A DNA stretch of 64,000 nt from the NCBI GenBank assembly GCA_003577305.1, contig QEVL01000004.1, positions 1 through 64,000 of the forward strand, written 5' to 3'. Each line of letters starts with the position of its first letter. The first letter of the stretch is position 1. The notes below the pieces were generated by a model that was given only the letters and a program-made list of their open reading frames with translations, did not search any database and was not told where the DNA came from. Shown one piece after another: positions 1 through 64,000 of this stretch. Origin of the DNA: Burkholderiales bacterium (lineage in GTDB: Bacteria > Pseudomonadota > Gammaproteobacteria > Burkholderiales > Burkholderiaceae_E). The translations under genes and the position numbers were made by a program.

Positions 1-1
1 C

Positions 2-964
2 GAGGTCACCGAGGCCAACGCCGAGCGCATCGGGGTGATCATCGGCTCGGGCATCGGCGGCCTGCCGCTGATCGAGGCCACGCACGCCGAACTGACCCAG
101 CGCGGTCCGCGACGGGTGTCGCCGTTCTTCGTGCCCGGCTCGATCATCAACATGATCTCGGGCCAGATGTCGATCATGGCCGGGCTGAAGGGCCCGAACT
201 ACGCGATCGTCAGTGCCTGCACCACCGGGCTGCACTGCGTGGGCGACGCCGCGCGCATCATCGCCTACGGCGATGCCGATGCGATCGTCGCCGGCGGTTC
301 CGAGGCGACGATCTCGCCGCTCGGGCTCGGCGGCTTCTGCGCGGCACGTGCGCTGTCGGTGCGCAACGACGATCCCGCCACCGCGAGCCGGCCCTGGGAC
401 CGCGACCGCGACGGCTTCGTGCTCGGCGAGGGCGCAGGCGTGCTGATGCTCGAGGAATACGAACACGCCAGGCGTCGCGGCGCACGCATCTACGCCGAGG
501 TCGCGGGCTTCGGCATGAGCGCCGACGCGCATCACATCACCGCCCCCGACATGGACGGGCCGCGGCGCTGCATGCTCGCCGCGCTGCGCGACGCCGGCGT
601 GGCGCCCGCGGAAATCGACTACCTGAACGCCCACGGCACCTCCACGCCGCTGGGCGACAAGAACGAAACCGACGCGATCAAGGCTGCGCTGGGCGAGGAC
701 GCGGCGCGCCGACTGGTGGTCAATTCGACCAAGTCGATGACCGGGCACCTGCTGGGCGGCGCCGGCGGCATCGAGACCGTTTTCACCGCGCTGGCGATCC
801 ACCACCAGGTCTCGCCGCCGACGATCAACATCTTCGAGCAGGATCCGGAGTGCGACCTGGATTACTGCGCCAACACCGCTCGCGACCTGCCGATCGGCGT
901 CGCGATGAAGAACTCGTTCGGCTTCGGCGGCACCAACGGCACGCTGGTGCTGCGCCGGGTCTGA
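2..964 (+). CDS. fabF: Beta-ketoacyl-ACP synthase II (FabF), 5' end outside window
   Basis: Condenses malonyl-ACP with acyl-ACP in cytosolic fatty-acid elongation. The reading frame is open from base 2, so the N-terminus lies upstream of the window; the GTG at 35 is internal. The thiolase-fold active site is complete: nucleophile Cys in SACTTG, first His in NAHGTSTP and second His in SMTGHLLGG, with the C-terminal FGFGGTNG glycine loop. It heads the fabF-mucD-lepA block typical of betaproteobacteria. Only the first roughly 100 residues of a normal 410-residue FabF are missing. Confidence 0.95.
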   Translation, partial: EVTEANAERIGVIIGSGIGGLPLIEATHAELTQRGPRRVSPFFVPGSIINMISGQMSIMAGLKGPNYAIVSACTTGLHCVGDAARIIAYGDADAIVAGGSEATISPLGLGGFCAARALSVRNDDPATASRPWDRDRDGFVLGEGAGVLMLEEYEHARRRGARIYAEVAGFGMSADAHHITAPDMDGPRRCMLAALRDAGVAPAEIDYLNAHGTSTPLGDKNETDAIKAALGEDAARRLVVNSTKSMTGHLLGGAGGIETVFTALAIHHQVSPPTINIFEQDPECDLDYCANTARDLPIGVAMKNSFGFGGTNGTLVLRRV

Positions 965-1001
965 ACCCGGCGGCCCGCGCGCATCGGCCGGCACGACGGC
1001 C

Positions 1002-1439
1002 ATGTCGATCGCTTTCGAACTGCACGCCGCGCCGGGCGAGGCGCTGCGCGCGCTGCGCATGACCGTGGTGGCGCTGGCCGCCGCGGGCTTCGCGCTTGCG
1101 GCCTGGCTCGCCTCGTCGCCGTGGGGCGGCATCCTGCTCGCCGTGGCGCCGTTTGCGTGCGCCGCTGCCTGGCAGCGCGGCGGGCACGGGCTGGCGCGGG
1201 GCCGGTTGAGCGTCGATCCGGCCGGGCAGGCTTGCTGGCAAGCCCCCGACGGGCAGGGCGCAGCGCAGCCGGTCCGCATCGAGCGCTGGTGCGTGACCGA
1301 GCGCCTGGTCTGGATCCGTTTTTCGACGCAGCTCGCGGGGGCGCGACGCGACACCCTGGTGGCGCGCGGTGCCTGCGAGCCGGCCCAGTGGCGCAGTCTG
1401 CGCACCTGGCTGGCGTGGCTCGAGCGTGGCGCGGCTTGA
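1002..1439 (+). CDS. Small two-helix membrane protein, YgfX-like
   Basis: A 145-residue protein of unknown function. Two hydrophobic helices lie at about residues 22-38 and 45-60, followed by a soluble C-terminal part rich in Arg and Trp. The architecture (N-terminal helix pair, then a short beta-rich tail ending in a WRSLRTWL-like segment) recalls the YgfX/CptA family, but the match is weak. In related genomes a similar small membrane protein sits between fabF and rpoE. Here it is followed directly by mucD, 58 bp downstream. The start at 1002 is the first ATG after fabF, with no clear Shine-Dalgarno sequence. Confidence 0.7.
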   Translation: MSIAFELHAAPGEALRALRMTVVALAAAGFALAAWLASSPWGGILLAVAPFACAAAWQRGGHGLARGRLSVDPAGQACWQAPDGQGAAQPVRIERWCVTERLVWIRFSTQLAGARRDTLVARGACEPAQWRSLRTWLAWLERGAA

Positions 1440-1497
1440 ATTCGCCAGGCTGCCATCCCATCTCGTCTGTTACCTTTCCGATCGGGGCAGATCACCG

Positions 1498-2970
1498 ATG
1501 ATCCGGATCACGATGAACCGACTGTTGCTCGCCTGCGTGCTTGCGCTCGGCGCGTTTGCGGCTGGCTGGACGCCGCAGCCCGCGGCCGCGCAGGCGCGCC
1601 AGCTTCCCGACTTCGCCGACCTGGTCGAGCGCGCCGCGCCGGCCGTGGTCAACATCCGCACCGCCGAAAGGGTGCGCGAGCGCACGCAGATGCCGCAGTT
1701 CCCGTTTCCCGAGGGGCTGGACGAGAACGATCCGTTCTACGAGTTCTTTCGCCGCTTCTTTCCGCCGCGCCAGGCCCCGTCTCCGGGGCCGCGCGGCCAC
1801 GGCGACGAAGTGCCGCGCGGAGTCGGTTCCGGTTTCGTCATCTCCTCCGACGGCTACGTGATGACCAATCACCACGTGGTCGACGGCGCCGACGAGATCT
1901 ACGTCACGCTGGCCGACAAGCGCGAGTTCCGCGGCAAGCTGATCGGCTCTGACCGCCGCACCGACGTGGCGCTGGTGAAGATCGAGGTCGCCGATCTTCC
2001 CAGGCTGCCGATCGGCGACTCGCGCAAGCTGCGCGTCGGCGAATGGGTGATCGCGATCGGCTCGCCGTTCGGGTTCGACAGCACGGTGACAGCCGGCATC
2101 GTCTCGGCCAAGAGCCGCGACACCGGCGAATACCTGCCTTTCATCCAGACCGACGTCGCGGTGAACCCCGGCAACTCCGGGGGGCCGCTGCTCAACATGG
2201 CCGGCGAGGTAGTCGGCATCAACTCTCAGATCTACAGCCGTACCGGCGGCTTCATGGGCATCTCGTTCGCAATCCCGATCGACGAGGCGATGCGCGTGGC
2301 CGACCAGCTGCGTGCGAGCGGACGAGTGATCCGGGGCCGAATCGGCGTGGGCATCGCCGAGGTCACCCGGGAGGTCGCCGAACCGCTCGGGCTGCCGAAG
2401 GCTGCCGGGGCGCTGGTGCGCAGCCTGGAGCCGGGCGGGCCGGCCGAAAAGGCAGGCATCGAGGTGGGCGACATCATCCAGCGCTTCGACGGCAAGCAGG
2501 TGGAGCGCTCCAGCGACCTGCCGCGGCTGGTCGGCGGCACGCGGCCGGGCACGAAGGTGAGCGTGCAGGTCTGGCGACGCGGCGAGCAGAGGTCGCTGAC
2601 GATCGCGGTGGCCGAGATGGAATCCGACCAGGTCGCGACTCCGAGCGGGCGCCAGTTACCGCCGCGCGGCGGCGGCGCGCCGCCGAAGGTGGCCAACGCG
2701 CTGGGGCTGGTCGTTTCCGACATTCCCGTCGAGCGCAAGCAGCAGCTCAGGTTGCGCAACGGCGTCCTGGTCGAGTCTGCCGAGGGCGTGGCAGCGCGCG
2801 CCGGCATCCGCGGCGGCGACATCGTGATGGCGCTGAACAACCAGGAGGTGAGCAGCGCGCGCCAGTTCGCCGAGCTGGTCGGGAAGCTCGACCTGTCGCG
2901 AACGGCGGTGCTGCTGGTGCGTCGCGGCGAGAATGCGCAGTTCGTGCCGGTGCGGCCCGAAAGGCGCTGA
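1498..2970 (+). CDS. mucD: Periplasmic DegP/MucD-type serine protease with two PDZ domains
   Basis: HtrA-family protease that degrades misfolded envelope proteins. From the ATG at 1498 it has 490 residues. A signal peptide spans about 1-32 (hydrophobic stretch then a PAAAQA cleavage region). The trypsin-like domain carries His126 (TNHHVV), Asp156 (RRTDVAL) and Ser227 (GNSGGP). Two PDZ domains follow at about 300-390 and 410-490. An alternative start is ATG 1513, which would shorten the N-terminus by five residues. In related genomes this gene closes the rpoE-rseA-rseB-mucD operon; those three genes are missing here, so its usual envelope-stress control by the adjacent sigma factor is not evident. 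Confidence 0.93.
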
Positions 2971-3002
2971 CACCGCTTGCCTGCCGGTGTCCCGGCCTTC
3001 CC

Positions 3003-4796
<1,794 letters not shown>

Positions 4797-4833
4797 ACCA
4801 CACCGGAATGCACCGACCGCAAGGCTCCGAACG

Positions 4834-5730
4834 ATGAATTTCGCCCTGATCCTGTTCCTGCTGCTGGTGCTGACCTTCGTCGCCTGGCTGGCCGACCGCT
4901 TCGTGTTCCGGCGCCGGCGCGTGCGCGTTGCCGACGCCGCGGTGCGCGACTTCGAGCGCGAGGCCGCGGCGCGGCTGCGCGCGTCGATGGGCGAGCCGGC
5001 GGTAGCCGCCGAACGCGAGCGCTTGCGCGCAGTGCACGAGAAGCAGCCGTTGTGGCTCGAGTACACGGCGGGCCTGTTCCCGGTGATCGCGGTAGTGTTC
5101 CTGCTGCGCTCGTTCGTCGCCGAGCCGTTCAAGATACCGTCGGAATCCATGCTGCCGACGCTGTTCGTCGGCGACCTGATCCTGGTGAACAAGTTCAGCT
5201 ACGGAGTGCGCCTGCCGGTGGTGCACGCCAAGGTGTTCGACCTGGGCTCGCCGCAGCGCGGCGACGTGATGGTCTTCCGCTTCCCGCAGGATCCTTCGGT
5301 CGACTACATCAAGCGCGTCATCGGCCTGCCGGGAGACAAAATATCCTATGAAAACAAGCGCTTGGCGATCAACGGGGTGGAGGTTCCACTGGTTGCGGCC
5401 GGCGAATTCGAGGATCGGCGGCGCCTGGCGATCTATCCACAATACTCAGAAAAGATCGGAGATATCGCCCATAAGGTATTGACAGAATTGGATAAACCGT
5501 CTGTCATTCAACCCGTGCTGCGCTTTCCCCACTTCGATCAGTGCCATTACCAGAGCCGGGGCGTGACCTGCACCGTGCCCTCCGGCCACTACTTCGTGAT
5601 GGGCGACAACCGCGAGAACAGCCTCGACAGTCGTTTCTGGGGATTCGTCCCGGAACGCAACATCGTCGGCAAGGCCTTCTTCATCTGGATGAACTTCGGC
5701 GACCTCAGCCGCATCGGACGCTTCCAATGA
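4834..5730 (+). CDS. lepB: Signal peptidase I
   Basis: Inner-membrane protease that removes signal peptides from Sec and Tat substrates. It has 298 residues with two N-terminal membrane segments (about 3-20 and 77-94). Catalytic Ser105 lies in PSESMLPT and the general base Lys160 in DYIKRVIGLPGD; the GDNRENSLDSR box is at about 256-266. The part encoded by roughly 5335-5530 (periplasmic insertion between box D and box E) is much richer in A+T and in non-preferred codons than the rest of the window. The gene overlaps the next one by 4 bp (ATGA). Confidence 0.95.
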   Translation: MNFALILFLLLVLTFVAWLADRFVFRRRRVRVADAAVRDFEREAAARLRASMGEPAVAAERERLRAVHEKQPLWLEYTAGLFPVIAVVFLLRSFVAEPFKIPSESMLPTLFVGDLILVNKFSYGVRLPVVHAKVFDLGSPQRGDVMVFRFPQDPSVDYIKRVIGLPGDKISYENKRLAINGVEVPLVAAGEFEDRRRLAIYPQYSEKIGDIAHKVLTELDKPSVIQPVLRFPHFDQCHYQSRGVTCTVPSGHYFVMGDNRENSLDSRFWGFVPERNIVGKAFFIWMNFGDLSRIGRFQ

Positions 5731-6119
5731 CCGCGAATCGCATCGTGCCTTCCGCGTTCCCGCCGGCGCGCCGGCGCGCCCAGCGCGGGCTGTCGCTGAT
5801 CGGCCTGCTGTTCGGCGGCGCAGTGATCGCCCTTCTCGCACTGCTGGTGATGAAGGTGCTGCCGTCGGCGCTCGAGTACAACGCGATCCGCAGCGCGATC
5901 ACCAAGATCGCGACCGAGGGCGGCACTTCGGCCCGCGACTACCAGGTGGCGTTCGACCGGCACGCGGCGATCGACGACATCACGGCGATCAGCGGCAAGG
6001 ACCTGGTGATAGAAAAGAACGCGGGGGGGCAGACGGTCATCTCGTTCGAGTACGAGAAGCGCATTGCGCTGTTCGGCCCGGCCTCGCTGGTGATCGAGTA
6101 CCGGGGCAGCACGCAATGA
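5727..6119 (+). CDS. DUF4845 single-pass membrane protein
   Basis: A 130-residue protein with a basic N-terminus and one membrane helix at about 22-44 ([20 protein letters not shown]), followed by a periplasmic domain. The N-terminus looks superficially like a type IV pilin leader ([15 protein letters not shown]), but the family is DUF4845, regularly encoded between lepB and rnc in betaproteobacteria; its function is not established. The start ATG overlaps the lepB stop codon, supporting translational coupling. Confidence 0.85.
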
Positions 6120-6132
6120 AGGGGCGCGTCCC

Positions 6133-7026
6133 GTGAGCCTCGACGAGTTGCAGCGGCAACTCGGGCATCGTTTCGCCGATGCTTCGCTGCTGCGGCAGGC
6201 GTTGACGCATCGCAGCCACGGGCAGCCGAACAACGAGCGCCTCGAGTTCCTCGGCGACTCGGTGCTCAACTGCGTGGTCGCGGCGATGCTCTACCGTCAC
6301 TTCACGCGCATCGACGAGGGCGACCTGTCGCGGCTGCGCGCCAATCTGGTCAAGCAGCAGTCGCTGTACGAGATCGCGCAACGCCTCGGCCTGAGCCAGT
6401 ACCTGCTGCTGGGCGAGGGTGAACTGAAGAGCGGCGGTTTTCGCCGGCCGTCGATTCTCGGCGACACGCTCGAGGCGATCGTCGGCGCGGTGTTCCTCGA
6501 CGGCGGCTTCGAGGCGGCGCAGTCGGTGATCGTCGCGCTGTACCGCCCGGTGCTCGAGACGGTCGATCCGCGCACCCTGGGCAAGGACGCCAAGACCCTG
6601 CTGCAGGAGTACCTGCAGGGCAAGAAGCTTCCGCTGCCGGTCTACGCCGTGGTGGCGACCCACGGGGCCGCGCACAGCCAGGTGTTCGAGGTCGAGTGTG
6701 CGATCCCGAAGCTGAAGATCCGGGTGCTGGGCAGCGGTGCCAGCCGGCGCGCCGCCGAGCAGGCGGCCGCCCGTGGTGCGCTCGATGCGGCGCAGGCGCA
6801 GGTGCCTGCTGGAGGGCGGCGCCCGCGTGCACCGCGCGCCGCGCGCGCGGTGGCCGCGCAGGCCACCGGCTCGCAGGGTACGGCGGCCATGGGCGGGGCC
6901 GCCGCTGCGGCGGCTGCGGCGTCGCAGGCCGGCGAGCGCGACGACGCTTCGTCCGACGAGACGGCCGTTCCTGCACCGCCGCCGGCAGCCGCCCTCGAGG
7001 ATCCGCGCCCGGCACGCGCTGCCTGA
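6133..7026 (+). CDS. rnc: Ribonuclease III with long low-complexity C-terminal tail
   Basis: Double-strand-specific endoribonuclease that processes rRNA precursors. The start is GTG at 6133, 13 bp after the preceding stop, giving 297 residues. The RNase III signature [10 protein letters not shown] is at about 34-43 and a second acidic cluster ([15 protein letters not shown]) follows at about 111-125. A double-stranded-RNA-binding domain spans about 155-222. The last 70 residues are Ala/Arg/Pro-rich and have no counterpart in the roughly 226-residue E. coli enzyme. The order rnc-era-recO is a classic conserved operon. Confidence 0.94.
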
Positions 7027-7060
7027 GAACGGATTCGTTCCGTTCCCGACGGGTTTCCGG

Positions 7061-7939
7061 ATGTTCCGCTGCGGGTACGTCGCGATCATCGGCCGTCCGA
7101 ACGTCGGCAAATCGACGCTGCTGAACCGGCTGGTGGGGCAGAAGCTGTCGATCACCTCCGATCGGCCGCAGACCACGCGCCACCGGATCGTCGGGGTCGT
7201 GACGCGGCCCGACGCGCAACTGCTGTTCCTCGACAGCCCGGGCTACCAGACGCGCACCGGCGGAGCGCTCGCCCGGGTGCTCAACCGCACCGCGCTGCAG
7301 GCGGCCGAAGACGCAGACGTGGTGGTGCTGCTGTGCGACGGACGTCGCTGGACGCCGGCCGACGCGCAGATCGCGCGCCTGCTGCCCGCCGACCGGCCGG
7401 TGCTGCTCGCAGTGAACAAGATCGACGCGGTGGCCGACAAGGCGCGGCTCATGGCGCTGGTCGAGCAGGCCCGGCACGTGCGCGACTTCGACGAAGTGGT
7501 GCCGATCAGCGCGCGCACCGGGCGCCAGGTCGACCTGCTGCTCGATCTGTGCGCGGCCCGACTGCCCGCGGGGCCGGCGCGCTACGAGGCCGACGCGCTC
7601 ACCGATCGCAGCGAACGCTTCCTCGCGGCCGAGCTGATCCGCGAGAAGCTGTTTCGACAGCTCGGCGACGAACTGCCCTATGCCAGCACGGTCGAGATCG
7701 AGCGCTTCGAGCAGACGCCGAAACTGCGGCGCGTGCACGCGGCGATCCTGGTCGATCGCGAAAGCCAGAGGCCGATCGTGCTGGGCGCGCGCGGCGAACG
7801 GATCAAGCGCATCGCCACCGAGGCACGCATCGACCTGGAAAAGCTCTTCGGCGGCAAGGTCTACCTGGAGCTGTTCGTCAAGGTGAAGTCCGGCTGGGCG
7901 AGCAGCGAACAGAGCCTGCGGGCCTATGGCTACGAGTAG
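7061..7939 (+). CDS. era: GTPase Era
   Basis: Essential 30S-assembly GTPase that binds the 3' end of 16S rRNA. It has 292 residues from ATG 7061. G1 is GRPNVGKST near residue 10, G3 is DSPG rather than the more common DTPG, and G4 is NKID. The C-terminal KH domain contains the GARGERIKRI GxxG-type loop. The gene overlaps recO by 14 bp. The start was chosen because it begins the canonical FRCGYVAIIGRPNVGKS N-terminus just after rnc. Confidence 0.96.
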   Translation: MFRCGYVAIIGRPNVGKSTLLNRLVGQKLSITSDRPQTTRHRIVGVVTRPDAQLLFLDSPGYQTRTGGALARVLNRTALQAAEDADVVVLLCDGRRWTPADAQIARLLPADRPVLLAVNKIDAVADKARLMALVEQARHVRDFDEVVPISARTGRQVDLLLDLCAARLPAGPARYEADALTDRSERFLAAELIREKLFRQLGDELPYASTVEIERFEQTPKLRRVHAAILVDRESQRPIVLGARGERIKRIATEARIDLEKLFGGKVYLELFVKVKSGWASSEQSLRAYGYE

Positions 7940-8645
7940 GACGCAGCAGCCGGCCTGGCTGCTGCATTCGACGCCGTACCGGGAAACCAGCCTGATCGTC
8001 GACCTGTTCACCCGCGAGCACGGGCGAATCGCGGCGGTCGCCAAGGGGGCGAAGCGTCCGCGCTCGACGCTGCGCGCGGTGCTGCTGCAGTTCCAGCCGC
8101 TGCTGGCGGCCTGGTCGGGGCGGCGCGAGCTGCGCACGCTCGTCGGCGTCGAGTGGACCGGCGGCCAGGCGGCGCCGCAGGGTGACGCGCTCCTGTGCGC
8201 GTTCTACCTGAACGAGCTGCTGCTGCGCCTGCTGCCGCGCGAAGACCCGCATCCGCCGCTGTTCGACGCCTACGGCGAAGCGATCGCCCGGCTCGCCGAG
8301 GGGTCGGCGCTCGACGAGACGCTGCGCCGCTTCGAATGGCAGCTGCTGCGCGAGATCGGTTACGCGCCCGATCTCGCGCACGACGCTGCCGGCAGGCCGA
8401 TCGAACCCGATCGCCGGTATCGGTGGAGCCCGTCGGAGGGCTTCGTCGCCGGGGAGCCGATCGGTGCCGTCGGCGGCGAGGCGTCGATCAGCGGCGCGAC
8501 GCTGGCCGAGCTGGCAACGGGGCGATTCGCGTCTGCCACGGGCCGGCAGCAGGCAAAATACCTGATGCGCGCGATTCTCTCGCATCATCTGGAAGGCGCG
8601 CCGCTGAACACCCGGCAGATCCTGATCGACCTGCAGAAGCTCTGA
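7926..8645 (+). CDS. recO: DNA repair protein RecO
   Basis: RecFOR-pathway mediator that loads RecA onto SSB-coated single-stranded DNA. It has 239 residues with an N-terminal OB-fold (about 10-85; [19 protein letters not shown] is typical) and an alpha-helical C-terminal domain. The ATG lies inside the end of era, giving a 14 bp overlap and probable translational coupling. No zinc-binding cysteine set is visible, as in other proteobacterial RecO proteins. Confidence 0.93.
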
Positions 8646-8677
8646 ACGATCGCCCCCGAGGCCCGGAAGCGCACGCA

Positions 8678-9436
8678 ATGATCGAACTCGGCGTCAACAT
8701 CGACCACGTCGCCACCGTGCGGCAGGCGCGCCGCACCTACGAACCCGACCCGGTCTGGGCGGCGGTCGAGGCGCACCTGGGCGGCGCCGACGGCATCACG
8801 GTGCACCTGCGCGAAGACCGGCGCCACATCCAGGACGCAGACGTCCGACGCTTGCGCGAGCTCACGCACATCAAGCTGAATCTCGAGATGGCGGCCACCG
8901 ACGAGATGGTCGGCATCGCGCTGCAGCTGCGCCCCGAGATGGCGATGCTCGTGCCGGAGGGGCGCCACGAGATCACCACCGAAGGAGGGCTCGACATCGT
9001 CTCGCAGACCGGGCGGCTGGCGCAGGTGGTGGCGACGCTGGCCGATGCCGGGATCGTGACCAGCGTCTTCATCGACGCCGAGCTGCGCCAGGTGGAGGCC
9101 GCCGCGCGCATCGGTGCGCGCGTGTGCGAACTGCACACGGGCCCGTATGCGCACGCGTTCCATTCGCAGGGGCGCGACGCACAGGGCGCCGCGGTGCTCG
9201 CCGAGCTCGCGCGGCTGCGCGAGGCGGGCGAGGCGATCCGGGCGCTGGGCATGCGCTTCAATGCCGGCCACGCGCTGAACTACTTCAACGTGCAGCCGGT
9301 GGCCGCGCTGCCGGGCGTGCGCGAACTGCACATCGGCCACGCGATCGTCTCGCGCGCGCTGTTCACCGGCATGCGCGAGGCGGTGCGCGAAATGAAGCGG
9401 CTGATCCGCGAGGCCGCCGCGCGGCCCGGCGCATGA
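8678..9436 (+). CDS. pdxJ: Pyridoxine 5'-phosphate synthase (PdxJ)
   Basis: Last step of the DXP-dependent vitamin B6 pathway, joining 1-deoxy-xylulose 5-phosphate with 3-amino-2-oxopropyl phosphate. It has 252 residues from ATG 8678 and the diagnostic start [18 protein letters not shown], then [16 protein letters not shown] and the C-terminal [15 protein letters not shown] phosphate-binding region. It lies 32 bp after recO and overlaps acpS by 4 bp; pdxJ-acpS linkage is conserved in proteobacteria. Confidence 0.96.
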
Positions 9437-9840
9437 TCTACGGCATCGGCACCGACATCGTGATGGTCGAGCGGGTGCAGGGCCTGCTCGAGCGCTACGG
9501 CGAGCGCTTCGCGCGGCGCGTGCTCGGGCCCGACGAGTTCGCCGAATACGGTCGCCGCCTCGGCAAGGCGGGCCACGGCAACGGCTACGCCGCGCGCTAT
9601 CTGGCCAAGCGTTTTGCCGCCAAGGAGGCGTTCTCCAAGGCGCTCGGGCTGGGGCTGCGCGCTCCGATGACGCTGCAGTCGCTGCAGGTGCTCAACGACG
9701 CCCGCGGCCGGCCGGTGGCGAGCGCGCGCAACGAGCTCGAGCCGTACCTGCGCGAGCGCGGGCTGGTCGCGCACGTGTCGCTGTCGGACGAGGTCGACAG
9801 TGCAGTGGCATTCGTGATCATCGAACAGGAGCGACCGTGA
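9433..9840 (+). CDS. acpS: Holo-[acyl-carrier-protein] synthase (AcpS)
   Basis: Transfers 4'-phosphopantetheine from CoA to apo-ACP. It has 135 residues. The two magnesium-binding signatures are present: [12 protein letters not shown] at the N-terminus and [13 protein letters not shown] at about 58-70. ATGA overlap with pdxJ upstream and a 4 bp overlap with nagZ downstream place it inside the operon. Confidence 0.95.
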
Positions 9841-10835
9841 TGCGGCGTGCAGTGGCGCACGATGAACCGGAGGCGCGCCGCGAACCCGCCGGCCGGGCGC
9901 GCGGGCCGGTGGTGCTCGACGTGCAGGGGCCGAAGCTCGACGCGGCCGAGCGCGAGCGCCTCATGCATCCGCTGGTCGGCGGGGTGATCCTGTTCGCGCG
10001 CAATTTCGAATCGCGCCGGCAGCTCGCGCGCCTGTGCGGCGAGATCCATGCGCTGCGCCGCCCGAGGCTGCTGATCTGCGTCGACCACGAAGGCGGGCGC
10101 GTGCAGCGCTTCCGCACCGGTTTCACGCAGGTGCCGCCGATGCGCGAACTCGGCCACCTGTGGGACCGCGACGTGCTGGGCGCCTGCCGGCGCGCCACCG
10201 GGGTCGGCCGCACGATCGGCGCCGAACTGGGCGAGGTGGGCGTCGATCTCAGCTTCACGCCGGTGCTCGACCTCGACTGGGGGCGCTCCGCGGTGATCGG
10301 CGACCGGGCGCTGCACTCCGACCCGCGCGTCGTGGCGATGCTCGCGCGCTGCCTCGCGCACGGCCTGCTGCTCGCCGGCATGGCCAACTGCGGCAAGCAC
10401 TTCCCCGGGCACGGCTGGGCGCTGGCCGACTCGCACGTCGCGCTGCCCACCGACGAGCGCGATCTCGACACGCTGCTGGCTGGCGACGCCGCGCCCTACG
10501 CGTGGCTGGGCGAGACGCTGTTGTCGGTGATGCCGGCGCACGTGGTCTACCCGCAGGTCGACGCGCTGCCCGCCGGGTTCTCGCGGCGCTGGCTGCGCGA
10601 CATCCTGCGCCGCAAGCTCGGCTTCGACGGGCTGGTCTTCAGCGACGACCTCACGATGGAGGGAGCCGCGGTGGCCGGCGACATCGTCGCGCGCGGACGC
10701 GCGGCGCTCGCCGCCGGCTGCGACATGGTGCTGGTGTGCAACCGCCCCGAGCTGGCCGACCGGTTGCTCGACGGGCTCGACTGGAGCCCGCCGGCGCACT
10801 TCGCGCGAAGGCTCGGGGCGCTGTTTCGCCGCTGA
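9837..10835 (+). CDS. nagZ: Beta-N-acetylhexosaminidase (NagZ)
   Basis: Cytosolic glycoside hydrolase family 3 enzyme that removes GlcNAc from anhydro-muropeptides during peptidoglycan recycling. The frame opens with GTG 9837 followed by ATG 9840; either could be the start, giving 332 or 331 residues. The GH3 catalytic loop KHFPGHG is at about 182-188 and the nucleophile region is FSDDLTMEGA. Length and motifs are normal. It overlaps acpS. Confidence 0.95.
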   Translation: MMRRAVAHDEPEARREPAGRARGPVVLDVQGPKLDAAERERLMHPLVGGVILFARNFESRRQLARLCGEIHALRRPRLLICVDHEGGRVQRFRTGFTQVPPMRELGHLWDRDVLGACRRATGVGRTIGAELGEVGVDLSFTPVLDLDWGRSAVIGDRALHSDPRVVAMLARCLAHGLLLAGMANCGKHFPGHGWALADSHVALPTDERDLDTLLAGDAAPYAWLGETLLSVMPAHVVYPQVDALPAGFSRRWLRDILRRKLGFDGLVFSDDLTMEGAAVAGDIVARGRAALAAGCDMVLVCNRPELADRLLDGLDWSPPAHFARRLGALFRR

Positions 10836-10850
10836 GCGGACGCGACGCAG

Positions 10851-12701
10851 GTGGCCGGCAAGGACGATCCGCAGGGGCAGGGCGTGCAGCCCCCGCCGTT
10901 CGACCTGCGCGAGTTCCTCGCACGGCTGCCGAACCGACCGGGCGTTTACCGGATGATCGGCGCCGGCGGCGCGGTGCTCTACGTGGGCAAGGCGCGCGAC
11001 CTGAAGAAGCGCGTCTGCTCGTATTTCACGCGCAGCCAGCAGAGTCCGCGCATCGCGCACATGCTCGAGCGCGTCGAGCGGGTCGAGATCACGGTGACGC
11101 GCTCGGAAGCCGAGGCGCTGCTGCTCGAGAACAACCTGATCAAGACCGCCGCGCCGCGCTACAACATCCTGTTCCGCGACGACAAGTCGTATCCGTACCT
11201 GAAGCTGACCGGCCACGCGTTCCCGCGCATCGTCTACTACCGTGGCGCGGTCGACAGGCGCAACCGCTATTTCGGCCCGTACCCGAACGCCTGGTCGGTG
11301 CGCGAGGCGATCCAGGCGCTGCAGAAAGTGTTCCGCCTGCGCACCTGCGAAGACTCGGTGTTCGCGAACCGCTCGCGGCCGTGCCTGCTCTACCAGATCG
11401 GCCGCTGCAGCGCGCCCTGCGTCGGGCTGATCGACGAACGCGCCTATGCCGAGGACGTCGAGGCCGCGGCGCGCTTCCTGCAGGGCGGCCAGCGCGAAGT
11501 GCTGGCCGGTATCGAGGCGAAGATGCAGGCGGCGGCGGCCGAGCTGCGCTTCGAGGAAGCCGCGCAGCTGCGTGACCGGCTCGCCGCGCTGGCACGGCTG
11601 CAGTCGCGCCAGTCGATGGAGACCGGGCAGGACGTCGACGCCGACATCATCGTCGCGGTGGTGCGCGGCGGGCGCGCCTGCGTGAATCTGGCGATGGTGC
11701 GCGGCGGCCGGCACCTGGGCGACAAGGCGAGCTTTCCGGTGCACGCCGCCGAAGGCGCGGCGGCCACGCCCGCCGAGATCGTCGAGGCGTTCGTCGCTCA
11801 ACACTACGACGGGATGCCGGTGCCGCCGGTGCTGGTGGTCGACGGCCCGGCGCCCGACGAGGCGCTGCTCGACTGGCTGCAGCAGCAGGCCGGTCATCCG
11901 GTGCAGTGGATCCGCCAGCCGCAGGGGGTGCGCCGCGAATGGCTCGATCTCGCCCGGCAGAACGCGGAACTGTCCATCGCGCGACTGCTCGCGGAGGAGG
12001 GCTCGCAGAAGGAGCGCACGCGCGCGCTCGCCGGCCTGCTCGGGCTGGACGACGGCGGCGACCTCGACCGGCTGCGCATCGAGTGCTTCGACATCAGCCA
12101 CACGATGGGCGAGGCGACGCAGGCCTCGTGCGTCGTCTACCAGCATCACGCGATGCAGCGTGGCGAGTACCGCCGCTTCAACATCGAGGGCATCGTCGGC
12201 GGCGACGACCCGGCCGCGATGCGCCAGGTGCTCGCGCGCCGCTATTCGGACGCTGCGCTGCCCGACGTGGTGCTGATCGACGGCGGCGCGGCCCAGGTCG
12301 GCGCCGCCCGGCAGGTGTTCGAGGAACTCGGCGCGGACGTTTCGGCGCTGGTGGGCGTGGCCAAGGGCGAGGGCCGAAAGGTGGGGCTCGAGACGCTGGT
12401 GTTCGCCGACGGGCGTGCGCCGATCGCGCCCGGGCGCGATTCCGCGGCACTGATGCTGGTCGCGCAGATCCGCGACGAGGCGCACCGCTTCGCGATCACC
12501 GGCATGCGCTCGCGCCGCGCGAAGGCACGCAAGGGCTCGCGGCTCGACGAAATCGAGGGCATCGGGCCGAAGCGCCGCCAGCGCCTTCTCGCGCGCTTCG
12601 GTGGGCTGCGTGGCATCATGGCGGCAAGCGTCGACGACCTCGCCTCGGTGGAAGGCGTCTCGCGCACGCTTGCCGAAGAAATCTATCGACGACTGCACTG
12701 A
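10851..12701 (+). CDS. uvrC: UvrABC system protein C
   Basis: Excision nuclease subunit making both incisions in nucleotide-excision repair. The start is GTG 10851, 15 bp after nagZ, giving 616 residues. Order: GIY-YIG nuclease (about 28-105, GVYRM then [12 protein letters not shown]), a Cys-containing linker ([14 protein letters not shown]), UVR motif at about 220-255, the RNase H-like C-terminal nuclease ([24 protein letters not shown]) and tandem helix-hairpin-helix at about 555-616. The order uvrC-pgsA is conserved in proteobacteria. Confidence 0.96.
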
Positions 12702-12753
12702 CGCCGGTGCGGATGCGGCCGAACGACCCGGGCCGTGCGCTCCGGCCTGGACC

Positions 12754-13335
12754 ATGCACTGGAATCTCCCGACGCTGCTCACCTGGACACGCGTACTCGC
12801 GATACCGCTGCTCGTGGGCGTGTTCTACCTGCCGGTGCCGCCGTTCACGCAGAACCTGCTCGCCACTGCGCTCTTCGTGGCCGCCGCGATCACCGACTGG
12901 CTCGACGGCTGGCTCGCGCGGCGCTGGGGACAGGTCTCGGCGTTCGGCGCGTTCCTCGACCCGGTCGCCGACAAGCTGATCGTCTGCGTCGCGCTGGTGA
13001 TGCTGGTCGAGCTGAACCGCGTCGATGCGGTCGTCGCGGCGGTGATCGTCGGGCGCGAGCTCACGATCTCGGCGCTGCGCGAATGGATGGCCCAGATGGG
13101 CGCGCGCGCCAGCGTCGCGGTGCACTCGATCGGCAAGTTCAAGACCGTGGCGCAACTGGTCGCGATTCCGATGCTGCTCTACGACGGGCGCATCGACGGC
13201 CTGTTGCACACGCACGTGCCCGGAACCTGGCTGATCTGGGCCGCAGCGGTGCTGACGGTCTGGTCGATGCTCTACTACCTGCGGCGGGCCTGGCCGGTGC
13301 TGCGCGACGGCGGTGCGCGCGGCGGCCGGGGCTGA
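12754..13335 (+). CDS. pgsA: CDP-diacylglycerol-glycerol-3-phosphate 3-phosphatidyltransferase
   Basis: Inner-membrane enzyme for the committed step of phosphatidylglycerol and cardiolipin synthesis. It has 193 residues from ATG 12754 (MHWNLPTLLTWTRV). The CDP-alcohol phosphotransferase motif DG..AR........G...D...D is complete (DWLDGWLARRWG through FLDPVADK, about 49-71). About five membrane segments are visible. It lies 52 bp after uvrC and upstream of the tRNA genes, as in many gamma- and betaproteobacteria. Confidence 0.95.
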   Translation: MHWNLPTLLTWTRVLAIPLLVGVFYLPVPPFTQNLLATALFVAAAITDWLDGWLARRWGQVSAFGAFLDPVADKLIVCVALVMLVELNRVDAVVAAVIVGRELTISALREWMAQMGARASVAVHSIGKFKTVAQLVAIPMLLYDGRIDGLLHTHVPGTWLIWAAAVLTVWSMLYYLRRAWPVLRDGGARGGRG

Positions 13336-13388
13336 CGCCGGGGCCGACCGCGGCTTTGCCGGCAGCCTCGCGGCAAGCGCCGCGCGGT

Positions 13389-13416
13389 TTGACAGCGCGT
13401 CTTGCCGGGATATAAT
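13389..13416 (+). promoter_or_regulatory. Consensus sigma-70 promoter for tRNA-Gly
   Basis: Perfect -35 TTGACA at 13389-13394 and perfect -10 TATAAT at 13411-13416 with a 16 bp spacer. Transcription would begin around 13423, about 10 bases before the mature tRNA. A GC-rich GGCGGGC stretch follows the -10 box, resembling a stringent discriminator, as expected for stable-RNA promoters. Confidence 0.9.
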
Positions 13417-13432
13417 GGCGGGCTTCCAGCGC

Positions 13433-15735
<2,303 letters not shown>

Positions 15736-15747
15736 CCTCGTCGTCGC

Positions 15748-15832
15748 TGGTGCGCGGGGCGGGACTCGAACCCGCATGCCCTGCGGCCGCGGATTTTAAG
15801 TCCGCTGCGTCTACCGGTTTCGCCACCCGCGC
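15748..15832 (-). tRNA. tRNA-Leu(TAA)
   Basis: 85 nt on the minus strand with encoded CCA (TGG at 15748-15750 on the plus strand). Acceptor GCGCGGG pairs with CCCGCGC; anticodon loop ACTTAAAAT gives TAA; a long variable arm (GGCCGCAGGGCAT region) and the T-arm GGGTTCGAGTCCC are typical of a class II leucine tRNA. A TATCAT hexamer at 15850-15845 (minus strand) could be its -10 box; no clear -35 was found. Confidence 0.96.
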
Positions 15833-15876
15833 CGGGCGCTCTGCATGATACGCGGTGCGCCCCGAGCGCGGCGCCG

Positions 15877-15987
15877 CTACCCGCGGATGTCGTGGTCGAT
15901 CGTGTCGAGCCGGGCCTGCGTGCGCAGTTCGGTGACCCGGGTCTCGATGAAGCCGAGCTTCTTCAGCACCAGGTCACGGTCGACCAT
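15877..15987 (-). pseudogene. Truncated HepT-like toxin remnant (36 residues)
   Basis: The minus-strand frame starts at ATG 15987, overlapping the antitoxin-type gene by 14 bp as in intact MNT-HepT pairs, and ends at TAG 15877. The 36 residues (MVDRDLVLKKLGFIETRVTE and on) match the expected HepT N-terminus (VDRxLVLRKLxxIExxxxELR). A full HepT has about 130-145 residues and its RNase motif (R-X4-6-H) lies near the C-terminus, which is absent here. The truncation point is 45 bp from tRNA-Leu. A functional micro-protein cannot be ruled out, but loss of toxin activity is the simplest reading. Confidence 0.7.
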
Positions 15988-16387
15988 GCGCGCGCTCCGC
16001 GGCCCGACGATACCTGTCCAGATGCGGCTTCAGGTCGAAGAACTCGTTGCGGGCCCTCACCTCGAAGCGCACGCGCGCGTTGCGATCGCGCTCGACGAGC
16101 AGCACGCCGTCGCGCAGCACGCGATGGATCAGGTCGACCGGCGCGCGGTTGAGCACGACCAGGTCGACCGGGCGGCCGATCGCGGCTTCGACGTCGCCGG
16201 CCATGGCGGCTGCGGAGCCCTCGAGCGTCTCGGGCGGCTCGCGGTCGAGCAGGACGGCGACGTCGACGTCGCTGTCGGGGCGCGCGCTGCCGCGCGCCAC
16301 GCTGCCGAACAGCCAGGCGCAGACGATGCCGTCGGGGCGCGATTCGAAGTAGCCGCGCAGTGCGTCGACGATCGAGCGGGTGTCCAT
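15974..16387 (-). CDS. MntA-like nucleotidyltransferase antitoxin
   Basis: A 137-residue minimal nucleotidyltransferase. It carries the exact GSX10DXD motif of the family (GS at about 29-30, DVD at about 41-43), then a third Asp in the PVDLVVLN strand. In type VII toxin-antitoxin systems MntA AMPylates the HepT RNase to neutralise it. Here the partner downstream is reduced to 36 residues, so the antitoxin appears intact but orphaned. It is last in a minus-strand run after the transporter gene, 33 bp apart. Confidence 0.8.
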   Translation of the reverse strand: MDTRSIVDALRGYFESRPDGIVCAWLFGSVARGSARPDSDVDVAVLLDREPPETLEGSAAAMAGDVEAAIGRPVDLVVLNRAPVDLIHRVLRDGVLLVERDRNARVRFEVRARNEFFDLKPHLDRYRRAAERAHGRP

Positions 16388-16420
16388 CGCGGCAAGCCTA
16401 CCGCGGAACCGTTCGCGCTG

Positions 16421-17632
16421 TCACAGCCGCAACCAGCCGCGGCGCGCCGCGTGGTGCGCGAGCACACCGAAGAGCACCGCGAGCCCGGCGTGCCAGACCG
16501 CGATGCCGGCAGTGGCCAGCACCACGAAGCGCTCGGCCTTCTCGCCGCCCGCCTCGCGGCTGCCCAGCGCGAGCTGCAGCCCGGCCAGGAACAGGATGGC
16601 GCCGAGCACGGCCGGCGGCACCAGCGCGAACAGCAGCGTCACCGCGTCTGCGAAGAACACGCCTACCAGCAGCATCGTCGCGCCGAAGATCAGCGGCGCG
16701 CGCCCGCTGCGTGCGCCGAAGCGCATCTGTGCGGCCATGCCGCCGGTACCGTGGCACAGCGGAATGCCGCCCAGCGCACTGGAGGCGAGATTCATCAGGC
16801 CGGTGGACAGTGCCACCGTGCGTTCGCTGGTCGGGCGATCGGGAAAGCGCCGGTTGTTCTCGTCGACGATCGCGAACAGCGCGTTGCCGAAGGTGAGCGG
16901 CAACTGGGGCAGCGCGAGCAGCAGCAGGCCGAGCTCGAGCGCGCGCCAGGACAGCTGCGGCCACGCCAGCGTGGGCAGCGACAGCGCGGGAATCCACTGA
17001 GAGGCGTCGAGGCCGGCCGGGCGGCCGGCAACGAGGCTGGCTGCGGCACCGCCGAACAGCAGCAGCAGCATCGTCGGAATCGCCGGTCGCGACAGCAGCA
17101 GCATCGCGAGTGCGAGCGTCAGCGCGGAAGCCAGCGGCATCGCCGACATCGTTCGCAGCCCTTCGAGCATGAAGGCGAAGCCGAGTCCCATGACCACGCC
17201 GAGCATCGCCTCGCGCGGCACCAGCGCGCTCAGCCGCCCGGCCAGGCCGGTGAGGCCCAGCGCGAGCCAGATCAGCGCGGTGCACAGCCCGGCGGCCACC
17301 ACCACTTCCGGCGTCATTTCGACGCCGGAGCCTGCGTAGACGATCACCGAGGCACCGATCAGCTTCATCGGCTGCACCGGGAACGGCGTGCGATACCAGA
17401 GCCCGGCGGCGATCGACGCCAGGCCGAGCGGCACCAGCACGCCCGCAGGAGCCATGCCGAGCACGCTCAGGTATGCGGTGACGAACGGGATGAGCACGCC
17501 GAGGTCGCCGAACGCGCCCGAGGCTTCGGCGAGCCAGGAGGCGCGCCGCGGAGCCTGCTCGCTCCCCGGTGCAGGCATTGCGGCCTCCGGCGGCGCCGGG
17601 CCGGCGTCGTCGGGCGCTGCCGGCGGTCGCAT
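16421..17632 (-). CDS. MOT1-type molybdate/sulfate transporter
   Basis: A 403-residue polytopic membrane protein with about 10-12 helices. Two internally related motifs of the MOT1 (MFS_MOT1) family are visible: SGAFGDLGVLIPFVTAY near residue 40 together with FPVQPMKLIGA, and the later GGIPLCHGTGGMAAQMRFGARSG segment. The family imports molybdate with high affinity; some members carry other oxyanions, so the substrate is inferred. The start ATG 17632 lies 8 bp after the tesA stop; ATG 17578 is an alternative. The N-terminal 30 residues are Pro/Ala-rich. Confidence 0.8.
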   Translation of the reverse strand: MRPPAAPDDAGPAPPEAAMPAPGSEQAPRRASWLAEASGAFGDLGVLIPFVTAYLSVLGMAPAGVLVPLGLASIAAGLWYRTPFPVQPMKLIGASVIVYAGSGVEMTPEVVVAAGLCTALIWLALGLTGLAGRLSALVPREAMLGVVMGLGFAFMLEGLRTMSAMPLASALTLALAMLLLSRPAIPTMLLLLFGGAAASLVAGRPAGLDASQWIPALSLPTLAWPQLSWRALELGLLLLALPQLPLTFGNALFAIVDENNRRFPDRPTSERTVALSTGLMNLASSALGGIPLCHGTGGMAAQMRFGARSGRAPLIFGATMLLVGVFFADAVTLLFALVPPAVLGAILFLAGLQLALGSREAGGEKAERFVVLATAGIAVWHAGLAVLFGVLAHHAARRGWLRL

Positions 17633-17640
17633 CGTCGGGT

Positions 17641-18363
17641 TCAGCCGAGCAGCGGCCGCAGCGTCGGCCAGACGTTGTCGAGCAGACGCTGCTGCGCCTT
17701 CTCGTTCGGATGGATGCGGTCGGGCTGGAACAGCTCGGGGCGGTCGGCGACCCCATCGAGGAAGAACGGCAGCAGCGCTGCCTGCTCGCGCTCGGCCACC
17801 TGGCGAAACAGCCCCGCGAACGCGTCGGCATAGGGGCGGCCGTAGTTCGGCGGCACCTGCATGCCGAGCAGCAGTACGCGGGCGCCGCTGCCGCGCGCGG
17901 CGCGCGCCATCGCGGCGAGATTGGCCTCGGTGGCCGAGAGGTCGAGGCCGCGCAATGCGTCGTTGCCACCGAGCTCGATCACCACGATCGCCGGCCGATG
18001 CCGCGCGAGCAGTTCGTCGATGCGGCTGGCGCCGCCGGCCGTGGTCTCGCCGCTGATGCTCGCGTTGACCACCTGCCACGGCGGCCGGCGCGCCGCCAGC
18101 CGGCGCGACAGCAGCTCGACCCAACCGGAGCCGCGCCGCAGCCCGTATTCGGCCGACAGGCTGTCGCCCAGCACCAGCAGCGTGCGCGCGCCGTCGGGCG
18201 CGCGAGGGGCGGCGCGACCGACTCCCGGTAGACTCGCTGCGGTCGCGCAGCCCGCCAGCAGGCGCAGCAGCCTGCGACGATCGCATCTGCCCGCAGCCGC
18301 GTCGGCGGCGGGCGAAGACGGGCAGGGCGCCGGACGGCGCAACGGAAAGGAACGGTCAGGCAT
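17641..18363 (-). CDS. tesA: GDSL arylesterase / lysophospholipase (TesA family)
   Basis: Periplasmic SGNH hydrolase of the TesA/thioesterase I family. With ATG 18363 it has 240 residues. Block I is LVLGDSLSAEYGL (Ser68), block II GETTAGG, block III GGNDALRG, block V DRIHPNEKAQ with the Asp-His pair. A basic RRRLLRLLAGCA segment at about 30-40 starts the signal peptide. The start codon shares bases with the start codon of the divergent ATPase gene (CATG at 18361-18364). A start further inside, for example the TTG near 18342, is therefore possible. The tesA/ybbA divergent pair is also known from E. coli. Confidence 0.85.
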   Translation of the reverse strand: MPDRSFPLRRPAPCPSSPAADAAAGRCDRRRLLRLLAGCATAASLPGVGRAAPRAPDGARTLLVLGDSLSAEYGLRRGSGWVELLSRRLAARRPPWQVVNASISGETTAGGASRIDELLARHRPAIVVIELGGNDALRGLDLSATEANLAAMARAARGSGARVLLLGMQVPPNYGRPYADAFAGLFRQVAEREQAALLPFFLDGVADRPELFQPDRIHPNEKAQQRLLDNVWPTLRPLLG

Positions 18364-19039
18364 GGACGCGATTATCGTCGAGCATCTGGGCAAGCGCGTC
18401 AGCGACGCGGACGGCTGGCTCACCATTCTCGACGATCTGTCGTTTCGGGTCGCCGCCGGCGACACCGTAGCGATCGTCGGCGCGTCCGGGTCGGGCAAGT
18501 CGACGCTGCTCGGCCTGCTTGCCGGCCTGGACCTGCCCACCGAAGGCACCGTGACGATGTTCGGCGAGTCGCTGTTCGCGCTCGACGAGGACGGGCGCGC
18601 GGCCTGGCGCGCGCGCAACCTGGGTTTCGTGTTCCAGTCGTTTCACCTGCTGCCGCAGATGACCGCGCTCGAAAACGTGATGCTGCCGCTCGAACTGGCC
18701 GGCGAGCGCGAGCCGGCGGCGCGCGCGCGCCAGCTGCTCGAGCGCGTGGGGCTCGGGCAGCGACTCGGGCACTACCCGAGGACGCTGTCCGGCGGCGAGC
18801 AGCAGCGCGTGGCGCTGGCGCGCGCATTCGCGCCGCAACCGAGGCTGCTGTTCGCCGACGAACCCACCGGCAGTCTCGACGCGGCCACCGGCGCGCGCGT
18901 GATCGACCTGCTGTTCGAGCTCAACCGCGAGGCCGGGGCGACCTTGCTGCTGGTGACGCACGATGCCGAACTGGCGGCGCGCTGCAGCCGGCGGCTTGCG
19001 CTGCACGCGGGGAAGCTGGAGGCGCCGGTCGGCGCCTGA
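18362..19039 (+). CDS. YbbA/LolD-like ABC transporter ATP-binding protein
   Basis: A 225-residue ABC ATPase of the LolD/YbbA/MacB group. Walker A is GASGSGKST at 40-48, the signature [14 protein letters not shown] at about 140-153 and Walker [14 protein letters not shown] good Shine-Dalgarno (GGAAAGGA, 18344-18351) lies 10 bp before the ATG. In E. coli ybbA is followed by the permease gene ybbP; here the next gene is the convergent pgi, so the ATPase is orphaned or works with a permease encoded elsewhere. Confidence 0.9.
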
Positions 19040-19115
19040 GGGGAAGCGGAGCAGGGAGCTCGCCGGCCGACCGCGCCCGGGCGCGGGGCGCGTGCGCCGA
19101 CCGGGAAGCGAAAGC

Positions 19116-20780
19116 TCAGCCGCGACTGGCGCGCGTTGCGCGGATCCGCTCGAGCAACGCGCGCAGGTCGGGCGCGAGCTGCGCAGGCAGTTCGCGCGCG
19201 GCATCGAGCAGCGGCTCGATCTCGCCCGCCAGTTGCTTGCCGAGCTCCACGCCCCACTGGTCGAAGGAGTCGATGTCCCAGAGCCAGCCGAGCGCCGCCG
19301 TCTTGTGCTCGTAGAGCGCGAGCAGCGCCCCGAAGCGCTCGGCATCGAGCCGATCGAGCAGGATGAGGCTGGACGGCCGGTTGCCCGGGCAGGCGCGGTG
19401 CGCGGCCAGCCAGGCCGCCGCCTGGCCGGCGGCGGCATCGGGTGCGCCCTGCGCCGCCGCTGGCGCGTCGTTGCCGGAGCGCCCGTGCAGCAGCGCCTCG
19501 CGCTGCCCCAGCGCGCTTGCGAGCAAGGCGTCGCCGCGTCCCTCCGGATCGGGCCCCGAAGGCACGGCCACGATGAACTCGACCGGGTGCACGCCGGTGC
19601 CCTGGTGCAGCGCCTGGAAGAACGAGTGCTGCACGTCGGTGCCGGGGCCGCCCCAGACCACCGGAGCGGTCGGCCAGGCCACCGGTGCGCCGTCGCGGCC
19701 CACGCGCTTGCCGTTGCTCTCCATCTGCAGTTGCTGCAGCCAGGCGGTGAGGCTGCGCAGCGCGTCGCTGTAGGGCACGACCACTTCGGTGGCGCCGGGC
19801 AGCGCCAGCGTGTTCCACAGCGACACCAGCGCCAGCAACACCGGTGCGTTGGCGGCCAGCGGCGCCTCGGCGAAGTGGCGATCCATGGCGTGCGCGCCGG
19901 CGAGCATTGCGCGAAAACGCTGCGGGCCGGCCGACAGCATTGCCGGCAGGCCGATCGCCGACCATAGCGAATAGCGGCCGCCGACCCAGTCGCGGAACGG
20001 AAAAAGCGACTCGGGTGCGAGGCCGAAAGCGCGCGCGGCCTCGAGGTTCGCGGTGATGCCGACCAGGTGGCGGTGTAGATCGCCGTGCCCGATGCCGCCG
20101 GCGGCGAACCAGCGCCGCAGCGCCTGCGCGTTGCGCGCGGTCTCCAGCGTGTGCCAGGACTTCGAGGCGACGATCGCGAGCGTGGTTGCCGGGTCGAGAC
20201 CGTTCACCGCCCTGTCGAAGGCGCGCGGATCGACGTTGGACAGGAAGCGGAAACGCAGCCGCGGATGGGCGTGGTCGATCAGCGCTTCGCAGGCCAGCTG
20301 CGGGCCCAGATGCGAGCCGCCGATGCCGATGTGCACCACGTGGCTGATCGGCTGGCCGGTCGCGCCGCGCCACTCGCCGCTGCGCACCGCTTCGCTGAAT
20401 CGGTCCATCCGGTCGAGCGTCGCGGCGACCTCGGCAGCGATCCCTTCGCCGGCGATGGCGCCCGCCGCGGCGCCGGCCGGAGCGCGCAGCGCCACGTGCA
20501 GCGCGGGCCGCTGTTCGGTGAAGTTCACTTCTTCGCCCGCGTACATCGCGTCGCGCCGCGACTCGAGCGACGACGCCCTGGCCAGCGCGAGCAGCGCATC
20601 GAGCGCTTCGCCCGGCAGGCGATGCCGCGTGAGGTCCAGATGCAGCCCGGCCGCGTCCAGGCTGAGCCGTTGCGCGCGCGCAGGCTCGTCGCGCAGCAGC
20701 GATGCGATCCGGATCCCGCCCGAGGCGCGCGCCCGCCGCGCCACTTCGCGCCAGGCTTCGCTGCGTCCGTCATCGTTCAT
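19116..20780 (-). CDS. pgi: Glucose-6-phosphate isomerase
   Basis: Interconverts glucose 6-phosphate and fructose 6-phosphate in the cytosol. It has 554 residues, normal for the proteobacterial type. Visible signatures: GIGGSHLGP near 150, [13 protein letters not shown] (phosphate loop, usually SKTFTTxET), [25 protein letters not shown] and the C-terminal [12 protein letters not shown]. The first codon overlaps the end of the NAD(P)HX repair gene by 11 bp, so the two are probably co-transcribed. It converges with the upstream-lying ATPase gene, with a GC-rich 14 bp palindrome at 19072-19085 in the 76 bp gap. Confidence 0.95.
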
Positions 20781-22320
20781 TGGCTGTCACTCCTCGTTCG
20801 GGCGCCCGGCGCAGCGCTACACGCACCCACCGCGGCAACTCGGCTGCCGAGAGTCCTTCGGCGTGGCCGTGCGCCGTCTCGAAGCGCATGCCGGCACACC
20901 CGTGCAGCCAGGCGGCCAGGCACGCAGCCGGTGCGGCGTCGAGCCCGCGCGCGAGCAGCGCCGCGATCATGCCGGCGAGCACGTCTCCGGTACCGGCGCT
21001 GGCCAGCGCGGGGCTGCCGGCGCCGACGATCCACCAGGCGCCGCCCGGCTCGGCGACGACGCTTCCGGCCCCCTTGAGCAGCGCGACCATCCGGTAGCGC
21101 TGCGCGAGCGCGACAGCGGCTCCCCGGCGATCGGCCTGCACCTGCGCGGCCTCGCATCCGAGCAGGCGCGCCGCTTCGAGCGGATGCGGCGTCATCACGC
21201 AGCGTTGCGGCGCCGCTGCCGGCGGCGCGGCGAGCAGCGACGCATCGGCCGCGAGCAGATTCAGCGCGTCGGCGTCGAGCACCAGCGCTCTCGCGCTGGC
21301 CAGGGCGGCGGCCAGCTGCCGGCGCGCCGCGCCGGAGCGGCCGAGTCCGCAGCCGATCGCCACCGCGTCGCAGGCGCCGAAGTCGGGCTCGGCGGGCGCG
21401 GTCATCAATTGCGGCTGGCCGGGATCGAACGGCTCGCCGTCGGGCGCGGCCACGAACACCTTGCCCGCGCCGAGCGCCTGCGCGCCGCGCCCCGCGAGCA
21501 GCGCCGCGCCGCGCATGCCGCGCGCGCCGCCGTAGGCGAGCACGCTGCCGAAGCTGCCCTTGTTGCTGTCGCGCGCGCGCGGGGCGAGCAACGCGGCCGC
21601 GCCGGCTGCGTCGAACAGCTGGCCGATCGAACTGCCGGCGCGTTGCGCGAACGTTTCGCGCGCGGCTTCCAGGCCGAGTGTCGCGACTTCGACCGTGCCG
21701 ACCCGGTCGAGCGCCGCACCGGTGTGCAGGCCGGGCTTGTCGGCGATCATCGTCACGGTGAGGCGGGCGCTCAGTGCGCAGCCGGCGGTGCCGCCGACGA
21801 TCGCCCCGGTGTCGGCATCGAGACCGCTGGGAACGTCCACCGCGACCACCGGCAGCGCGGCTTGCGCTACCGCTTCGCAGAACCGGCGCGCCTGGCCGGC
21901 CAGCGGCCGGTCGAGCCCGATGCCGAACAGGCCGTCGATCACGATCGGAGCCGCCGCCAGTCGCGCATCGAGCGCCTCGGGGGTGTCGATCGGCACTCCC
22001 GCGGCTTGCGCGGCACGCCAGGCCTCGGCGGCATCGCCCCGGGAGGGCGGCCCGGAGCTCGACGCCACCGCGCTGCAGGCATAGCCGCGCTCACGCAGCA
22101 GCGCGAGCGCGAGCAGCGCATCGCCGCCGTTGTTGCCGGGGCCGACCAGGGCCAGCACCGGACGTCCCGGCGCGAGCGAACGCGCCAGGCGCGCGGTGGC
22201 GCCGGCGACCGCCCCGGCTGCGCGCGCCATCAGCGTGCCCGGCGGCAAGCCGGCGAGCGCGGCCGCTTCGAGGCGTCGCAGCGAGTCGGTCGGGAAGAGA
22301 GCGGACATCGGCGCGGGCAT
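20770..22320 (-). CDS. nnr: Bifunctional NAD(P)H-hydrate repair enzyme (epimerase + dehydratase)
   Basis: Repairs hydrated NADH/NADPH. The 516-residue protein has an N-terminal YjeF_N epimerase domain (LVGPGNNGGDALLAL near 60) and a C-terminal ribokinase-like ADP-dependent dehydratase (NKGSFGSVLAYGG near 250, CVMTPHPLEAARLL, SAGTGDVLAGM near 465). ATG 22320 was chosen; ATG 22308 four codons later is equally possible. Transcribed with pgi. Confidence 0.93.
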   Translation of the reverse strand: MPAPMSALFPTDSLRRLEAAALAGLPPGTLMARAAGAVAGATARLARSLAPGRPVLALVGPGNNGGDALLALALLRERGYACSAVASSSGPPSRGDAAEAWRAAQAAGVPIDTPEALDARLAAAPIVIDGLFGIGLDRPLAGQARRFCEAVAQAALPVVAVDVPSGLDADTGAIVGGTAGCALSARLTVTMIADKPGLHTGAALDRVGTVEVATLGLEAARETFAQRAGSSIGQLFDAAGAAALLAPRARDSNKGSFGSVLAYGGARGMRGAALLAGRGAQALGAGKVFVAAPDGEPFDPGQPQLMTAPAEPDFGACDAVAIGCGLGRSGAARRQLAAALASARALVLDADALNLLAADASLLAAPPAAAPQRCVMTPHPLEAARLLGCEAAQVQADRRGAAVALAQRYRMVALLKGAGSVVAEPGGAWWIVGAGSPALASAGTGDVLAGMIAALLARGLDAAPAACLAAWLHGCAGMRFETAHGHAEGLSAAELPRWVRVALRRAPERGVTANER

Positions 22321-22367
22321 CGACGCAACGATAGCGCAGATCGGCGCTGTCGCCGCGCTGCTACGGC

Positions 22368-23675
22368 TCAGCCGATCGAGCGCATCTGCCCGGGCAGCCA
22401 GGTGACCAGGCCGGGGAACAGGTAGATCAGCAGCACCGCGACCACCATCAGCCCGAACATCGGCATCGACTGCCGCGCGACCCATGGCAGCTGCCGGCCG
22501 GTCATCCCCTGCAGCACGAACAGGTTGAAGCCCACCGGTGGCGTGATCTGCGCCATCTCCACCACCAGCACGATGAACACGCCGAACCACAGCAGGTCGA
22601 TGCCCGCAGCCTGCACCGTGGGCAGGATCACGCCCATCGTCAGCACGACCATCGAGATGCCGTCGAGGAAGCATCCGAGCAGGATGTAGAACAGGGCCAG
22701 CGCGACGATCAGCTGGAAGCGCGACAGGCCGAGCGAGGCGATCCACTCGGCGAGCTGCCGCGGCAACCCGATGTAGCCCATCGCCAGCGTCAGGTAGGCC
22801 GCGCCGGCCAGGATCAGCGCGATCATGCAGTACAGCCGGGTCGCGCCGAGCAGCGACGCGACGAAGGTGCGCCGGTCGAGCGAGCCCTGGGCACCCGAGA
22901 GCACGAGCGCGCCGACCACGCCGATCGCGGCCGCTTCGGTCGCGGTGGCGATGCCCGCGTAGATCGCGCCCAGCACTCCGGCGATCAGCAGTACCACCGG
23001 AATCAGGCTGCGCGAGGCCCAGAGCTTCTCGCGCAGCCCCGGTTCCTGCTCGGCCGGCGGCACGCTCGCGCGGTTCAACAGTGCCCAGCCGATCACGTAA
23101 CCCATGAACAGCAGCGCGAGCATGATGCCGGGCAGCACGCCGCCCACGAACAACTGGGCGATCGACACGTCGGCGCTCACGCCGTAGACGATCATGATGA
23201 TCGACGGCGGAATCAGCAGGCCGAGCGTGCCCGCCCCGGCCAGCGTGCCGACGACGATGCCTTCGGGGTAGCCGCGCCGTCCCAGTTCGGGCAGCGTCAT
23301 CTTGCCGATCGTGGCGCAGGTGGCGGCCGACGAGCCCGAGACCGCCGCGAAGATCGCGCAGCCGATGATGTTGGTGTGCAGCAGCCGTCCGGGCAAGCGG
23401 TTCATCCACGGCGCCAGCCCCTGGAACATGTCGGCCGACAGCCGGGTGCGGAACAGGATTTCCCCCATCCAGACGAACAGCGGCAGCGCGGTCAGCGTCC
23501 AGCTCGACGCGGCACCCCAGATGGTGACCGCCATCGCGTCGCCGGCAGGCCGCGACGAGAACAACTCCATGGCGACCCACGCGACGCCCGACAGCGCCAG
23601 TCCGATCCAGACGCCGCTGCCCAGCAGCGCGAACAGCGTCACGATCAGCAGCGTGGTGACCGCAAGCTCGCTCAT
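22368..23675 (-). CDS. TRAP transporter large permease (DctM type)
   Basis: A 435-residue integral membrane protein with about 12 hydrophobic segments, the ion-coupled translocation channel of a tripartite ATP-independent transporter. The DctM family signature PPSIIMIVYG is at about 155-164, together with TPPVGFNLFVLQG near the C-terminus. It overlaps the small-permease gene by 4 bp (ATGA). It is the last gene of the P-Q-M operon, 47 bp before nnr. Confidence 0.92.
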   Translation of the reverse strand: MSELAVTTLLIVTLFALLGSGVWIGLALSGVAWVAMELFSSRPAGDAMAVTIWGAASSWTLTALPLFVWMGEILFRTRLSADMFQGLAPWMNRLPGRLLHTNIIGCAIFAAVSGSSAATCATIGKMTLPELGRRGYPEGIVVGTLAGAGTLGLLIPPSIIMIVYGVSADVSIAQLFVGGVLPGIMLALLFMGYVIGWALLNRASVPPAEQEPGLREKLWASRSLIPVVLLIAGVLGAIYAGIATATEAAAIGVVGALVLSGAQGSLDRRTFVASLLGATRLYCMIALILAGAAYLTLAMGYIGLPRQLAEWIASLGLSRFQLIVALALFYILLGCFLDGISMVVLTMGVILPTVQAAGIDLLWFGVFIVLVVEMAQITPPVGFNLFVLQGMTGRQLPWVARQSMPMFGLMVVAVLLIYLFPGLVTWLPGQMRSIG

Positions 23676-24181
23676 TCCACGCGCTGCATCTCTGCGGCCG
23701 GCGCGCCCGCACGGCGCCCGCGCAGTTCGAGCACCAGTTCGTCGACGAAGGCGACCAGCAGGATCAGCGAGCCGGCCGCCATCGACAGTTGCGGCAGCCA
23801 CAGCGGAGTGGCATCGGCGGCGGTGGAGATGTCGTTGAACAGGTACGACTGCCAGGCCAGGCGCACGCTGTAGAAGGCGAGCAGCCCGGCCAGCAGCAGC
23901 GCCACGCCGAGCGCCCAGCGCTCGAGCGCGCGCCGCGTGCGCGGCCCCGCCAGGCCGAGCAGCAGGGTCACGCGGATGTGCTCGTTGCGCTTGAGCGTGT
24001 GCGCGAGCGACAGGAAGCCGGCCCCTGCCATCAGGTAGCCGGCCCAGGCGTCGGTGCCCGGAAGGTAGAAGCCGAACTGGCGCCCGGCGATGCCGAGCAG
24101 GACCATCGCGAGCAGCCCGACCATGGACGCCGCCGCGATCCACGCGGCGACGTCGTAGAGGCGGTCGAGCGCCGCGCGCAT
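23672..24181 (-). CDS. TRAP transporter small permease (DctQ type)
   Basis: A 169-residue protein with four membrane helices (about 10-30, 45-65, 85-105, 130-150). The LPGTDAWAGYLMAGAGFLSLAHTLKRNEHIRV-like region (residues about 39-70) is typical of DctQ proteins. It shares one base with the receptor gene stop (TGATG) and four with the large permease, consistent with coupled translation of the complex. Confidence 0.9.
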   Translation of the reverse strand: MRAALDRLYDVAAWIAAASMVGLLAMVLLGIAGRQFGFYLPGTDAWAGYLMAGAGFLSLAHTLKRNEHIRVTLLLGLAGPRTRRALERWALGVALLLAGLLAFYSVRLAWQSYLFNDISTAADATPLWLPQLSMAAGSLILLVAFVDELVLELRGRRAGAPAAEMQRVE

Positions 24182-25149
24182 CACATCTTGCCGTACGCGT
24201 CCAGGATCGCCTTGCCCTCCGGGCCGGCCTTCTTCACCCAGTCGTCGATCAGCGCCTCGCCGACCTTCCTGAACTCGGCGGTCATCTTCGCCGACGGGGG
24301 AAGCACCTGCATCCCGTTCTTCTTCAACTGGTCGAGGTACCAGGCGGTCTTCTCCTCGGAGCTCTTCCAGCCGCGCGCCTCGGCGGCGGCGGCGGCTTCG
24401 AGCAGCGCGTCCTGCGTGGCCTTGTCGAGCGCGTCGAACGCCTTCTGGTTCACGAGCACCGCGTTCTTCGGCAGCCAGGCCTGGTTGTCGTAGAAGTACT
24501 TGATGTGCTCGTAGGCCTTGGTGTCGTAGCCGGTCGAACCCGAGGTCATGAACGACTCGACCGCACCGGTGGCCATTGCCTGCGACAGCTCGGCCGCCTG
24601 GATCGTGACCGGCTGCGCACCGAACATCTCGGCGATCTTCGCGGTGGCCGCGTTGTACGAACGGAACTTCACGCCCTTGAGGTCGCTCGCCGCATCGAGC
24701 GCCTTCTTCGAGTACAGCCCCTGCGGCGGCCAGGCCACCGTGTACAGCAGCTTCATGCCCTGCGAAGCGAGCAGCTTGTCGAGCGCCGGCCGCGCGGCCT
24801 TGTCCAGCTTGCGCGCGGCCTCGTAGCTGGTGGCGAGGAACGGCAGCACGTCGATGCCGTACAGCGGGTTCTCGTTGGAGAAATTCGACAGCAGCACCTC
24901 GCCGATCTGCGCCTGGTTGCCCTGCACCGCGCGCTTGATCTCGGGTGCCTTGAAGAGCGACGCGTTGGCGTGCACGGTGATCTCGAGCTTGCCGCCGGTG
25001 GCCTTTCTGACGTCGCTGGCGAACTGCACCAGGTTCTCGGTGTGGAAGTTGCCGGCCGGATAGGCGGCGGGCAGGTCCCACTTGACCTGGGCGGACGCGA
25101 CCCCGGTCGCGACGGCGAACAGCAGGGGCAGGAATCGGCTGGGTTTCAT
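24181..25149 (-). CDS. TRAP transporter solute-binding protein (DctP type)
   Basis: Periplasmic receptor of 322 residues. It begins with a signal peptide (MKPSRFLPLLFAVATGVASAQ). The conserved receptor Arg that clamps substrate carboxylates lies in the KGVKFRSYNAATAKIAEMFGA region near 155-175. A strong Shine-Dalgarno GGAGG lies 6 bp upstream of ATG 25149, deciding the start against an in-frame upstream ATG at 25251. The substrate is not deducible from sequence; the divergent 5-oxoprolinase suggests a cyclic amide or acidic amino acid derivative. Confidence 0.92.
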   Translation of the reverse strand: MKPSRFLPLLFAVATGVASAQVKWDLPAAYPAGNFHTENLVQFASDVRKATGGKLEITVHANASLFKAPEIKRAVQGNQAQIGEVLLSNFSNENPLYGIDVLPFLATSYEAARKLDKAARPALDKLLASQGMKLLYTVAWPPQGLYSKKALDAASDLKGVKFRSYNAATAKIAEMFGAQPVTIQAAELSQAMATGAVESFMTSGSTGYDTKAYEHIKYFYDNQAWLPKNAVLVNQKAFDALDKATQDALLEAAAAAEARGWKSSEEKTAWYLDQLKKNGMQVLPPSAKMTAEFRKVGEALIDDWVKKAGPEGKAILDAYGKM

Positions 25150-25263
25150 CGGGCCTCCGCAATGATGGATGGACGGACGGTGCAGGACGGCAGGCCGCCC
25201 GCGCGGACGGGCGCAGGGGCGCACGCACCGGCGGGCGCACGAGCGCAGCATGACCGGGCTTGA

Positions 25264-25308
25264 AGCTTAGGAGCCATGAAGATAAATTGTCAACGTTTTA
25301 TGAACGTT
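25264..25308 (-). promoter_or_regulatory. TRAP operon promoter with paired AACGTT operator
   Basis: On the minus strand TTGACA (25293-25288) is a perfect -35; a weak -10 (TAAGCT at 25269-25264, 18 bp spacer) follows. Two AACGTT palindromes at 25292-25297 and 25303-25308 are 11 bp apart, one helical turn, and the first touches the -35 box. The block is the only A+T-rich stretch in the divergent intergenic region and fits a binding site for the adjacent MarR regulator. The role is inferred. Confidence 0.5.
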
Positions 25309-25320
25309 TCGGAGGCGTGC

Positions 25321-25926
25321 ATGGCCACCAGAGCCCGCGGCGCACGCAGCGGCGCCGCGTCCGTGCCGGCGCCCGAGGCGCCGCTGCGCATCCTGTCGTC
25401 GGCGCACCTGGCCGACGGGGAGTGGGGCGAACTGTCCGAGTTCGAGTTCGGCCTGATCGTCGCCACGCACGCGTTCGCCCGCTGGGCGGTGCGCTGCATG
25501 GCGGCGGCGGGAATGCCCGACCTCACGATCACCGACGTGCTGGTGCTGCATCACGTGCATCACCGCGGCAAGGGCAAGAAGCTCGCCGACATCTGCTTCA
25601 CGCTGAATTACGAGGACGCGCACGTGGTCGCCTATGCGCTGCGCAAGCTCACCGGGCTGGGCCTGGTGCGCGGCGAGAAGGTCGGCAAGGAAGTGTTCCA
25701 CTCGACCACGCCGGCCGGCGCTGCCCTCGTGGCGCGCTATCGGACGGTGCGCGACCGCTGCCTGATCGCGAGCGTGCCGGGACGGCTCGGCAGCCTGTCC
25801 GGCGCGACCGGGCGCGAGCGCGCCGCGGCGGGCGACGACCGCTTCGAACTCGCCCATCTCGCGCGCATGCTGCGCACGCTGTCGGGGCTGTACGACCAGG
25901 CCGCGCGCGCCGCCGCCTCGCTCTGA
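25321..25926 (+). CDS. MarR-family transcriptional regulator
   Basis: A 201-residue winged-helix regulator. The DNA-binding core spans about 60-140 ([56 protein letters not shown] region), with helix-turn-helix and a basic wing. ATG 25321 is preceded by GGAGG at 25311-25315 and was preferred to the in-frame ATGs at 25276 and 25303, which lie inside the putative operator. It is divergent from the TRAP operon and 26 bp upstream of the oxoprolinase gene. Confidence 0.85.
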
Positions 25927-25952
25927 TCGCCACCACCGGGGAAGCCCTTTCG

Positions 25953-28900
25953 ATGAGCGCCTGGCAATTCTGGATCGACCGCGGCGGCACTTTCACCGAC
26001 ATCGTGGCGCGCGGGCCCGATGGGGCGCTCGCCAGCGCCAAGCTGCTGTCGGAGAACCCCGGGCGCTACGAGGACGCCGCGGTCGAAGGCATCCGCCGGC
26101 TGCTACGGTTGGCGCCCGGCGAGCCGATCGCCGCCGCGCAGGTCGAGGTGGTGAAGATGGGCACCACGGTGGCCACCAACGCGCTGCTCGAGCGCAAGGG
26201 CGAGCCGCTGGCACTGGCGGTCACGCGCGGCTTTCGCGATGCGCTGCGCATCGCCTACCAGAACCGGCCGAAGCTGTTCGAGCGGCGCATCGTGCTGCCC
26301 GAGATGCTGTACCGGGAGGCGATCGAGATCGACGAGCGGGTCGGCGCCGACGGCACCGTGGTGCGCGCGCTCGACGAGGCGGGCGCGCGTGCCTCGCTGC
26401 AGCGCGCGTTCGATGCCGGACTGCACGCGATCGCGATCGTGCTGATGCACGGCTACCGGTTTCCGGCGCACGAGCGGCGGCTCGCGGCGATCGCGCGCGA
26501 GATCGGGTTCACGCAGGTCTCGGTGTCGCACGAAGTCTCGCCGCTGGTGCGTTTCGTGGCGCGCGGCGACACCACGGTGGTCGACGCCTACCTGTCGCCG
26601 GTGCTGCGCCGCTACGTCGAGCGGGTGGCCGCGGCGATGCCGGGCGTGCGGCTGCAGTTCATGCAGTCCAACGGCGGGCTCACCGACGCGCACGCATTCC
26701 AGGGCAAGGACTCGATCCTGTCGGGGCCGGCCGGCGGCATCGTCGGCATGGCGCGGGTGAGCGCGGCCGCCGGCTTCGACCGCGTGATCGGCTTCGACAT
26801 GGGCGGCACCTCGACCGACGTCTCGCACTACGCGGGCGAGTTCGAGCGCGAGTTCGAGACGCTGGTGGCCGGCGTGCGCATGCGCGCGCCGACGATGAGC
26901 ATCCACACGGTGGCCGCCGGCGGCGGATCGATCCTGCATTTCGACGGCGCGCGGATGCGCGTGGGCCCCGACTCGGCCGGCGCCGACCCGGGCCCCGCCT
27001 GCTACCGGCGCGGCGGCCCGCTCACCGTCACAGACGCCAACGTGATGCTCGGCAAGCTGCAGCCGGCGTTCTTCCCGGCGGTGTTCGGGCCGGGCGGCGA
27101 CCAGTCGATCGACGTCGAGGTGGTGCGCGAGCGCTTCGCCGAACTGGCCGCGCGCATCGGCGCCGAGACCGGGCGGGCGATGCGCCCGGAGGAGGTGGCG
27201 CAGGGCTTCGTCGACATCGCGGTGGCCAACATGGCCAACGCGATCAAGAAGATCTCGGTGCAGCGCGGCTACGACGTCACCCGGTACACGCTCACCACTT
27301 TCGGCGGCGCCGGCGGCCAGCACGCCTGCGGCGTCGCCGACGCGCTCGCGATGCCGCGGGTGCTCGCGCACCCGCTGGCCGGGGTGCTCTCGGCCTACGG
27401 CATGGGCCTGGCCGAGCAGGTCGCGATGCGCGAGTGCTCGGTGGAGCGACGCCTGGACGCCGAGGGCATCGCCGAGGCGCGGCGCGCGCTCGCGCAACTC
27501 GACGCGCTGGCGCGCGCGGAACTGCTCGCGCAGGGCGAGAACGCACAGGCGATCCGGGTGCGCCATCGGCTGCACCTGCGCTATGAAGGCACCGACACCG
27601 CGTTGCCGGTCGAGGCGGCCGACGAGGCGACGATGCGCGAGCGCTTCGAGGCGGCCTACCGGCAGCGCTTCGCGTTCCTGATGCCCGAGCGGCCGCTGGT
27701 GATCGAGTCGGCGGCGGTCGAGGCGCTCGGCGAGTCGGGGCACGGCGCGACGCTCGCGCCGCCGGCCCGGCGCGATGGTCCACTCGTGCCGCAGGCGCGG
27801 GTGCCGGTGTTCACGCAGGGCGCCTGGCGCGAGACGCCGCTCCATCTGCGCGAGCGGATGATCGCCGGCGACGTCGTCGACGGCCCGGCGGTGATCGCCG
27901 AGGCTACCGCCACCACGGTCGTCGAACCGGGCTGGCGCGCGACGCTGAGCGCGCGCGGCGACCTGGTGCTCGACCGGCACCTGCCGCGGCCGCGCCGCGT
28001 GGCGCTCGGCACCGATGCCGATCCGGTGATGCTCGAGATCTTCAACAACCTGTTCATGACGATCTCCGAGCAGATGGGTTACCGGCTGCAGAACACCGCG
28101 CATTCGGTGAACATCAAGGAGCGCGTCGACTTCTCCTGCGCGGTGTTCGACCAGGAGGGCAACCTGGTGGCCAACGCGCCGCACATGCCGGTGCACCTGG
28201 GCTCGATGGGCGCGAGCGTACGCGCGATCATCGAGGCGCACGCCGGTGCGCAGGCGCGCGCGCGCGGCGCCGCGCCGCTCGAGCCGGGCGACGTCTACCT
28301 GCTGAACGACCCCTACGCCGGCGGCACGCACCTGCCCGACGTCACCGTGATCACGCCGGTGTTCGATGCAGCCGGAACGCAGATCCTGTTCTACGTCGGC
28401 TCGCGCGGCCATCACGCCGACATCGGCGGCATCACGCCCGGCTCGATGCCGCCGGGCAGCGCGCACATCGACGACGAGGGCGTGCTGCTCACCGACTTCG
28501 CGCTCGTGCGCGGCGGGCGCCTGCGCGAGGCCGAACTGCGCGAGGCGCTGGCTTCTGCTCCTCATCCGGCGCGCAATCCCGACCAGAACCTGGCCGACCT
28601 GCGCGCGCAGGTCGCGGCCAACGAGAAGGGCCGCGAGGAATTGCTGAAGATGGTCGAGCACTTCGGGCTCGACGTGGTGCGCGCCTACATGGGCCACGTG
28701 CAGGACAACGCCGAGGCCTCGGTGCGGCGGGTGATCGGGGCGCTGAAGGACGGCGCCTTCGAGCTGCCTCTGGACAACGGCGCGGTGATCCGCGTGCGCA
28801 TCACGGTCGATCACGCGCAGCGCTCGGCGCGCATCGACTTCAGCGGCACTTCGGCGCAGCAGCCGGACAACTTCAACGCGCCGCACGCGGTGACGATGGC

Positions 28901-29603
28901 CGCGGTGCTCTTCGCTTTCCGCACGCTGGTCGACGACGAGATCCCGATGAACGCCGGCTGCCTGAAACCGCTCGAGGTGATCGTGCCCGAAGGCTCGATG
29001 CTCAATCCGCGCTACCCGGCGGCGGTCGTGGCGGGCAACGTCGAGATCTCGCAGTGCATCACCAACTGCCTGTACGGCGCGCTCGGCGTGATGGCCTCGG
29101 GCGCGCCGACGATGAGCAACTTCACTTTCGGCAACGCGCGCTACCAGTACTACGAGACGATCGCGGGGGGCTCCGGCGCGGGCGGCATCTTCGATGACGA
29201 AGGGCGGCTGTGCGGCGGCTTCGACGGCACCGCGGTGGTCCAGACGCACATGACCAATTCGCGGCTCACCGACCCCGAGATCCTCGAGTCGCGCTTTCCG
29301 GTGCGCCTCGAGAGCTACGAGATTCGCGCGGGGTCGGGTGGAGCGGGGCGCTGGCGCGGCGGCGACGGTGGGGTGCGCCGCGTCCGCTTCCTCGAGCCGA
29401 TGACCGCCTCGATCCTCGCCAACGGGCGCGTGCACCCGGCGTTCGGCGCGGCCGGCGGCGAGCCGGGGGCGCCCGGGGCCGACTACGTGGTGCGCGCCGA
29501 CGGACGCCTCGAGCGCTTGCGTCACGCCGATCGCGCGGAACTCGCCGCGGGTGACCTGTTCGTCGTCGAGACGCCCGGAGGCGGGGGCTTCGGCGCACCC
29601 TGA
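25953..29603 (+). CDS. Fused 5-oxoprolinase / hydantoinase A+B (ATP-hydrolysing)
   Basis: A 1,216-residue cytosolic enzyme with HyuA and HyuB halves in one chain, the layout of ATP-dependent 5-oxoprolinase (opens 5-oxo-L-proline to glutamate). Residues 1-690 form the ASKHA-type HyuA part ([13 protein letters not shown] at the N-terminus, [12 protein letters not shown] near 280, GGGSI and [13 protein letters not shown] near 330-350). Residues about 690-1216 form HyuB ([29 protein letters not shown] region; [24 protein letters not shown]). N-methylhydantoinase or acetophenone-carboxylase-like activities are alternatives, though those are usually two separate chains. Grouping with MarR and TRAP genes suggests substrate uptake, sensing and hydrolysis in one unit. 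Confidence 0.85.
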
Positions 29604-29654
29604 AGGCCGGCGCCGCGGCCGCCCCGGGCCGCAGCCTGCGCAGTCGCCTCGCCT

Positions 29655-29660
29655 TATAAT
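29655..29660 (+). promoter_or_regulatory. -10 box upstream of purL
   Basis: A perfect TATAAT hexamer lies in the 126 bp gap before purL, about 63 bp upstream of the expected transcription start-to-ATG region end. No recognisable -35 hexamer precedes it at 16-18 bp. No PurR-like palindrome or riboswitch was recognised in the leader. Confidence 0.45.
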
Positions 29661-29729
29661 TGCCGGTTCTACCAGCGCGTGCGGCCGCCGATCACGCGGT
29701 GCGCGCCCCACCCACTCCGCGACCGCCCC

Positions 29730-32700
29730 ATGCCCGCGTACCTGATGCTTGCTGGACAGCCCGCGCTGTCCGAGTTCCGCCTTGGACGACTGCTCGAGCA
29801 GCTGCGGCGCATCGACGTGCGCGTGGTCGGGCTCGATGCGCGCTTCGTTCATGCGATCTGGAGCGACGCGCCGCTGTCGCCCGACGAGCAGGCGCGGCTG
29901 GCCGCGCTGCTCGACCTGCCGGCCGATGCGCCTGCGCCGGCGGGGCAGCGCGTGTGGGTGATGCCGCGCCTGGGCACCGTCTCTCCCTGGGCGAGCAAGG
30001 CCACCGACATCGTGCGCAATTGCGGCATCACCGGCGTGCGGCGCGTGGAGCGCGGCGTCGAATACCGGATCGAGGCGCGCAGCGGGCTGCTCGCGGGGCT
30101 GGTGCGCACCACGCACTTCGAGCCGGCCGAGATGGCGGCGCTCGCGGGCGCGCTCCACGACCGGATGACCGAGACCGCGCTGCTCGATCCGCCGGAACCC
30201 TCGTCGCTGTTCGCCTCGTTGCCGGGCAAGCCGATGCGCGCCATCCCGATCGGCCGCGACGGGCGCGCGGCGCTCGTCGCCGCCGATCGCGAGCTCGGCC
30301 TGGCGCTGTCGGCCGACGAAATCGACTACCTGCTCGAGGCCTTCGTGCGTGCGGGGCGCGATCCGACCGACGTCGAGCTGATGATGTTCGCGCAGGCCAA
30401 CTCCGAGCACTGCCGGCACAAGATCTTCAACGCCAGCTGGACGATCGACGGCGCAGCGCGCGAGGAAACCCTGTTCGGGATGATCCGCGGCACGCACGCG
30501 GCGCACCCGGCGGGCACGGTGGTCGCGTATACCGACAATGCGGCAATCCTGGAAGGCGGACCGGCTCGGCGCTTTCATCCGGTGCCATCGGCCAACGGCC
30601 TGTACCGCCCGGCCGAACGACTCACGCACGCGCTGCTGAAGGTGGAGACGCACAATCACCCGACTGCGATCTCGCCGTTTCCGGGCGCCGCCACCGGTGC
30701 CGGCGGCGAGATCCGCGACGAGGGCGCCACCGGCCGCGGCGCCCGGCCGCGCTACGGCCTCACCGGCTTCACCGTGTCGAACCTGCGCATCGAGGGCTTC
30801 GAGCAGCCGTGGGAGAACGCGCGCGACGTGCTCGCGGCGGCCGACCCGCGGGCCGGCGCGCACGCGCCGTACGGGCTGCCCTCGCGCATCGCCGCGCCGT
30901 TGCAGATCATGATCGAAGGCCCGATCGGCGGGGCGGCGTTCAACAACGAGTTCGGCCGCCCGAACCTGCTCGGCTATTTCCGCACTTACGAGCAGAACGT
31001 CGGCGGCACGGTCCGCGGCTATCACAAGCCGATCATGATCGCCGGCGGCGTCGGCAGCGTCGACGCGGCGCACACCGCAAAGCTCGACCTGCCGCCGGGC
31101 ACGCTGCTGGTGCAGCTCGGCGGCCCCGGCATGCGCATCGGCATGGGCGGCGGCGCCGCTTCCAGCATGGGCGTCGGCACCAACATCGCCGAGCTCGACT
31201 TCGACTCGGTCCAGCGCGGCAATCCCGAGATCCAGCGACGTGCCCAGGAAGTGCTCGACCGCTGCTGGGGGATGCACGAAGACAATCCGCTGCTGTCGAT
31301 TCACGACGTCGGCGCCGGCGGGCTGTCGAATGCATTTCCCGAACTGGTGCACGGCGCAGGACGCGCGGGCCGTTTCGATCTCGACAAGGTGCCGCTCGAA
31401 GCCTCCGGGCTGTCTCCGGCCGAGATCTGGTGCAACGAGTCGCAGGAACGCTACGTGCTCGCGATCGCCCCGGCGTCGCTGGGCGTCTTCGACGCGCTGT
31501 GCCGCCGCGAGCGCTGCCCTTACGCGGTCGTGGGCCAGGTGAGCGACGACCGGCAACTGGTGGTCGATGCGAGCGCAGCCGACGGCGCGCGGCTGCGTGC
31601 GGTCGACATGCCGATCGACGTGCTGCTCGGCAAGCCGCCGCGGATGCACCGCGAAGGACTGCGCCGCGAGCGTGCGCTGCCGCCGGTGGCGGCCGCCGGG
31701 CTCGATCTCGCCGAAGTGGCCGTGCGCGTGCTGCGGCTGCCGGCGGTGGCGAGCAAGGCTTTCCTCGTGACGATCGGCGACCGCAGCGTGGGCGGCCTGA
31801 CCGCCCGCGACCAGATGGTCGGGCCGTGGCAGGTGCCGGTGGCCGACTGCGCGGTCGGCCTGGTCGACTACGAGGGCTACCGCGGCGACGCGCTGGCGAT
31901 GGGCGAGCGCACGCCGCTCGCGGTGATCGACCCGCGCGCCGCGGCGCGCATGGCGGTGGCCGAGGCGGTCACCAACATCGCCGCGGCGCCGATCGAGTCG
32001 ATTCGCCGCATCAAGCTGTCGGCCAACTGGATGGCGGCTTGCGGCGATCCGGCCGAAGATGCCGATCTCTTCGACGCGGTCGAGGCCTGCACCACGTTGT
32101 GCCGGCAGATCGGGATCTCGATTCCGGTGGGCAAGGATTCGCTGTCGATGCGCACCGTCTGGCAGGAGCGCGTCGTCGGCCAGATCGCCGAGACCACGCT
32201 CGACAAGCAGGTGCTCGCGCCCACCTCGCTGGTCGTCACCGCGTTCGCTCCGGTCACCGACGCGCGGCGCGTGCTCACGCCGCAGCTCGTGCGCGGCGTC
32301 GATTCGGTGCTGATCCTGATCGACCTGGGGCTCGGGCGCCAGCGACTCGGCGGCTCGGCGCTCGCGCAGGTGACGCAGCAACTGGGCAACGAGACGCCCG
32401 ACCTCGACGAGCCCGATGCGCTCGTGCGCTTCTTCGCGGTGATCCAGCGGCTGAACGCCGAAGGCCGGCTGCTCGCCTACCACGACCGCTCCGACGGCGG
32501 CCTGTTCGCCACCGTCTGCGAGATGGCCTTCGCCGGGCGCTGCGGAGTGGCGGTGAACCTCGACCTGCTCACGATCGATCCGAACGCCGAGGACTGGGGC
32601 GACTACAAGATCCGCCCCGAACAGGTGTCGGTGCAACGCAACGAGCGCACGATCGAGGCGCTGTTCAACGAAGAACCCGGTGCAGTGGTGCAGGTGCGCG

Positions 32701-33779
32701 CCGCCGACCGCGACGCGGTGCTCGGTGTGCTGCGCGAGGCCGGCCTGTCGAAGCACTCGCACGTGATCGGCAAGCCGCAGGCGAAAGAGGCGATCGAGTT
32801 CTACCGCGACGCGAAGCTCGTCTACGCCGCCTCGCGCGCGGCGCTCGAGCAGGCCTGGAGCGAAACCAGCCACCGCATCGCCGCTCTGCGCGACCATCCC
32901 GAATGCGCCGCGCAGGAATTCGAGCGCATTGCGCGCACCGACGATCCCGGCCTGCACCTGAAGCTCGGCTTCGATCCGGCCGAAGACGTCGCCGCGCCGT
33001 ACCTGGCGCGCGGCGCGCGCCCGCGCGTGGCGATCCTGCGCGAGCAGGGGGTGAACAGCCAGATCGAGATGGCGGCCGCCTTCCATCGCGCCGGCTTCGA
33101 CGCGTTCGACGTGCACATGACCGACCTGGTCGAGGGCCGCCACCAGCTCGCCGGGTTCCGCGGGCTGGTCGTCTGCGGCGGCTTCTCGTACGGCGACGTG
33201 CTCGGCGCGGGCAGCGGCTGGGCCAGGTCGATCCTTTTCAACGCGGCGCTGTCCGAGCAGTTCGCGCTGTTCTTCGGCCGTGCCGACACCTTCACGCTGG
33301 GCGTCTGCAACGGCTGCCAGATGATGTCGCAGCTGAAGGCGATCATTCCCGGCGCGACGCACTGGCCGCGCTTCCTGCGCAACCGCTCCGAACAGTACGA
33401 GGCGCGCCTGTCGATGGTCGAAGTGCTCGATTCGCCGTCGGTGCTGCTCGCCGGCATGGCCGGCAGCCGCATGCCGATCGTCGTCGCGCACGGAGAGGGG
33501 CGCGCGCACTTCGATTCCGGCGACCAGCAGCGCCACGCGGGCGCTGCGCTGCGCTTCGTCGACAACGACGGCTCGCCGGCGCACGCCTATCCTGCCAACC
33601 CGAACGGCTCGCCCGACGGCCTGGCAGGCTTCACCAGCGCCGACGGCCGCGCGACGATCCTGATGCCGCACCCGGAACGGGTGTTCCGCTCGGTGCAGAT
33701 GAGCTGGCGCGACCCGTCGCTCGGCGAGGATTCGCCGTGGATGCGCATGTTCCGCAACGCTCGCGCCTGGGTCGGCTGA
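29730..33779 (+). CDS. purL: Phosphoribosylformylglycinamidine synthase (single-chain PurL)
   Basis: Fourth step of purine synthesis, ATP- and glutamine-dependent conversion of FGAR to FGAM. The 1,349-residue chain has the large proteobacterial architecture: N-terminal PurS-like domain (1-150), linker, two AIRS-type ATP-binding repeats (for example [26 protein letters not shown] near 308, [16 protein letters not shown] near 528) and a C-terminal glutamine amidotransferase. That domain has nucleophile Cys in [10 protein letters not shown] near 1192 and the His-Glu pair in MPHPERVF near 1313. ATG 29730 gives the usual [17 protein letters not shown] beginning. Confidence 0.96.
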
Positions 33780-33785
33780 GAGCCG

Positions 33786-34340
33786 ATGCTGTCCACCGTC
33801 AACGTCACGATGCAGTTCGGGGCGAAGCCCCTGTTCGAGAACGTCTCGGTCAGGTCCGGCGAGGGCAACCGCTACGGCCTGATCGGAGCCAACGGCTCGG
33901 GCAAGTCCACCTTCATGTAGATCCTCGCCGGCGAACTCGAACCGAGCTCGGGACAGGTGATGCTCGACGCCAACGAGCGGCTCGGTACGCTGCGCCAGGA
34001 CCAGTTCGCGTTCGAGGACCAGCGGGTGCTCGACGTGGTGATGATGGGCCACGCCGGGATGTGGCAGGCGAAGAGCGAGCGCGACGCGATCTACGCCGAT
34101 CCCGACGCGAGCGAAGACGACTACATGCTCGCTTCCCGTACATCCGCTTCGAGCAGGCCCGGCCGATGCATCGGCTGGCGGTGGAGGTCGAAGGGCTCGG
34201 GTACCGCCACGAGGGCGCGCAGCAGCCGGTCTTCAGCGGCTTTTCCACGATCGTCGAGGCGGGCGACAAGGTGGCGATCGTCGGCGCCAGTGGCGCCGGA
34301 AAGACGACGCTGCTGCGTTGCCTCGCGGGGGCGGCGCCCG
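33786..34340 (+). pseudogene. Decayed ABC-F ATPase (YbiT-like) with in-frame stop and internal deletion
   Basis: ATG 33786 opens an ABC-F frame with Walker A (GANGSGKST) that stops at TAG 33918-33920. At that place an AAG (Lys) codon would continue the normal [17 protein letters not shown] sequence. The same frame continues to EDDYML at about 34128, then jumps into another frame that encodes [20 protein letters not shown] and a second Walker A ([11 protein letters not shown] near 34295). About 240 residues, including the first signature and Walker B, are missing. Homology ends near 34340 after LLRCLAG. The 125 bp up to the next gene hold nothing recognisable. ABC-F proteins act on ribosomes; this copy is non-functional. 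Confidence 0.85.
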
Positions 34341-34466
34341 CAGGCCCGGCGCCCACGCGCGGCTGCTGTTCCCGGGCGACGAGGTGCGCAAGCCGGTGCG
34401 CCGCGCCGTGCACGGGCACCCTGTCGACGTGCGCGCCCAGGTCCCGTGGGCGCGAGGGCACGCGCG

Positions 34467-34853
34467 TCACGCCGACGGGATGAAGTCGGGATCGTCCTGG
34501 TGCCTGCGCTCGAAACGCAGGAAGTCGTAGTAGCCGCACTTGCTGCCGTTCGGGTACTGCCGGCACACGACGGGTCGCGCCGCGTAGACGGTGCAGCGGC
34601 GTTCGCCGGTGTCGAAGAAGCGGCAGATCGAGCCGTAGATCTCGTCCTTGCGATGCCGCAGGATCCGCTCGTCGCTGTCGGCGTCGCGGTAGCGCCGCGT
34701 GAAGCGCTTCTCCGCCTCGGCGGTCGTCAGGCCGAAGTGTTTCGCGAGCCGGGCGAGGTCGCTGTTCCTCACTTCGATGCGCGGATAGCTGCAGCAGTAG
34801 CCCGGACACTTCGAGCAGTCGTAGGCGATCTTCGCGGGCCTGGCGGCGGACAT
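34467..34853 (-). CDS. YkgJ-family cysteine-cluster protein
   Basis: A 128-residue soluble protein of the YkgJ family, presumed zinc or iron-sulfur binding. Cysteine motifs: CSKCPGYCC at about 13-21, CRFF near 77, CTVY near 87, then [13 protein letters not shown] near 97-109. The precise function is unknown; family members bind metal through this pattern. It is convergent with the ABC-F remnant and 99 bp downstream of mnmC on the same strand. Confidence 0.85.
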
Positions 34854-34952
34854 GTCGGTGGCGGCGGGGCGGTCGGCGGGAGCGCAAGTGTAGCGCAGCC
34901 GGCACCGGGCGGCCGCCGATGCGCCGCGCCGCCGGCGCGTCGCGAGCGCGAC

Positions 34953-36881
34953 TCAGTCACGGGCGCGCCGGCGCAGCATCCGCCTGACGAAGCGCGCCGG
35001 ATCGAGCGCGCGCAGCAGGTCGGCTTCCAGCGGCATCGGGTCGCCTTCGACGAGCGCCGGCAGCAACCCGGCCGCGAGCGCCGACCACAGCAGCCCGCGC
35101 GAGCCGAACGCGAAGGCGCCGAACAGGCCGCTTGCGCGCGGCACCGGCAACCGGTCGTTGCGCAGCAGGGCCGCGGCTTCGCGCAGTGCCGCCGCCTCGT
35201 CGGGCAACTGGCCGATCACCGGCATCCGGTCGGTGCTGGCGTAGCGATGGCCCACGGGACCCGATCGTGCCCCCTCGAGCCAGGCTGCCGCGTCGCCTCC
35301 GATCATGCGCGCGAGCCGGCGCAGGTTGGCGGCGTCGACTTCGCGCGACGGTTCGAGTGATTCGCCATCGTCGTAGCTGGCGCCGGCGAGAATCATGTCG
35401 CCAAGAGGAGCCGCGTAGGCGTCGCCGCCCAGCACGGTGCGCAGCGCTCCGATGCGTTCGCGCGCCACCAGCGTGCCTTGTCCGCGAACGCGCCGCAATG
35501 CGAGCGAACCGCTCGCCGCCAGTCGTGCGGCGTCGCCCGCGTTCGCGAGGATCGTGATCGCGGCTTCGCCGAGCACGCGCTCGTCCGCCGCGCGGGCGCG
35601 CCATCCGCCAGGAACCGGTTCGAGCGACGCGACCGGACTGCCCGTGCGCAGCGTCACGCCCGGCGTGGCCAGCCACGCGCGGGCTGGTTCCGCCGGATCG
35701 AGCGCGTCGCATCCGGGCAGCCACAGCCCGCCGCGCGGCAGGCGCAGGCCGGCTGCGTCCGACGCCTCGTCGGGCGTCAGTTGCCGCGCGAAGGTGTCGG
35801 GAAACCCGAGCCGCGAGAGCATCGCCGCGCGGCGTGCGGTCTCGCGCTCGTCGGCGTCGAGCAGCAGTTTGCCGAGCGGCGTGCGCGCCGGCATCGCCGG
35901 GTCGTGCAGCCGCCATTCGAGCGCGGCGCGGCTCAGGCGCGCGAGCGGATTGTCGTCGGGCGACAGGTGCGGATGATCCGCACACAGGGGTTGCGCCGAG
36001 CCGCCGCGCAACGGCCCGGCCGCGGCTTCGAGCACGGTGACTTCCCAGCCGCGGCGCGCGAAGCCGGCGGCCGTTGCCGTGCCCGCCAGGCCCGCGCCGA
36101 CGACCAGCACGGTGCGCGCAGGCCAGTGCGACGGCTCGGGCGCCCGGGCGCCGCGCCAGCGCGGCGCGTGACGAGCGCGCAGCCGATGACGCTTGTCCGC
36201 GTAGCCGGCCACGCGCTCGACTTCGAAACCCGCGCCGGCGAGCGCCTCGCGCACTGCGCCCGCAGCCGACCAGGTCGCCAGCGTGGCCCCGGGGCGTGCG
36301 AGCCGCCCCAGCGCCCGCAGCAGTGCCGGATCCCACATGCGGGGATTGCGCGCCGGTGCGAAGCCGTCGAGGAAGAACGCATCGGCGGCGAGGCGCAGCT
36401 TCGGCACCAGCGCGGGCGCGTCGCCGAAGCACAGCGTCAGCGTGACTGCCTCGGCCTCGAAGACCACGCGATGCATGCCCGGCAGCGCCGCGGGCCACTG
36501 TTCGAGCAGCCGCCGCGCGTCGCCCGGCGCCGCACCGAGCGCATCGAGCCCGCGGCGCAGGTCGTCGAGGCCGAGCGGATGCGCTTCCACCGACACGTAG
36601 TGCAGCCGGGCGGGCGACGCGCCGCGTTCGCGCCAGGCCTGCAGCGTCGCGAGGAAGTTCACCCCCAGCCCGAAGCCGAGTTCGAGCACCGTGAACGACG
36701 CATGCGGTCGCTGCCGGCCGAGTTCGTCCCAGCGCTGCGGCAGCGCGCAACCCTCGACGAAGACCGCGCGCGACTCGGCCCAGGCGCCGGCGCGGCTGCG
36801 GAACACGTCGCGATACAGCGTGCTGGTCGGCGTGCCGCTCTCGTCGAAGACCAGCGGCGGATGGGGCGCGAAGGCGGGCAT
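34953..36881 (-). CDS. mnmC: Bifunctional tRNA (mnm5s2U34) biosynthesis protein MnmC
   Basis: Finishes the wobble-uridine modification mnm5s2U: the FAD domain removes the carboxymethyl group and the methyltransferase domain adds the methyl group. It has 642 residues. The N-terminal MnmC2 methyltransferase (about 1-240) has the SAM motif [16 protein letters not shown] near 45-60 and [17 protein letters not shown]. The C-terminal MnmC1 oxidoreductase (about 255-642) has the dinucleotide motif [14 protein letters not shown] and [19 protein letters not shown]. Both halves appear intact. Confidence 0.94.
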
Positions 36882-36978
36882 GGGGCAGTCGATGGCGGCG
36901 ATCCCGAGGGCGCCCCGGACACAGCGGGGCGCGCAACGGTAGGTTACAGTGCAGGCATCGAAGGCGAGGGCGAAGCAG

Positions 36979-37323
36979 ATGATCAGGGCTCACTGGCAGG
37001 ACCGCATCGAAGTGGCGCTGGGCTTGTGGCTGGTCGCTTCGCCGTTCGTTCTGGGCATGGCGCACCAGCTGGCCGCATGGTCGGCGATGCTCGCCGGAGT
37101 GGCCGTCGTCACGCTGGCGGTCGAGGCTTTCTACTATCCCGAGATCGTCGAGGAGTGGGGCAACCTGGCGGTGGGCATCGGGCTCGCGGCCTCGCCGTGG
37201 CTGTTCGGATATGACGGCGAACGCATCGCCATGGCGAACGCGCTCGCCTGCGGCATCGCGATCGCCGCGCTGTCGTTCTGGACCGCGGAGGACATCCAGC
37301 GCGAGCAGCGTGACGCGCGCTGA
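36979..37323 (+). CDS. SPW-repeat membrane protein
   Basis: A 114-residue protein with four membrane helices arranged as two SPW repeats: ASPFVLGMAHQLAAW near 18-32 and ASPWLFGYDGERIAMANAL near 70-88. The function of the family is unknown. ATG 36979, preceded by a purine-rich GGCGAGGGCGAAG tract, was chosen over the GTG at 36949. It is divergent from mnmC, and its end overlaps a possible GTG start of the next gene by 14 bp. Confidence 0.75.
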   Translation: MIRAHWQDRIEVALGLWLVASPFVLGMAHQLAAWSAMLAGVAVVTLAVEAFYYPEIVEEWGNLAVGIGLAASPWLFGYDGERIAMANALACGIAIAALSFWTAEDIQREQRDAR

Positions 37324-37345
37324 GACGCGGCCGCGGCAGGCGCCG

Positions 37346-38977
37346 ATGGGGTGGCTCGCGCGCCTGGCGCGCTGGTTCGACGAGAATGTCGCGTCGCTCG
37401 GCCGCGACATGCGGCTGTCGTACCTGCCTCCGCTGATGGTCTACATGGCGGCGGGCATCTCCGGGCTCACCGCGATCGTCGGCACTTTCTTCGTCAAGGA
37501 ATACCTCGGTCTGTCGGCCGAATTCCTGGCGGCGCTCGGCTTCTGGGCCGGCTTGCCGTGGGCGCTGAAGATGCCGCTGGGCCACCTGGTCGACCTGATG
37601 TGGCGCTTCAAGGCCGGGTTCGTCTGGCTTGGCGCGTCGCTGATCGCCGCGAGCCTGCTGATCATGATCGGTCTGCTCGCGGATCCGCGCGCCATGGCCA
37701 CGGTGATGCGCGCCGAAGCCTGGTACGTGCTCTCCGCGCTGCTCGCGCCGATCGGCTACGTGACCCAGGACGTGGTCGCCGATGCGATGACGGTCGAGGC
37801 CGTGCCGCACCACGACGAATCCGGCCAGCCGATCGGCGAGGAGCGGCGACGCTCGATGCACACCACGATGCAGACGCTCGGCCGCGTGGCGATCATCGGC
37901 GGCGGCGTGCTGGTGGCGCTGGCCAACGTGTTCCTGTTGCGCGGCGCCGGCACGCTGCCCGAGGCGCAGAAGGTCGAGGTCTACGTGTTCGTGCACCAGT
38001 TGGCGCTGTCGATCCCGGTCGTGTCGGTGGCCGGGGTGGTGTTCGCCGCCTGGCTGCGCCGGCGCAACCGTCGGGCGCTGCGCGCACAAGGCCTTGCCGA
38101 GGCCGAGATCGATGCACGGCTCGAAGTGCACACGAAGCGTCCGCCGGTGAACTGGTGGGTGCTCGGCGGCGGGCTGGCGTTCGCGGTCGTGTCGGTCACG
38201 ATCGGGCTGAGCGACTTCCGCTGGAGTGAAGAACTGATCTTCGGCGCGTCGATGGCGATCGTCGTCGCGCTGATGTGGCGGCTGCTGCGCGAGCTCGCGC
38301 CGCAGGCGCGTGGCGCGCTGCTGGGCACCGCGATCGTGGTCTTCGTGTTCCGCGCCACCCCCACCGCGGGCGCGGGCCAGACCTGGTGGATGATCGACGA
38401 GCTGGGCTTCGACCAGCAGTTCCTGTCGGTGCTCTCGGTGATCGGGAGCGCGCTCACGCTGGCCGGCCTGTTCGTCTTCAGGCGCTTCATGGCCGAGCGC
38501 TCGATCTACTACATCGTCGGCTTCCTCACCGTGATCGGCACGTTGCTGATGCTGCCGATCGTCGGCATGTACTACGGCCTGCACCACTGGACCGCCGCCC
38601 ACACCGGCGGGCTGGTCGACGCCCGCTTCATCGCGCTGGTGGACACCGCGATCGAGTCGCCCCTGGGACAGATCGCGATGGTGCCGATGCTGGCCTGGAT
38701 CGCCAACTCGGCGCCCGAGAAGCTCAAGGCCACCTATTTCGCGGTGATGGCCTCGTTCACCAACCTGGCGCTGTCGGCCTCGCAGCTCGGCACGAAGTGG
38801 CTGAACCAGGTCTTCGTGATCACGCGCCAGGTGAAGGATCCGCTGAGCGGCGCGATCTCCGCGCCCGCCGACTATGCCCAGCTGGGCGAACTGATGCTCG
38901 TGGTGCTGCTGATCGCGCTGGCTGCGCCGCTGGGCACGATTGCGCTGGTGCGGCTGGCCCGGCTGCGCAGCGCCTGA
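37346..38977 (+). CDS. Folate-biopterin transporter (BT1)-like MFS permease
   Basis: A 543-residue polytopic membrane protein with about 12 helices and a long cytoplasmic loop at about 255-285. The N-terminal pattern (YLPPLMVYMAAGISGLTAIV, FFVKEYLGLSAEF, then GLPWALKMPLGHLVDL) resembles the BT1 family of folate/biopterin transporters within the major facilitator superfamily. The substrate in bacteria is not established. ATG 37346 was chosen; GTG 37310, overlapping the SPW gene, is an alternative adding 12 residues. Confidence 0.7.
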   Translation: MGWLARLARWFDENVASLGRDMRLSYLPPLMVYMAAGISGLTAIVGTFFVKEYLGLSAEFLAALGFWAGLPWALKMPLGHLVDLMWRFKAGFVWLGASLIAASLLIMIGLLADPRAMATVMRAEAWYVLSALLAPIGYVTQDVVADAMTVEAVPHHDESGQPIGEERRRSMHTTMQTLGRVAIIGGGVLVALANVFLLRGAGTLPEAQKVEVYVFVHQLALSIPVVSVAGVVFAAWLRRRNRRALRAQGLAEAEIDARLEVHTKRPPVNWWVLGGGLAFAVVSVTIGLSDFRWSEELIFGASMAIVVALMWRLLRELAPQARGALLGTAIVVFVFRATPTAGAGQTWWMIDELGFDQQFLSVLSVIGSALTLAGLFVFRRFMAERSIYYIVGFLTVIGTLLMLPIVGMYYGLHHWTAAHTGGLVDARFIALVDTAIESPLGQIAMVPMLAWIANSAPEKLKATYFAVMASFTNLALSASQLGTKWLNQVFVITRQVKDPLSGAISAPADYAQLGELMLVVLLIALAAPLGTIALVRLARLRSA

Positions 38978-39018
38978 GGGGCCTGCGCGGCGCATCGCGC
39001 CCGCGCGATCCCCGCGGA

Positions 39019-39024
39019 TAGAAT
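39019..39024 (+). promoter_or_regulatory. -10-like hexamer abutting a start codon
   Basis: TAGAAT ends 6 bp before the ATG at 39031, with no Shine-Dalgarno between them. Transcription started from this box would give a leaderless or near-leaderless mRNA. No convincing -35 hexamer was found. Confidence 0.35.
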
Positions 39025-39030
39025 CGGCCG

Positions 39031-40197
39031 ATGATGCGTGCCCTCGCACGACCGGCCGCACGTGCGCCGGCCGTCATAGCCTTCCTGCTGGTCTCGCTCG
39101 CGGCGCACCTCGCGGTGCTGCGCGGGGCGAGCGTGGCGGGCCGGGTGGCATCGCCTTCGCACGAGCCCATGCCGGTGACGGTCGACCTGATCGTGGCGCC
39201 GGCGCCACGGCCGGCGGCGGCTGCCGCCCCGGTGGCCGCGCGGCCCGATCCGGTTGCGCATCGCCGGCCGCGTCCGGCGCGCCGTGCTGCGCCGGTGCCT
39301 GCTGCAGCATCGCCCGACGCATCGGCGCCCGAGGCGCTGCCGCCCGTGGCGTCGCTGGCCGACTCCGATCCGTTCGGCGCGATGCTCGGCCTGGCGCAGG
39401 ACGATGCCCTGCCGATCGGGCCGACGCAGGCGACGGAGGCGGATACCGCGCCGTCCGCCCAAGCCGGGCCGCCCGCCGGGGCAGCGCCGGACGCCGGGGC
39501 GGCGCCGGACGCCGCGCAGGCCGCGCTGCCGGCCGAAGCGCCGATCGTGGTCGCGCCGCAGTCGGGCGCGGTGCGCTATCGGGTGCACTACGGCGATCCC
39601 GTGGACGGCAACGTGGTGGCCACGCTCGAGCAGTCGTTCGAGATCGGCACGCATCACTACCGCCTGCACAGCGAGGGCAGGGCGAAAGGCCTGGTCTCCT
39701 GGTTCTATCGGGGCTCGCTGGTACAGGACAGCGTCGGCACCGTGTCGACGGCCGGCCTGGCACCGTCGAGCTATCGCGAGCAGCGCGGCGATCGCGCGCC
39801 GCGCTCGGCCACGATCGACCCGGCACACGGCGAGGTGGTCTTCGGGTCGGGCCAGCGCCGCCAGGCGCCCCCGGGCGTGCAGGACCGCCTTTCGGTCGCG
39901 GTGCAACTGGCGCTCATGCGCCAGGCGCGGCCGCAGCAGTTCGAACCGGGCGCGACGATCCGGCTGCCGATGCTCGGCAATTCGAGCGTCGAACCGGTCG
40001 ACTGGATCGTGATCGGCGAGGAGACGGTCGCAACCGACGCGGGCACCGTGCGCGCGCTGCGCCTGCAGCGCCCCGGCGTCGGCGACGATCCGGCGATCGA
40101 CCTCTGGCTCGCGCTGGACGCGCGCATCGTGCCGGTACGCATGCGCGTCACCGAGCCGACCGGGCGCGCGCTCGACCAGGTGCTCGCTTCACAGTGA
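39031..40197 (+). CDS. DUF3108 domain protein with membrane anchor and Ala/Pro-rich linker
   Basis: A 388-residue envelope protein. The N-terminal hydrophobic segment is at about 12-30. An Ala/Pro-rich, low-complexity linker at about 55-170 resembles that of TonB-type proteins, and the C-terminal DUF3108 domain spans about 178-388 (VRYRVHYGDPVDGNVVATLE at its start). DUF3108 proteins are presumed periplasmic beta-rich proteins of unknown role. The start may be ATG 39031 or 39034. In related genomes such a gene is often near purine or folate genes; here it precedes an aminotransferase. Confidence 0.8.
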   Translation: MMRALARPAARAPAVIAFLLVSLAAHLAVLRGASVAGRVASPSHEPMPVTVDLIVAPAPRPAAAAAPVAARPDPVAHRRPRPARRAAPVPAAASPDASAPEALPPVASLADSDPFGAMLGLAQDDALPIGPTQATEADTAPSAQAGPPAGAAPDAGAAPDAAQAALPAEAPIVVAPQSGAVRYRVHYGDPVDGNVVATLEQSFEIGTHHYRLHSEGRAKGLVSWFYRGSLVQDSVGTVSTAGLAPSSYREQRGDRAPRSATIDPAHGEVVFGSGQRRQAPPGVQDRLSVAVQLALMRQARPQQFEPGATIRLPMLGNSSVEPVDWIVIGEETVATDAGTVRALRLQRPGVGDDPAIDLWLALDARIVPVRMRVTEPTGRALDQVLASQ

Positions 40198-40244
40198 GCA
40201 GCCCTGCGGCGGATCCGCGCGCCGGATGCGCTATGCTGGCCGCC

Positions 40245-41582
40245 ATGTCACGCGTGTTCCACCGCGCACTCGGGCGCGGCTATCCGGTCGCCGTCTCGGG
40301 CGGTGGCGCAGTGCTTCGCGACGCCGACGGCAAGGCCTACATCGACGCATCCGGCGGCGCTGCCGTCTCGTGCCTGGGCCACGGCCACCCGGACGTCGTC
40401 GCCGCGATGCACGCGCAGATCGACCGGCTGTCGTACGCCCACACCAGTTTTTTCACGACCGAAGTCGCCGAGCGCCTGGCCGACACCCTGGTGGCCGATG
40501 CGCCCGAAGGCATCGGCCAGGTGTACTTCGTCTCCGGCGGTTCCGAGGCGGTCGAAGCGGCGCTGAAGATGGCGCGCCAGTACTTCGTCGAGATCGGGCA
40601 GCCCGAGCGGCGGCACTTCATCGCGCGACGCCAGAGTTACCACGGCAACACGCTGGGGGCGCTCGCCGTCGGCGGCAACGCCTGGCGGCGCGCGCAGTTC
40701 GCGCCGCTGCTGATCGAAGTCGCACATGTTTCGCCCTGCTACGAATACCGCGAGCGCGGCGCCGACGAGGCACCCGAAGCCTACGGCCGGCGCCTGGTGG
40801 CCGAACTGGCTGCCGAGATCGAGCGCCTGGGCCCGGGCAACGTGATCGCGTTCGTGGCCGAGACGGTCGGCGGTGCGACCTCCGGCGCAATCACCCCGGT
40901 GCCCGGCTACCTGCGCGGCGTGCGCGAATTGTGCGACCGCCACGGCATCCTGCTGATCCTCGACGAGGTGATGTGCGGCATGGGCCGCACCGGCACGCTG
41001 CACGCCTGCGAGCAGGAAGGTGTCTCGCCCGACCTGATGACGATCGCGAAGGGACTGGGCGGCGGCTACCAGCCGATCGGGGCGGTGCTCGTGCAGCAGC
41101 GCATCGTCGATGCGTTCGCGCGCGGCAGCGGCTTCTTCCAGCACGGCCACACTTATCTCGGCCACGCGGTGGCGTGCTCGGCCGCGCTCGCGGTGCAGCA
41201 GGTGATCCGCCGCGACGGCCTGCTCGATGCCTGCGTGCGGCGCGGCGATGAACTCCGTGCGGGGCTCGTCGCGCGTTTCGGCGCGCATCCGCACGTGGGC
41301 GACATCCGCGGGCGCGGCCTGTTCCGGGCGATCGAGCTGGTGGCCGATCGCGCGACGAAGAAGCCGTTCGACCCGTCGCTGAAGCTGCACGCGCGCATCA
41401 GGCAGGAAGCGATGGCGCGCGGTCTGCTCGTCTACCCGATGGGCGGCACGATCGACGGGCGCCGGGGCGATCACGTGCTGCTCGCTCCCCCGTTCATCGT
41501 CTCGCCGCAGGAAATCGGCCAGGTCGTGGAGCGGCTGGGCGAGGCGGTCGACGCCTCGATCGCTGCACTGGCGTCGGGATGA
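40245..41582 (+). CDS. Class III aminotransferase (PLP-dependent)
   Basis: A 445-residue fold-type I aminotransferase. Catalytic Lys lies in MTIAKGLGGGYQPIGAV near 265-281, the cofactor Asp in LILDEVMCGMGRTG near 235-248, and SGGSEAVEAALKMARQY at about 92-108 binds the PLP phosphate. Members use omega-amino acids, diamines, taurine or beta-alanine; specificity cannot be assigned from these motifs. ATG 40245 gives the usual SRVFHRALGRGYPVAVSGGG start; ATG 40233 would add four residues. A TATGCT hexamer lies only 7 bp before the ATG. It is followed by a TAXI-TRAP pair that may import its substrate. Confidence 0.85.
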   Translation: MSRVFHRALGRGYPVAVSGGGAVLRDADGKAYIDASGGAAVSCLGHGHPDVVAAMHAQIDRLSYAHTSFFTTEVAERLADTLVADAPEGIGQVYFVSGGSEAVEAALKMARQYFVEIGQPERRHFIARRQSYHGNTLGALAVGGNAWRRAQFAPLLIEVAHVSPCYEYRERGADEAPEAYGRRLVAELAAEIERLGPGNVIAFVAETVGGATSGAITPVPGYLRGVRELCDRHGILLILDEVMCGMGRTGTLHACEQEGVSPDLMTIAKGLGGGYQPIGAVLVQQRIVDAFARGSGFFQHGHTYLGHAVACSAALAVQQVIRRDGLLDACVRRGDELRAGLVARFGAHPHVGDIRGRGLFRAIELVADRATKKPFDPSLKLHARIRQEAMARGLLVYPMGGTIDGRRGDHVLLAPPFIVSPQEIGQVVERLGEAVDASIAALASG

Positions 41583-41589
41583 TCCCGAC

Positions 41590-41617
41590 TTGTCTCGCGC
41601 CGGCGGACCCGCATAAT
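41590..41617 (+). promoter_or_regulatory. Promoter for the TAXI-TRAP pair
   Basis: TTGTCT (-35, 41590-41595) and CATAAT (-10, 41612-41617) with a 16 bp spacer. The start point would be near 41624, giving a leader of about 32 bases that includes the GGAG Shine-Dalgarno before ATG 41656. It lies in the 73 bp gap after the aminotransferase gene. Confidence 0.6.
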
Positions 41618-41655
41618 GGCGCCGGTTCAACGGTTCCCAACCTCGGAGTCCTGCA

Positions 41656-42642
41656 ATGAACAAGATCCTGAAAGCAGCACGGCTTGCCGCGATCGTCGGC
41701 GCCGCGCTGTCGGCCTCGGCGTTCACGACGCCGGTGGCGGCGCAGAGCAAGTTCATCACCATCGGCACCGGCGGCGTCACCGGCGTCTACTACGCAGCGG
41801 GCGGGGCGATCTGCCGGCTGGTCAACAAGGACCGCGCGAAGCACGGCATCCGCTGCTCGGTGGAATCCACCGGCGGCTCGGTGTTCAACGTGAACACGAT
41901 CAAGGCCGGCGAGCTCGATCTCGGTTTCGCGCAGTCCGACGTGCAGTACAACGCGCTGAAGGGCGTCGGCCAGTTCAAGGATGCCGGTCCCTGGGCCGAC
42001 GAGCGCGCGGTGTTCTCGGTGCACCCCGAGCCCTTCACCGTCGTCGCGCGCAGGGAAGCGAACATCAAGTCGTTCGCCGACTTCAAGGGCAAGCGTTTCA
42101 ACGTCGGCAACCCGGGTTCGGGCACGCGCTCGTCGATGGAAGAACTGCTGGCCGCGATGGGCTGGAAACTCGGCGACTTCGGCCTGGCCGCCGAGCTGAA
42201 GGCCGACGAACACGGCCCGGCGCTTTGCGACGGCAAGATCGACGGTTTCTTCTACGCGGTCGGCCATCCGTCGGCGAACATCCAGGATCCGACCACTTCG
42301 TGCGCCGCGCAGCTCGTCTCGCTCACCGGCCCGGCAATCGACAAACTGCTCGCCGACAAGCCGTACTACGCGAAGGCCACGATTCCCGGCGGCCTGTACC
42401 CGAACAACCCGCAGCCGACCGAAACCTACGGCGTGCTCGCAACGGTGGTCGCCTCGGCGAAGACGCCGGCCGACACGGTCTACCAGGTGGTGAAGGCGGT
42501 GTTCGACAACTTCGACGAATTCAAAAAGCTGCACCCGGCGCTGGCCAACCTGAAGCCCGAGAACATGGTGAAGGACGGCCTGTCCGCGCCGCTGCACGAG
42601 GGGGCGTTGCGCTACTACAAGGAAAAAGGCTGGGTGAAGTAG
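41656..42642 (+). CDS. TAXI-family TRAP solute-binding protein
   Basis: A 328-residue periplasmic receptor. The signal peptide spans about 1-30 (ending TTPVAAQS). The family start [24 protein letters not shown] is at about 35-58, followed by the ligand-binding [25 protein letters not shown] region and GNPGSGTR near 155. TAXI receptors work with fused permeases, as found 8 bp downstream. Substrate unknown; glutamate or other dicarboxylates are typical of characterised members. Confidence 0.93.
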
Positions 42643-42649
42643 CAGGCGG

Positions 42650-45223
42650 ATGAGCCAGAGCGGCAAGCCGTCGGCCGAACTGCAGCAACTCGTCGCCGAC
42701 GCCGACACCGGCGGGCGCGCCGCCGCCGGCCTCTCGGGGGCCGTGATCAGCGTCGTAGCGATCGCGTGGTCGCTCTGGCAACTCTGGTACGCCTCGCCGC
42801 TGCCGTTCTCGCTCGGCTTCGGCCTGCTCAACGACACCGAGGCGCGGGCGCTGCACCTGGCGCTGGCGCTGTTCCTCGGTTTCCTGGCGTATCCCGGTTC
42901 GCGCCGGCGCGGCGTGCGCTATCGCGTTCCGCTCACCGACTGGGCGATGGCCCTGGTTGGCGCCTTCGCCGGCGCTTACCTGTTTCTCTTCTACAACCAG
43001 CTCGCCACGCGTCCGGGCGTGCCGATCGCGCAGGACATCGTGGTCGCCACCGTGGGCATGGTGCTGCTGCTCGAGGCCACGCGTCGCGCGGTAGGCCTGC
43101 CGATGACGATCCTGGCGCTCGTCTTCCTCGCGTACATCTTCCTCGGGCCGTGGCTGCCCGACGTGGTCTCGCACAAGGGCGCATCGCTCGAGCGGATGAT
43201 CTCGCACATGTGGCTCACCACCGAAGGCGTCTACGGCGTGGCGCTCGGGGTGTCGGTGTCGTTCATCTTCATCTACGTGCTGTTCGGCTCGCTGCTCGAC
43301 CGCGCCGGTGCCGGCAACTACATGATGCAGGTTGCATTCGCCGCGCTCGGGCACCTGCGCGGCGGGCCGGCCAAGGTCGCCGTCGTCTCCTCGGGCCTGA
43401 ATGGCCTGATCTCCGGGTCGTCGGTGTCGAACGTCGTCTCGGGCGGCATCTTCACGATTCCGCTGATGAAGAAGGCGGGCTACGGCGGCGTGAAGGCCGG
43501 CGCGATCGAGACCGCCTCGTCGGTCAACGGCCAGATCATGCCGCCGGTGATGGGCGCGGCGGCGTTCCTGATGGTCGAGTACGTCGGCATCCCGTATTCC
43601 GACATCGTCAAGCACGCGTTCCTGCCGGCGGTGATCTCCTACATCGCGCTCTTCTACATCGTGCACCTCGAAGCGCTCAAGCTCGGCATGAACCCGAGTG
43701 CGGTGCGCCGGCCGCGTCCGATGCGCGAGCGGCTGCTCGGCTGGGGCTTCGGACTGAGCGGAACGATCATCGTCTGCGCGCTCGGCTACTGGGTCGCGCT
43801 GGGCGCGCAGCAGCTCTTCGGCGAGAGGGCGATCTGGATCGTCGGCGCGCTGCTGCTCGCCACGCACGTCGCGCTGCTGCGCGATGCGGCGCGCAACCCC
43901 GACCTGCCGCAGGACATCGACATCGACAACCCGGTGCTGCCCGACACCTGGCCGACGGTGCGCGCCGGGCTGCACTTCCTGATCCCGATCGGCGTGCTGA
44001 TCTGGTGCCTGATGATCGAGCAGCTGTCGCCGGCGCTGAGCGCGTTCTGGGCGACGACGACCCTGATCGTGCTGATGGCCACGCAGCGGCCGATCGTCGC
44101 GTTCTTTCGCAGCCGGCCGATGCTGCCCGAGTGGCGCACCGGTTTTCGCGAGGTCGTGCAGGGCCTGAACGACGGCGCGCGCAACATGATCGCGATCGGC
44201 ATCGCGACCGCGACCGCCGGCATCATCGTGGGCGGAATCACGCTCACCGGCCTGGGCTTCCGGATGACCGACTTCGTCGAGGTCGTCTCGCAGGGCAACG
44301 TGGTCGTCATGCTGCTGTTCACCGCCTTCGTCTGCCTGGTGCTCGGCCTGGGCGTGCCCACCACGGCGAACTACATCCTGGTCGCTTCGCTGATGGCGCC
44401 GGTGATCGTCGAACTGGGCGCGCAGAGCGGGCTCATCATTCCGCTGATCGCGGTGCACCTGTTCGTCTTCTATTACGGAATCATGGGCGACATCACGCCG
44501 CCGGTGGGACTGGCGACTTTCGCCGCCGCGGCGATCTCGGGCGAGGACGCGATCAGGACCGGCATCCAGGGGTCGCTCTACGCGCTGCGCACCGTGGTGC
44601 TGCCGTTCGTCTTCATCTTCAATCCGGCGCTGCTGCTGATCGACGTGCACGGATGGTTCGAGGTCGCGATCGTCGCGTTCGCCTCGATCGTCGCCTCGCT
44701 CACGTTCGCGGCGGCGACGATGGCGTGGTTTCGCGTGCGCTGCCGCTGGTGGGAGGTGGCCGTGCTGCTGCTGGCCACCTTCGCGCTGTTCCGTCCCGAC
44801 TGGTTCATGGATCGCTTCACGCCGCCATACAGGGAGGTCGGGGCCGCGCAGATCTTCGAGGTGGCACGGCAACTGGGCGAGGGCGACCGGCTGGCGCTGG
44901 TCATCGCCGGCACCAACCTGGAAGGCGACGAGGTGCGCAAGACCGTCGGCGTGCAGTTGCGCGAGCCCGGCGACGGGCGCAAGCGCCTGCAGGAGGCCGG
45001 GCTCACGATCACCGCGCTCGGCGACCAGGTGCAGATCGCCAACGTGCGCTTCGGCAGTCGCGCGAAGAAGAACGGCTTCGAGATCGGCTGGACGGTGGGG
45101 GGCGTGCTCGTGCCCACCGAGCGGCCGTCGATGTACTGGGTCTACATTCCCGGGCTGCTGCTGGTGGCGCTGCTCTGGTGGTGGCAGGGCCGGCGGATGC
45201 CGCGCGCGGCGCCGGCAGCCTGA
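42650..45223 (+). CDS. TRAP transporter fused permease (DctQ-DctM, TAXI type)
   Basis: An 857-residue membrane protein combining the small and large TRAP permease subunits. The first roughly 150 residues form the four-helix DctQ-like part; residues about 170-680 form the DctM-like channel with SGLNGLISGSSVSNVVSGG near 248 and YYGIMGDITPPVGLATFAA near 607. A DUF3394-like C-terminal extension (about 690-830) follows, ending in one more helix. Its initiation codon lies 8 bp after the receptor gene, so the pair forms one operon. It converges with the ammonia-lyase gene. Confidence 0.92.
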   Translation: MSQSGKPSAELQQLVADADTGGRAAAGLSGAVISVVAIAWSLWQLWYASPLPFSLGFGLLNDTEARALHLALALFLGFLAYPGSRRRGVRYRVPLTDWAMALVGAFAGAYLFLFYNQLATRPGVPIAQDIVVATVGMVLLLEATRRAVGLPMTILALVFLAYIFLGPWLPDVVSHKGASLERMISHMWLTTEGVYGVALGVSVSFIFIYVLFGSLLDRAGAGNYMMQVAFAALGHLRGGPAKVAVVSSGLNGLISGSSVSNVVSGGIFTIPLMKKAGYGGVKAGAIETASSVNGQIMPPVMGAAAFLMVEYVGIPYSDIVKHAFLPAVISYIALFYIVHLEALKLGMNPSAVRRPRPMRERLLGWGFGLSGTIIVCALGYWVALGAQQLFGERAIWIVGALLLATHVALLRDAARNPDLPQDIDIDNPVLPDTWPTVRAGLHFLIPIGVLIWCLMIEQLSPALSAFWATTTLIVLMATQRPIVAFFRSRPMLPEWRTGFREVVQGLNDGARNMIAIGIATATAGIIVGGITLTGLGFRMTDFVEVVSQGNVVVMLLFTAFVCLVLGLGVPTTANYILVASLMAPVIVELGAQSGLIIPLIAVHLFVFYYGIMGDITPPVGLATFAAAAISGEDAIRTGIQGSLYALRTVVLPFVFIFNPALLLIDVHGWFEVAIVAFASIVASLTFAAATMAWFRVRCRWWEVAVLLLATFALFRPDWFMDRFTPPYREVGAAQIFEVARQLGEGDRLALVIAGTNLEGDEVRKTVGVQLREPGDGRKRLQEAGLTITALGDQVQIANVRFGSRAKKNGFEIGWTVGGVLVPTERPSMYWVYIPGLLLVALLWWWQGRRMPRAAPAA

Positions 45224-45260
45224 ACGCGCCGGCGCTCCGAGCGCACCCGGGGGCGCCTGC

Positions 45261-46223
45261 TCAGCCCGCGCCGATCCAGCCGGCCCAGGCGGCGAGGTCG
45301 ACGTTGCCGCCGCTGACGATCACGCCGACGCGCCGGCCGTGCCAGCGCGGCGCCGCGGCGAACGCGCCGGCGGCTGCCAGGCAACCGGTGGGCTCGACCA
45401 CCATCTTCATGCGCTCGGCGAAGAAGCGCATCGCCTGCACCAGATCCGCGTCATCGACGGTGAGGATGTCGCGCACCCGCTCGCGGATGATCGGGAAAGT
45501 GAGCTCGCCCAGATGCGTGGTCATCGCGCCGTCGGCGATCGTCGTGGGCACCGCGATCGTCACGATGCGGCCGGCGCGCAGCGACTGCAGGCCGTCGTCG
45601 CCCGCCTCGGGCTCCACCCCGTAGACTGCGCAATCGGGCGCCATCGCCTGTGCGGCGAGTGCGCAGCCGGCGAGCAGGCCGCCCCCGCCCAGGCAGACGA
45701 AGAGCGCATCGAGCGGCCCCACCTCCTCGAACAGCTCGAGGGCCGCGGTCCCCTGGCCGGCGATCACGTCGGCGTGGTCGTACGGCGGGATGAGCGTTGC
45801 GCCGCGCTCGCGGGCAATGCGTTGCGCGAGCGCCTCGCGGTCTTCGGTGAAGCGGTCATGGGTGACGATCTCGCCGCCGTAGCCGCGGGTGGCGGCCAGC
45901 TTGGCCGCCGGCGCATCCGAGGGCATCACGATCGTCGCCGACACGCCGAGCTCGCGCGCAGCCAGCGCGATCGCCTGCGCGTGGTTGCCCGAGGAGAACG
46001 TGACCACGCCTGCCCGCTGCTGCGCGGGCGAGAGCCGGGCGATCGCGTTGAATGCACCGCGGAACTTGAACGCGCCCATGCGCTGGAAGTTCTCGCACTT
46101 GAAGAAGAGCGACGCGCCGGCGCGCGCATCGGCGGTGGCCGAGCGCAGCACCGGCGTGCGGTGCGCATGACCGCGCAGCCGCCCGGCGGCGGCCTGGACA
46201 TCGACGAAACCGGGAAGGGGCAT
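45261..46223 (-). CDS. PLP-dependent threonine/hydroxyaspartate ammonia-lyase
   Basis: A 320-residue fold-type II PLP enzyme of the serine/threonine dehydratase family. The PLP lysine lies in RMGAFKFRGAFNA near 50-62; the phosphate-binding loop is GGGGLLAG near 178-185; SSGNHAQAIALAA follows the family pattern. The length without an ACT domain fits catabolic dehydratases, serine racemase or threo-3-hydroxyaspartate ammonia-lyase. The start at ATG 46223 gives a canonical N-terminus; ATG 46268 would add 15 residues. Confidence 0.85.
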   Translation of the reverse strand: MPLPGFVDVQAAAGRLRGHAHRTPVLRSATADARAGASLFFKCENFQRMGAFKFRGAFNAIARLSPAQQRAGVVTFSSGNHAQAIALAARELGVSATIVMPSDAPAAKLAATRGYGGEIVTHDRFTEDREALAQRIARERGATLIPPYDHADVIAGQGTAALELFEEVGPLDALFVCLGGGGLLAGCALAAQAMAPDCAVYGVEPEAGDDGLQSLRAGRIVTIAVPTTIADGAMTTHLGELTFPIIRERVRDILTVDDADLVQAMRFFAERMKMVVEPTGCLAAAGAFAAAPRWHGRRVGVIVSGGNVDLAAWAGWIGAG

Positions 46224-46281
46224 GGCGTGGCGCGAAGGGCAGGACAAGGTCCGCGGGATCGACAGCATACGTCGATCGTGC

Positions 46282-47043
46282 CTACAGCAGCAGCCGCGCC
46301 AGGTTCGTGCACAGCAACGCGAGGGCCGCCAGGAACAGCGCGCCCAGTGCCACCTGCTGGTAGGCGCGTTCGCTCGCCTGCCTGAAGAGCCTCGCGCCGA
46401 GCACGCCTCCGCCAAAGAACACCGGGGCGAGGTATGCGGCGCTGCTCGCGCCGTCGAACGTCAGCAGGCCGAAGAGCATCATCGAAACCACTGCGGCCAA
46501 CTGCGCGACACCCGAGACGACGATCAGGTCCGCGCGCTTGCGCCGGGCCGGGTCGCTGCCGGCGAGGATGTACAGCACGAGGGGTGGGCCGCCGATCGAA
46601 CCGAACCCGGTCAGGAACCCCGACACGATTCCGGCCCCCGTCTCGCCACCGGATCCGCGAGGCAGCGGCAGATCCGTACCGCGCCACATGAGCCCGGCCA
46701 TCGCGACGACCGCTGCGCTGATCGCGAGGTTGCTCAGCAACGGGTCGAGCTCCCGCAACGCGAAATGACCGATCGGAATCGCGACGAGCGCCGACAGGCC
46801 CATCGTCGCCAGCCGATGCCGGGTCGTATGCGCGAGACTGGAGGGAACCAGCATCAGCGTCGCCAGTGCCTCGAGCAGGGTGCCGATCGCGACGGCGGGG
46901 ATCGGCCCCATGGCGAGCCCCAGCACAGGCACGAGCAGCAGCGACGAGCCGAAGCCCGAGAAGCCGCGCAGGAGTCCGGCCGCGAGGGTGACGACAAGGA
47001 TTGCCGCGATCCAGAGGCCGCCCAGGCCCGCGAACTCCGCCAT
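46282..47043 (-). CDS. TauE/SafE-family sulfite exporter-like membrane protein
   Basis: A 253-residue protein with about eight membrane helices in two related halves. The first half opens with GFSGFGSSLLLVPVLG near 27-42 and the second with SGFLTGFGSIGGPPLVLYI near 138-156, the repeated signature of the TauE/SafE family. Members export sulfite, sulfoacetate or other small anions; substrate not known here. It lies between the HIT and ammonia-lyase genes on the same strand. Confidence 0.87.
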   Translation of the reverse strand: MAEFAGLGGLWIAAILVVTLAAGLLRGFSGFGSSLLLVPVLGLAMGPIPAVAIGTLLEALATLMLVPSSLAHTTRHRLATMGLSALVAIPIGHFALRELDPLLSNLAISAAVVAMAGLMWRGTDLPLPRGSGGETGAGIVSGFLTGFGSIGGPPLVLYILAGSDPARRKRADLIVVSGVAQLAAVVSMMLFGLLTFDGASSAAYLAPVFFGGGVLGARLFRQASERAYQQVALGALFLAALALLCTNLARLLL

Positions 47044-47076
47044 GGCTTCGATCGAACCGACCCGGCGCTGCGGCGC

Positions 47077-47478
47077 TCAGACGCGGATGCGCGCGGCCAT
47101 CGCCTGCAGCGCCTCGAACGCCGGGTCGCGACGCGGCCAGCCGAGCGTGACTGCATCGCCGCTGTGGCGCGGCAGCACGTGCAGGTGCAGGTGGGGCACC
47201 GTCTGCCAGCCCGCGACACGGTTGGCCTGCAGGATGGTCACGCCATCGGCCGCGAATTCGCGCTCCACCGCGATCGCGATGCGCCGCGCCGCGCGCATCA
47301 GCGCGGTGGCGGTTTCCTCGTCGGCGTCCATCAGCGTTTCGTAGGGCCGGACCGAGGCCACGATCACGTGGCCGTCGTTGACCTGGCCCGCGTCCATGAA
47401 CGCGAACACGTGCTCGTCCGCGTAGACGCGCGCACAGGGCAATTCGCCGGCGTGCAGCCTCTCGAAGATCGTCGGCAT
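47077..47478 (-). CDS. HIT-family nucleotide hydrolase
   Basis: A 133-residue histidine-triad protein, a family that hydrolyses nucleotide-phosphoramidate or dinucleoside-polyphosphate bonds. The triad is HLHLHV near 95-100, preceded by QANRVAGWQTVPHLH. N-terminal IFERLHAGELPCARVYADEH is typical of the group. It is divergent from serA (121 bp gap). Confidence 0.92.
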   Translation of the reverse strand: MPTIFERLHAGELPCARVYADEHVFAFMDAGQVNDGHVIVASVRPYETLMDADEETATALMRAARRIAIAVEREFAADGVTILQANRVAGWQTVPHLHLHVLPRHSGDAVTLGWPRRDPAFEALQAMAARIRV

Positions 47479-47587
47479 GATCAGGGCTCCAGGGGTGGAA
47501 GAGGGCCGAAGAACCGGGGGAGGAGGATCCCGGAAGCCGGGTCGCGGGGCAATACCCGTACTGCCAGAGCAGCCGTGTCCGGGATTC

Positions 47588-47593
47588 TACAAT
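47588..47593 (+). promoter_or_regulatory. -10-like hexamer immediately upstream of serA
   Basis: TACAAT ends 6 bp before ATG 47600 and the interval has no Shine-Dalgarno sequence. If used, transcription would start at or next to the ATG, giving a leaderless serA mRNA. No clear -35 hexamer precedes it. Confidence 0.4.
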
Positions 47594-47599
47594 TCGCGG

Positions 47600-48844
47600 A
47601 TGACGCTTCCGCCTGCCGCCCGCTTCTCCGTCCCAAGGGAAAAACTCAGGTTCGTGCTGCTCGAGGGCATCCATCCCTCGGCAGTCGACACCCTTCGAGC
47701 CCATGGCTACACCAACGTCGAGACATTCAGGCAGTCGCTCTCGGGCGACGAGCTGGTTCGCGCGATCGAGCGCGCCCACTTCGTGGGCATCCGCTCGCGC
47801 ACGCACCTCACCGAGGAGGTGATCGCGCGCGCGCCCAGGCTGAGCGCGATCGGCTGCTTCTGCATCGGCACCAACCAGGTCGACCTCGATGCGGCGGCGC
47901 GCCGCGGCATCCCGGTGTTCAACGCCCCGTACTCGAACACGCGCAGCGTCGCCGAACTGGTGCTGGGCGAAATCATCATGCTGATGCGCGGGATCCCCGC
48001 GAAGAACGCGAAGCTGCATCGCAACGGCTGGGAGAAGAGCGCCGCCAACTCCTACGAAGTGCGCGGCAAGACGCTGGGCGTGGTCGGCTACGGCCACATC
48101 GGCACGCAGATCGGCATCCTCGCCGAGCAGCTCGGCATGTCGGTGCTGTTTCACGACATCGAGAAGAAGCTGCCGCTGGGAAACGCGCGGCAGGCAGCCT
48201 CGCTCGACGCGCTGCTCGCCGAATCCGACGTGGTGACGCTGCACGTGCCGGCAACCCCGGCCACGAAGAACATGATCGCCGCCGTGCAGCTCGCGAAGAT
48301 GAGGCGCGGCAGCCATCTGATCAACGCCTCGCGCGGCGACGTGGTCGACATCGACGCCCTGGCCGCGGCGCTCGCGAGCGAGCACCTGCACGGGGCGGCG
48401 ATCGACGTGTTCCCGATCGAGCCCAGCGGCAACGAGGGCGTGTTCGAGTCGCCGCTCACCCGCTTCGACAACGTGATCCTCACGCCGCACATCGGCGGCT
48501 CGACCTCCGAGGCGCAGGCGAACATCGGCGGCGAGGTGGCCGCCAAGCTGCTGCGCTACAGCGACAACGGCTCCACCGTCACCGCGGTCAACTTCCCCGA
48601 GGTGTCGCTCCCCGAGCACACCGGCAAGAGCCGGCTGCTGCACGTGCACCGCAACGTACCGGGTATCATCGCGCGCATCAACGAGCGCTTCTCCCGCGCC
48701 GGCATCAACATCGCCGCCCAGTACCTGCAGACCGATGCGCGGCTGGGCTACGTGGTGATCGACGTCGACGCTTCGGCCAGCCAGGTCGCGCTCGACGAGA
48801 TCGCGGCGATCGAAGGGACGATTCGCTGCCGCATCCTGTACTGA
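47600..48844 (+). CDS. serA: D-3-phosphoglycerate dehydrogenase
   Basis: First step of serine synthesis, NAD-dependent oxidation of 3-phosphoglycerate. It has 414 residues, the E. coli-like type with a C-terminal ACT domain (about 340-414, RLLHVHRNVPGIIARINERF) for serine feedback. NAD motif VVGYGHIGTQIG near 157-168; substrate and catalytic regions INASRGDVVD and TPHIGGST (with active-site His). It lies divergent to the HIT gene and 21 bp before nnrS. Confidence 0.95.
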   Translation: MTLPPAARFSVPREKLRFVLLEGIHPSAVDTLRAHGYTNVETFRQSLSGDELVRAIERAHFVGIRSRTHLTEEVIARAPRLSAIGCFCIGTNQVDLDAAARRGIPVFNAPYSNTRSVAELVLGEIIMLMRGIPAKNAKLHRNGWEKSAANSYEVRGKTLGVVGYGHIGTQIGILAEQLGMSVLFHDIEKKLPLGNARQAASLDALLAESDVVTLHVPATPATKNMIAAVQLAKMRRGSHLINASRGDVVDIDALAAALASEHLHGAAIDVFPIEPSGNEGVFESPLTRFDNVILTPHIGGSTSEAQANIGGEVAAKLLRYSDNGSTVTAVNFPEVSLPEHTGKSRLLHVHRNVPGIIARINERFSRAGINIAAQYLQTDARLGYVVIDVDASASQVALDEIAAIEGTIRCRILY

Positions 48845-48865
48845 ACTCCCGAAGAGCGGGGCGAG

Positions 48866-50065
48866 ATGGACGAACTGCAGTTGAAGCGACCCGGGAAGGC
48901 GGCCGTGCCCGTCGCGGTCCCGGCTTTCGCGCTCTGGCAACTGGGCTTCCGGCCCTTCTACCTGCTGGCCAGCATCTTCAGCGCGATCAGCGTCGGCCTG
49001 TGGACGCTGCAGTACTCGGGTTGGCTCGAGGGCGCCTACCTGAAAGGGCCGCTGTGGCACGGCCACGAGATGCTGTTCGGCTACACGCTGGCAGTGATCG
49101 TCGGCTTCCTGCTCACCGCGGTGCGCAACTGGACCGGCCTGCCCACGCCCGCAGGAGCGCCGCTCGCCGCCCTGGCCGCGCTGTGGGTCCTCGGGCGCAT
49201 CCTGGTGTTCACGCCCTGGAGCCTCGCCGCCGCGCTGGCAAACGCCGCCTTCCCGTTCGCGGCGGCGGCCATGATCGCCGCGCCGATCGCCCGCTCGCGC
49301 AATCGGCGCAACTACTTCTTCATCGCGCTGCTGGTGCTGTTCGGACTGATCGCGCTGGCCACCCACGCGGCGCTGAACGGCGTGGTCGATGTGTCGCCGC
49401 TCTTCACGCTGCAACTGGCGCTCGACCTGGTCCTGTTCATCATGGTGGTGATGGCAGGGCGCGTCGTCCCGATGTTCACCAACAACGGGGTGCCCGGTGC
49501 CAACGCCACCCGCCGCCCCTGGATCGAACGGCTGGCGCTGGGCTCGATCATTGCGCTCTTCCTCGCCGATCACGTGCCGGCGATGCCGGCGCTCGCGGGA
49601 GCGGTGGCGCTCGTGGCGGCGATCGTGCACGCCGGGCGACTGGCGCTGTGGCAGAGCTGGCGCACGCTGCGTACGCCACTCGTGTGGGTGCTGCACCTCG
49701 CCTATGCCTGGATCGTGATCCACCTGCTGCTGCGCGCGCTGGCCGCGGCCGGATGGGTGGCCGAGCCGCTGGCGCTGCACGCGCTCACGCTGGGGGCGAT
49801 CGGCGTGCTCACGATCGGCATGATCACCCGCACCGCGCGCGGGCACACCGCGCGGCCGCTGAAGGCCGACGGCTACGAAACCGCGGCCTACCTGCTGGTG
49901 TGCGCCGCGGCGCTCGCGCGGGTGTTCGGGCCGATGCTGCTGCCGGCGTACTACGCGGCCTGCGTGCAGGTTTCGGGCCTGTTGTGGGTGGCGGCCTTCG
50001 GGCTCTATGCGGTGCGCTACTGGCCGGTACTCACGCGTCCGCGCCTGGACGGCAAGCCCGGCTAG
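48866..50065 (+). CDS. NnrS-family heme-copper membrane protein
   Basis: A 399-residue polytopic membrane protein with about 12 helices. FALWQLGFRPFYLLAS near the N-terminus, LWHGHEMLFGYTLAVIVGFLLTAVRNWTGLPTP (about 55-90) and GRVVPMFTNNGVPG near 195 are NnrS hallmarks; several His and Met residues are candidate metal ligands. NnrS proteins relieve nitrosative stress in denitrifiers, but no nitric-oxide reductase genes are in view. An in-frame short gap to serA suggests co-transcription. Confidence 0.9.
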   Translation: MDELQLKRPGKAAVPVAVPAFALWQLGFRPFYLLASIFSAISVGLWTLQYSGWLEGAYLKGPLWHGHEMLFGYTLAVIVGFLLTAVRNWTGLPTPAGAPLAALAALWVLGRILVFTPWSLAAALANAAFPFAAAAMIAAPIARSRNRRNYFFIALLVLFGLIALATHAALNGVVDVSPLFTLQLALDLVLFIMVVMAGRVVPMFTNNGVPGANATRRPWIERLALGSIIALFLADHVPAMPALAGAVALVAAIVHAGRLALWQSWRTLRTPLVWVLHLAYAWIVIHLLLRALAAAGWVAEPLALHALTLGAIGVLTIGMITRTARGHTARPLKADGYETAAYLLVCAAALARVFGPMLLPAYYAACVQVSGLLWVAAFGLYAVRYWPVLTRPRLDGKPG

Positions 50066-50182
50066 GAAACCCGCCGGTGTTTCGCGCGTCGCCCGCCGAT
50101 CCGGCCGCCCGGTTCGCGGCCCTGATCGCGGCGTGGCCTGCCCGGTTACCATCGGGGTTTTCGAACCCACGCGAAAGGCCCC

Positions 50183-51604
50183 ATGGATCCGCACCGCACC
50201 CGCGTCGAACACGACCTGCTCGGCGATCGCGCCGTTCCCGACGATGCCTATTACGGCGTGCACACGCTGCGCGCGCTCGAGAACTTCCCGATCAGCGACA
50301 CGCCGATCTCGATCTATCCGGCGCTGATCCGCGCGCTGGCCTGCATCAAGCAGGCGGCGGCCATGGCCAACAGCGAACTGGGCCTGCTCGACGAAGAGCG
50401 CGCCGGCTTCATCGTGCGCGCCTGCGAGGAGGTGCGCGAAGGCAGGCTGCACGGGCAGTTCGTCGTCGACGTGATCCAGGGCGGGGCCGGGACGTCGACC
50501 AACATGAACGCCAACGAGGTGATCTGCAACCGCGCGCTCGAGCTGATGGGGCGCTCGCGCGGCGACTACGCGGCGCTGCACCCGATCGATCACGTCAACA
50601 TGAGCCAGAGCACGAACGACGTCTATCCGACCGCGATCAAGCTCGCGGCCTGGTTCGACATCGCAGGGTTGATCGAGGCCATGGAGACCCTGCGAGGAGC
50701 CTTCGCGGACAAGGCGCGCGAATTCGCCGACGTGCTGAAGATGGGGCGCACCCAGTTGCAGGACGCGGTCCCGATGACGCTCGGTCAGGAATTCACCACT
50801 TATGCAACGATGCTCGGCGAAGACCAGAAGCGGCTGCGCGAGGCGGCCGACCTGATCCGCGAGATCAACCTCGGCGCGACCGCGATCGGCACCGGCATCA
50901 CCGCGCACCCCGACTATGCGGCGCTCGTCTGCAGGCGCCTGTCCGAGGTCTCGGGAGTGCAGCTGATCACGGCACCCGACCTGATCGAGGCAACCCAGGA
51001 TTGCGGCGGCTTCGTTCAGCTCTCGGGCGTGCTCAAGCGCGTCGCGGTCAAGCTGTCGAAGACCTGCAGCGACCTGCGGCTGCTCTCGTCGGGCCCGCGC
51101 GCCGGATTGAACGAGATCGACCTCCCCGCGATGCAGGCCGGCTCCTCGATCATGCCCGGCAAGGTCAATCCGGTCATCCCGGAAGTGGTCAACCAGATCG
51201 CCTACGAGGTGATCGGCAACGACGTCACCATCACTTACGCCGCCGAAGCCGGCCAGCTGCAGCTCAATGCCTTCGAGCCGATCATCGCGCACAGCCTGTT
51301 CAAGAGCATCACGCACCTGCGCAACGGCTGCCTCACGCTGGCCGAGCGCTGCGTGCGCGGCATCACCGCGAACCGCGAGCGGCTGCGCGCGATGGTCGAG
51401 AACTCGATCGGCATCGTCACCGCGCTCAACCCGTACATCGGCTACGCCAATGCGAGCGCGGTGGCGGCCGAAGCGCACGCGACCGGCGGCTCGGTGCACG
51501 AGATCGTGCTCGCGCGCGGGCTGATGTCGCGCGAGGAGCTCGACCGCGTGATGCGCCCCGAGGAGCTGACGCGACCGCAGCCGATCCGCACGCTGGCGAA
51601 GTGA
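50183..51604 (+). CDS. aspA: Aspartate ammonia-lyase
   Basis: Reversible deamination of L-aspartate to fumarate. The 473-residue protein of the aspartase/fumarase superfamily carries the signature loop GSSIMPGKVNPVIPEVVNQ at about 317-335, QGGAGTSTNMNANEV near 98-112 and HVNMSQSTNDVYPTAIK. The KVNPVIPEVVNQ form and TNMNANEV region favour aspartase over class II fumarase. The 117 bp before it contains no firm promoter; GAAAGG lies before the ATG. Confidence 0.9.
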   Translation: MDPHRTRVEHDLLGDRAVPDDAYYGVHTLRALENFPISDTPISIYPALIRALACIKQAAAMANSELGLLDEERAGFIVRACEEVREGRLHGQFVVDVIQGGAGTSTNMNANEVICNRALELMGRSRGDYAALHPIDHVNMSQSTNDVYPTAIKLAAWFDIAGLIEAMETLRGAFADKAREFADVLKMGRTQLQDAVPMTLGQEFTTYATMLGEDQKRLREAADLIREINLGATAIGTGITAHPDYAALVCRRLSEVSGVQLITAPDLIEATQDCGGFVQLSGVLKRVAVKLSKTCSDLRLLSSGPRAGLNEIDLPAMQAGSSIMPGKVNPVIPEVVNQIAYEVIGNDVTITYAAEAGQLQLNAFEPIIAHSLFKSITHLRNGCLTLAERCVRGITANRERLRAMVENSIGIVTALNPYIGYANASAVAAEAHATGGSVHEIVLARGLMSREELDRVMRPEELTRPQPIRTLAK

Positions 51605-51647
51605 GGGCAGGCGGCCCGGCGGACACCGTGCGCGCTGCGCCGCCCTG

Positions 51648-52094
51648 CTACTTCAGCTGCGCGCCGGCGGAGTCGAAGATTTCGACCGTGACCGGTATGC
51701 CTGCCGCCACGCTCTGCGTGACGGTGCAGAACTGCTCGAACTGGCCGAGCACCCGATCGAGGTGCGCGAGCGAAGCGCCCGGCACGCCCACGGTGAGGCG
51801 GGCCCGGATCGCGAGCACGCGCAGGCGGTTCTCGGCATTGCGGCCGATCTCCGCCGTGATTTCGGCCGACAGCGGCTCGGGCTGCTGCTTGAACTTGCGC
51901 AGCGCGAACAGCAGCGAACTGGACAGGCAGTTGCCGACCGACGACGCGAGCAGTTCGATCGGCGACGGACCGGCGCCCTGGCCGAGCGGCGGCGGCTCGT
52001 CGCCGATCAGGCGCGGCACTGCCTCCCCGAATCGGGCCTCGAACTGGTAGTCGCGCTGCTGCGCCAGGCGCACTGTCACCTTTTCCGCACTCAT
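51648..52094 (-). CDS. OsmC/Ohr-family protein
   Basis: A 148-residue OsmC-like protein. GPSPIELLASSVGNCLSSSL near 45-64 contains one conserved redox Cys; the second Cys is in QFCTVTQSV near 123. This spacing fits the OsmC family of thiol-dependent peroxide or hydroperoxide defence. ATG 52094 was taken; ATG 52118 would add eight basic residues. It is convergent with aspA. Confidence 0.85.
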   Translation of the reverse strand: MSAEKVTVRLAQQRDYQFEARFGEAVPRLIGDEPPPLGQGAGPSPIELLASSVGNCLSSSLLFALRKFKQQPEPLSAEITAEIGRNAENRLRVLAIRARLTVGVPGASLAHLDRVLGQFEQFCTVTQSVAAGIPVTVEIFDSAGAQLK

Positions 52095-52275
52095 TTTCCG
52101 GGCTCTCCGACCTCGCATCGATCAACAGCGCGATCTTACGCGAGACCGATCGGTCGCGCGCCGAGCGTGGACATGCGGCCGGGCGCGACGCGCAGATCGG
52201 GCGCGCCGCGGCGGTCGCCGTCCGCGCCCGCCCGCGCTATGCTCGGGTTCCATCGGGTTTCGGGGCGACTCGCGC

Positions 52276-52857
52276 ATGCAGACCTGGCCGACCGACCGCG
52301 CCGCCGCGCTCAGCGACGGGCTGTTTTCGATCGCTGCAACGCTGCTGGTGATCGACGTGCGGCTGCCGCCGGGCGAGGAGACATTCCACTGGACGATGCT
52401 CGGGCAGATCGCGCCGAGGATCCTCGGCTACCTGATCAGCTTCGTCGTGATCGGCCAGCTCTGGATCGCCCATCACCGCAAGCTGCGCATGGTCGAGCGG
52501 ATCGACGCCCGCGCGCTGTGGCTGAACCTGCTGTTCCTGATGCTCGTCGCGTTCATCCCGTTTCCCACCGCGGTGCTGAGCGAACACGGCAACCGCGACG
52601 CGGTGGTGTTCTATGCGGCGACGATCGTCGCCGCGTCGTCGATGCTGCTGCTGCTGTGGCTTCACCTCGGACGGCATCGCGACTGGCTCGTGCAGGGGCC
52701 GTCGCTGGCCGCGGAGTTCCGCCGCGAGGGCCGGCGCACGCTGCTGGTGCCGGCGGTCTTTCTGCTGTCGATGCCGCTGGCGTGGCTCGATCCCGCCTGG
52801 GCCATGTATTCGTGGCTGCTGCTGTTGCCGGCGGCGCTGCTGCTGGGCCGGCGCTGA
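52276..52857 (+). CDS. TMEM175-like (DUF1211) membrane protein
   Basis: A 193-residue protein with about six membrane helices, the size of bacterial TMEM175 potassium channels. The first helix reads RAAALSDGLFSIAATLLVIDV, matching the RxxxFSDxxFxxxxTLL family pattern except for Leu in place of the usual Phe before SD. HHRKLRMVERIDARALWLNLLFLM (about 72-95) is also typical. Channel function is inferred. A TATGCT -10-like box lies at 52235-52240. Confidence 0.78.
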   Translation: MQTWPTDRAAALSDGLFSIAATLLVIDVRLPPGEETFHWTMLGQIAPRILGYLISFVVIGQLWIAHHRKLRMVERIDARALWLNLLFLMLVAFIPFPTAVLSEHGNRDAVVFYAATIVAASSMLLLLWLHLGRHRDWLVQGPSLAAEFRREGRRTLLVPAVFLLSMPLAWLDPAWAMYSWLLLLPAALLLGRR

Positions 52858-52873
52858 AGCGCCGGGACCGGCG

Positions 52874-53587
52874 CTACGCGCCCTGCGGCGCGCTGCGATA
52901 GGGCTCGTAGAACGGCAGGAAGTCGTGCTCGGCCAGCGCCGCGTCGATCCACTCGCGCACCGCGACGCACTCGACGATGCGGCGCGCATAGGCCGCGCAG
53001 GCCGCGTCGAGCGGCACTGCGTAGGTGCGAAAGCGCAGCACCACCGGTGCGTAGAACGCGTCGGCGATGCCGAAGCCGCCGAACAGGAACGGTCCGCCCG
53101 AGACTGCCAGGCAGTCGCTCCACAACTGCGTGACGCGGGCGACGTCGGCCCGCAGCGCCGGGTCTTCGACCAGCGCGCGCTGGCCGATCTGCGGCAGGCT
53201 CGCCTCGACGTTGAAGCCGAAGCGGCTGCGCAGCGCGGTGAAGCCCGAGTGCATCTCGGCGGTGACCGAGCGGGCGCGCGCGCGCGAGGCCGGTTGCGCG
53301 GGCCACAGGTGCAGCCCCGCGAAGCGTTCGGCCAGGAACTCGGCGATCGCCAGCGTGTCCCAGATCGCGAGCGGGGTTTCGTCGACCACTGCCTGCAGCA
53401 CCGGCACCTTGCCGGCCGGGCTCACCGCGGCGAGCCGGCGCTTGAATCCGGAGTCGGGCGAGGGCGAGTCGAACCGGACCATCACCTCGTCGAAGTCGAT
53501 GCCCACCTGGCGCATCAGCACCCAGGGGCGCATCGACCAGGACGAGTAGTTCCGGTTGCCGATGTACAGCGTCAACGCCTTGCCCAT
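52874..53587 (-). CDS. Glutathione S-transferase
   Basis: A 237-residue cytosolic GST. The N-terminal thioredoxin-like domain (LYIGNRNYSSWSMRPWVLM near 8-26, KVPVL and ETPLAIWDTLAIAEFLAERF) contains the Ser used to activate glutathione; an all-helical domain follows. The NYSSWSMRPW form defines a GST subgroup often annotated as a glutathione S-transferase of unknown substrate. A GATAAT -10-like box at 53617-53612 and GGAG before ATG 53587 are visible on the minus strand. The gshA gene lies 1.2 kb downstream. Confidence 0.9.
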   Translation of the reverse strand: MGKALTLYIGNRNYSSWSMRPWVLMRQVGIDFDEVMVRFDSPSPDSGFKRRLAAVSPAGKVPVLQAVVDETPLAIWDTLAIAEFLAERFAGLHLWPAQPASRARARSVTAEMHSGFTALRSRFGFNVEASLPQIGQRALVEDPALRADVARVTQLWSDCLAVSGGPFLFGGFGIADAFYAPVVLRFRTYAVPLDAACAAYARRIVECVAVREWIDAALAEHDFLPFYEPYRSAPQGA

Positions 53588-53688
53588 CTCCGCTGCTCCC
53601 GTTCGCCGTCGATTATCATCGTGCCCACCCACGCGGGGGCGCGGCGAGCCGATCGTATCGCGGCGCGCACCGGTACCGCTCATTATCC

Positions 53689-54771
53689 ATGACCAGCACG
53701 CGCCGCACGCCCCGCCATCGCAAGAAGATCGACCTCGCCCTGCAAGGCGGCGGCGCGCACGGGGCGTTCACCTGGGGCGTGCTCGACCGCCTGCTCGAGG
53801 ACGAGCGCCTCGAGATCAGCGCGGTGAGCGGCTCGAGCGCCGGCGCGATGAACGCGGTGGTGATGGCTTCGGGCCTGATGGCGGGAGGGCGTCGCCAGGC
53901 GCGCGAGGCGCTGCGCAGCTTCTGGGCGAGCGTGGGTGCCTCCGCGCAGCTCAATCCGCTCAACGGCGGCCTGTTCGGTACGCTGTTCGCCAGCGCGGCG
54001 AAGTGGTCGCCGCTCGGCCAGTACCTCGACTTCGCCACGCAGGTGTTCTCGCCGTACCAGCTCAATCCGCTGAACCTCAATCCGTTGCGCCGGATGCTTG
54101 CCGACGTGGTCGACTTCGACGCCGTGCGGCGGTGCGACCGCATCGAGCTGTTCATCGGCGCCACGCAGGTGCGCTCGGGCCAGCTGCGGGTGTTCCGCAA
54201 CGCCGAGCTGAGCGTCGACGTCGTGCTCGCCTCGGCCTGCCTGCCGATGGTGTTCCAGGCCATCGAGATCGACGGCGAAGCCTACTGGGACGGCGGCTAC
54301 ATGGGGAACCCGACGCTGCTGCCGCTGGTGCACGAAGCCACCGCCACCGACGTGCTGCTGGTGCAGGTCAACCCGATCGAGTGCGACAAGGTGCCGACCC
54401 GCGCCCCGGAGATCATGGCGCGCATCGACGAGATCACCTTCAACGGCAGCCTGATCAAGGAGATGCGCTCGATCGCGCTGCTCAAGCGCCTGCTGCGCGA
54501 CGAAGGGCGGCCGATCGAGCGCTATCGGGAACCGATGTTCCAGCGGGTGCACGACCTGCGGTTGCACCGGCTCGACGGCGGCGCCGAACTGGCGCGCGCG
54601 GGCAACGGCACCCGGATGGCGGCCGACCCGGCGACACTGTCGCGCCTGCACCGTCTCGGCTCGGCCGCCGCCGACGCGTGGCTGGCGCGCAATTTCGCGC
54701 ACATCGGCCGGCGCTCGACGCTCGACCTGGTGCGCGAATTCTCCGGCGAATCCGTGTCGAGACGCGCCTGA
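53689..54771 (+). CDS. Patatin-like phospholipase
   Basis: A 360-residue patatin-family lipase. The oxyanion loop is LALQGGGAHGAFTWG near 15-29, the nucleophile Ser is in SGSSAGAMNA near 46-55, and the catalytic Asp in YWDGGYMGNP near 202-211. The mostly basic N-terminus has no signal peptide. Family members cleave phospholipids or lysophospholipids. It is divergent from the GST gene and 62 bp before gshA. Confidence 0.9.
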   Translation: MTSTRRTPRHRKKIDLALQGGGAHGAFTWGVLDRLLEDERLEISAVSGSSAGAMNAVVMASGLMAGGRRQAREALRSFWASVGASAQLNPLNGGLFGTLFASAAKWSPLGQYLDFATQVFSPYQLNPLNLNPLRRMLADVVDFDAVRRCDRIELFIGATQVRSGQLRVFRNAELSVDVVLASACLPMVFQAIEIDGEAYWDGGYMGNPTLLPLVHEATATDVLLVQVNPIECDKVPTRAPEIMARIDEITFNGSLIKEMRSIALLKRLLRDEGRPIERYREPMFQRVHDLRLHRLDGGAELARAGNGTRMAADPATLSRLHRLGSAAADAWLARNFAHIGRRSTLDLVREFSGESVSRRA

Positions 54772-54833
54772 TCGGGCATGCCCGATCGGACCCGACCCGA
54801 ACCGCACCGGCAAGCGGGTAAGATCGCGGCTGG

Positions 54834-56465
54834 ATGCTCACCGACCGACTTCATCGCCTTCCGCCCGACGTCCTGGGAAGACTCGCCCGCGGCATCGAGA
54901 AGGAGAGCCTGCGCGCGCACGGCGATGGCACGCTTGCCGATACGCCGCACCCGCGCGGTCTGGGCTCGGCGCTCACGCATCCGCACATCACCACCGACTT
55001 CAGCGAGTCGCAGCTCGAACTGATCACCGGGGTGCACGCCGATGCGCGTTCCTGCCTGGCCGAACTCACCGCGATCCACCAGGAGGTGCACCGGCAGATC
55101 GGCACCGACATCCTCTGGGCGGCAAGCATGCCGTGCGGGCTGCCGCCCGATGACGCGATTCCGCTCGCGCGCTACGGCACGTCCAACGTGGGCCGCGCGA
55201 AGACCGTCTATCGGCAGGGCCTGTCGCATCGTTACGGCAGGCGCATGCAGACGATTTCGGGCATTCACTACAACTTCTCGGTGCCCGAAGCGGCCTGGCC
55301 GATCCTGCAGCGCGCCGACGGCGACACCCGAGCCGAGCAGGACTATCGCACTGCGGCCTATTTCGGGCTGATCCGCAATTTCCGCCGGCGCTCGTGGCTG
55401 CTGCTGTACCTGTTCGGCGCCTCGCCCGCCGCCTGCAGCAGCTTCCTGGCAGGCCATCCGCATGGGCTGCAGAGCCTGGAAGGCGGCACGCTGCACCTGC
55501 CGTACGCGACCTCGCTGCGCATGGGCCCGCTCGGCTACCAGAGCGACGTGCAGTCGTCGCTGGCGGTGAGCTTCAACTGTCTGGAGAGCTACTCGAAGTC
55601 GCTGTCTCGCGCACTCAGCGAGCCGTATCCGGCCTACGAACGCATCGGCATTCACGACGGCAACGGCCTGTATCGGCAACTTGCCACCACGCTGCTGCAG
55701 ATCGAGAACGAGTTCTACGGCACGATTCGCCCGAAGCGCACGATCAGGCCCGGCGAGCGCCCGCTGCGCGCGCTCGCCGAGCGCGGCGTCGAATACGTCG
55801 AGGTGCGTTGCCTCGACCTCGATCCGTTCAGCCCGATCGGCATCGAAGCGGCCACGCTCGATTTTCTCGATGTGTTCCTGCTCCACTGCCTGCTCGACGA
55901 GAGCCCGCCCGACACGCCCGACGAGATTGCCGCGATGTCGCGCAACCAGCACAAGGTGGCGCAGTTCGGCCGCGAGCCGGGGCTGCGCTTGCAGCGCGGC
56001 AACGAAGAAGTCGGCCTCGTCGAGTGGGGCAGGGCCTTGTTGCGCGAGTGCGTGCCAGTGGCCGATGCGCTCGATGCCGCCACGAACGGCGCCGCGCGTG
56101 CGGCGGCGGCCGGCAAGAGCGCAGGCGCCGGTGCCGCGGCGGGAGCCACGCCGCATCGCGACGCGCTCGCGGCCGCCGAGGCACTGCTGGCCGATCCTGC
56201 GCTCACGCCGTCGGCGCGCAGCCTGCGCGAGATGGCGCAGCGTTTCGACAACTCGTTCTCGCGCTTCGCGCTGGCCCAGTCGCTGCGGCATCACGAGACG
56301 CTGCTGGCGCTGCCGTTCAGCAGCGAGACGCAGGCCCGGTTCGCGCGCATGGCCGAGGAGTCGCTCGCCGCGCAGCGGCGCATCGAAGCCGCCGACGACA
56401 TGCCTTTCGAGAGCTGGCGGCAGCGCTACCTGGCCGGCGAGTTGCCGCTGCGCGACGCCCGCTGA
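54834..56465 (+). CDS. gshA: Glutamate-cysteine ligase (GshA, E. coli type)
   Basis: First and rate-limiting step of glutathione synthesis, joining glutamate and cysteine with ATP. It has 543 residues, near the E. coli enzyme (518). It begins RGIEKESLRAHGDGTLADTPHP (about 19-40), then TTDFSESQLELIT, GISGIHYNFS-type QTISGIHYNFSVPE and YVEVRCLDLDP. An Ala-rich insertion lies near 420-435. TAAGAT at 54819-54824 is a possible -10 box only 9 bp before the ATG. No Shine-Dalgarno is evident. Confidence 0.93.
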   Translation: MLTDRLHRLPPDVLGRLARGIEKESLRAHGDGTLADTPHPRGLGSALTHPHITTDFSESQLELITGVHADARSCLAELTAIHQEVHRQIGTDILWAASMPCGLPPDDAIPLARYGTSNVGRAKTVYRQGLSHRYGRRMQTISGIHYNFSVPEAAWPILQRADGDTRAEQDYRTAAYFGLIRNFRRRSWLLLYLFGASPAACSSFLAGHPHGLQSLEGGTLHLPYATSLRMGPLGYQSDVQSSLAVSFNCLESYSKSLSRALSEPYPAYERIGIHDGNGLYRQLATTLLQIENEFYGTIRPKRTIRPGERPLRALAERGVEYVEVRCLDLDPFSPIGIEAATLDFLDVFLLHCLLDESPPDTPDEIAAMSRNQHKVAQFGREPGLRLQRGNEEVGLVEWGRALLRECVPVADALDAATNGAARAAAAGKSAGAGAAAGATPHRDALAAAEALLADPALTPSARSLREMAQRFDNSFSRFALAQSLRHHETLLALPFSSETQARFARMAEESLAAQRRIEAADDMPFESWRQRYLAGELPLRDAR

Positions 56466-56594
56466 ACTGGCGGGTGCCACACGCCAAGACATCGTCGACG
56501 CCACGACTATCGGGTCCTTTGTAGACTTCGGGGATGGATGCGGGGCGCACGAGGGCGCGTCTCCGACCTTCCGAACACGACAAGGAGGTATCCG

Positions 56595-57065
56595 ATGCAT
56601 CAGCGCCTCGACTACCGGCTCGCCTCGCCCGAGGCGTTCGAGGCCATGCTCCACGTCGAGCAGCAGGTCCACCGCAGCGGGCTGGAAGAGTCGCTGCTGG
56701 AACTGGTCAAGACCCGCGCCTCGCAGATCAACGGCTGCGCCTGGTGCCTAGACATGCACACGAAAGACGCACGCGCGCGCGGCGAAACCGAACAACGCCT
56801 GTACCTGATTTCGGCCTGGCGCGAAGCGCCGTGCTACAGCGAGCGCGAGCGCGCCGCGCTCGCCTGGACCGAAGCGGTGACGCAGGTTGCAGCCACGCAC
56901 GACGTGCCCGATGCGGTCTACGAGGAGGCGCGCCGGCACTTCGACGAGAAGGCGCTGGTCGACCTGACGCTGGCGATCATCGCGATCAACGGCTGGAACC
57001 GGCTCAACGTGGCCTTCCGCACCGAGGTCGGCAACTACGTGAGTCCGCACGCGGCGCCGCGTTGA
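56595..57065 (+). CDS. AhpD-like / carboxymuconolactone decarboxylase-family protein
   Basis: A 156-residue alkylhydroperoxidase-type protein. The redox CxxC motif plus proton relay His is in INGCAWCLDMHTKDAR near 48-63, the AhpD core pattern. Members reduce peroxiredoxins or act as decarboxylases; the CxxC..H arrangement favours antioxidant function. A near-perfect Shine-Dalgarno (AAGGAGGT at about 56582-56589) precedes ATG 56595, deciding the start over an upstream ATG at 56538. A fragment of a Mut7-C gene lies directly downstream on the other strand. Confidence 0.9.
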   Translation: MHQRLDYRLASPEAFEAMLHVEQQVHRSGLEESLLELVKTRASQINGCAWCLDMHTKDARARGETEQRLYLISAWREAPCYSERERAALAWTEAVTQVAATHDVPDAVYEEARRHFDEKALVDLTLAIIAINGWNRLNVAFRTEVGNYVSPHAAPR

Positions 57066-57081
57066 CACGGCTGCCGCTTCG

Positions 57082-57459
57082 TCAGCGCACTTGCCGGCCG
57101 GGCCCGCAGGGCGGCCGTGCCGGGGCTGCGCCGGCCACCTCGTCGACCACCGCGCGCAACCGGCGCGCCAGCCCCCCGAGATGCGCATCGGCGAGGAAGC
57201 GAGGGGGCGGGGCGCCGGCGGCGAGCACGGGCGGGGTCGCCGGAAAGACCTCCAGCGAATCGGTTTCGCGCAGCAGATGGCCGAGCGTGGCGGGATGCCC
57301 GTCGAGCAGGAGCCGGCCGACTTCCGTGTGCGGCACGCCGATTGCCTCGATCGCGTGCTTGGCGCTCGCGCGCCGGGCGCAGGGCCGGTCGAAGCTGCGA
57401 TCGCGAAGCTCCGGTCGAAGGAGGTCGTTGAGTTCGCCGTGGAAGCGAAAGTGCGGCAT
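57082..57459 (-). pseudogene. Truncated Mut7-C protein (Ub-like domain plus start of PIN-type RNase domain)
   Basis: From ATG 57459 the 125 residues start MPHFRFHGELNDLL and contain ASAKHAIEAIGVPHTEVGRL (about 30-49), the pattern of the ubiquitin-like domain of Mut7-C proteins. RFLADAHLGGLARRLR (about 87-102) starts the Mut7-C RNase domain, where RFLxDxHLGRLARxLR is expected. The frame then leaves the family and ends after about 20 unrelated residues at 57082. Intact proteins have about 240-250 residues. The gene is divergent from the helicase, 48 bp apart. Confidence 0.7.
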
Positions 57460-57507
57460 CGGTCGGGGCTGTGGCAAGCTGCTCGCAAGAAGGGGCGAGG
57501 CACCAGC

Positions 57508-60500
57508 ATGGACGATAACGCGGCCGCGAGCCTGGTGCCGGGCACGTCGGAGTGGCTCGCCTTCGCATTCATCCGCGACGCGCCGCGCATGCCCGGCGGC
57601 CAGTACCTGGGCATCGAAACGGCGCCAGTCGAACCCTGGCCGCATCAGCGCGTGGTTGCGCGCCGGCTCGTCGACGACTGGCCCCTCTCCTGGATGCTGT
57701 GCGACGAAGTGGGTTTGGGCAAGACGATCGAGGCGGGGCTCGCCCTGCGCGCGCTGCGCATGTCCGGCTGCGTCCGGCGCGCACTGATCGCGGTGCCCGC
57801 AGGCATCGTTGCGCAATGGCAGCGCGAGATGGCCGACAAGTGCCTGCTGCCGTTCGCCCGCGTGCTCGGCGGGCCGCAGCCCCGTCACCGGCTGTTGTTG
57901 CCGCACGAGCACGAGCGTGCCGCCACCTCGCTGTTCGAACCGGATCTGGCGATCGTTTCGACCGGGTTGATCACCAGGCGCGAGCGCCAGCCCGAACTGA
58001 AGGATGCAGATGGCTGGGAGCTGGCGCTGCTCGATGAGGCACATTGTGCGCGCCGCTCGAACCCGACCGCCGCGCCCGATCGGCCGGCGCGCTGGACGCG
58101 CCTGTACCGGATTGCGCGCGACCTGCTGCGTCCGAAGGCGCATGCGCTGTGGCTCGCCACCGCGACGCCGATGCAGCTCGAGCCGATCGAGGCGATCGAT
58201 CTCGCATCGCTCACCCGGCGGCTCGGGCCGTTCGCGCTCGAACTCCGGGTCGCGCTCGCCTATTACGACCTGCTCGCGAAGCTGCGCGCCGGCGCCGAGC
58301 CCGAGCCGCTCGAATGGCGCTTTCTCGCGCGGGCGGCCAGACACGTGCTGCACTTCGATGCCGCGGCGGCGGCCTTCATCGAGCGCACAGCGATGCGCGG
58401 GCGTGCCGGCGCGGCGCTGCGACGCTGGCTCGAGGCCCCCGAGTCGGCCCGCGCCGCCCCGCCACGCTCGTTGCGCAAGGCGGTGCTGCGGCTGCTGTTC
58501 GCGGTCGCGCCGCTGTCGCGGGCCATGATGCGCCACGATCGCGGCCTGCTGCGCCGCTATCACCGGCAGGGACGCCTGCCTGCGCCGCTGCCTGTGCGCA
58601 AGGTGCACCTGCCCCCGATCCGGCTCACCGCCGCCGAGCGCGAAGTCTACGAACTCTTCGCGCCGTACTGCCGCGCGCTGGCCGATCAGGTCAGGGCGCA
58701 CAGCAGTCAGCGCATCGCGGTCGGCTTCATGCTGAGTTTTTTCGGCCTGCGCTTCGCATCGAGCTACAAGGCGATTCACGACACCCTGGTGCGGCGGCGC
58801 GACAAGGTCGTCGCCACGCTCGAAAGCGGAGCGCCGCAGTCACCCGGTGAAACGGGCCGCCGGGACGAACGCGACTGGGAGGAGCACGACTGGGAAGAGC
58901 GCGCCCACGACGAAGCCGATACGCCGGACGATGCGCTGCTGACGGCCGGCCTGCGCTGGCGCAGCCGGGTCGACCTCGCCTGGGAGGTCGAGCAGTTGAC
59001 CGTGCTGCTCGGGCGGCTCGCGGCGCTCGCGCAGCTGCGCTCGCCGAAAGTACGTGCGCTGCTGAAGGCACTGCGCGCACGCCGCGGCGCGGACAGGCGC
59101 CTGCGGCAGACCGTCGTGTTCACGCGCTTCTACGACACGCTGGCCGACCTGCAGGGCTGGATCGAGCGCGACGAACCGTCGGTGCGTCTGGGCGTGTTCT
59201 CCGGGCCGCGTTGCGCGTGGATGGATGCAAGCGGCGCGTGGCATCGCGCCAGCCGCGAGGAAGTGAAGCGCCGATTCGTGCGCGGCGAGATCGATTTGCT
59301 GTTGTGCACCGACGCTGCTGCCGAAGGGCTGAATCTCCAGGCGGCCGACCTGCTGGTCAATTTCGACCTGCCATGGAACCCGATGAAGCTCGAGCAGCGG
59401 ATCGGCCGGATCGATCGCATCGGCCAGCGCCATCGGATGATCCACGTGATCAACCTCGCCTACCCGGGTACGGTGGAAGAGGAGGTGTACGTCCGGCTGT
59501 TGCGGAGGATCCGGGATGCGACCGGCACCGTGGGCAGGCAACCCCTGGTCGTGCTGCCGGTGAATCCGGCCGACCTGCGCCGGCTGTCCACCGGCGAACT
59601 GACCCCGGAGCGTCTCGAGACGATGGTGCGCGAGCGGCTGCGGCGGGTGCGCGAGCGCGCCGAATCGATGTCGCCCACCGCGGCCGAACTGCACGCGCTG
59701 TACCGCGAACTCGAAGACGAGGCTGCGGCGACACGGCTGCCGATCACGCTCGCGCAGGTTTTCGAGACGCTGTCCGGTTCGGCCACCCTGAAAGCGCTGG
59801 GCAGCGAGCGGATCGAGACGCCTCACGGGCCGGCGCTGCTGGTTCGCGGAATTCCCGGCTGCGAGCCATGCCTGCTCACCGTGTCGCGCGCGCTGTACGA
59901 GCGCGGCCTGCCCGAGCGCGACGAGCCGCTGCGCTTTGCGACCTGGGGCGAACCCGTCTTCGACGCACTGGTGGCGTACGTGCTCGCACGCGGCAGTGCC
60001 CCTGCGGGTTTCGCGCGCGCCAGTGCGCAGGTAGCGGAGACGCCGGCGAGCGTCGTCTCCTGGGTCGTGGCGACGCGTGCTCGCACGGTCGTCGTCGAGG
60101 AGTTCGCGCAACTCGCCGGGCTGCGACCGGCGCGCGTGCGTGCGCCAGACGCTGTGGCGCTCGAACGGGCCGCACAGCGCGCCGCCGCCCGCGCCGAAGC
60201 CGTTGCGCGCCTGAGGCGGGTCGAGCAGGACGCAGCACTGGCCGCGGCAACCCATCACCGGCTGCACCGTGCGCTGGCCGCAAAACTGGTTGCCGCCGCA
60301 CCGAAGGGAAGCCGGCTGGGCGAACTGGAGGCACATCTGCCCGATGGCACGCGCACGCTGCGCATTCCGAAACTGGATCCGGCGCTGGTCGCAGCCGAAG
60401 CACGATACGGCCTGCTCGAGACCAGGGGTGATGCGGTCTACCTGCCGGCCTTCTACCAGCGCTGCCTGGTAGCGACGCTGCAGCGCGAACGACTGGCGCT

Positions 60501-60591
60501 CAGGCGCGCACGGCGCCGCACCGGCGAAGAGGAGATCGCGCTCGCGGAACTGGCAGAGCGATTGCTGCGCGAAGCGAGTCTGATCCGATGA
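57508..60591 (+). CDS. SNF2-type helicase / DNA-dependent ATPase, orphan
   Basis: A 1,027-residue superfamily 2 protein. The N-terminal ATPase lobe has PHQ..A motif near 45-52, motif I DEVGLGKTIEAG (66-77) and the DEAH box LLDEAHCARR near 174-183. The second lobe has VVFTRFYDTLADLQGW near 535-550, motif V CTDAAAEGLNLQ near 600 and motif VI QRIGRIDRIGQ near 630-640. A roughly 350-residue C-terminal region, Arg/Ala/Glu-rich with likely coiled coils, is not recognised. Similar helicases belong to RapA/HepA or to defence systems such as DISARM (DrmD), but no methyltransferase, DrmA/B or nuclease partner is adjacent. A purine-rich AAGGGGCGAGG precedes ATG 57508. Confidence 0.85.
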   Translation: MDDNAAASLVPGTSEWLAFAFIRDAPRMPGGQYLGIETAPVEPWPHQRVVARRLVDDWPLSWMLCDEVGLGKTIEAGLALRALRMSGCVRRALIAVPAGIVAQWQREMADKCLLPFARVLGGPQPRHRLLLPHEHERAATSLFEPDLAIVSTGLITRRERQPELKDADGWELALLDEAHCARRSNPTAAPDRPARWTRLYRIARDLLRPKAHALWLATATPMQLEPIEAIDLASLTRRLGPFALELRVALAYYDLLAKLRAGAEPEPLEWRFLARAARHVLHFDAAAAAFIERTAMRGRAGAALRRWLEAPESARAAPPRSLRKAVLRLLFAVAPLSRAMMRHDRGLLRRYHRQGRLPAPLPVRKVHLPPIRLTAAEREVYELFAPYCRALADQVRAHSSQRIAVGFMLSFFGLRFASSYKAIHDTLVRRRDKVVATLESGAPQSPGETGRRDERDWEEHDWEERAHDEADTPDDALLTAGLRWRSRVDLAWEVEQLTVLLGRLAALAQLRSPKVRALLKALRARRGADRRLRQTVVFTRFYDTLADLQGWIERDEPSVRLGVFSGPRCAWMDASGAWHRASREEVKRRFVRGEIDLLLCTDAAAEGLNLQAADLLVNFDLPWNPMKLEQRIGRIDRIGQRHRMIHVINLAYPGTVEEEVYVRLLRRIRDATGTVGRQPLVVLPVNPADLRRLSTGELTPERLETMVRERLRRVRERAESMSPTAAELHALYRELEDEAAATRLPITLAQVFETLSGSATLKALGSERIETPHGPALLVRGIPGCEPCLLTVSRALYERGLPERDEPLRFATWGEPVFDALVAYVLARGSAPAGFARASAQVAETPASVVSWVVATRARTVVVEEFAQLAGLRPARVRAPDAVALERAAQRAAARAEAVARLRRVEQDAALAAATHHRLHRALAAKLVAAAPKGSRLGELEAHLPDGTRTLRIPKLDPALVAAEARYGLLETRGDAVYLPAFYQRCLVATLQRERLALRRARRRTGEEEIALAELAERLLREASLIR

Positions 60592-60696
60592 CGACGGGCT
60601 TCGACGCCCGGCGCCAGGCATCGGCCAACCGGTTGCACCGCGCAGAAGGCCGAACAGGCTTGTCCGCGATGCCAGGGGGGAACCGCACCGATCGGG

Positions 60697-60726
60697 TTGC
60701 AGCTCTTGCGTGGACGGGGGCATAAT
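60697..60726 (+). promoter_or_regulatory. Promoter of the integrase-TetR chimera
   Basis: TTGCAG (-35, 60697-60702) and CATAAT (-10, 60721-60726) with an 18 bp spacer. Transcription would start near 60733, and the leader contains the AGGAG Shine-Dalgarno at about 60743-60747 before ATG 60757. This is the type of promoter and ribosome site found before intact P4-type integrase genes. Confidence 0.65.
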
Positions 60727-60756
60727 TCGGGGCAGATTTGCATAGGAGCCGAAAAA

Positions 60757-61848
60757 ATGCCCCTGACTGACATCGTCATTCGCCGCGCTCGGCCTGCCGC
60801 CAAACCCGTGCGCATATACGACGGCGGTGGGCTCTACATCGAAATTTCGCCTGCTGGCGGGAAGCTCTGGCGGTTCAAGTACCGATTCGACGGAAAGGAG
60901 AAGAGGCTGGCACTGGGGGCGTATCCTGCCGTCCCGATTGTCGGATACAGGGACAAGGCCACGAGCCAGTGGATTCGAGGTGCGAGGGAAAAGCGCGACG
61001 AAGCACGGCGACTGCTGGCCAACGGGATCGACCCCGCCGAAAGCCGCAAGGCGCAGAAGTCGGCGAACGCCGGGCGTGCATCGGGAGCGAAGCGCAGCGG
61101 CCTTCCGGACGAGACGACGTGGGGCTGTCGCGTTCCCGGGCGAAGAGCGCAGCGGGAACTGAGAGAAGAGGTGCTCTACGAGACCGCGGCCCGCTGGTTC
61201 AACAGCCACGGCTATCACGGAACGTCGTTGAGCGACGTGGCGAAGGAACTCGGGATCACGAAGGCGGCGCTGTACAACTACGTCTCGAGCAAGAGGGAAT
61301 TGCTCTACAACATACACCTCCGCTCGCTTCGAGCGGCGCAGGCTGCCCAGGACAGCGCCGCCACCGAGAGCACCGGGCTCGGCAGGGTCCGGAAGATGAT
61401 CTTCAATTATGTCGCGGCGATCACCGAGTCGCCGACGGTGACGTTCATCCTGCTGGAAGACGGGGCCCTCGCTCCGGAGCAGGCCGAGGAGATACTGGCT
61501 GCCCGGCGCGCGCTCGATCACCGGTTCCGTGGTTGGGTCGCTGCGGGAGTACGCGACAAGTCGATCCTGGCATGCGATCCACAGCTGGTGTCTCTGCTAG
61601 TCACTGGGAGCATGGCGTGGCTGACGAAATGGTATGACCCGAGAGGACCGTGGACCGGCGAACAGGTGGCCGAAGCGATGAGTGCGCTATACGCGCGAAT
61701 GCTGAGCAGTGCGCCCATCGGCCCATTGCCGGGCAGTGTCGGACAGGTCGTTCCCGAAGGCGGACTCTGGATGCCGCCAGTCGCACGGCCACGCGGTGAC
61801 GGATCCCGAACGGGCCGACGGGGCGGTCCGCACGACATTGACACGTGA
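60757..61848 (+). CDS. Chimeric protein: P4-type integrase N-terminus fused in frame to a TetR regulator
   Basis: A single 363-residue frame. Residues 1 to about 105 are the DUF4102 arm-binding domain of a P4/CP4-57-type tyrosine integrase (MPLTDIVIRRARPAAKP, YDGGGLYIEI, LWRFKYRFDGKEKRLALG, EARRLLANGIDPAESRKA). An insertion of about 12 residues (YRDKATSQWIRG) lies before AREKRDEARR. The catalytic integrase domain is absent. From about residue 128 a TetR regulator starts (RAQRELREEVLYETAARWF), with the helix-turn-helix LSDVAKELGITKAALYNYV near 160-178 and a complete ligand-binding half to the end. The TetR part has no ATG of its own in this frame, so the integrase promoter and ribosome site may drive it. 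Its stop codon lies inside the palindrome of the next promoter. Confidence 0.8.
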   Translation: MPLTDIVIRRARPAAKPVRIYDGGGLYIEISPAGGKLWRFKYRFDGKEKRLALGAYPAVPIVGYRDKATSQWIRGAREKRDEARRLLANGIDPAESRKAQKSANAGRASGAKRSGLPDETTWGCRVPGRRAQRELREEVLYETAARWFNSHGYHGTSLSDVAKELGITKAALYNYVSSKRELLYNIHLRSLRAAQAAQDSAATESTGLGRVRKMIFNYVAAITESPTVTFILLEDGALAPEQAEEILAARRALDHRFRGWVAAGVRDKSILACDPQLVSLLVTGSMAWLTKWYDPRGPWTGEQVAEAMSALYARMLSSAPIGPLPGSVGQVVPEGGLWMPPVARPRGDGSRTGRRGGPHDIDT

Positions 61849-61866
61849 CCGAGCGGTCACTAAACT
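61838..61866 (+). promoter_or_regulatory. Strong promoter with TetR-type operator in the spacer
   Basis: TTGACA (-35, 61838-61843) and TAAACT (-10, 61861-61866) are 17 bp apart. The spacer consists of one base plus a 16 bp inverted repeat GTGACCG-AG-CGGTCAC (61845-61860, perfect 7 bp arms). Length and symmetry fit a TetR-family dimer site, and binding would exclude RNA polymerase. The site overlaps the last codons of the integrase-TetR gene, so the likely regulator is encoded immediately upstream. It drives the binding-protein gene at 61987. Confidence 0.8.
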
Positions 61867-61986
61867 GATCGAACGGTTGGTATTGCTCGGCGTCGAGCGC
61901 CTGCGAAGCGATCGAACGGACTCGGGCATCGCCGGGGGGCGGATGCACAACGCGGTCTCGATCGTTCACTCACGAGAGGAAGGGAC

Positions 61987-63153
61987 ATGTACTGGAGACT
62001 GATGACGCTGGGCGCCGCGCTGGCGCTCGTGGCGGGATCCGTGGCAGGGCAGACCCAGGGCGTGAGCAAGACCGAGATCGTGGTGGGCTCCCTGCAGGAC
62101 CTGTCGGGCCCGATCGCCAGCCTTGGCAAGGCGAGCCGCAACGGGATGCAGATGAGGATCGACGAACAGAACGAGAAAGGCGGCGTTCACGGCCGCAAGA
62201 TCCGGTTCCTCGTCGAAGACCATGCATACGACCCCAAGCGTGCGGTCCTCGCGACGCACAAGTTGCTTGAACAGGACAAGATCTTCCTGATGCTCGGGCA
62301 CATCGGCACGCCGACGAACGTGGCGGTGATGCCGCTGCTGTTCGAGCGCAACGTCATCAATCTGTTTCCATTCAGCCCGGCGAGACAGATGTTCGACCCG
62401 GTGCATCGTCTGAAGTTCGCGTCTTTCACGCCCTACCACGACCAGGTCCGGCAGTCCGTCCCTGTGCTCGTCAGGCAGAAGGGACTGAAGAAACCCTGCA
62501 TCATCTACCAGGACGACGACTACGGTATCGAGCACCTCAAGGGCGCGGAGGAGGGCCTGAAAACAATCAACCTGCAATGGATCGAGAAGACCTCGTACAA
62601 GCGAGGCGCCACCGACTTCTCGTCGCAGGTCGCGCGCATGAAAAGCGCGGGTTGCGACCTGGTTGTTCTCGGCACGCTCGTAAGGGAGACGATCGGAACC
62701 GTTTCCGAGGCACGCAAGACGGGCTTCAGTCCGGTCTTTCTCGGCACGACTGGGCTCTACTATGACCAGATCCACAAGCTCGGTGGCCCCGCGATGGAGG
62801 GGATCATCGCCACCCATACCGCTGCGGTTCCCTATCCGGACAGCGGCTCCGAAGCGGTTCGGGCGTGGATCCAACGATACAAGAGCAAGTTCGGCGAAGA
62901 TCCGTGGATGCACTCCGTCTACGGATATGCAAACGCAGAGGCCATGATCACCGCGCTCGAGAAAGCCGGGCCCGATCTCACCACCGATTCGCTCATCAGC
63001 GCGATCGAAGCGACCCGGTTTCCCACGGACATTTTCGGCAGTGCCGAAATGACCTTCAGCCCCACCAAGCGCCTCGGGTCGAGTCTTTACCGCTTTGCCG
63101 AGATCCGCAACGGTCGCTGGGTGACGACGTCCGACTACTTCGGCGAGCGCTGA
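61987..63153 (+). CDS. ABC transporter substrate-binding protein (LivJ/LivK type)
   Basis: A 388-residue periplasmic binding protein of the branched-chain amino acid/amide family (Peripla_BP_6). Signal peptide at about 1-22 (MYWRLMTLGAALALVAGSVA, then GQT). The mature part begins TEIVVGSLQDLSGPIASLGKA, the usual lobe I motif, with GHIGTPTNVAVMPLL near 100-115 and YQDDDYGIEHLKGAEEGLK near 172-190. The start is preceded by GAGAGGAAGGGAC. The ligand is not deducible, though the downstream acyl-CoA dehydrogenase suggests an aromatic or fatty acid. Codon usage is less GC-biased than in the core block. Confidence 0.9.
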   Translation: MYWRLMTLGAALALVAGSVAGQTQGVSKTEIVVGSLQDLSGPIASLGKASRNGMQMRIDEQNEKGGVHGRKIRFLVEDHAYDPKRAVLATHKLLEQDKIFLMLGHIGTPTNVAVMPLLFERNVINLFPFSPARQMFDPVHRLKFASFTPYHDQVRQSVPVLVRQKGLKKPCIIYQDDDYGIEHLKGAEEGLKTINLQWIEKTSYKRGATDFSSQVARMKSAGCDLVVLGTLVRETIGTVSEARKTGFSPVFLGTTGLYYDQIHKLGGPAMEGIIATHTAAVPYPDSGSEAVRAWIQRYKSKFGEDPWMHSVYGYANAEAMITALEKAGPDLTTDSLISAIEATRFPTDIFGSAEMTFSPTKRLGSSLYRFAEIRNGRWVTTSDYFGER

Positions 63154-63163
63154 ACCGCAGGCG

Positions 63164-63181
63164 GCGGCGCTGGTGCGCCGC
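63164..63181 (+). other. Intergenic stem-loop
   Basis: A perfect 7 bp stem (GCGGCGC / GCGCCGC) around loop TGGT, without a T tract, lies in the 84 bp between the binding-protein and dehydrogenase genes. Such hairpins can stabilise the upstream message or attenuate downstream transcription; the role here is inferred. Confidence 0.35.
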
Positions 63182-63237
63182 GGCTCTCCTACGCGCCCGG
63201 CGCCCTTGGCGTTGGCCGGGGGCGCGCAGGACTGACG

Positions 63238-64000
63238 ATGCATCTGGAATTCACGCCCGAAGATCAGGCTTTCCGCGCCATCGTGCGCGGGTTCATCGCT
63301 TCGAACCTGCCGACTGACATCGCGGCCAGGGTCAACGGTCGCCAACCGCTCGTCAAGGACGACTACACTCGATGGCAGAAGATCCTGCACGGCAGAGGCT
63401 GGGGCGCGCCCGCATGGCCCCGCGAATTCGGCGGTGCCGGATGGACGCCGATCCAGCAATACATCTTCGAGGAAGAATGCGCGGCCGCCGGGGCGCCGAT
63501 GCAGCTTCCGTTCGGCCCGAAGATGGTCGGTCCGGTCATCATCGCATTCGGCAACGAGTTCCAGCAGAGGCGATTTCTCCCTGGCATCGCTTCGGGCGAA
63601 GAGTGGTGGTGCCAAGGCTTCTCCGAACCAGATGCCGGTTCTGATCTGGCGTCCTTGAAGACGCGTGCCGAACGGGTTCCAGGCCCGGCCGGCGGGCGCT
63701 ACCTGGTCAACGGGCAGAAGACCTGGACCACCTATGCCCATTACGCCGACTGGATCTTCTGTCTGGTGCGTACCCGAAGCGAGGGTCGCCCGCAAGAAGG
63801 GATTTCGTTCCTCCTGATCGACATGAAGACGCCCGGCATCAGCGTGCGTCCCATCGCCATGCTCGATGGAGCGCGCGAGATCAACGAAGTGTGGTTCGAA
63901 AACGTCGAGGTTCCGGTGTCCGGCCTCGTCGGCAACGAGAACAGGGGCTGGGCGTATGCCAAGTTCCTGCTCGACCAGGAACGCACCGACATCGCCCGGG
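63238..64000 (+). CDS. Acyl-CoA dehydrogenase, 3' end outside window
   Basis: The frame is open from ATG 63238 to the window edge (254 codons seen of about 390). It starts MHLEFTPEDQAFRAIVRGFI, the usual acyl-CoA dehydrogenase N-terminal helix; WPREFGGAGWTPIQQYIFEEE near 62-82 and GFSEPDAGSDLASLKTRA near 128-145 are the FAD-dependent family signatures, followed by LVNGQKTWTTYAHYADW. It would oxidise a CoA thioester with FAD. CAGGA precedes the start. It is probably co-transcribed with the binding protein and controlled by the promoter at 61838. Confidence 0.92.
   Translation, partial: MHLEFTPEDQAFRAIVRGFIASNLPTDIAARVNGRQPLVKDDYTRWQKILHGRGWGAPAWPREFGGAGWTPIQQYIFEEECAAAGAPMQLPFGPKMVGPVIIAFGNEFQQRRFLPGIASGEEWWCQGFSEPDAGSDLASLKTRAERVPGPAGGRYLVNGQKTWTTYAHYADWIFCLVRTRSEGRPQEGISFLLIDMKTPGISVRPIAMLDGAREINEVWFENVEVPVSGLVGNENRGWAYAKFLLDQERTDIAR

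Follow-up and report, generated by a model that had tools for sequence, protein, structure and literature searches.

A gene of a Burkholderiales bacterium encodes, in one reading frame, the arm domain of a P4-type integrase followed by a complete TetR-family regulator, and its integrase-derived arm is under purifying selection. The gene is predicted to yield a single product of about 40 kDa in which two DNA-binding modules are combined. We lean, with some reserve, towards the explanation that the domesticated arm gives feedback at the gene's own, integrase-derived control region and that the TetR part represses transport and acyl-CoA genes.

The fused frame and its distribution

The window, i.e. 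the whole stretch of DNA that was analyzed, comprises 64,000 nucleotides (contig QEVL01000004.1, positions 1 to 64,000), and the features discussed are collected in Table 1. The first-pass annotation had described one uninterrupted frame at 60757-61848 which starts with a DUF4102 arm domain, passes through about 25 residues without clear homology into a complete TetR regulator, has lost the tyrosine-recombinase catalytic domain and leaves the TetR part with an internal GTG only and no ATG of its own. All of these points were borne out. Translation of the 363 codons contained no internal stop, and Pfam matches were obtained for Arm-DNA-bind_3 (E 1.6e-22, 79.8 bits, cut-off 27), TetR_N (residues 141-183, E 9.6e-13, 48.1 bits, cut-off 24) and TetR_C_24 (residues 209-316, E 4.1e-24, 85.5 bits, cut-off 26.4), with a fast-evolving linker following the arm. 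Neither Phage_integrase nor Phage_int_M gave a match in the 363 residues at E<=0.01, and the stretch from the arm to the TetR domain has a single in-frame ATG, GTG or TTG, the GTG at 61171-61173. The closest solved chains by sequence were the integrases 3ju0 and 3jtz for the arm and the TetR-family proteins 3vpr and 3dcf for the rest of the fusion; an AlphaFold model from six sequences was poor, with a mean pLDDT of 47.1.

Phage_int_M starts at residue 108 or 112 in two intact relatives, which also have Phage_integrase, indicating that the fusion junction lies near a domain boundary. The arm domain of the fusion contains a stretch, IVGYRDKATSQWIRG, which most arm domains are without. Since a similar insertion is present in the complete integrases L013, L063 and L115, this stretch is not damage, and decay of the arm was ruled out as its explanation.

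Table 1. Features of the fusion gene, its control region and the neighboring transport operon (window coordinates)
Feature	Position	Strand	Remark
Direct repeat GGGGCA-N6-GGGGCA, predicted arm-type sites	60717..60734	+	12-bp period; shared with upstream regions of intact relatives
-10-like hexamer CATAAT	60721-60726	+	inside repeat; read by eye
Possible ribosome site AGGAG	60744..60748	+	read from sequence
Arm-TetR fusion gene	60757..61848	+	363 aa, ATG to TGA
Inverted copy GGGGCAT	60757..60763	-	formed by start codon and codons 2-3 (ATGCCCC)
Arm-DNA-bind_3 (DUF4102) domain	60763..61056	+	residues 3-100
Linker	61057..61119	+	residues 101-121; selection undetectable
TetR part	61120..61704	+	homology to unfused orthologues from about residue 122
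Internal GTG	61171..61173	+	sole alternative start near TetR domain
Promoter-like site of transport gene, TTGACA-N17-TAAACT	61838..61866	+	consensus scan
Predicted TetR operator ACCGAGCGGT	61848..61857	+	palindrome in -35/-10 spacer
ABC-transporter substrate-binding protein (Peripla_BP_6), predicted target gene	61987..63153	+	
Acyl-CoA dehydrogenase gene	63238..64000	+	extends past window to 64446

The whole fusion was recovered from three other genomes of the same genus among 61 searched (own included), with identities of 84% (G006), 83% (G015) and 75% (G004, over residues 1-318) to the genome of the window (G000). A search of 74 genomes of the family placed the fusion in 4 of the 18 genomes of the genus and an unfused orthologue in one more (G002); at E<=1e-40 no arm-TetR fusion beyond these four was found in the 74 genomes, and the 56 genomes of other genera gave no match. 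At E<=1e-33 the window's fusion was the only one in samples of 399 genomes of the order, 369 of the class and 398 of the phylum, where at most five candidates per genome were scored and distant cases may be missed. Of the plasmid records, 285 had a match, and none of these spanned 80% of the query at a single location. Named genomes, scanned with patterns from the TetR part only, yielded five loci. Three are fusions from metagenome assemblies of Burkholderiaceae bacterium (L038, L039, L040) and two are unfused orthologues, from Burkholderiales bacterium 70-64 (L041) and Pseudomonadota bacterium KLAP178 (L042); L038, L039, L040 and L041 were taken to be the same loci as those in G015, G006, G004 and G002, respectively. 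The unfused frames open with their own ATG plus a short tail (the L042 start being taken at the inner ATG 2279) and align to the fusion from about residue 122-125.

All of the members come from metagenome assemblies or draft genomes, as an assembly error, or a decayed gene with an accidentally open frame, would have it. We consider this explanation hardly credible and count it as already refuted, because the identical junction is present in four assemblies and is thus not an artefact, and because the arm is under selection (Table 2). The recurrence also disposes of a sequencing indel, which the first-pass annotation had listed among the ways its reading could fail when it suggested a search for other genomes with the same junction.

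In all four fusions the downstream neighbor is alike, a substrate-binding protein gene. The upstream neighbor is a long frame in G000, G006 and G015, with SNF2/helicase domains in G000, and an acyl-CoA dehydrogenase gene in G004. In the window this upstream frame is a long SNF2/helicase-type gene at 57091-60591 (Helicase_C 7.1e-18, SNF2-rel_dom 4.3e-10) which ends 165 bp ahead of the fusion's ATG, and a matching frame occupies the same place in G006 and G015. A broken arm-domain remnant with one stop (G004:C72:219-386) was seen about 10.5 kb upstream of the G004 fusion, on the same contig.

Selection on the arm domain

Nei-Gojobori counts were made on all six pairs of the four fusions (Table 2), and purifying selection on the arm is about as strong as that on the TetR part in five of the six. 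Fisher tests for five of the six pairs gave p values of 2.8e-8, 6.5e-6, 1.3e-10, 9e-15 and 5.2e-7 for the arm and of 1, 1, 0.4, 0.16 and 0.67 for the linker; the pairs have branches in common, so that neither these values nor the omega values are independent. Since it is under purifying selection, the arm must be translated and useful, and a region that merely supplied a promoter would not show such a pattern. The objection that the integrase part might go untranslated is thereby answered. Selection on the arm does not prove that it binds DNA.

Table 2. Omega values for the three segments of the fusion in each pair of genomes (linker, 21 codons; G006/G015 is a very close pair)
Pair	Arm	TetR part	Linker
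G000/G006	0.174	0.119	1.0
G000/G015	0.236	0.114	0.94
G000/G004	0.186	0.159	1.5
G006/G004	0.129	0.196	2.3
G015/G004	0.156	0.195	4.3
G006/G015	0.026	0.211	0.57

The same result bears on whether the TetR part is made alone from the internal GTG, besides or instead of the fusion. This GTG is conserved in five of five sequences and is preceded by a purine-rich stretch, GAGAGAAGAG, as a working start might be. However, selection on the arm means that the long form is made, initiation at the GTG would drop R125, R133, E134, L135 and E137, all invariant in the six fused and unfused orthologues, and the same GTG lies inside unfused genes which have their own ATG. We consider such a start quite unlikely.

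A tree was built from 41 arm domains, 33 of them viral, selected from 80 that were fetched. The fused arms formed one clade with support of 100/99, which fits a single fusion event; the tree does not name the donor, and no donor integrase was identified among the 41 arms. The distance of the fused arms was about the same to L063, where the insertion is present, as to L064, where it is absent, and L013 fell elsewhere.

Control regions of the transport operon and of the fusion gene

A consensus scan of 60560-62000 reported a single site, the TTGACA-N17-TAAACT ahead of the transport gene (shuffle mean 0.2). TTGACA with a TetR-type palindrome in the 17-bp spacer is present at all six loci, fused and unfused; the palindrome is exactly ACCGATCGGT in L038, L039 and L042, has one change in G000 and L041 and two in L040. 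When five whole genomes were searched for TTGACA-N4-ACCGATCGGT with up to two mismatches, there was one occurrence each in G000, G006 and G015, two in G004 and four in G002; in every genome but G004, where there was a tie, the best match lay at this operon. A reversed control pattern also matched, with one hit each in G000 and G006 and none in G004, G015 or G002, so the count alone is weak and it is the position of the predicted operator that constitutes the evidence. The only exact ACCGATCGGT in the window, at 52145-52154, is without TTGACA at the operator spacing, and a second operator-like site with two mismatches was seen in G002 (G002:C26:65924-65943), some 11 kb ahead of the unfused regulator gene. 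As for the genes themselves, in G000 a second acyl-CoA dehydrogenase gene follows the first downstream of the transport gene, in G004 the gene after the substrate-binding gene encodes a permease, and in G002 a permease is encoded after the unfused regulator, with the substrate-binding orthologue about 6 kb further on.

Upstream of the fusion itself, the direct repeat GGGGCA-N6-GGGGCA is present in all four genomes with its end 21-32 bp ahead of the ATG, and in each of them CATAAT lies within the repeat and the motif recurs inverted at the start codon. Among intact integrases, L017 (period 12) and L014 (period 13) have GGGGCA repeats with both the CATAAT and the inverted copy, and L016 and L013 have related layouts. 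The first-pass annotation had proposed that a mobile-element remnant supplied promoter, ribosome site and a second DNA-binding domain. As far as the sequence tells, the domain and a 5' control region did come with the remnant. The promoter and ribosome site stand on narrower ground: the sigma-70 consensus scan of 60560-62000 in G000 scored no promoter upstream of the fusion, and a clear ribosome site is present in this genome only, the other three fusions being without it. By eye, a weak -35 candidate, TTGCGA, is found 17 bp before CATAAT in G015 and G006, and no good -35 hexamer in G000 or G004. We infer a promoter here from the likeness to integrase genes.

The arm could also be a useful cap which does not bind DNA, the fusion having given the TetR gene a start and a control region and the arm being kept for folding, solubility or dimer geometry. 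Purifying selection would look identical in that case, and in G000 the repeat pair is less perfect in one member, the base after the second GGGGCA being G and not T. Against such a cap, 28 columns, among them W38, R39, K41, R43, K47 and R50, are invariant between three fusion arms and four integrase arms, and the repeats have been kept in four of four fusions despite the different upstream neighbor in G004. On this evidence a non-binding arm is unlikely, though it deserves real weight.

The same repeats were found upstream of viral arm-domain genes. From the best 80 of 477 viral arm-domain loci, the 38 in which the match starts at base 196 or later were entered and three duplicates were dropped, leaving 35, for which 140 bp upstream plus 12 bases of the gene were examined. 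Within this set from the best 80 of 477, at least two GGGGCA sites on either strand were present in 30 of 35 loci, the density of the motif was 21.6 per kb in the upstream regions vs. 0.60 elsewhere in the same loci, and a pair with exactly six bases between was present in 25 of 35 loci vs. 8 of 6379 control windows. The period-12 pair is missing in the other 10, and when the upstream regions were grouped into 27 clusters the first member had the pair in 17. Among 14 integrase-type loci from protein searches (L004, L006, L013-L017, L019-L022, L028-L030), six have a pair with 3-20 bases between. The genus contains 55 arm-domain rows, six of which belong to the four fusions; compared by eye, one of the remaining 49 (G003:C1:1268885) has the pair just upstream. 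As the pair occurs at part of the arm-integrase loci, the repeats are a mark of some arm integrases only, among them the fusion's nearest relatives. The looser pattern GGGGCA-N4to12-GGGGCA is present in 18 of 18 genomes of the genus, in several of them no more commonly than its reversed control, while the form beginning GGGGCATAAT is present in 4 of the 18, each time at the fusion. No paper was found that describes GGGGCA repeats as integrase arm sites, in a search which included GGGGGCAT with integrase among its queries and covered a minority of the subscription journals.

That many viral arm integrases have these repeats upstream would also suit a role against mobile elements, the fusion covering the GGGGCA sites of P4-type elements that enter the cell and hindering their integration, or sensing them and linking their arrival to the transport operon. 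Such a role seems very improbable to us, since the genomes that carry the fusion still contain other arm-domain frames and the repeats next to the gene itself point to a simpler target. In two species we also saw tandem arm domains, with a 181-aa arm-domain frame just upstream of an arm-integrase-sized frame of 530 or 535 aa (G011:C26:146054-146769 and G017:C60:515-1230); the former is perhaps a separate arm-only protein.

A proposed circuit and its relation to known systems

In the explanation that we favor, autoregulation through the arm, a genomic-island integrase gene would have lost its core-binding and catalytic domains and the arm remnant would have been joined in frame, at the boundary that follows the arm domain, to a resident TetR gene controlling a transport/acyl-CoA operon, most likely once, in the ancestor of the four known species. 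The TetR part may have retained its old task at the transport promoter, where a dimer bound to the ACCGATCGGT-type palindrome in the -35/-10 spacer would block transcription until an inducer, perhaps an acyl-CoA or related acid, binds. The GGGGCA repeats at the start of the fusion gene would have come along with the integrase, and binding of the arm domains there would repress the gene, so that the level of the regulator would be set by feedback via the old integrase circuit. The fusion is thus predicted to bind two kinds of site, and one dimer might bridge the two, which lie 1.1 kb apart. Whether a single fusion event has in this way tied a metabolic operon and its regulator into one circuit, by feedback and possibly DNA looping over 1.1 kb, through two unrelated and separately selected DNA-binding modules of which one came from an integrase with its sites, we judge to be evenly balanced.

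The fusion has the same invariant arm residues as P4-type (IntSXT-group) integrases with DUF4102/Arm-DNA-bind_3 and the same GGGGCA repeats upstream as a subset of them, but these enzymes keep the core-binding and catalytic domains and the fusion is without both. Like TetR-family proteins with TetR_C_24 (3vpr, 3dcf), it has complete TetR_N and TetR_C_24 domains and a predicted palindromic operator inside a promoter; it differs from them by an extra, unrelated N-terminal DNA-binding domain of about 100 residues.

Autorepression by integrases is known. In the portion of the KplE1 report available to us (PMC2951348), IntS represses its own gene, an arm site lies over the -10 box, the core site is not needed, repression was not relieved by any single change of an arm site, and the arm sites have TAAA in common; the integrase (intI) of PAI I536 also represses its own gene, according to the accessible part of PMC7286903. 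By inference from these two systems, the fusion may repress itself as well. As with the arm site of KplE1 intS, repeats that could be arm sites overlap a -10-like hexamer of its own start region, with GGGGCA in place of the TAAA of KplE1; unlike these autoregulated integrases, the fusion protein is unable to recombine DNA. Hosts have also co-opted transcription factors of mobile elements, among them Ner/SfsB and antitoxins (PMC8987985), and in these cases, as in the fusion, a mobile-element DNA-binding part serves host regulation. In none of the cases in the text available from that source is the arm domain of an integrase fused to a regulator of the host, as it is here. No arm-TetR fusion was found in the published literature covered, which took in a minority of the subscription journals, and neither such a fusion nor GGGGCA arm sites were seen in the available portions of PMC8138268, PMC2951348, PMC7286903, PMC3091744 and PMC8987985. 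Reuse of mobile-element DNA binding and autorepression by an integrase are each already known; what is new is that the two would be joined in one selected protein.

We propose GGGGCA repeats with a 12-bp period as candidate arm sites in a sizeable subset of P4-type integrases, many of them viral. If the proposed explanation is true, the fusion would be a clean case in which domain fusion brought the DNA-binding domain of a mobile element into host regulation. Orthologues with and without the fusion exist alongside intact relatives of the integrase, and the sequence shows candidate sites for each domain. In this system it can be tested directly whether a fusion is able to carry its own regulatory circuit with it.
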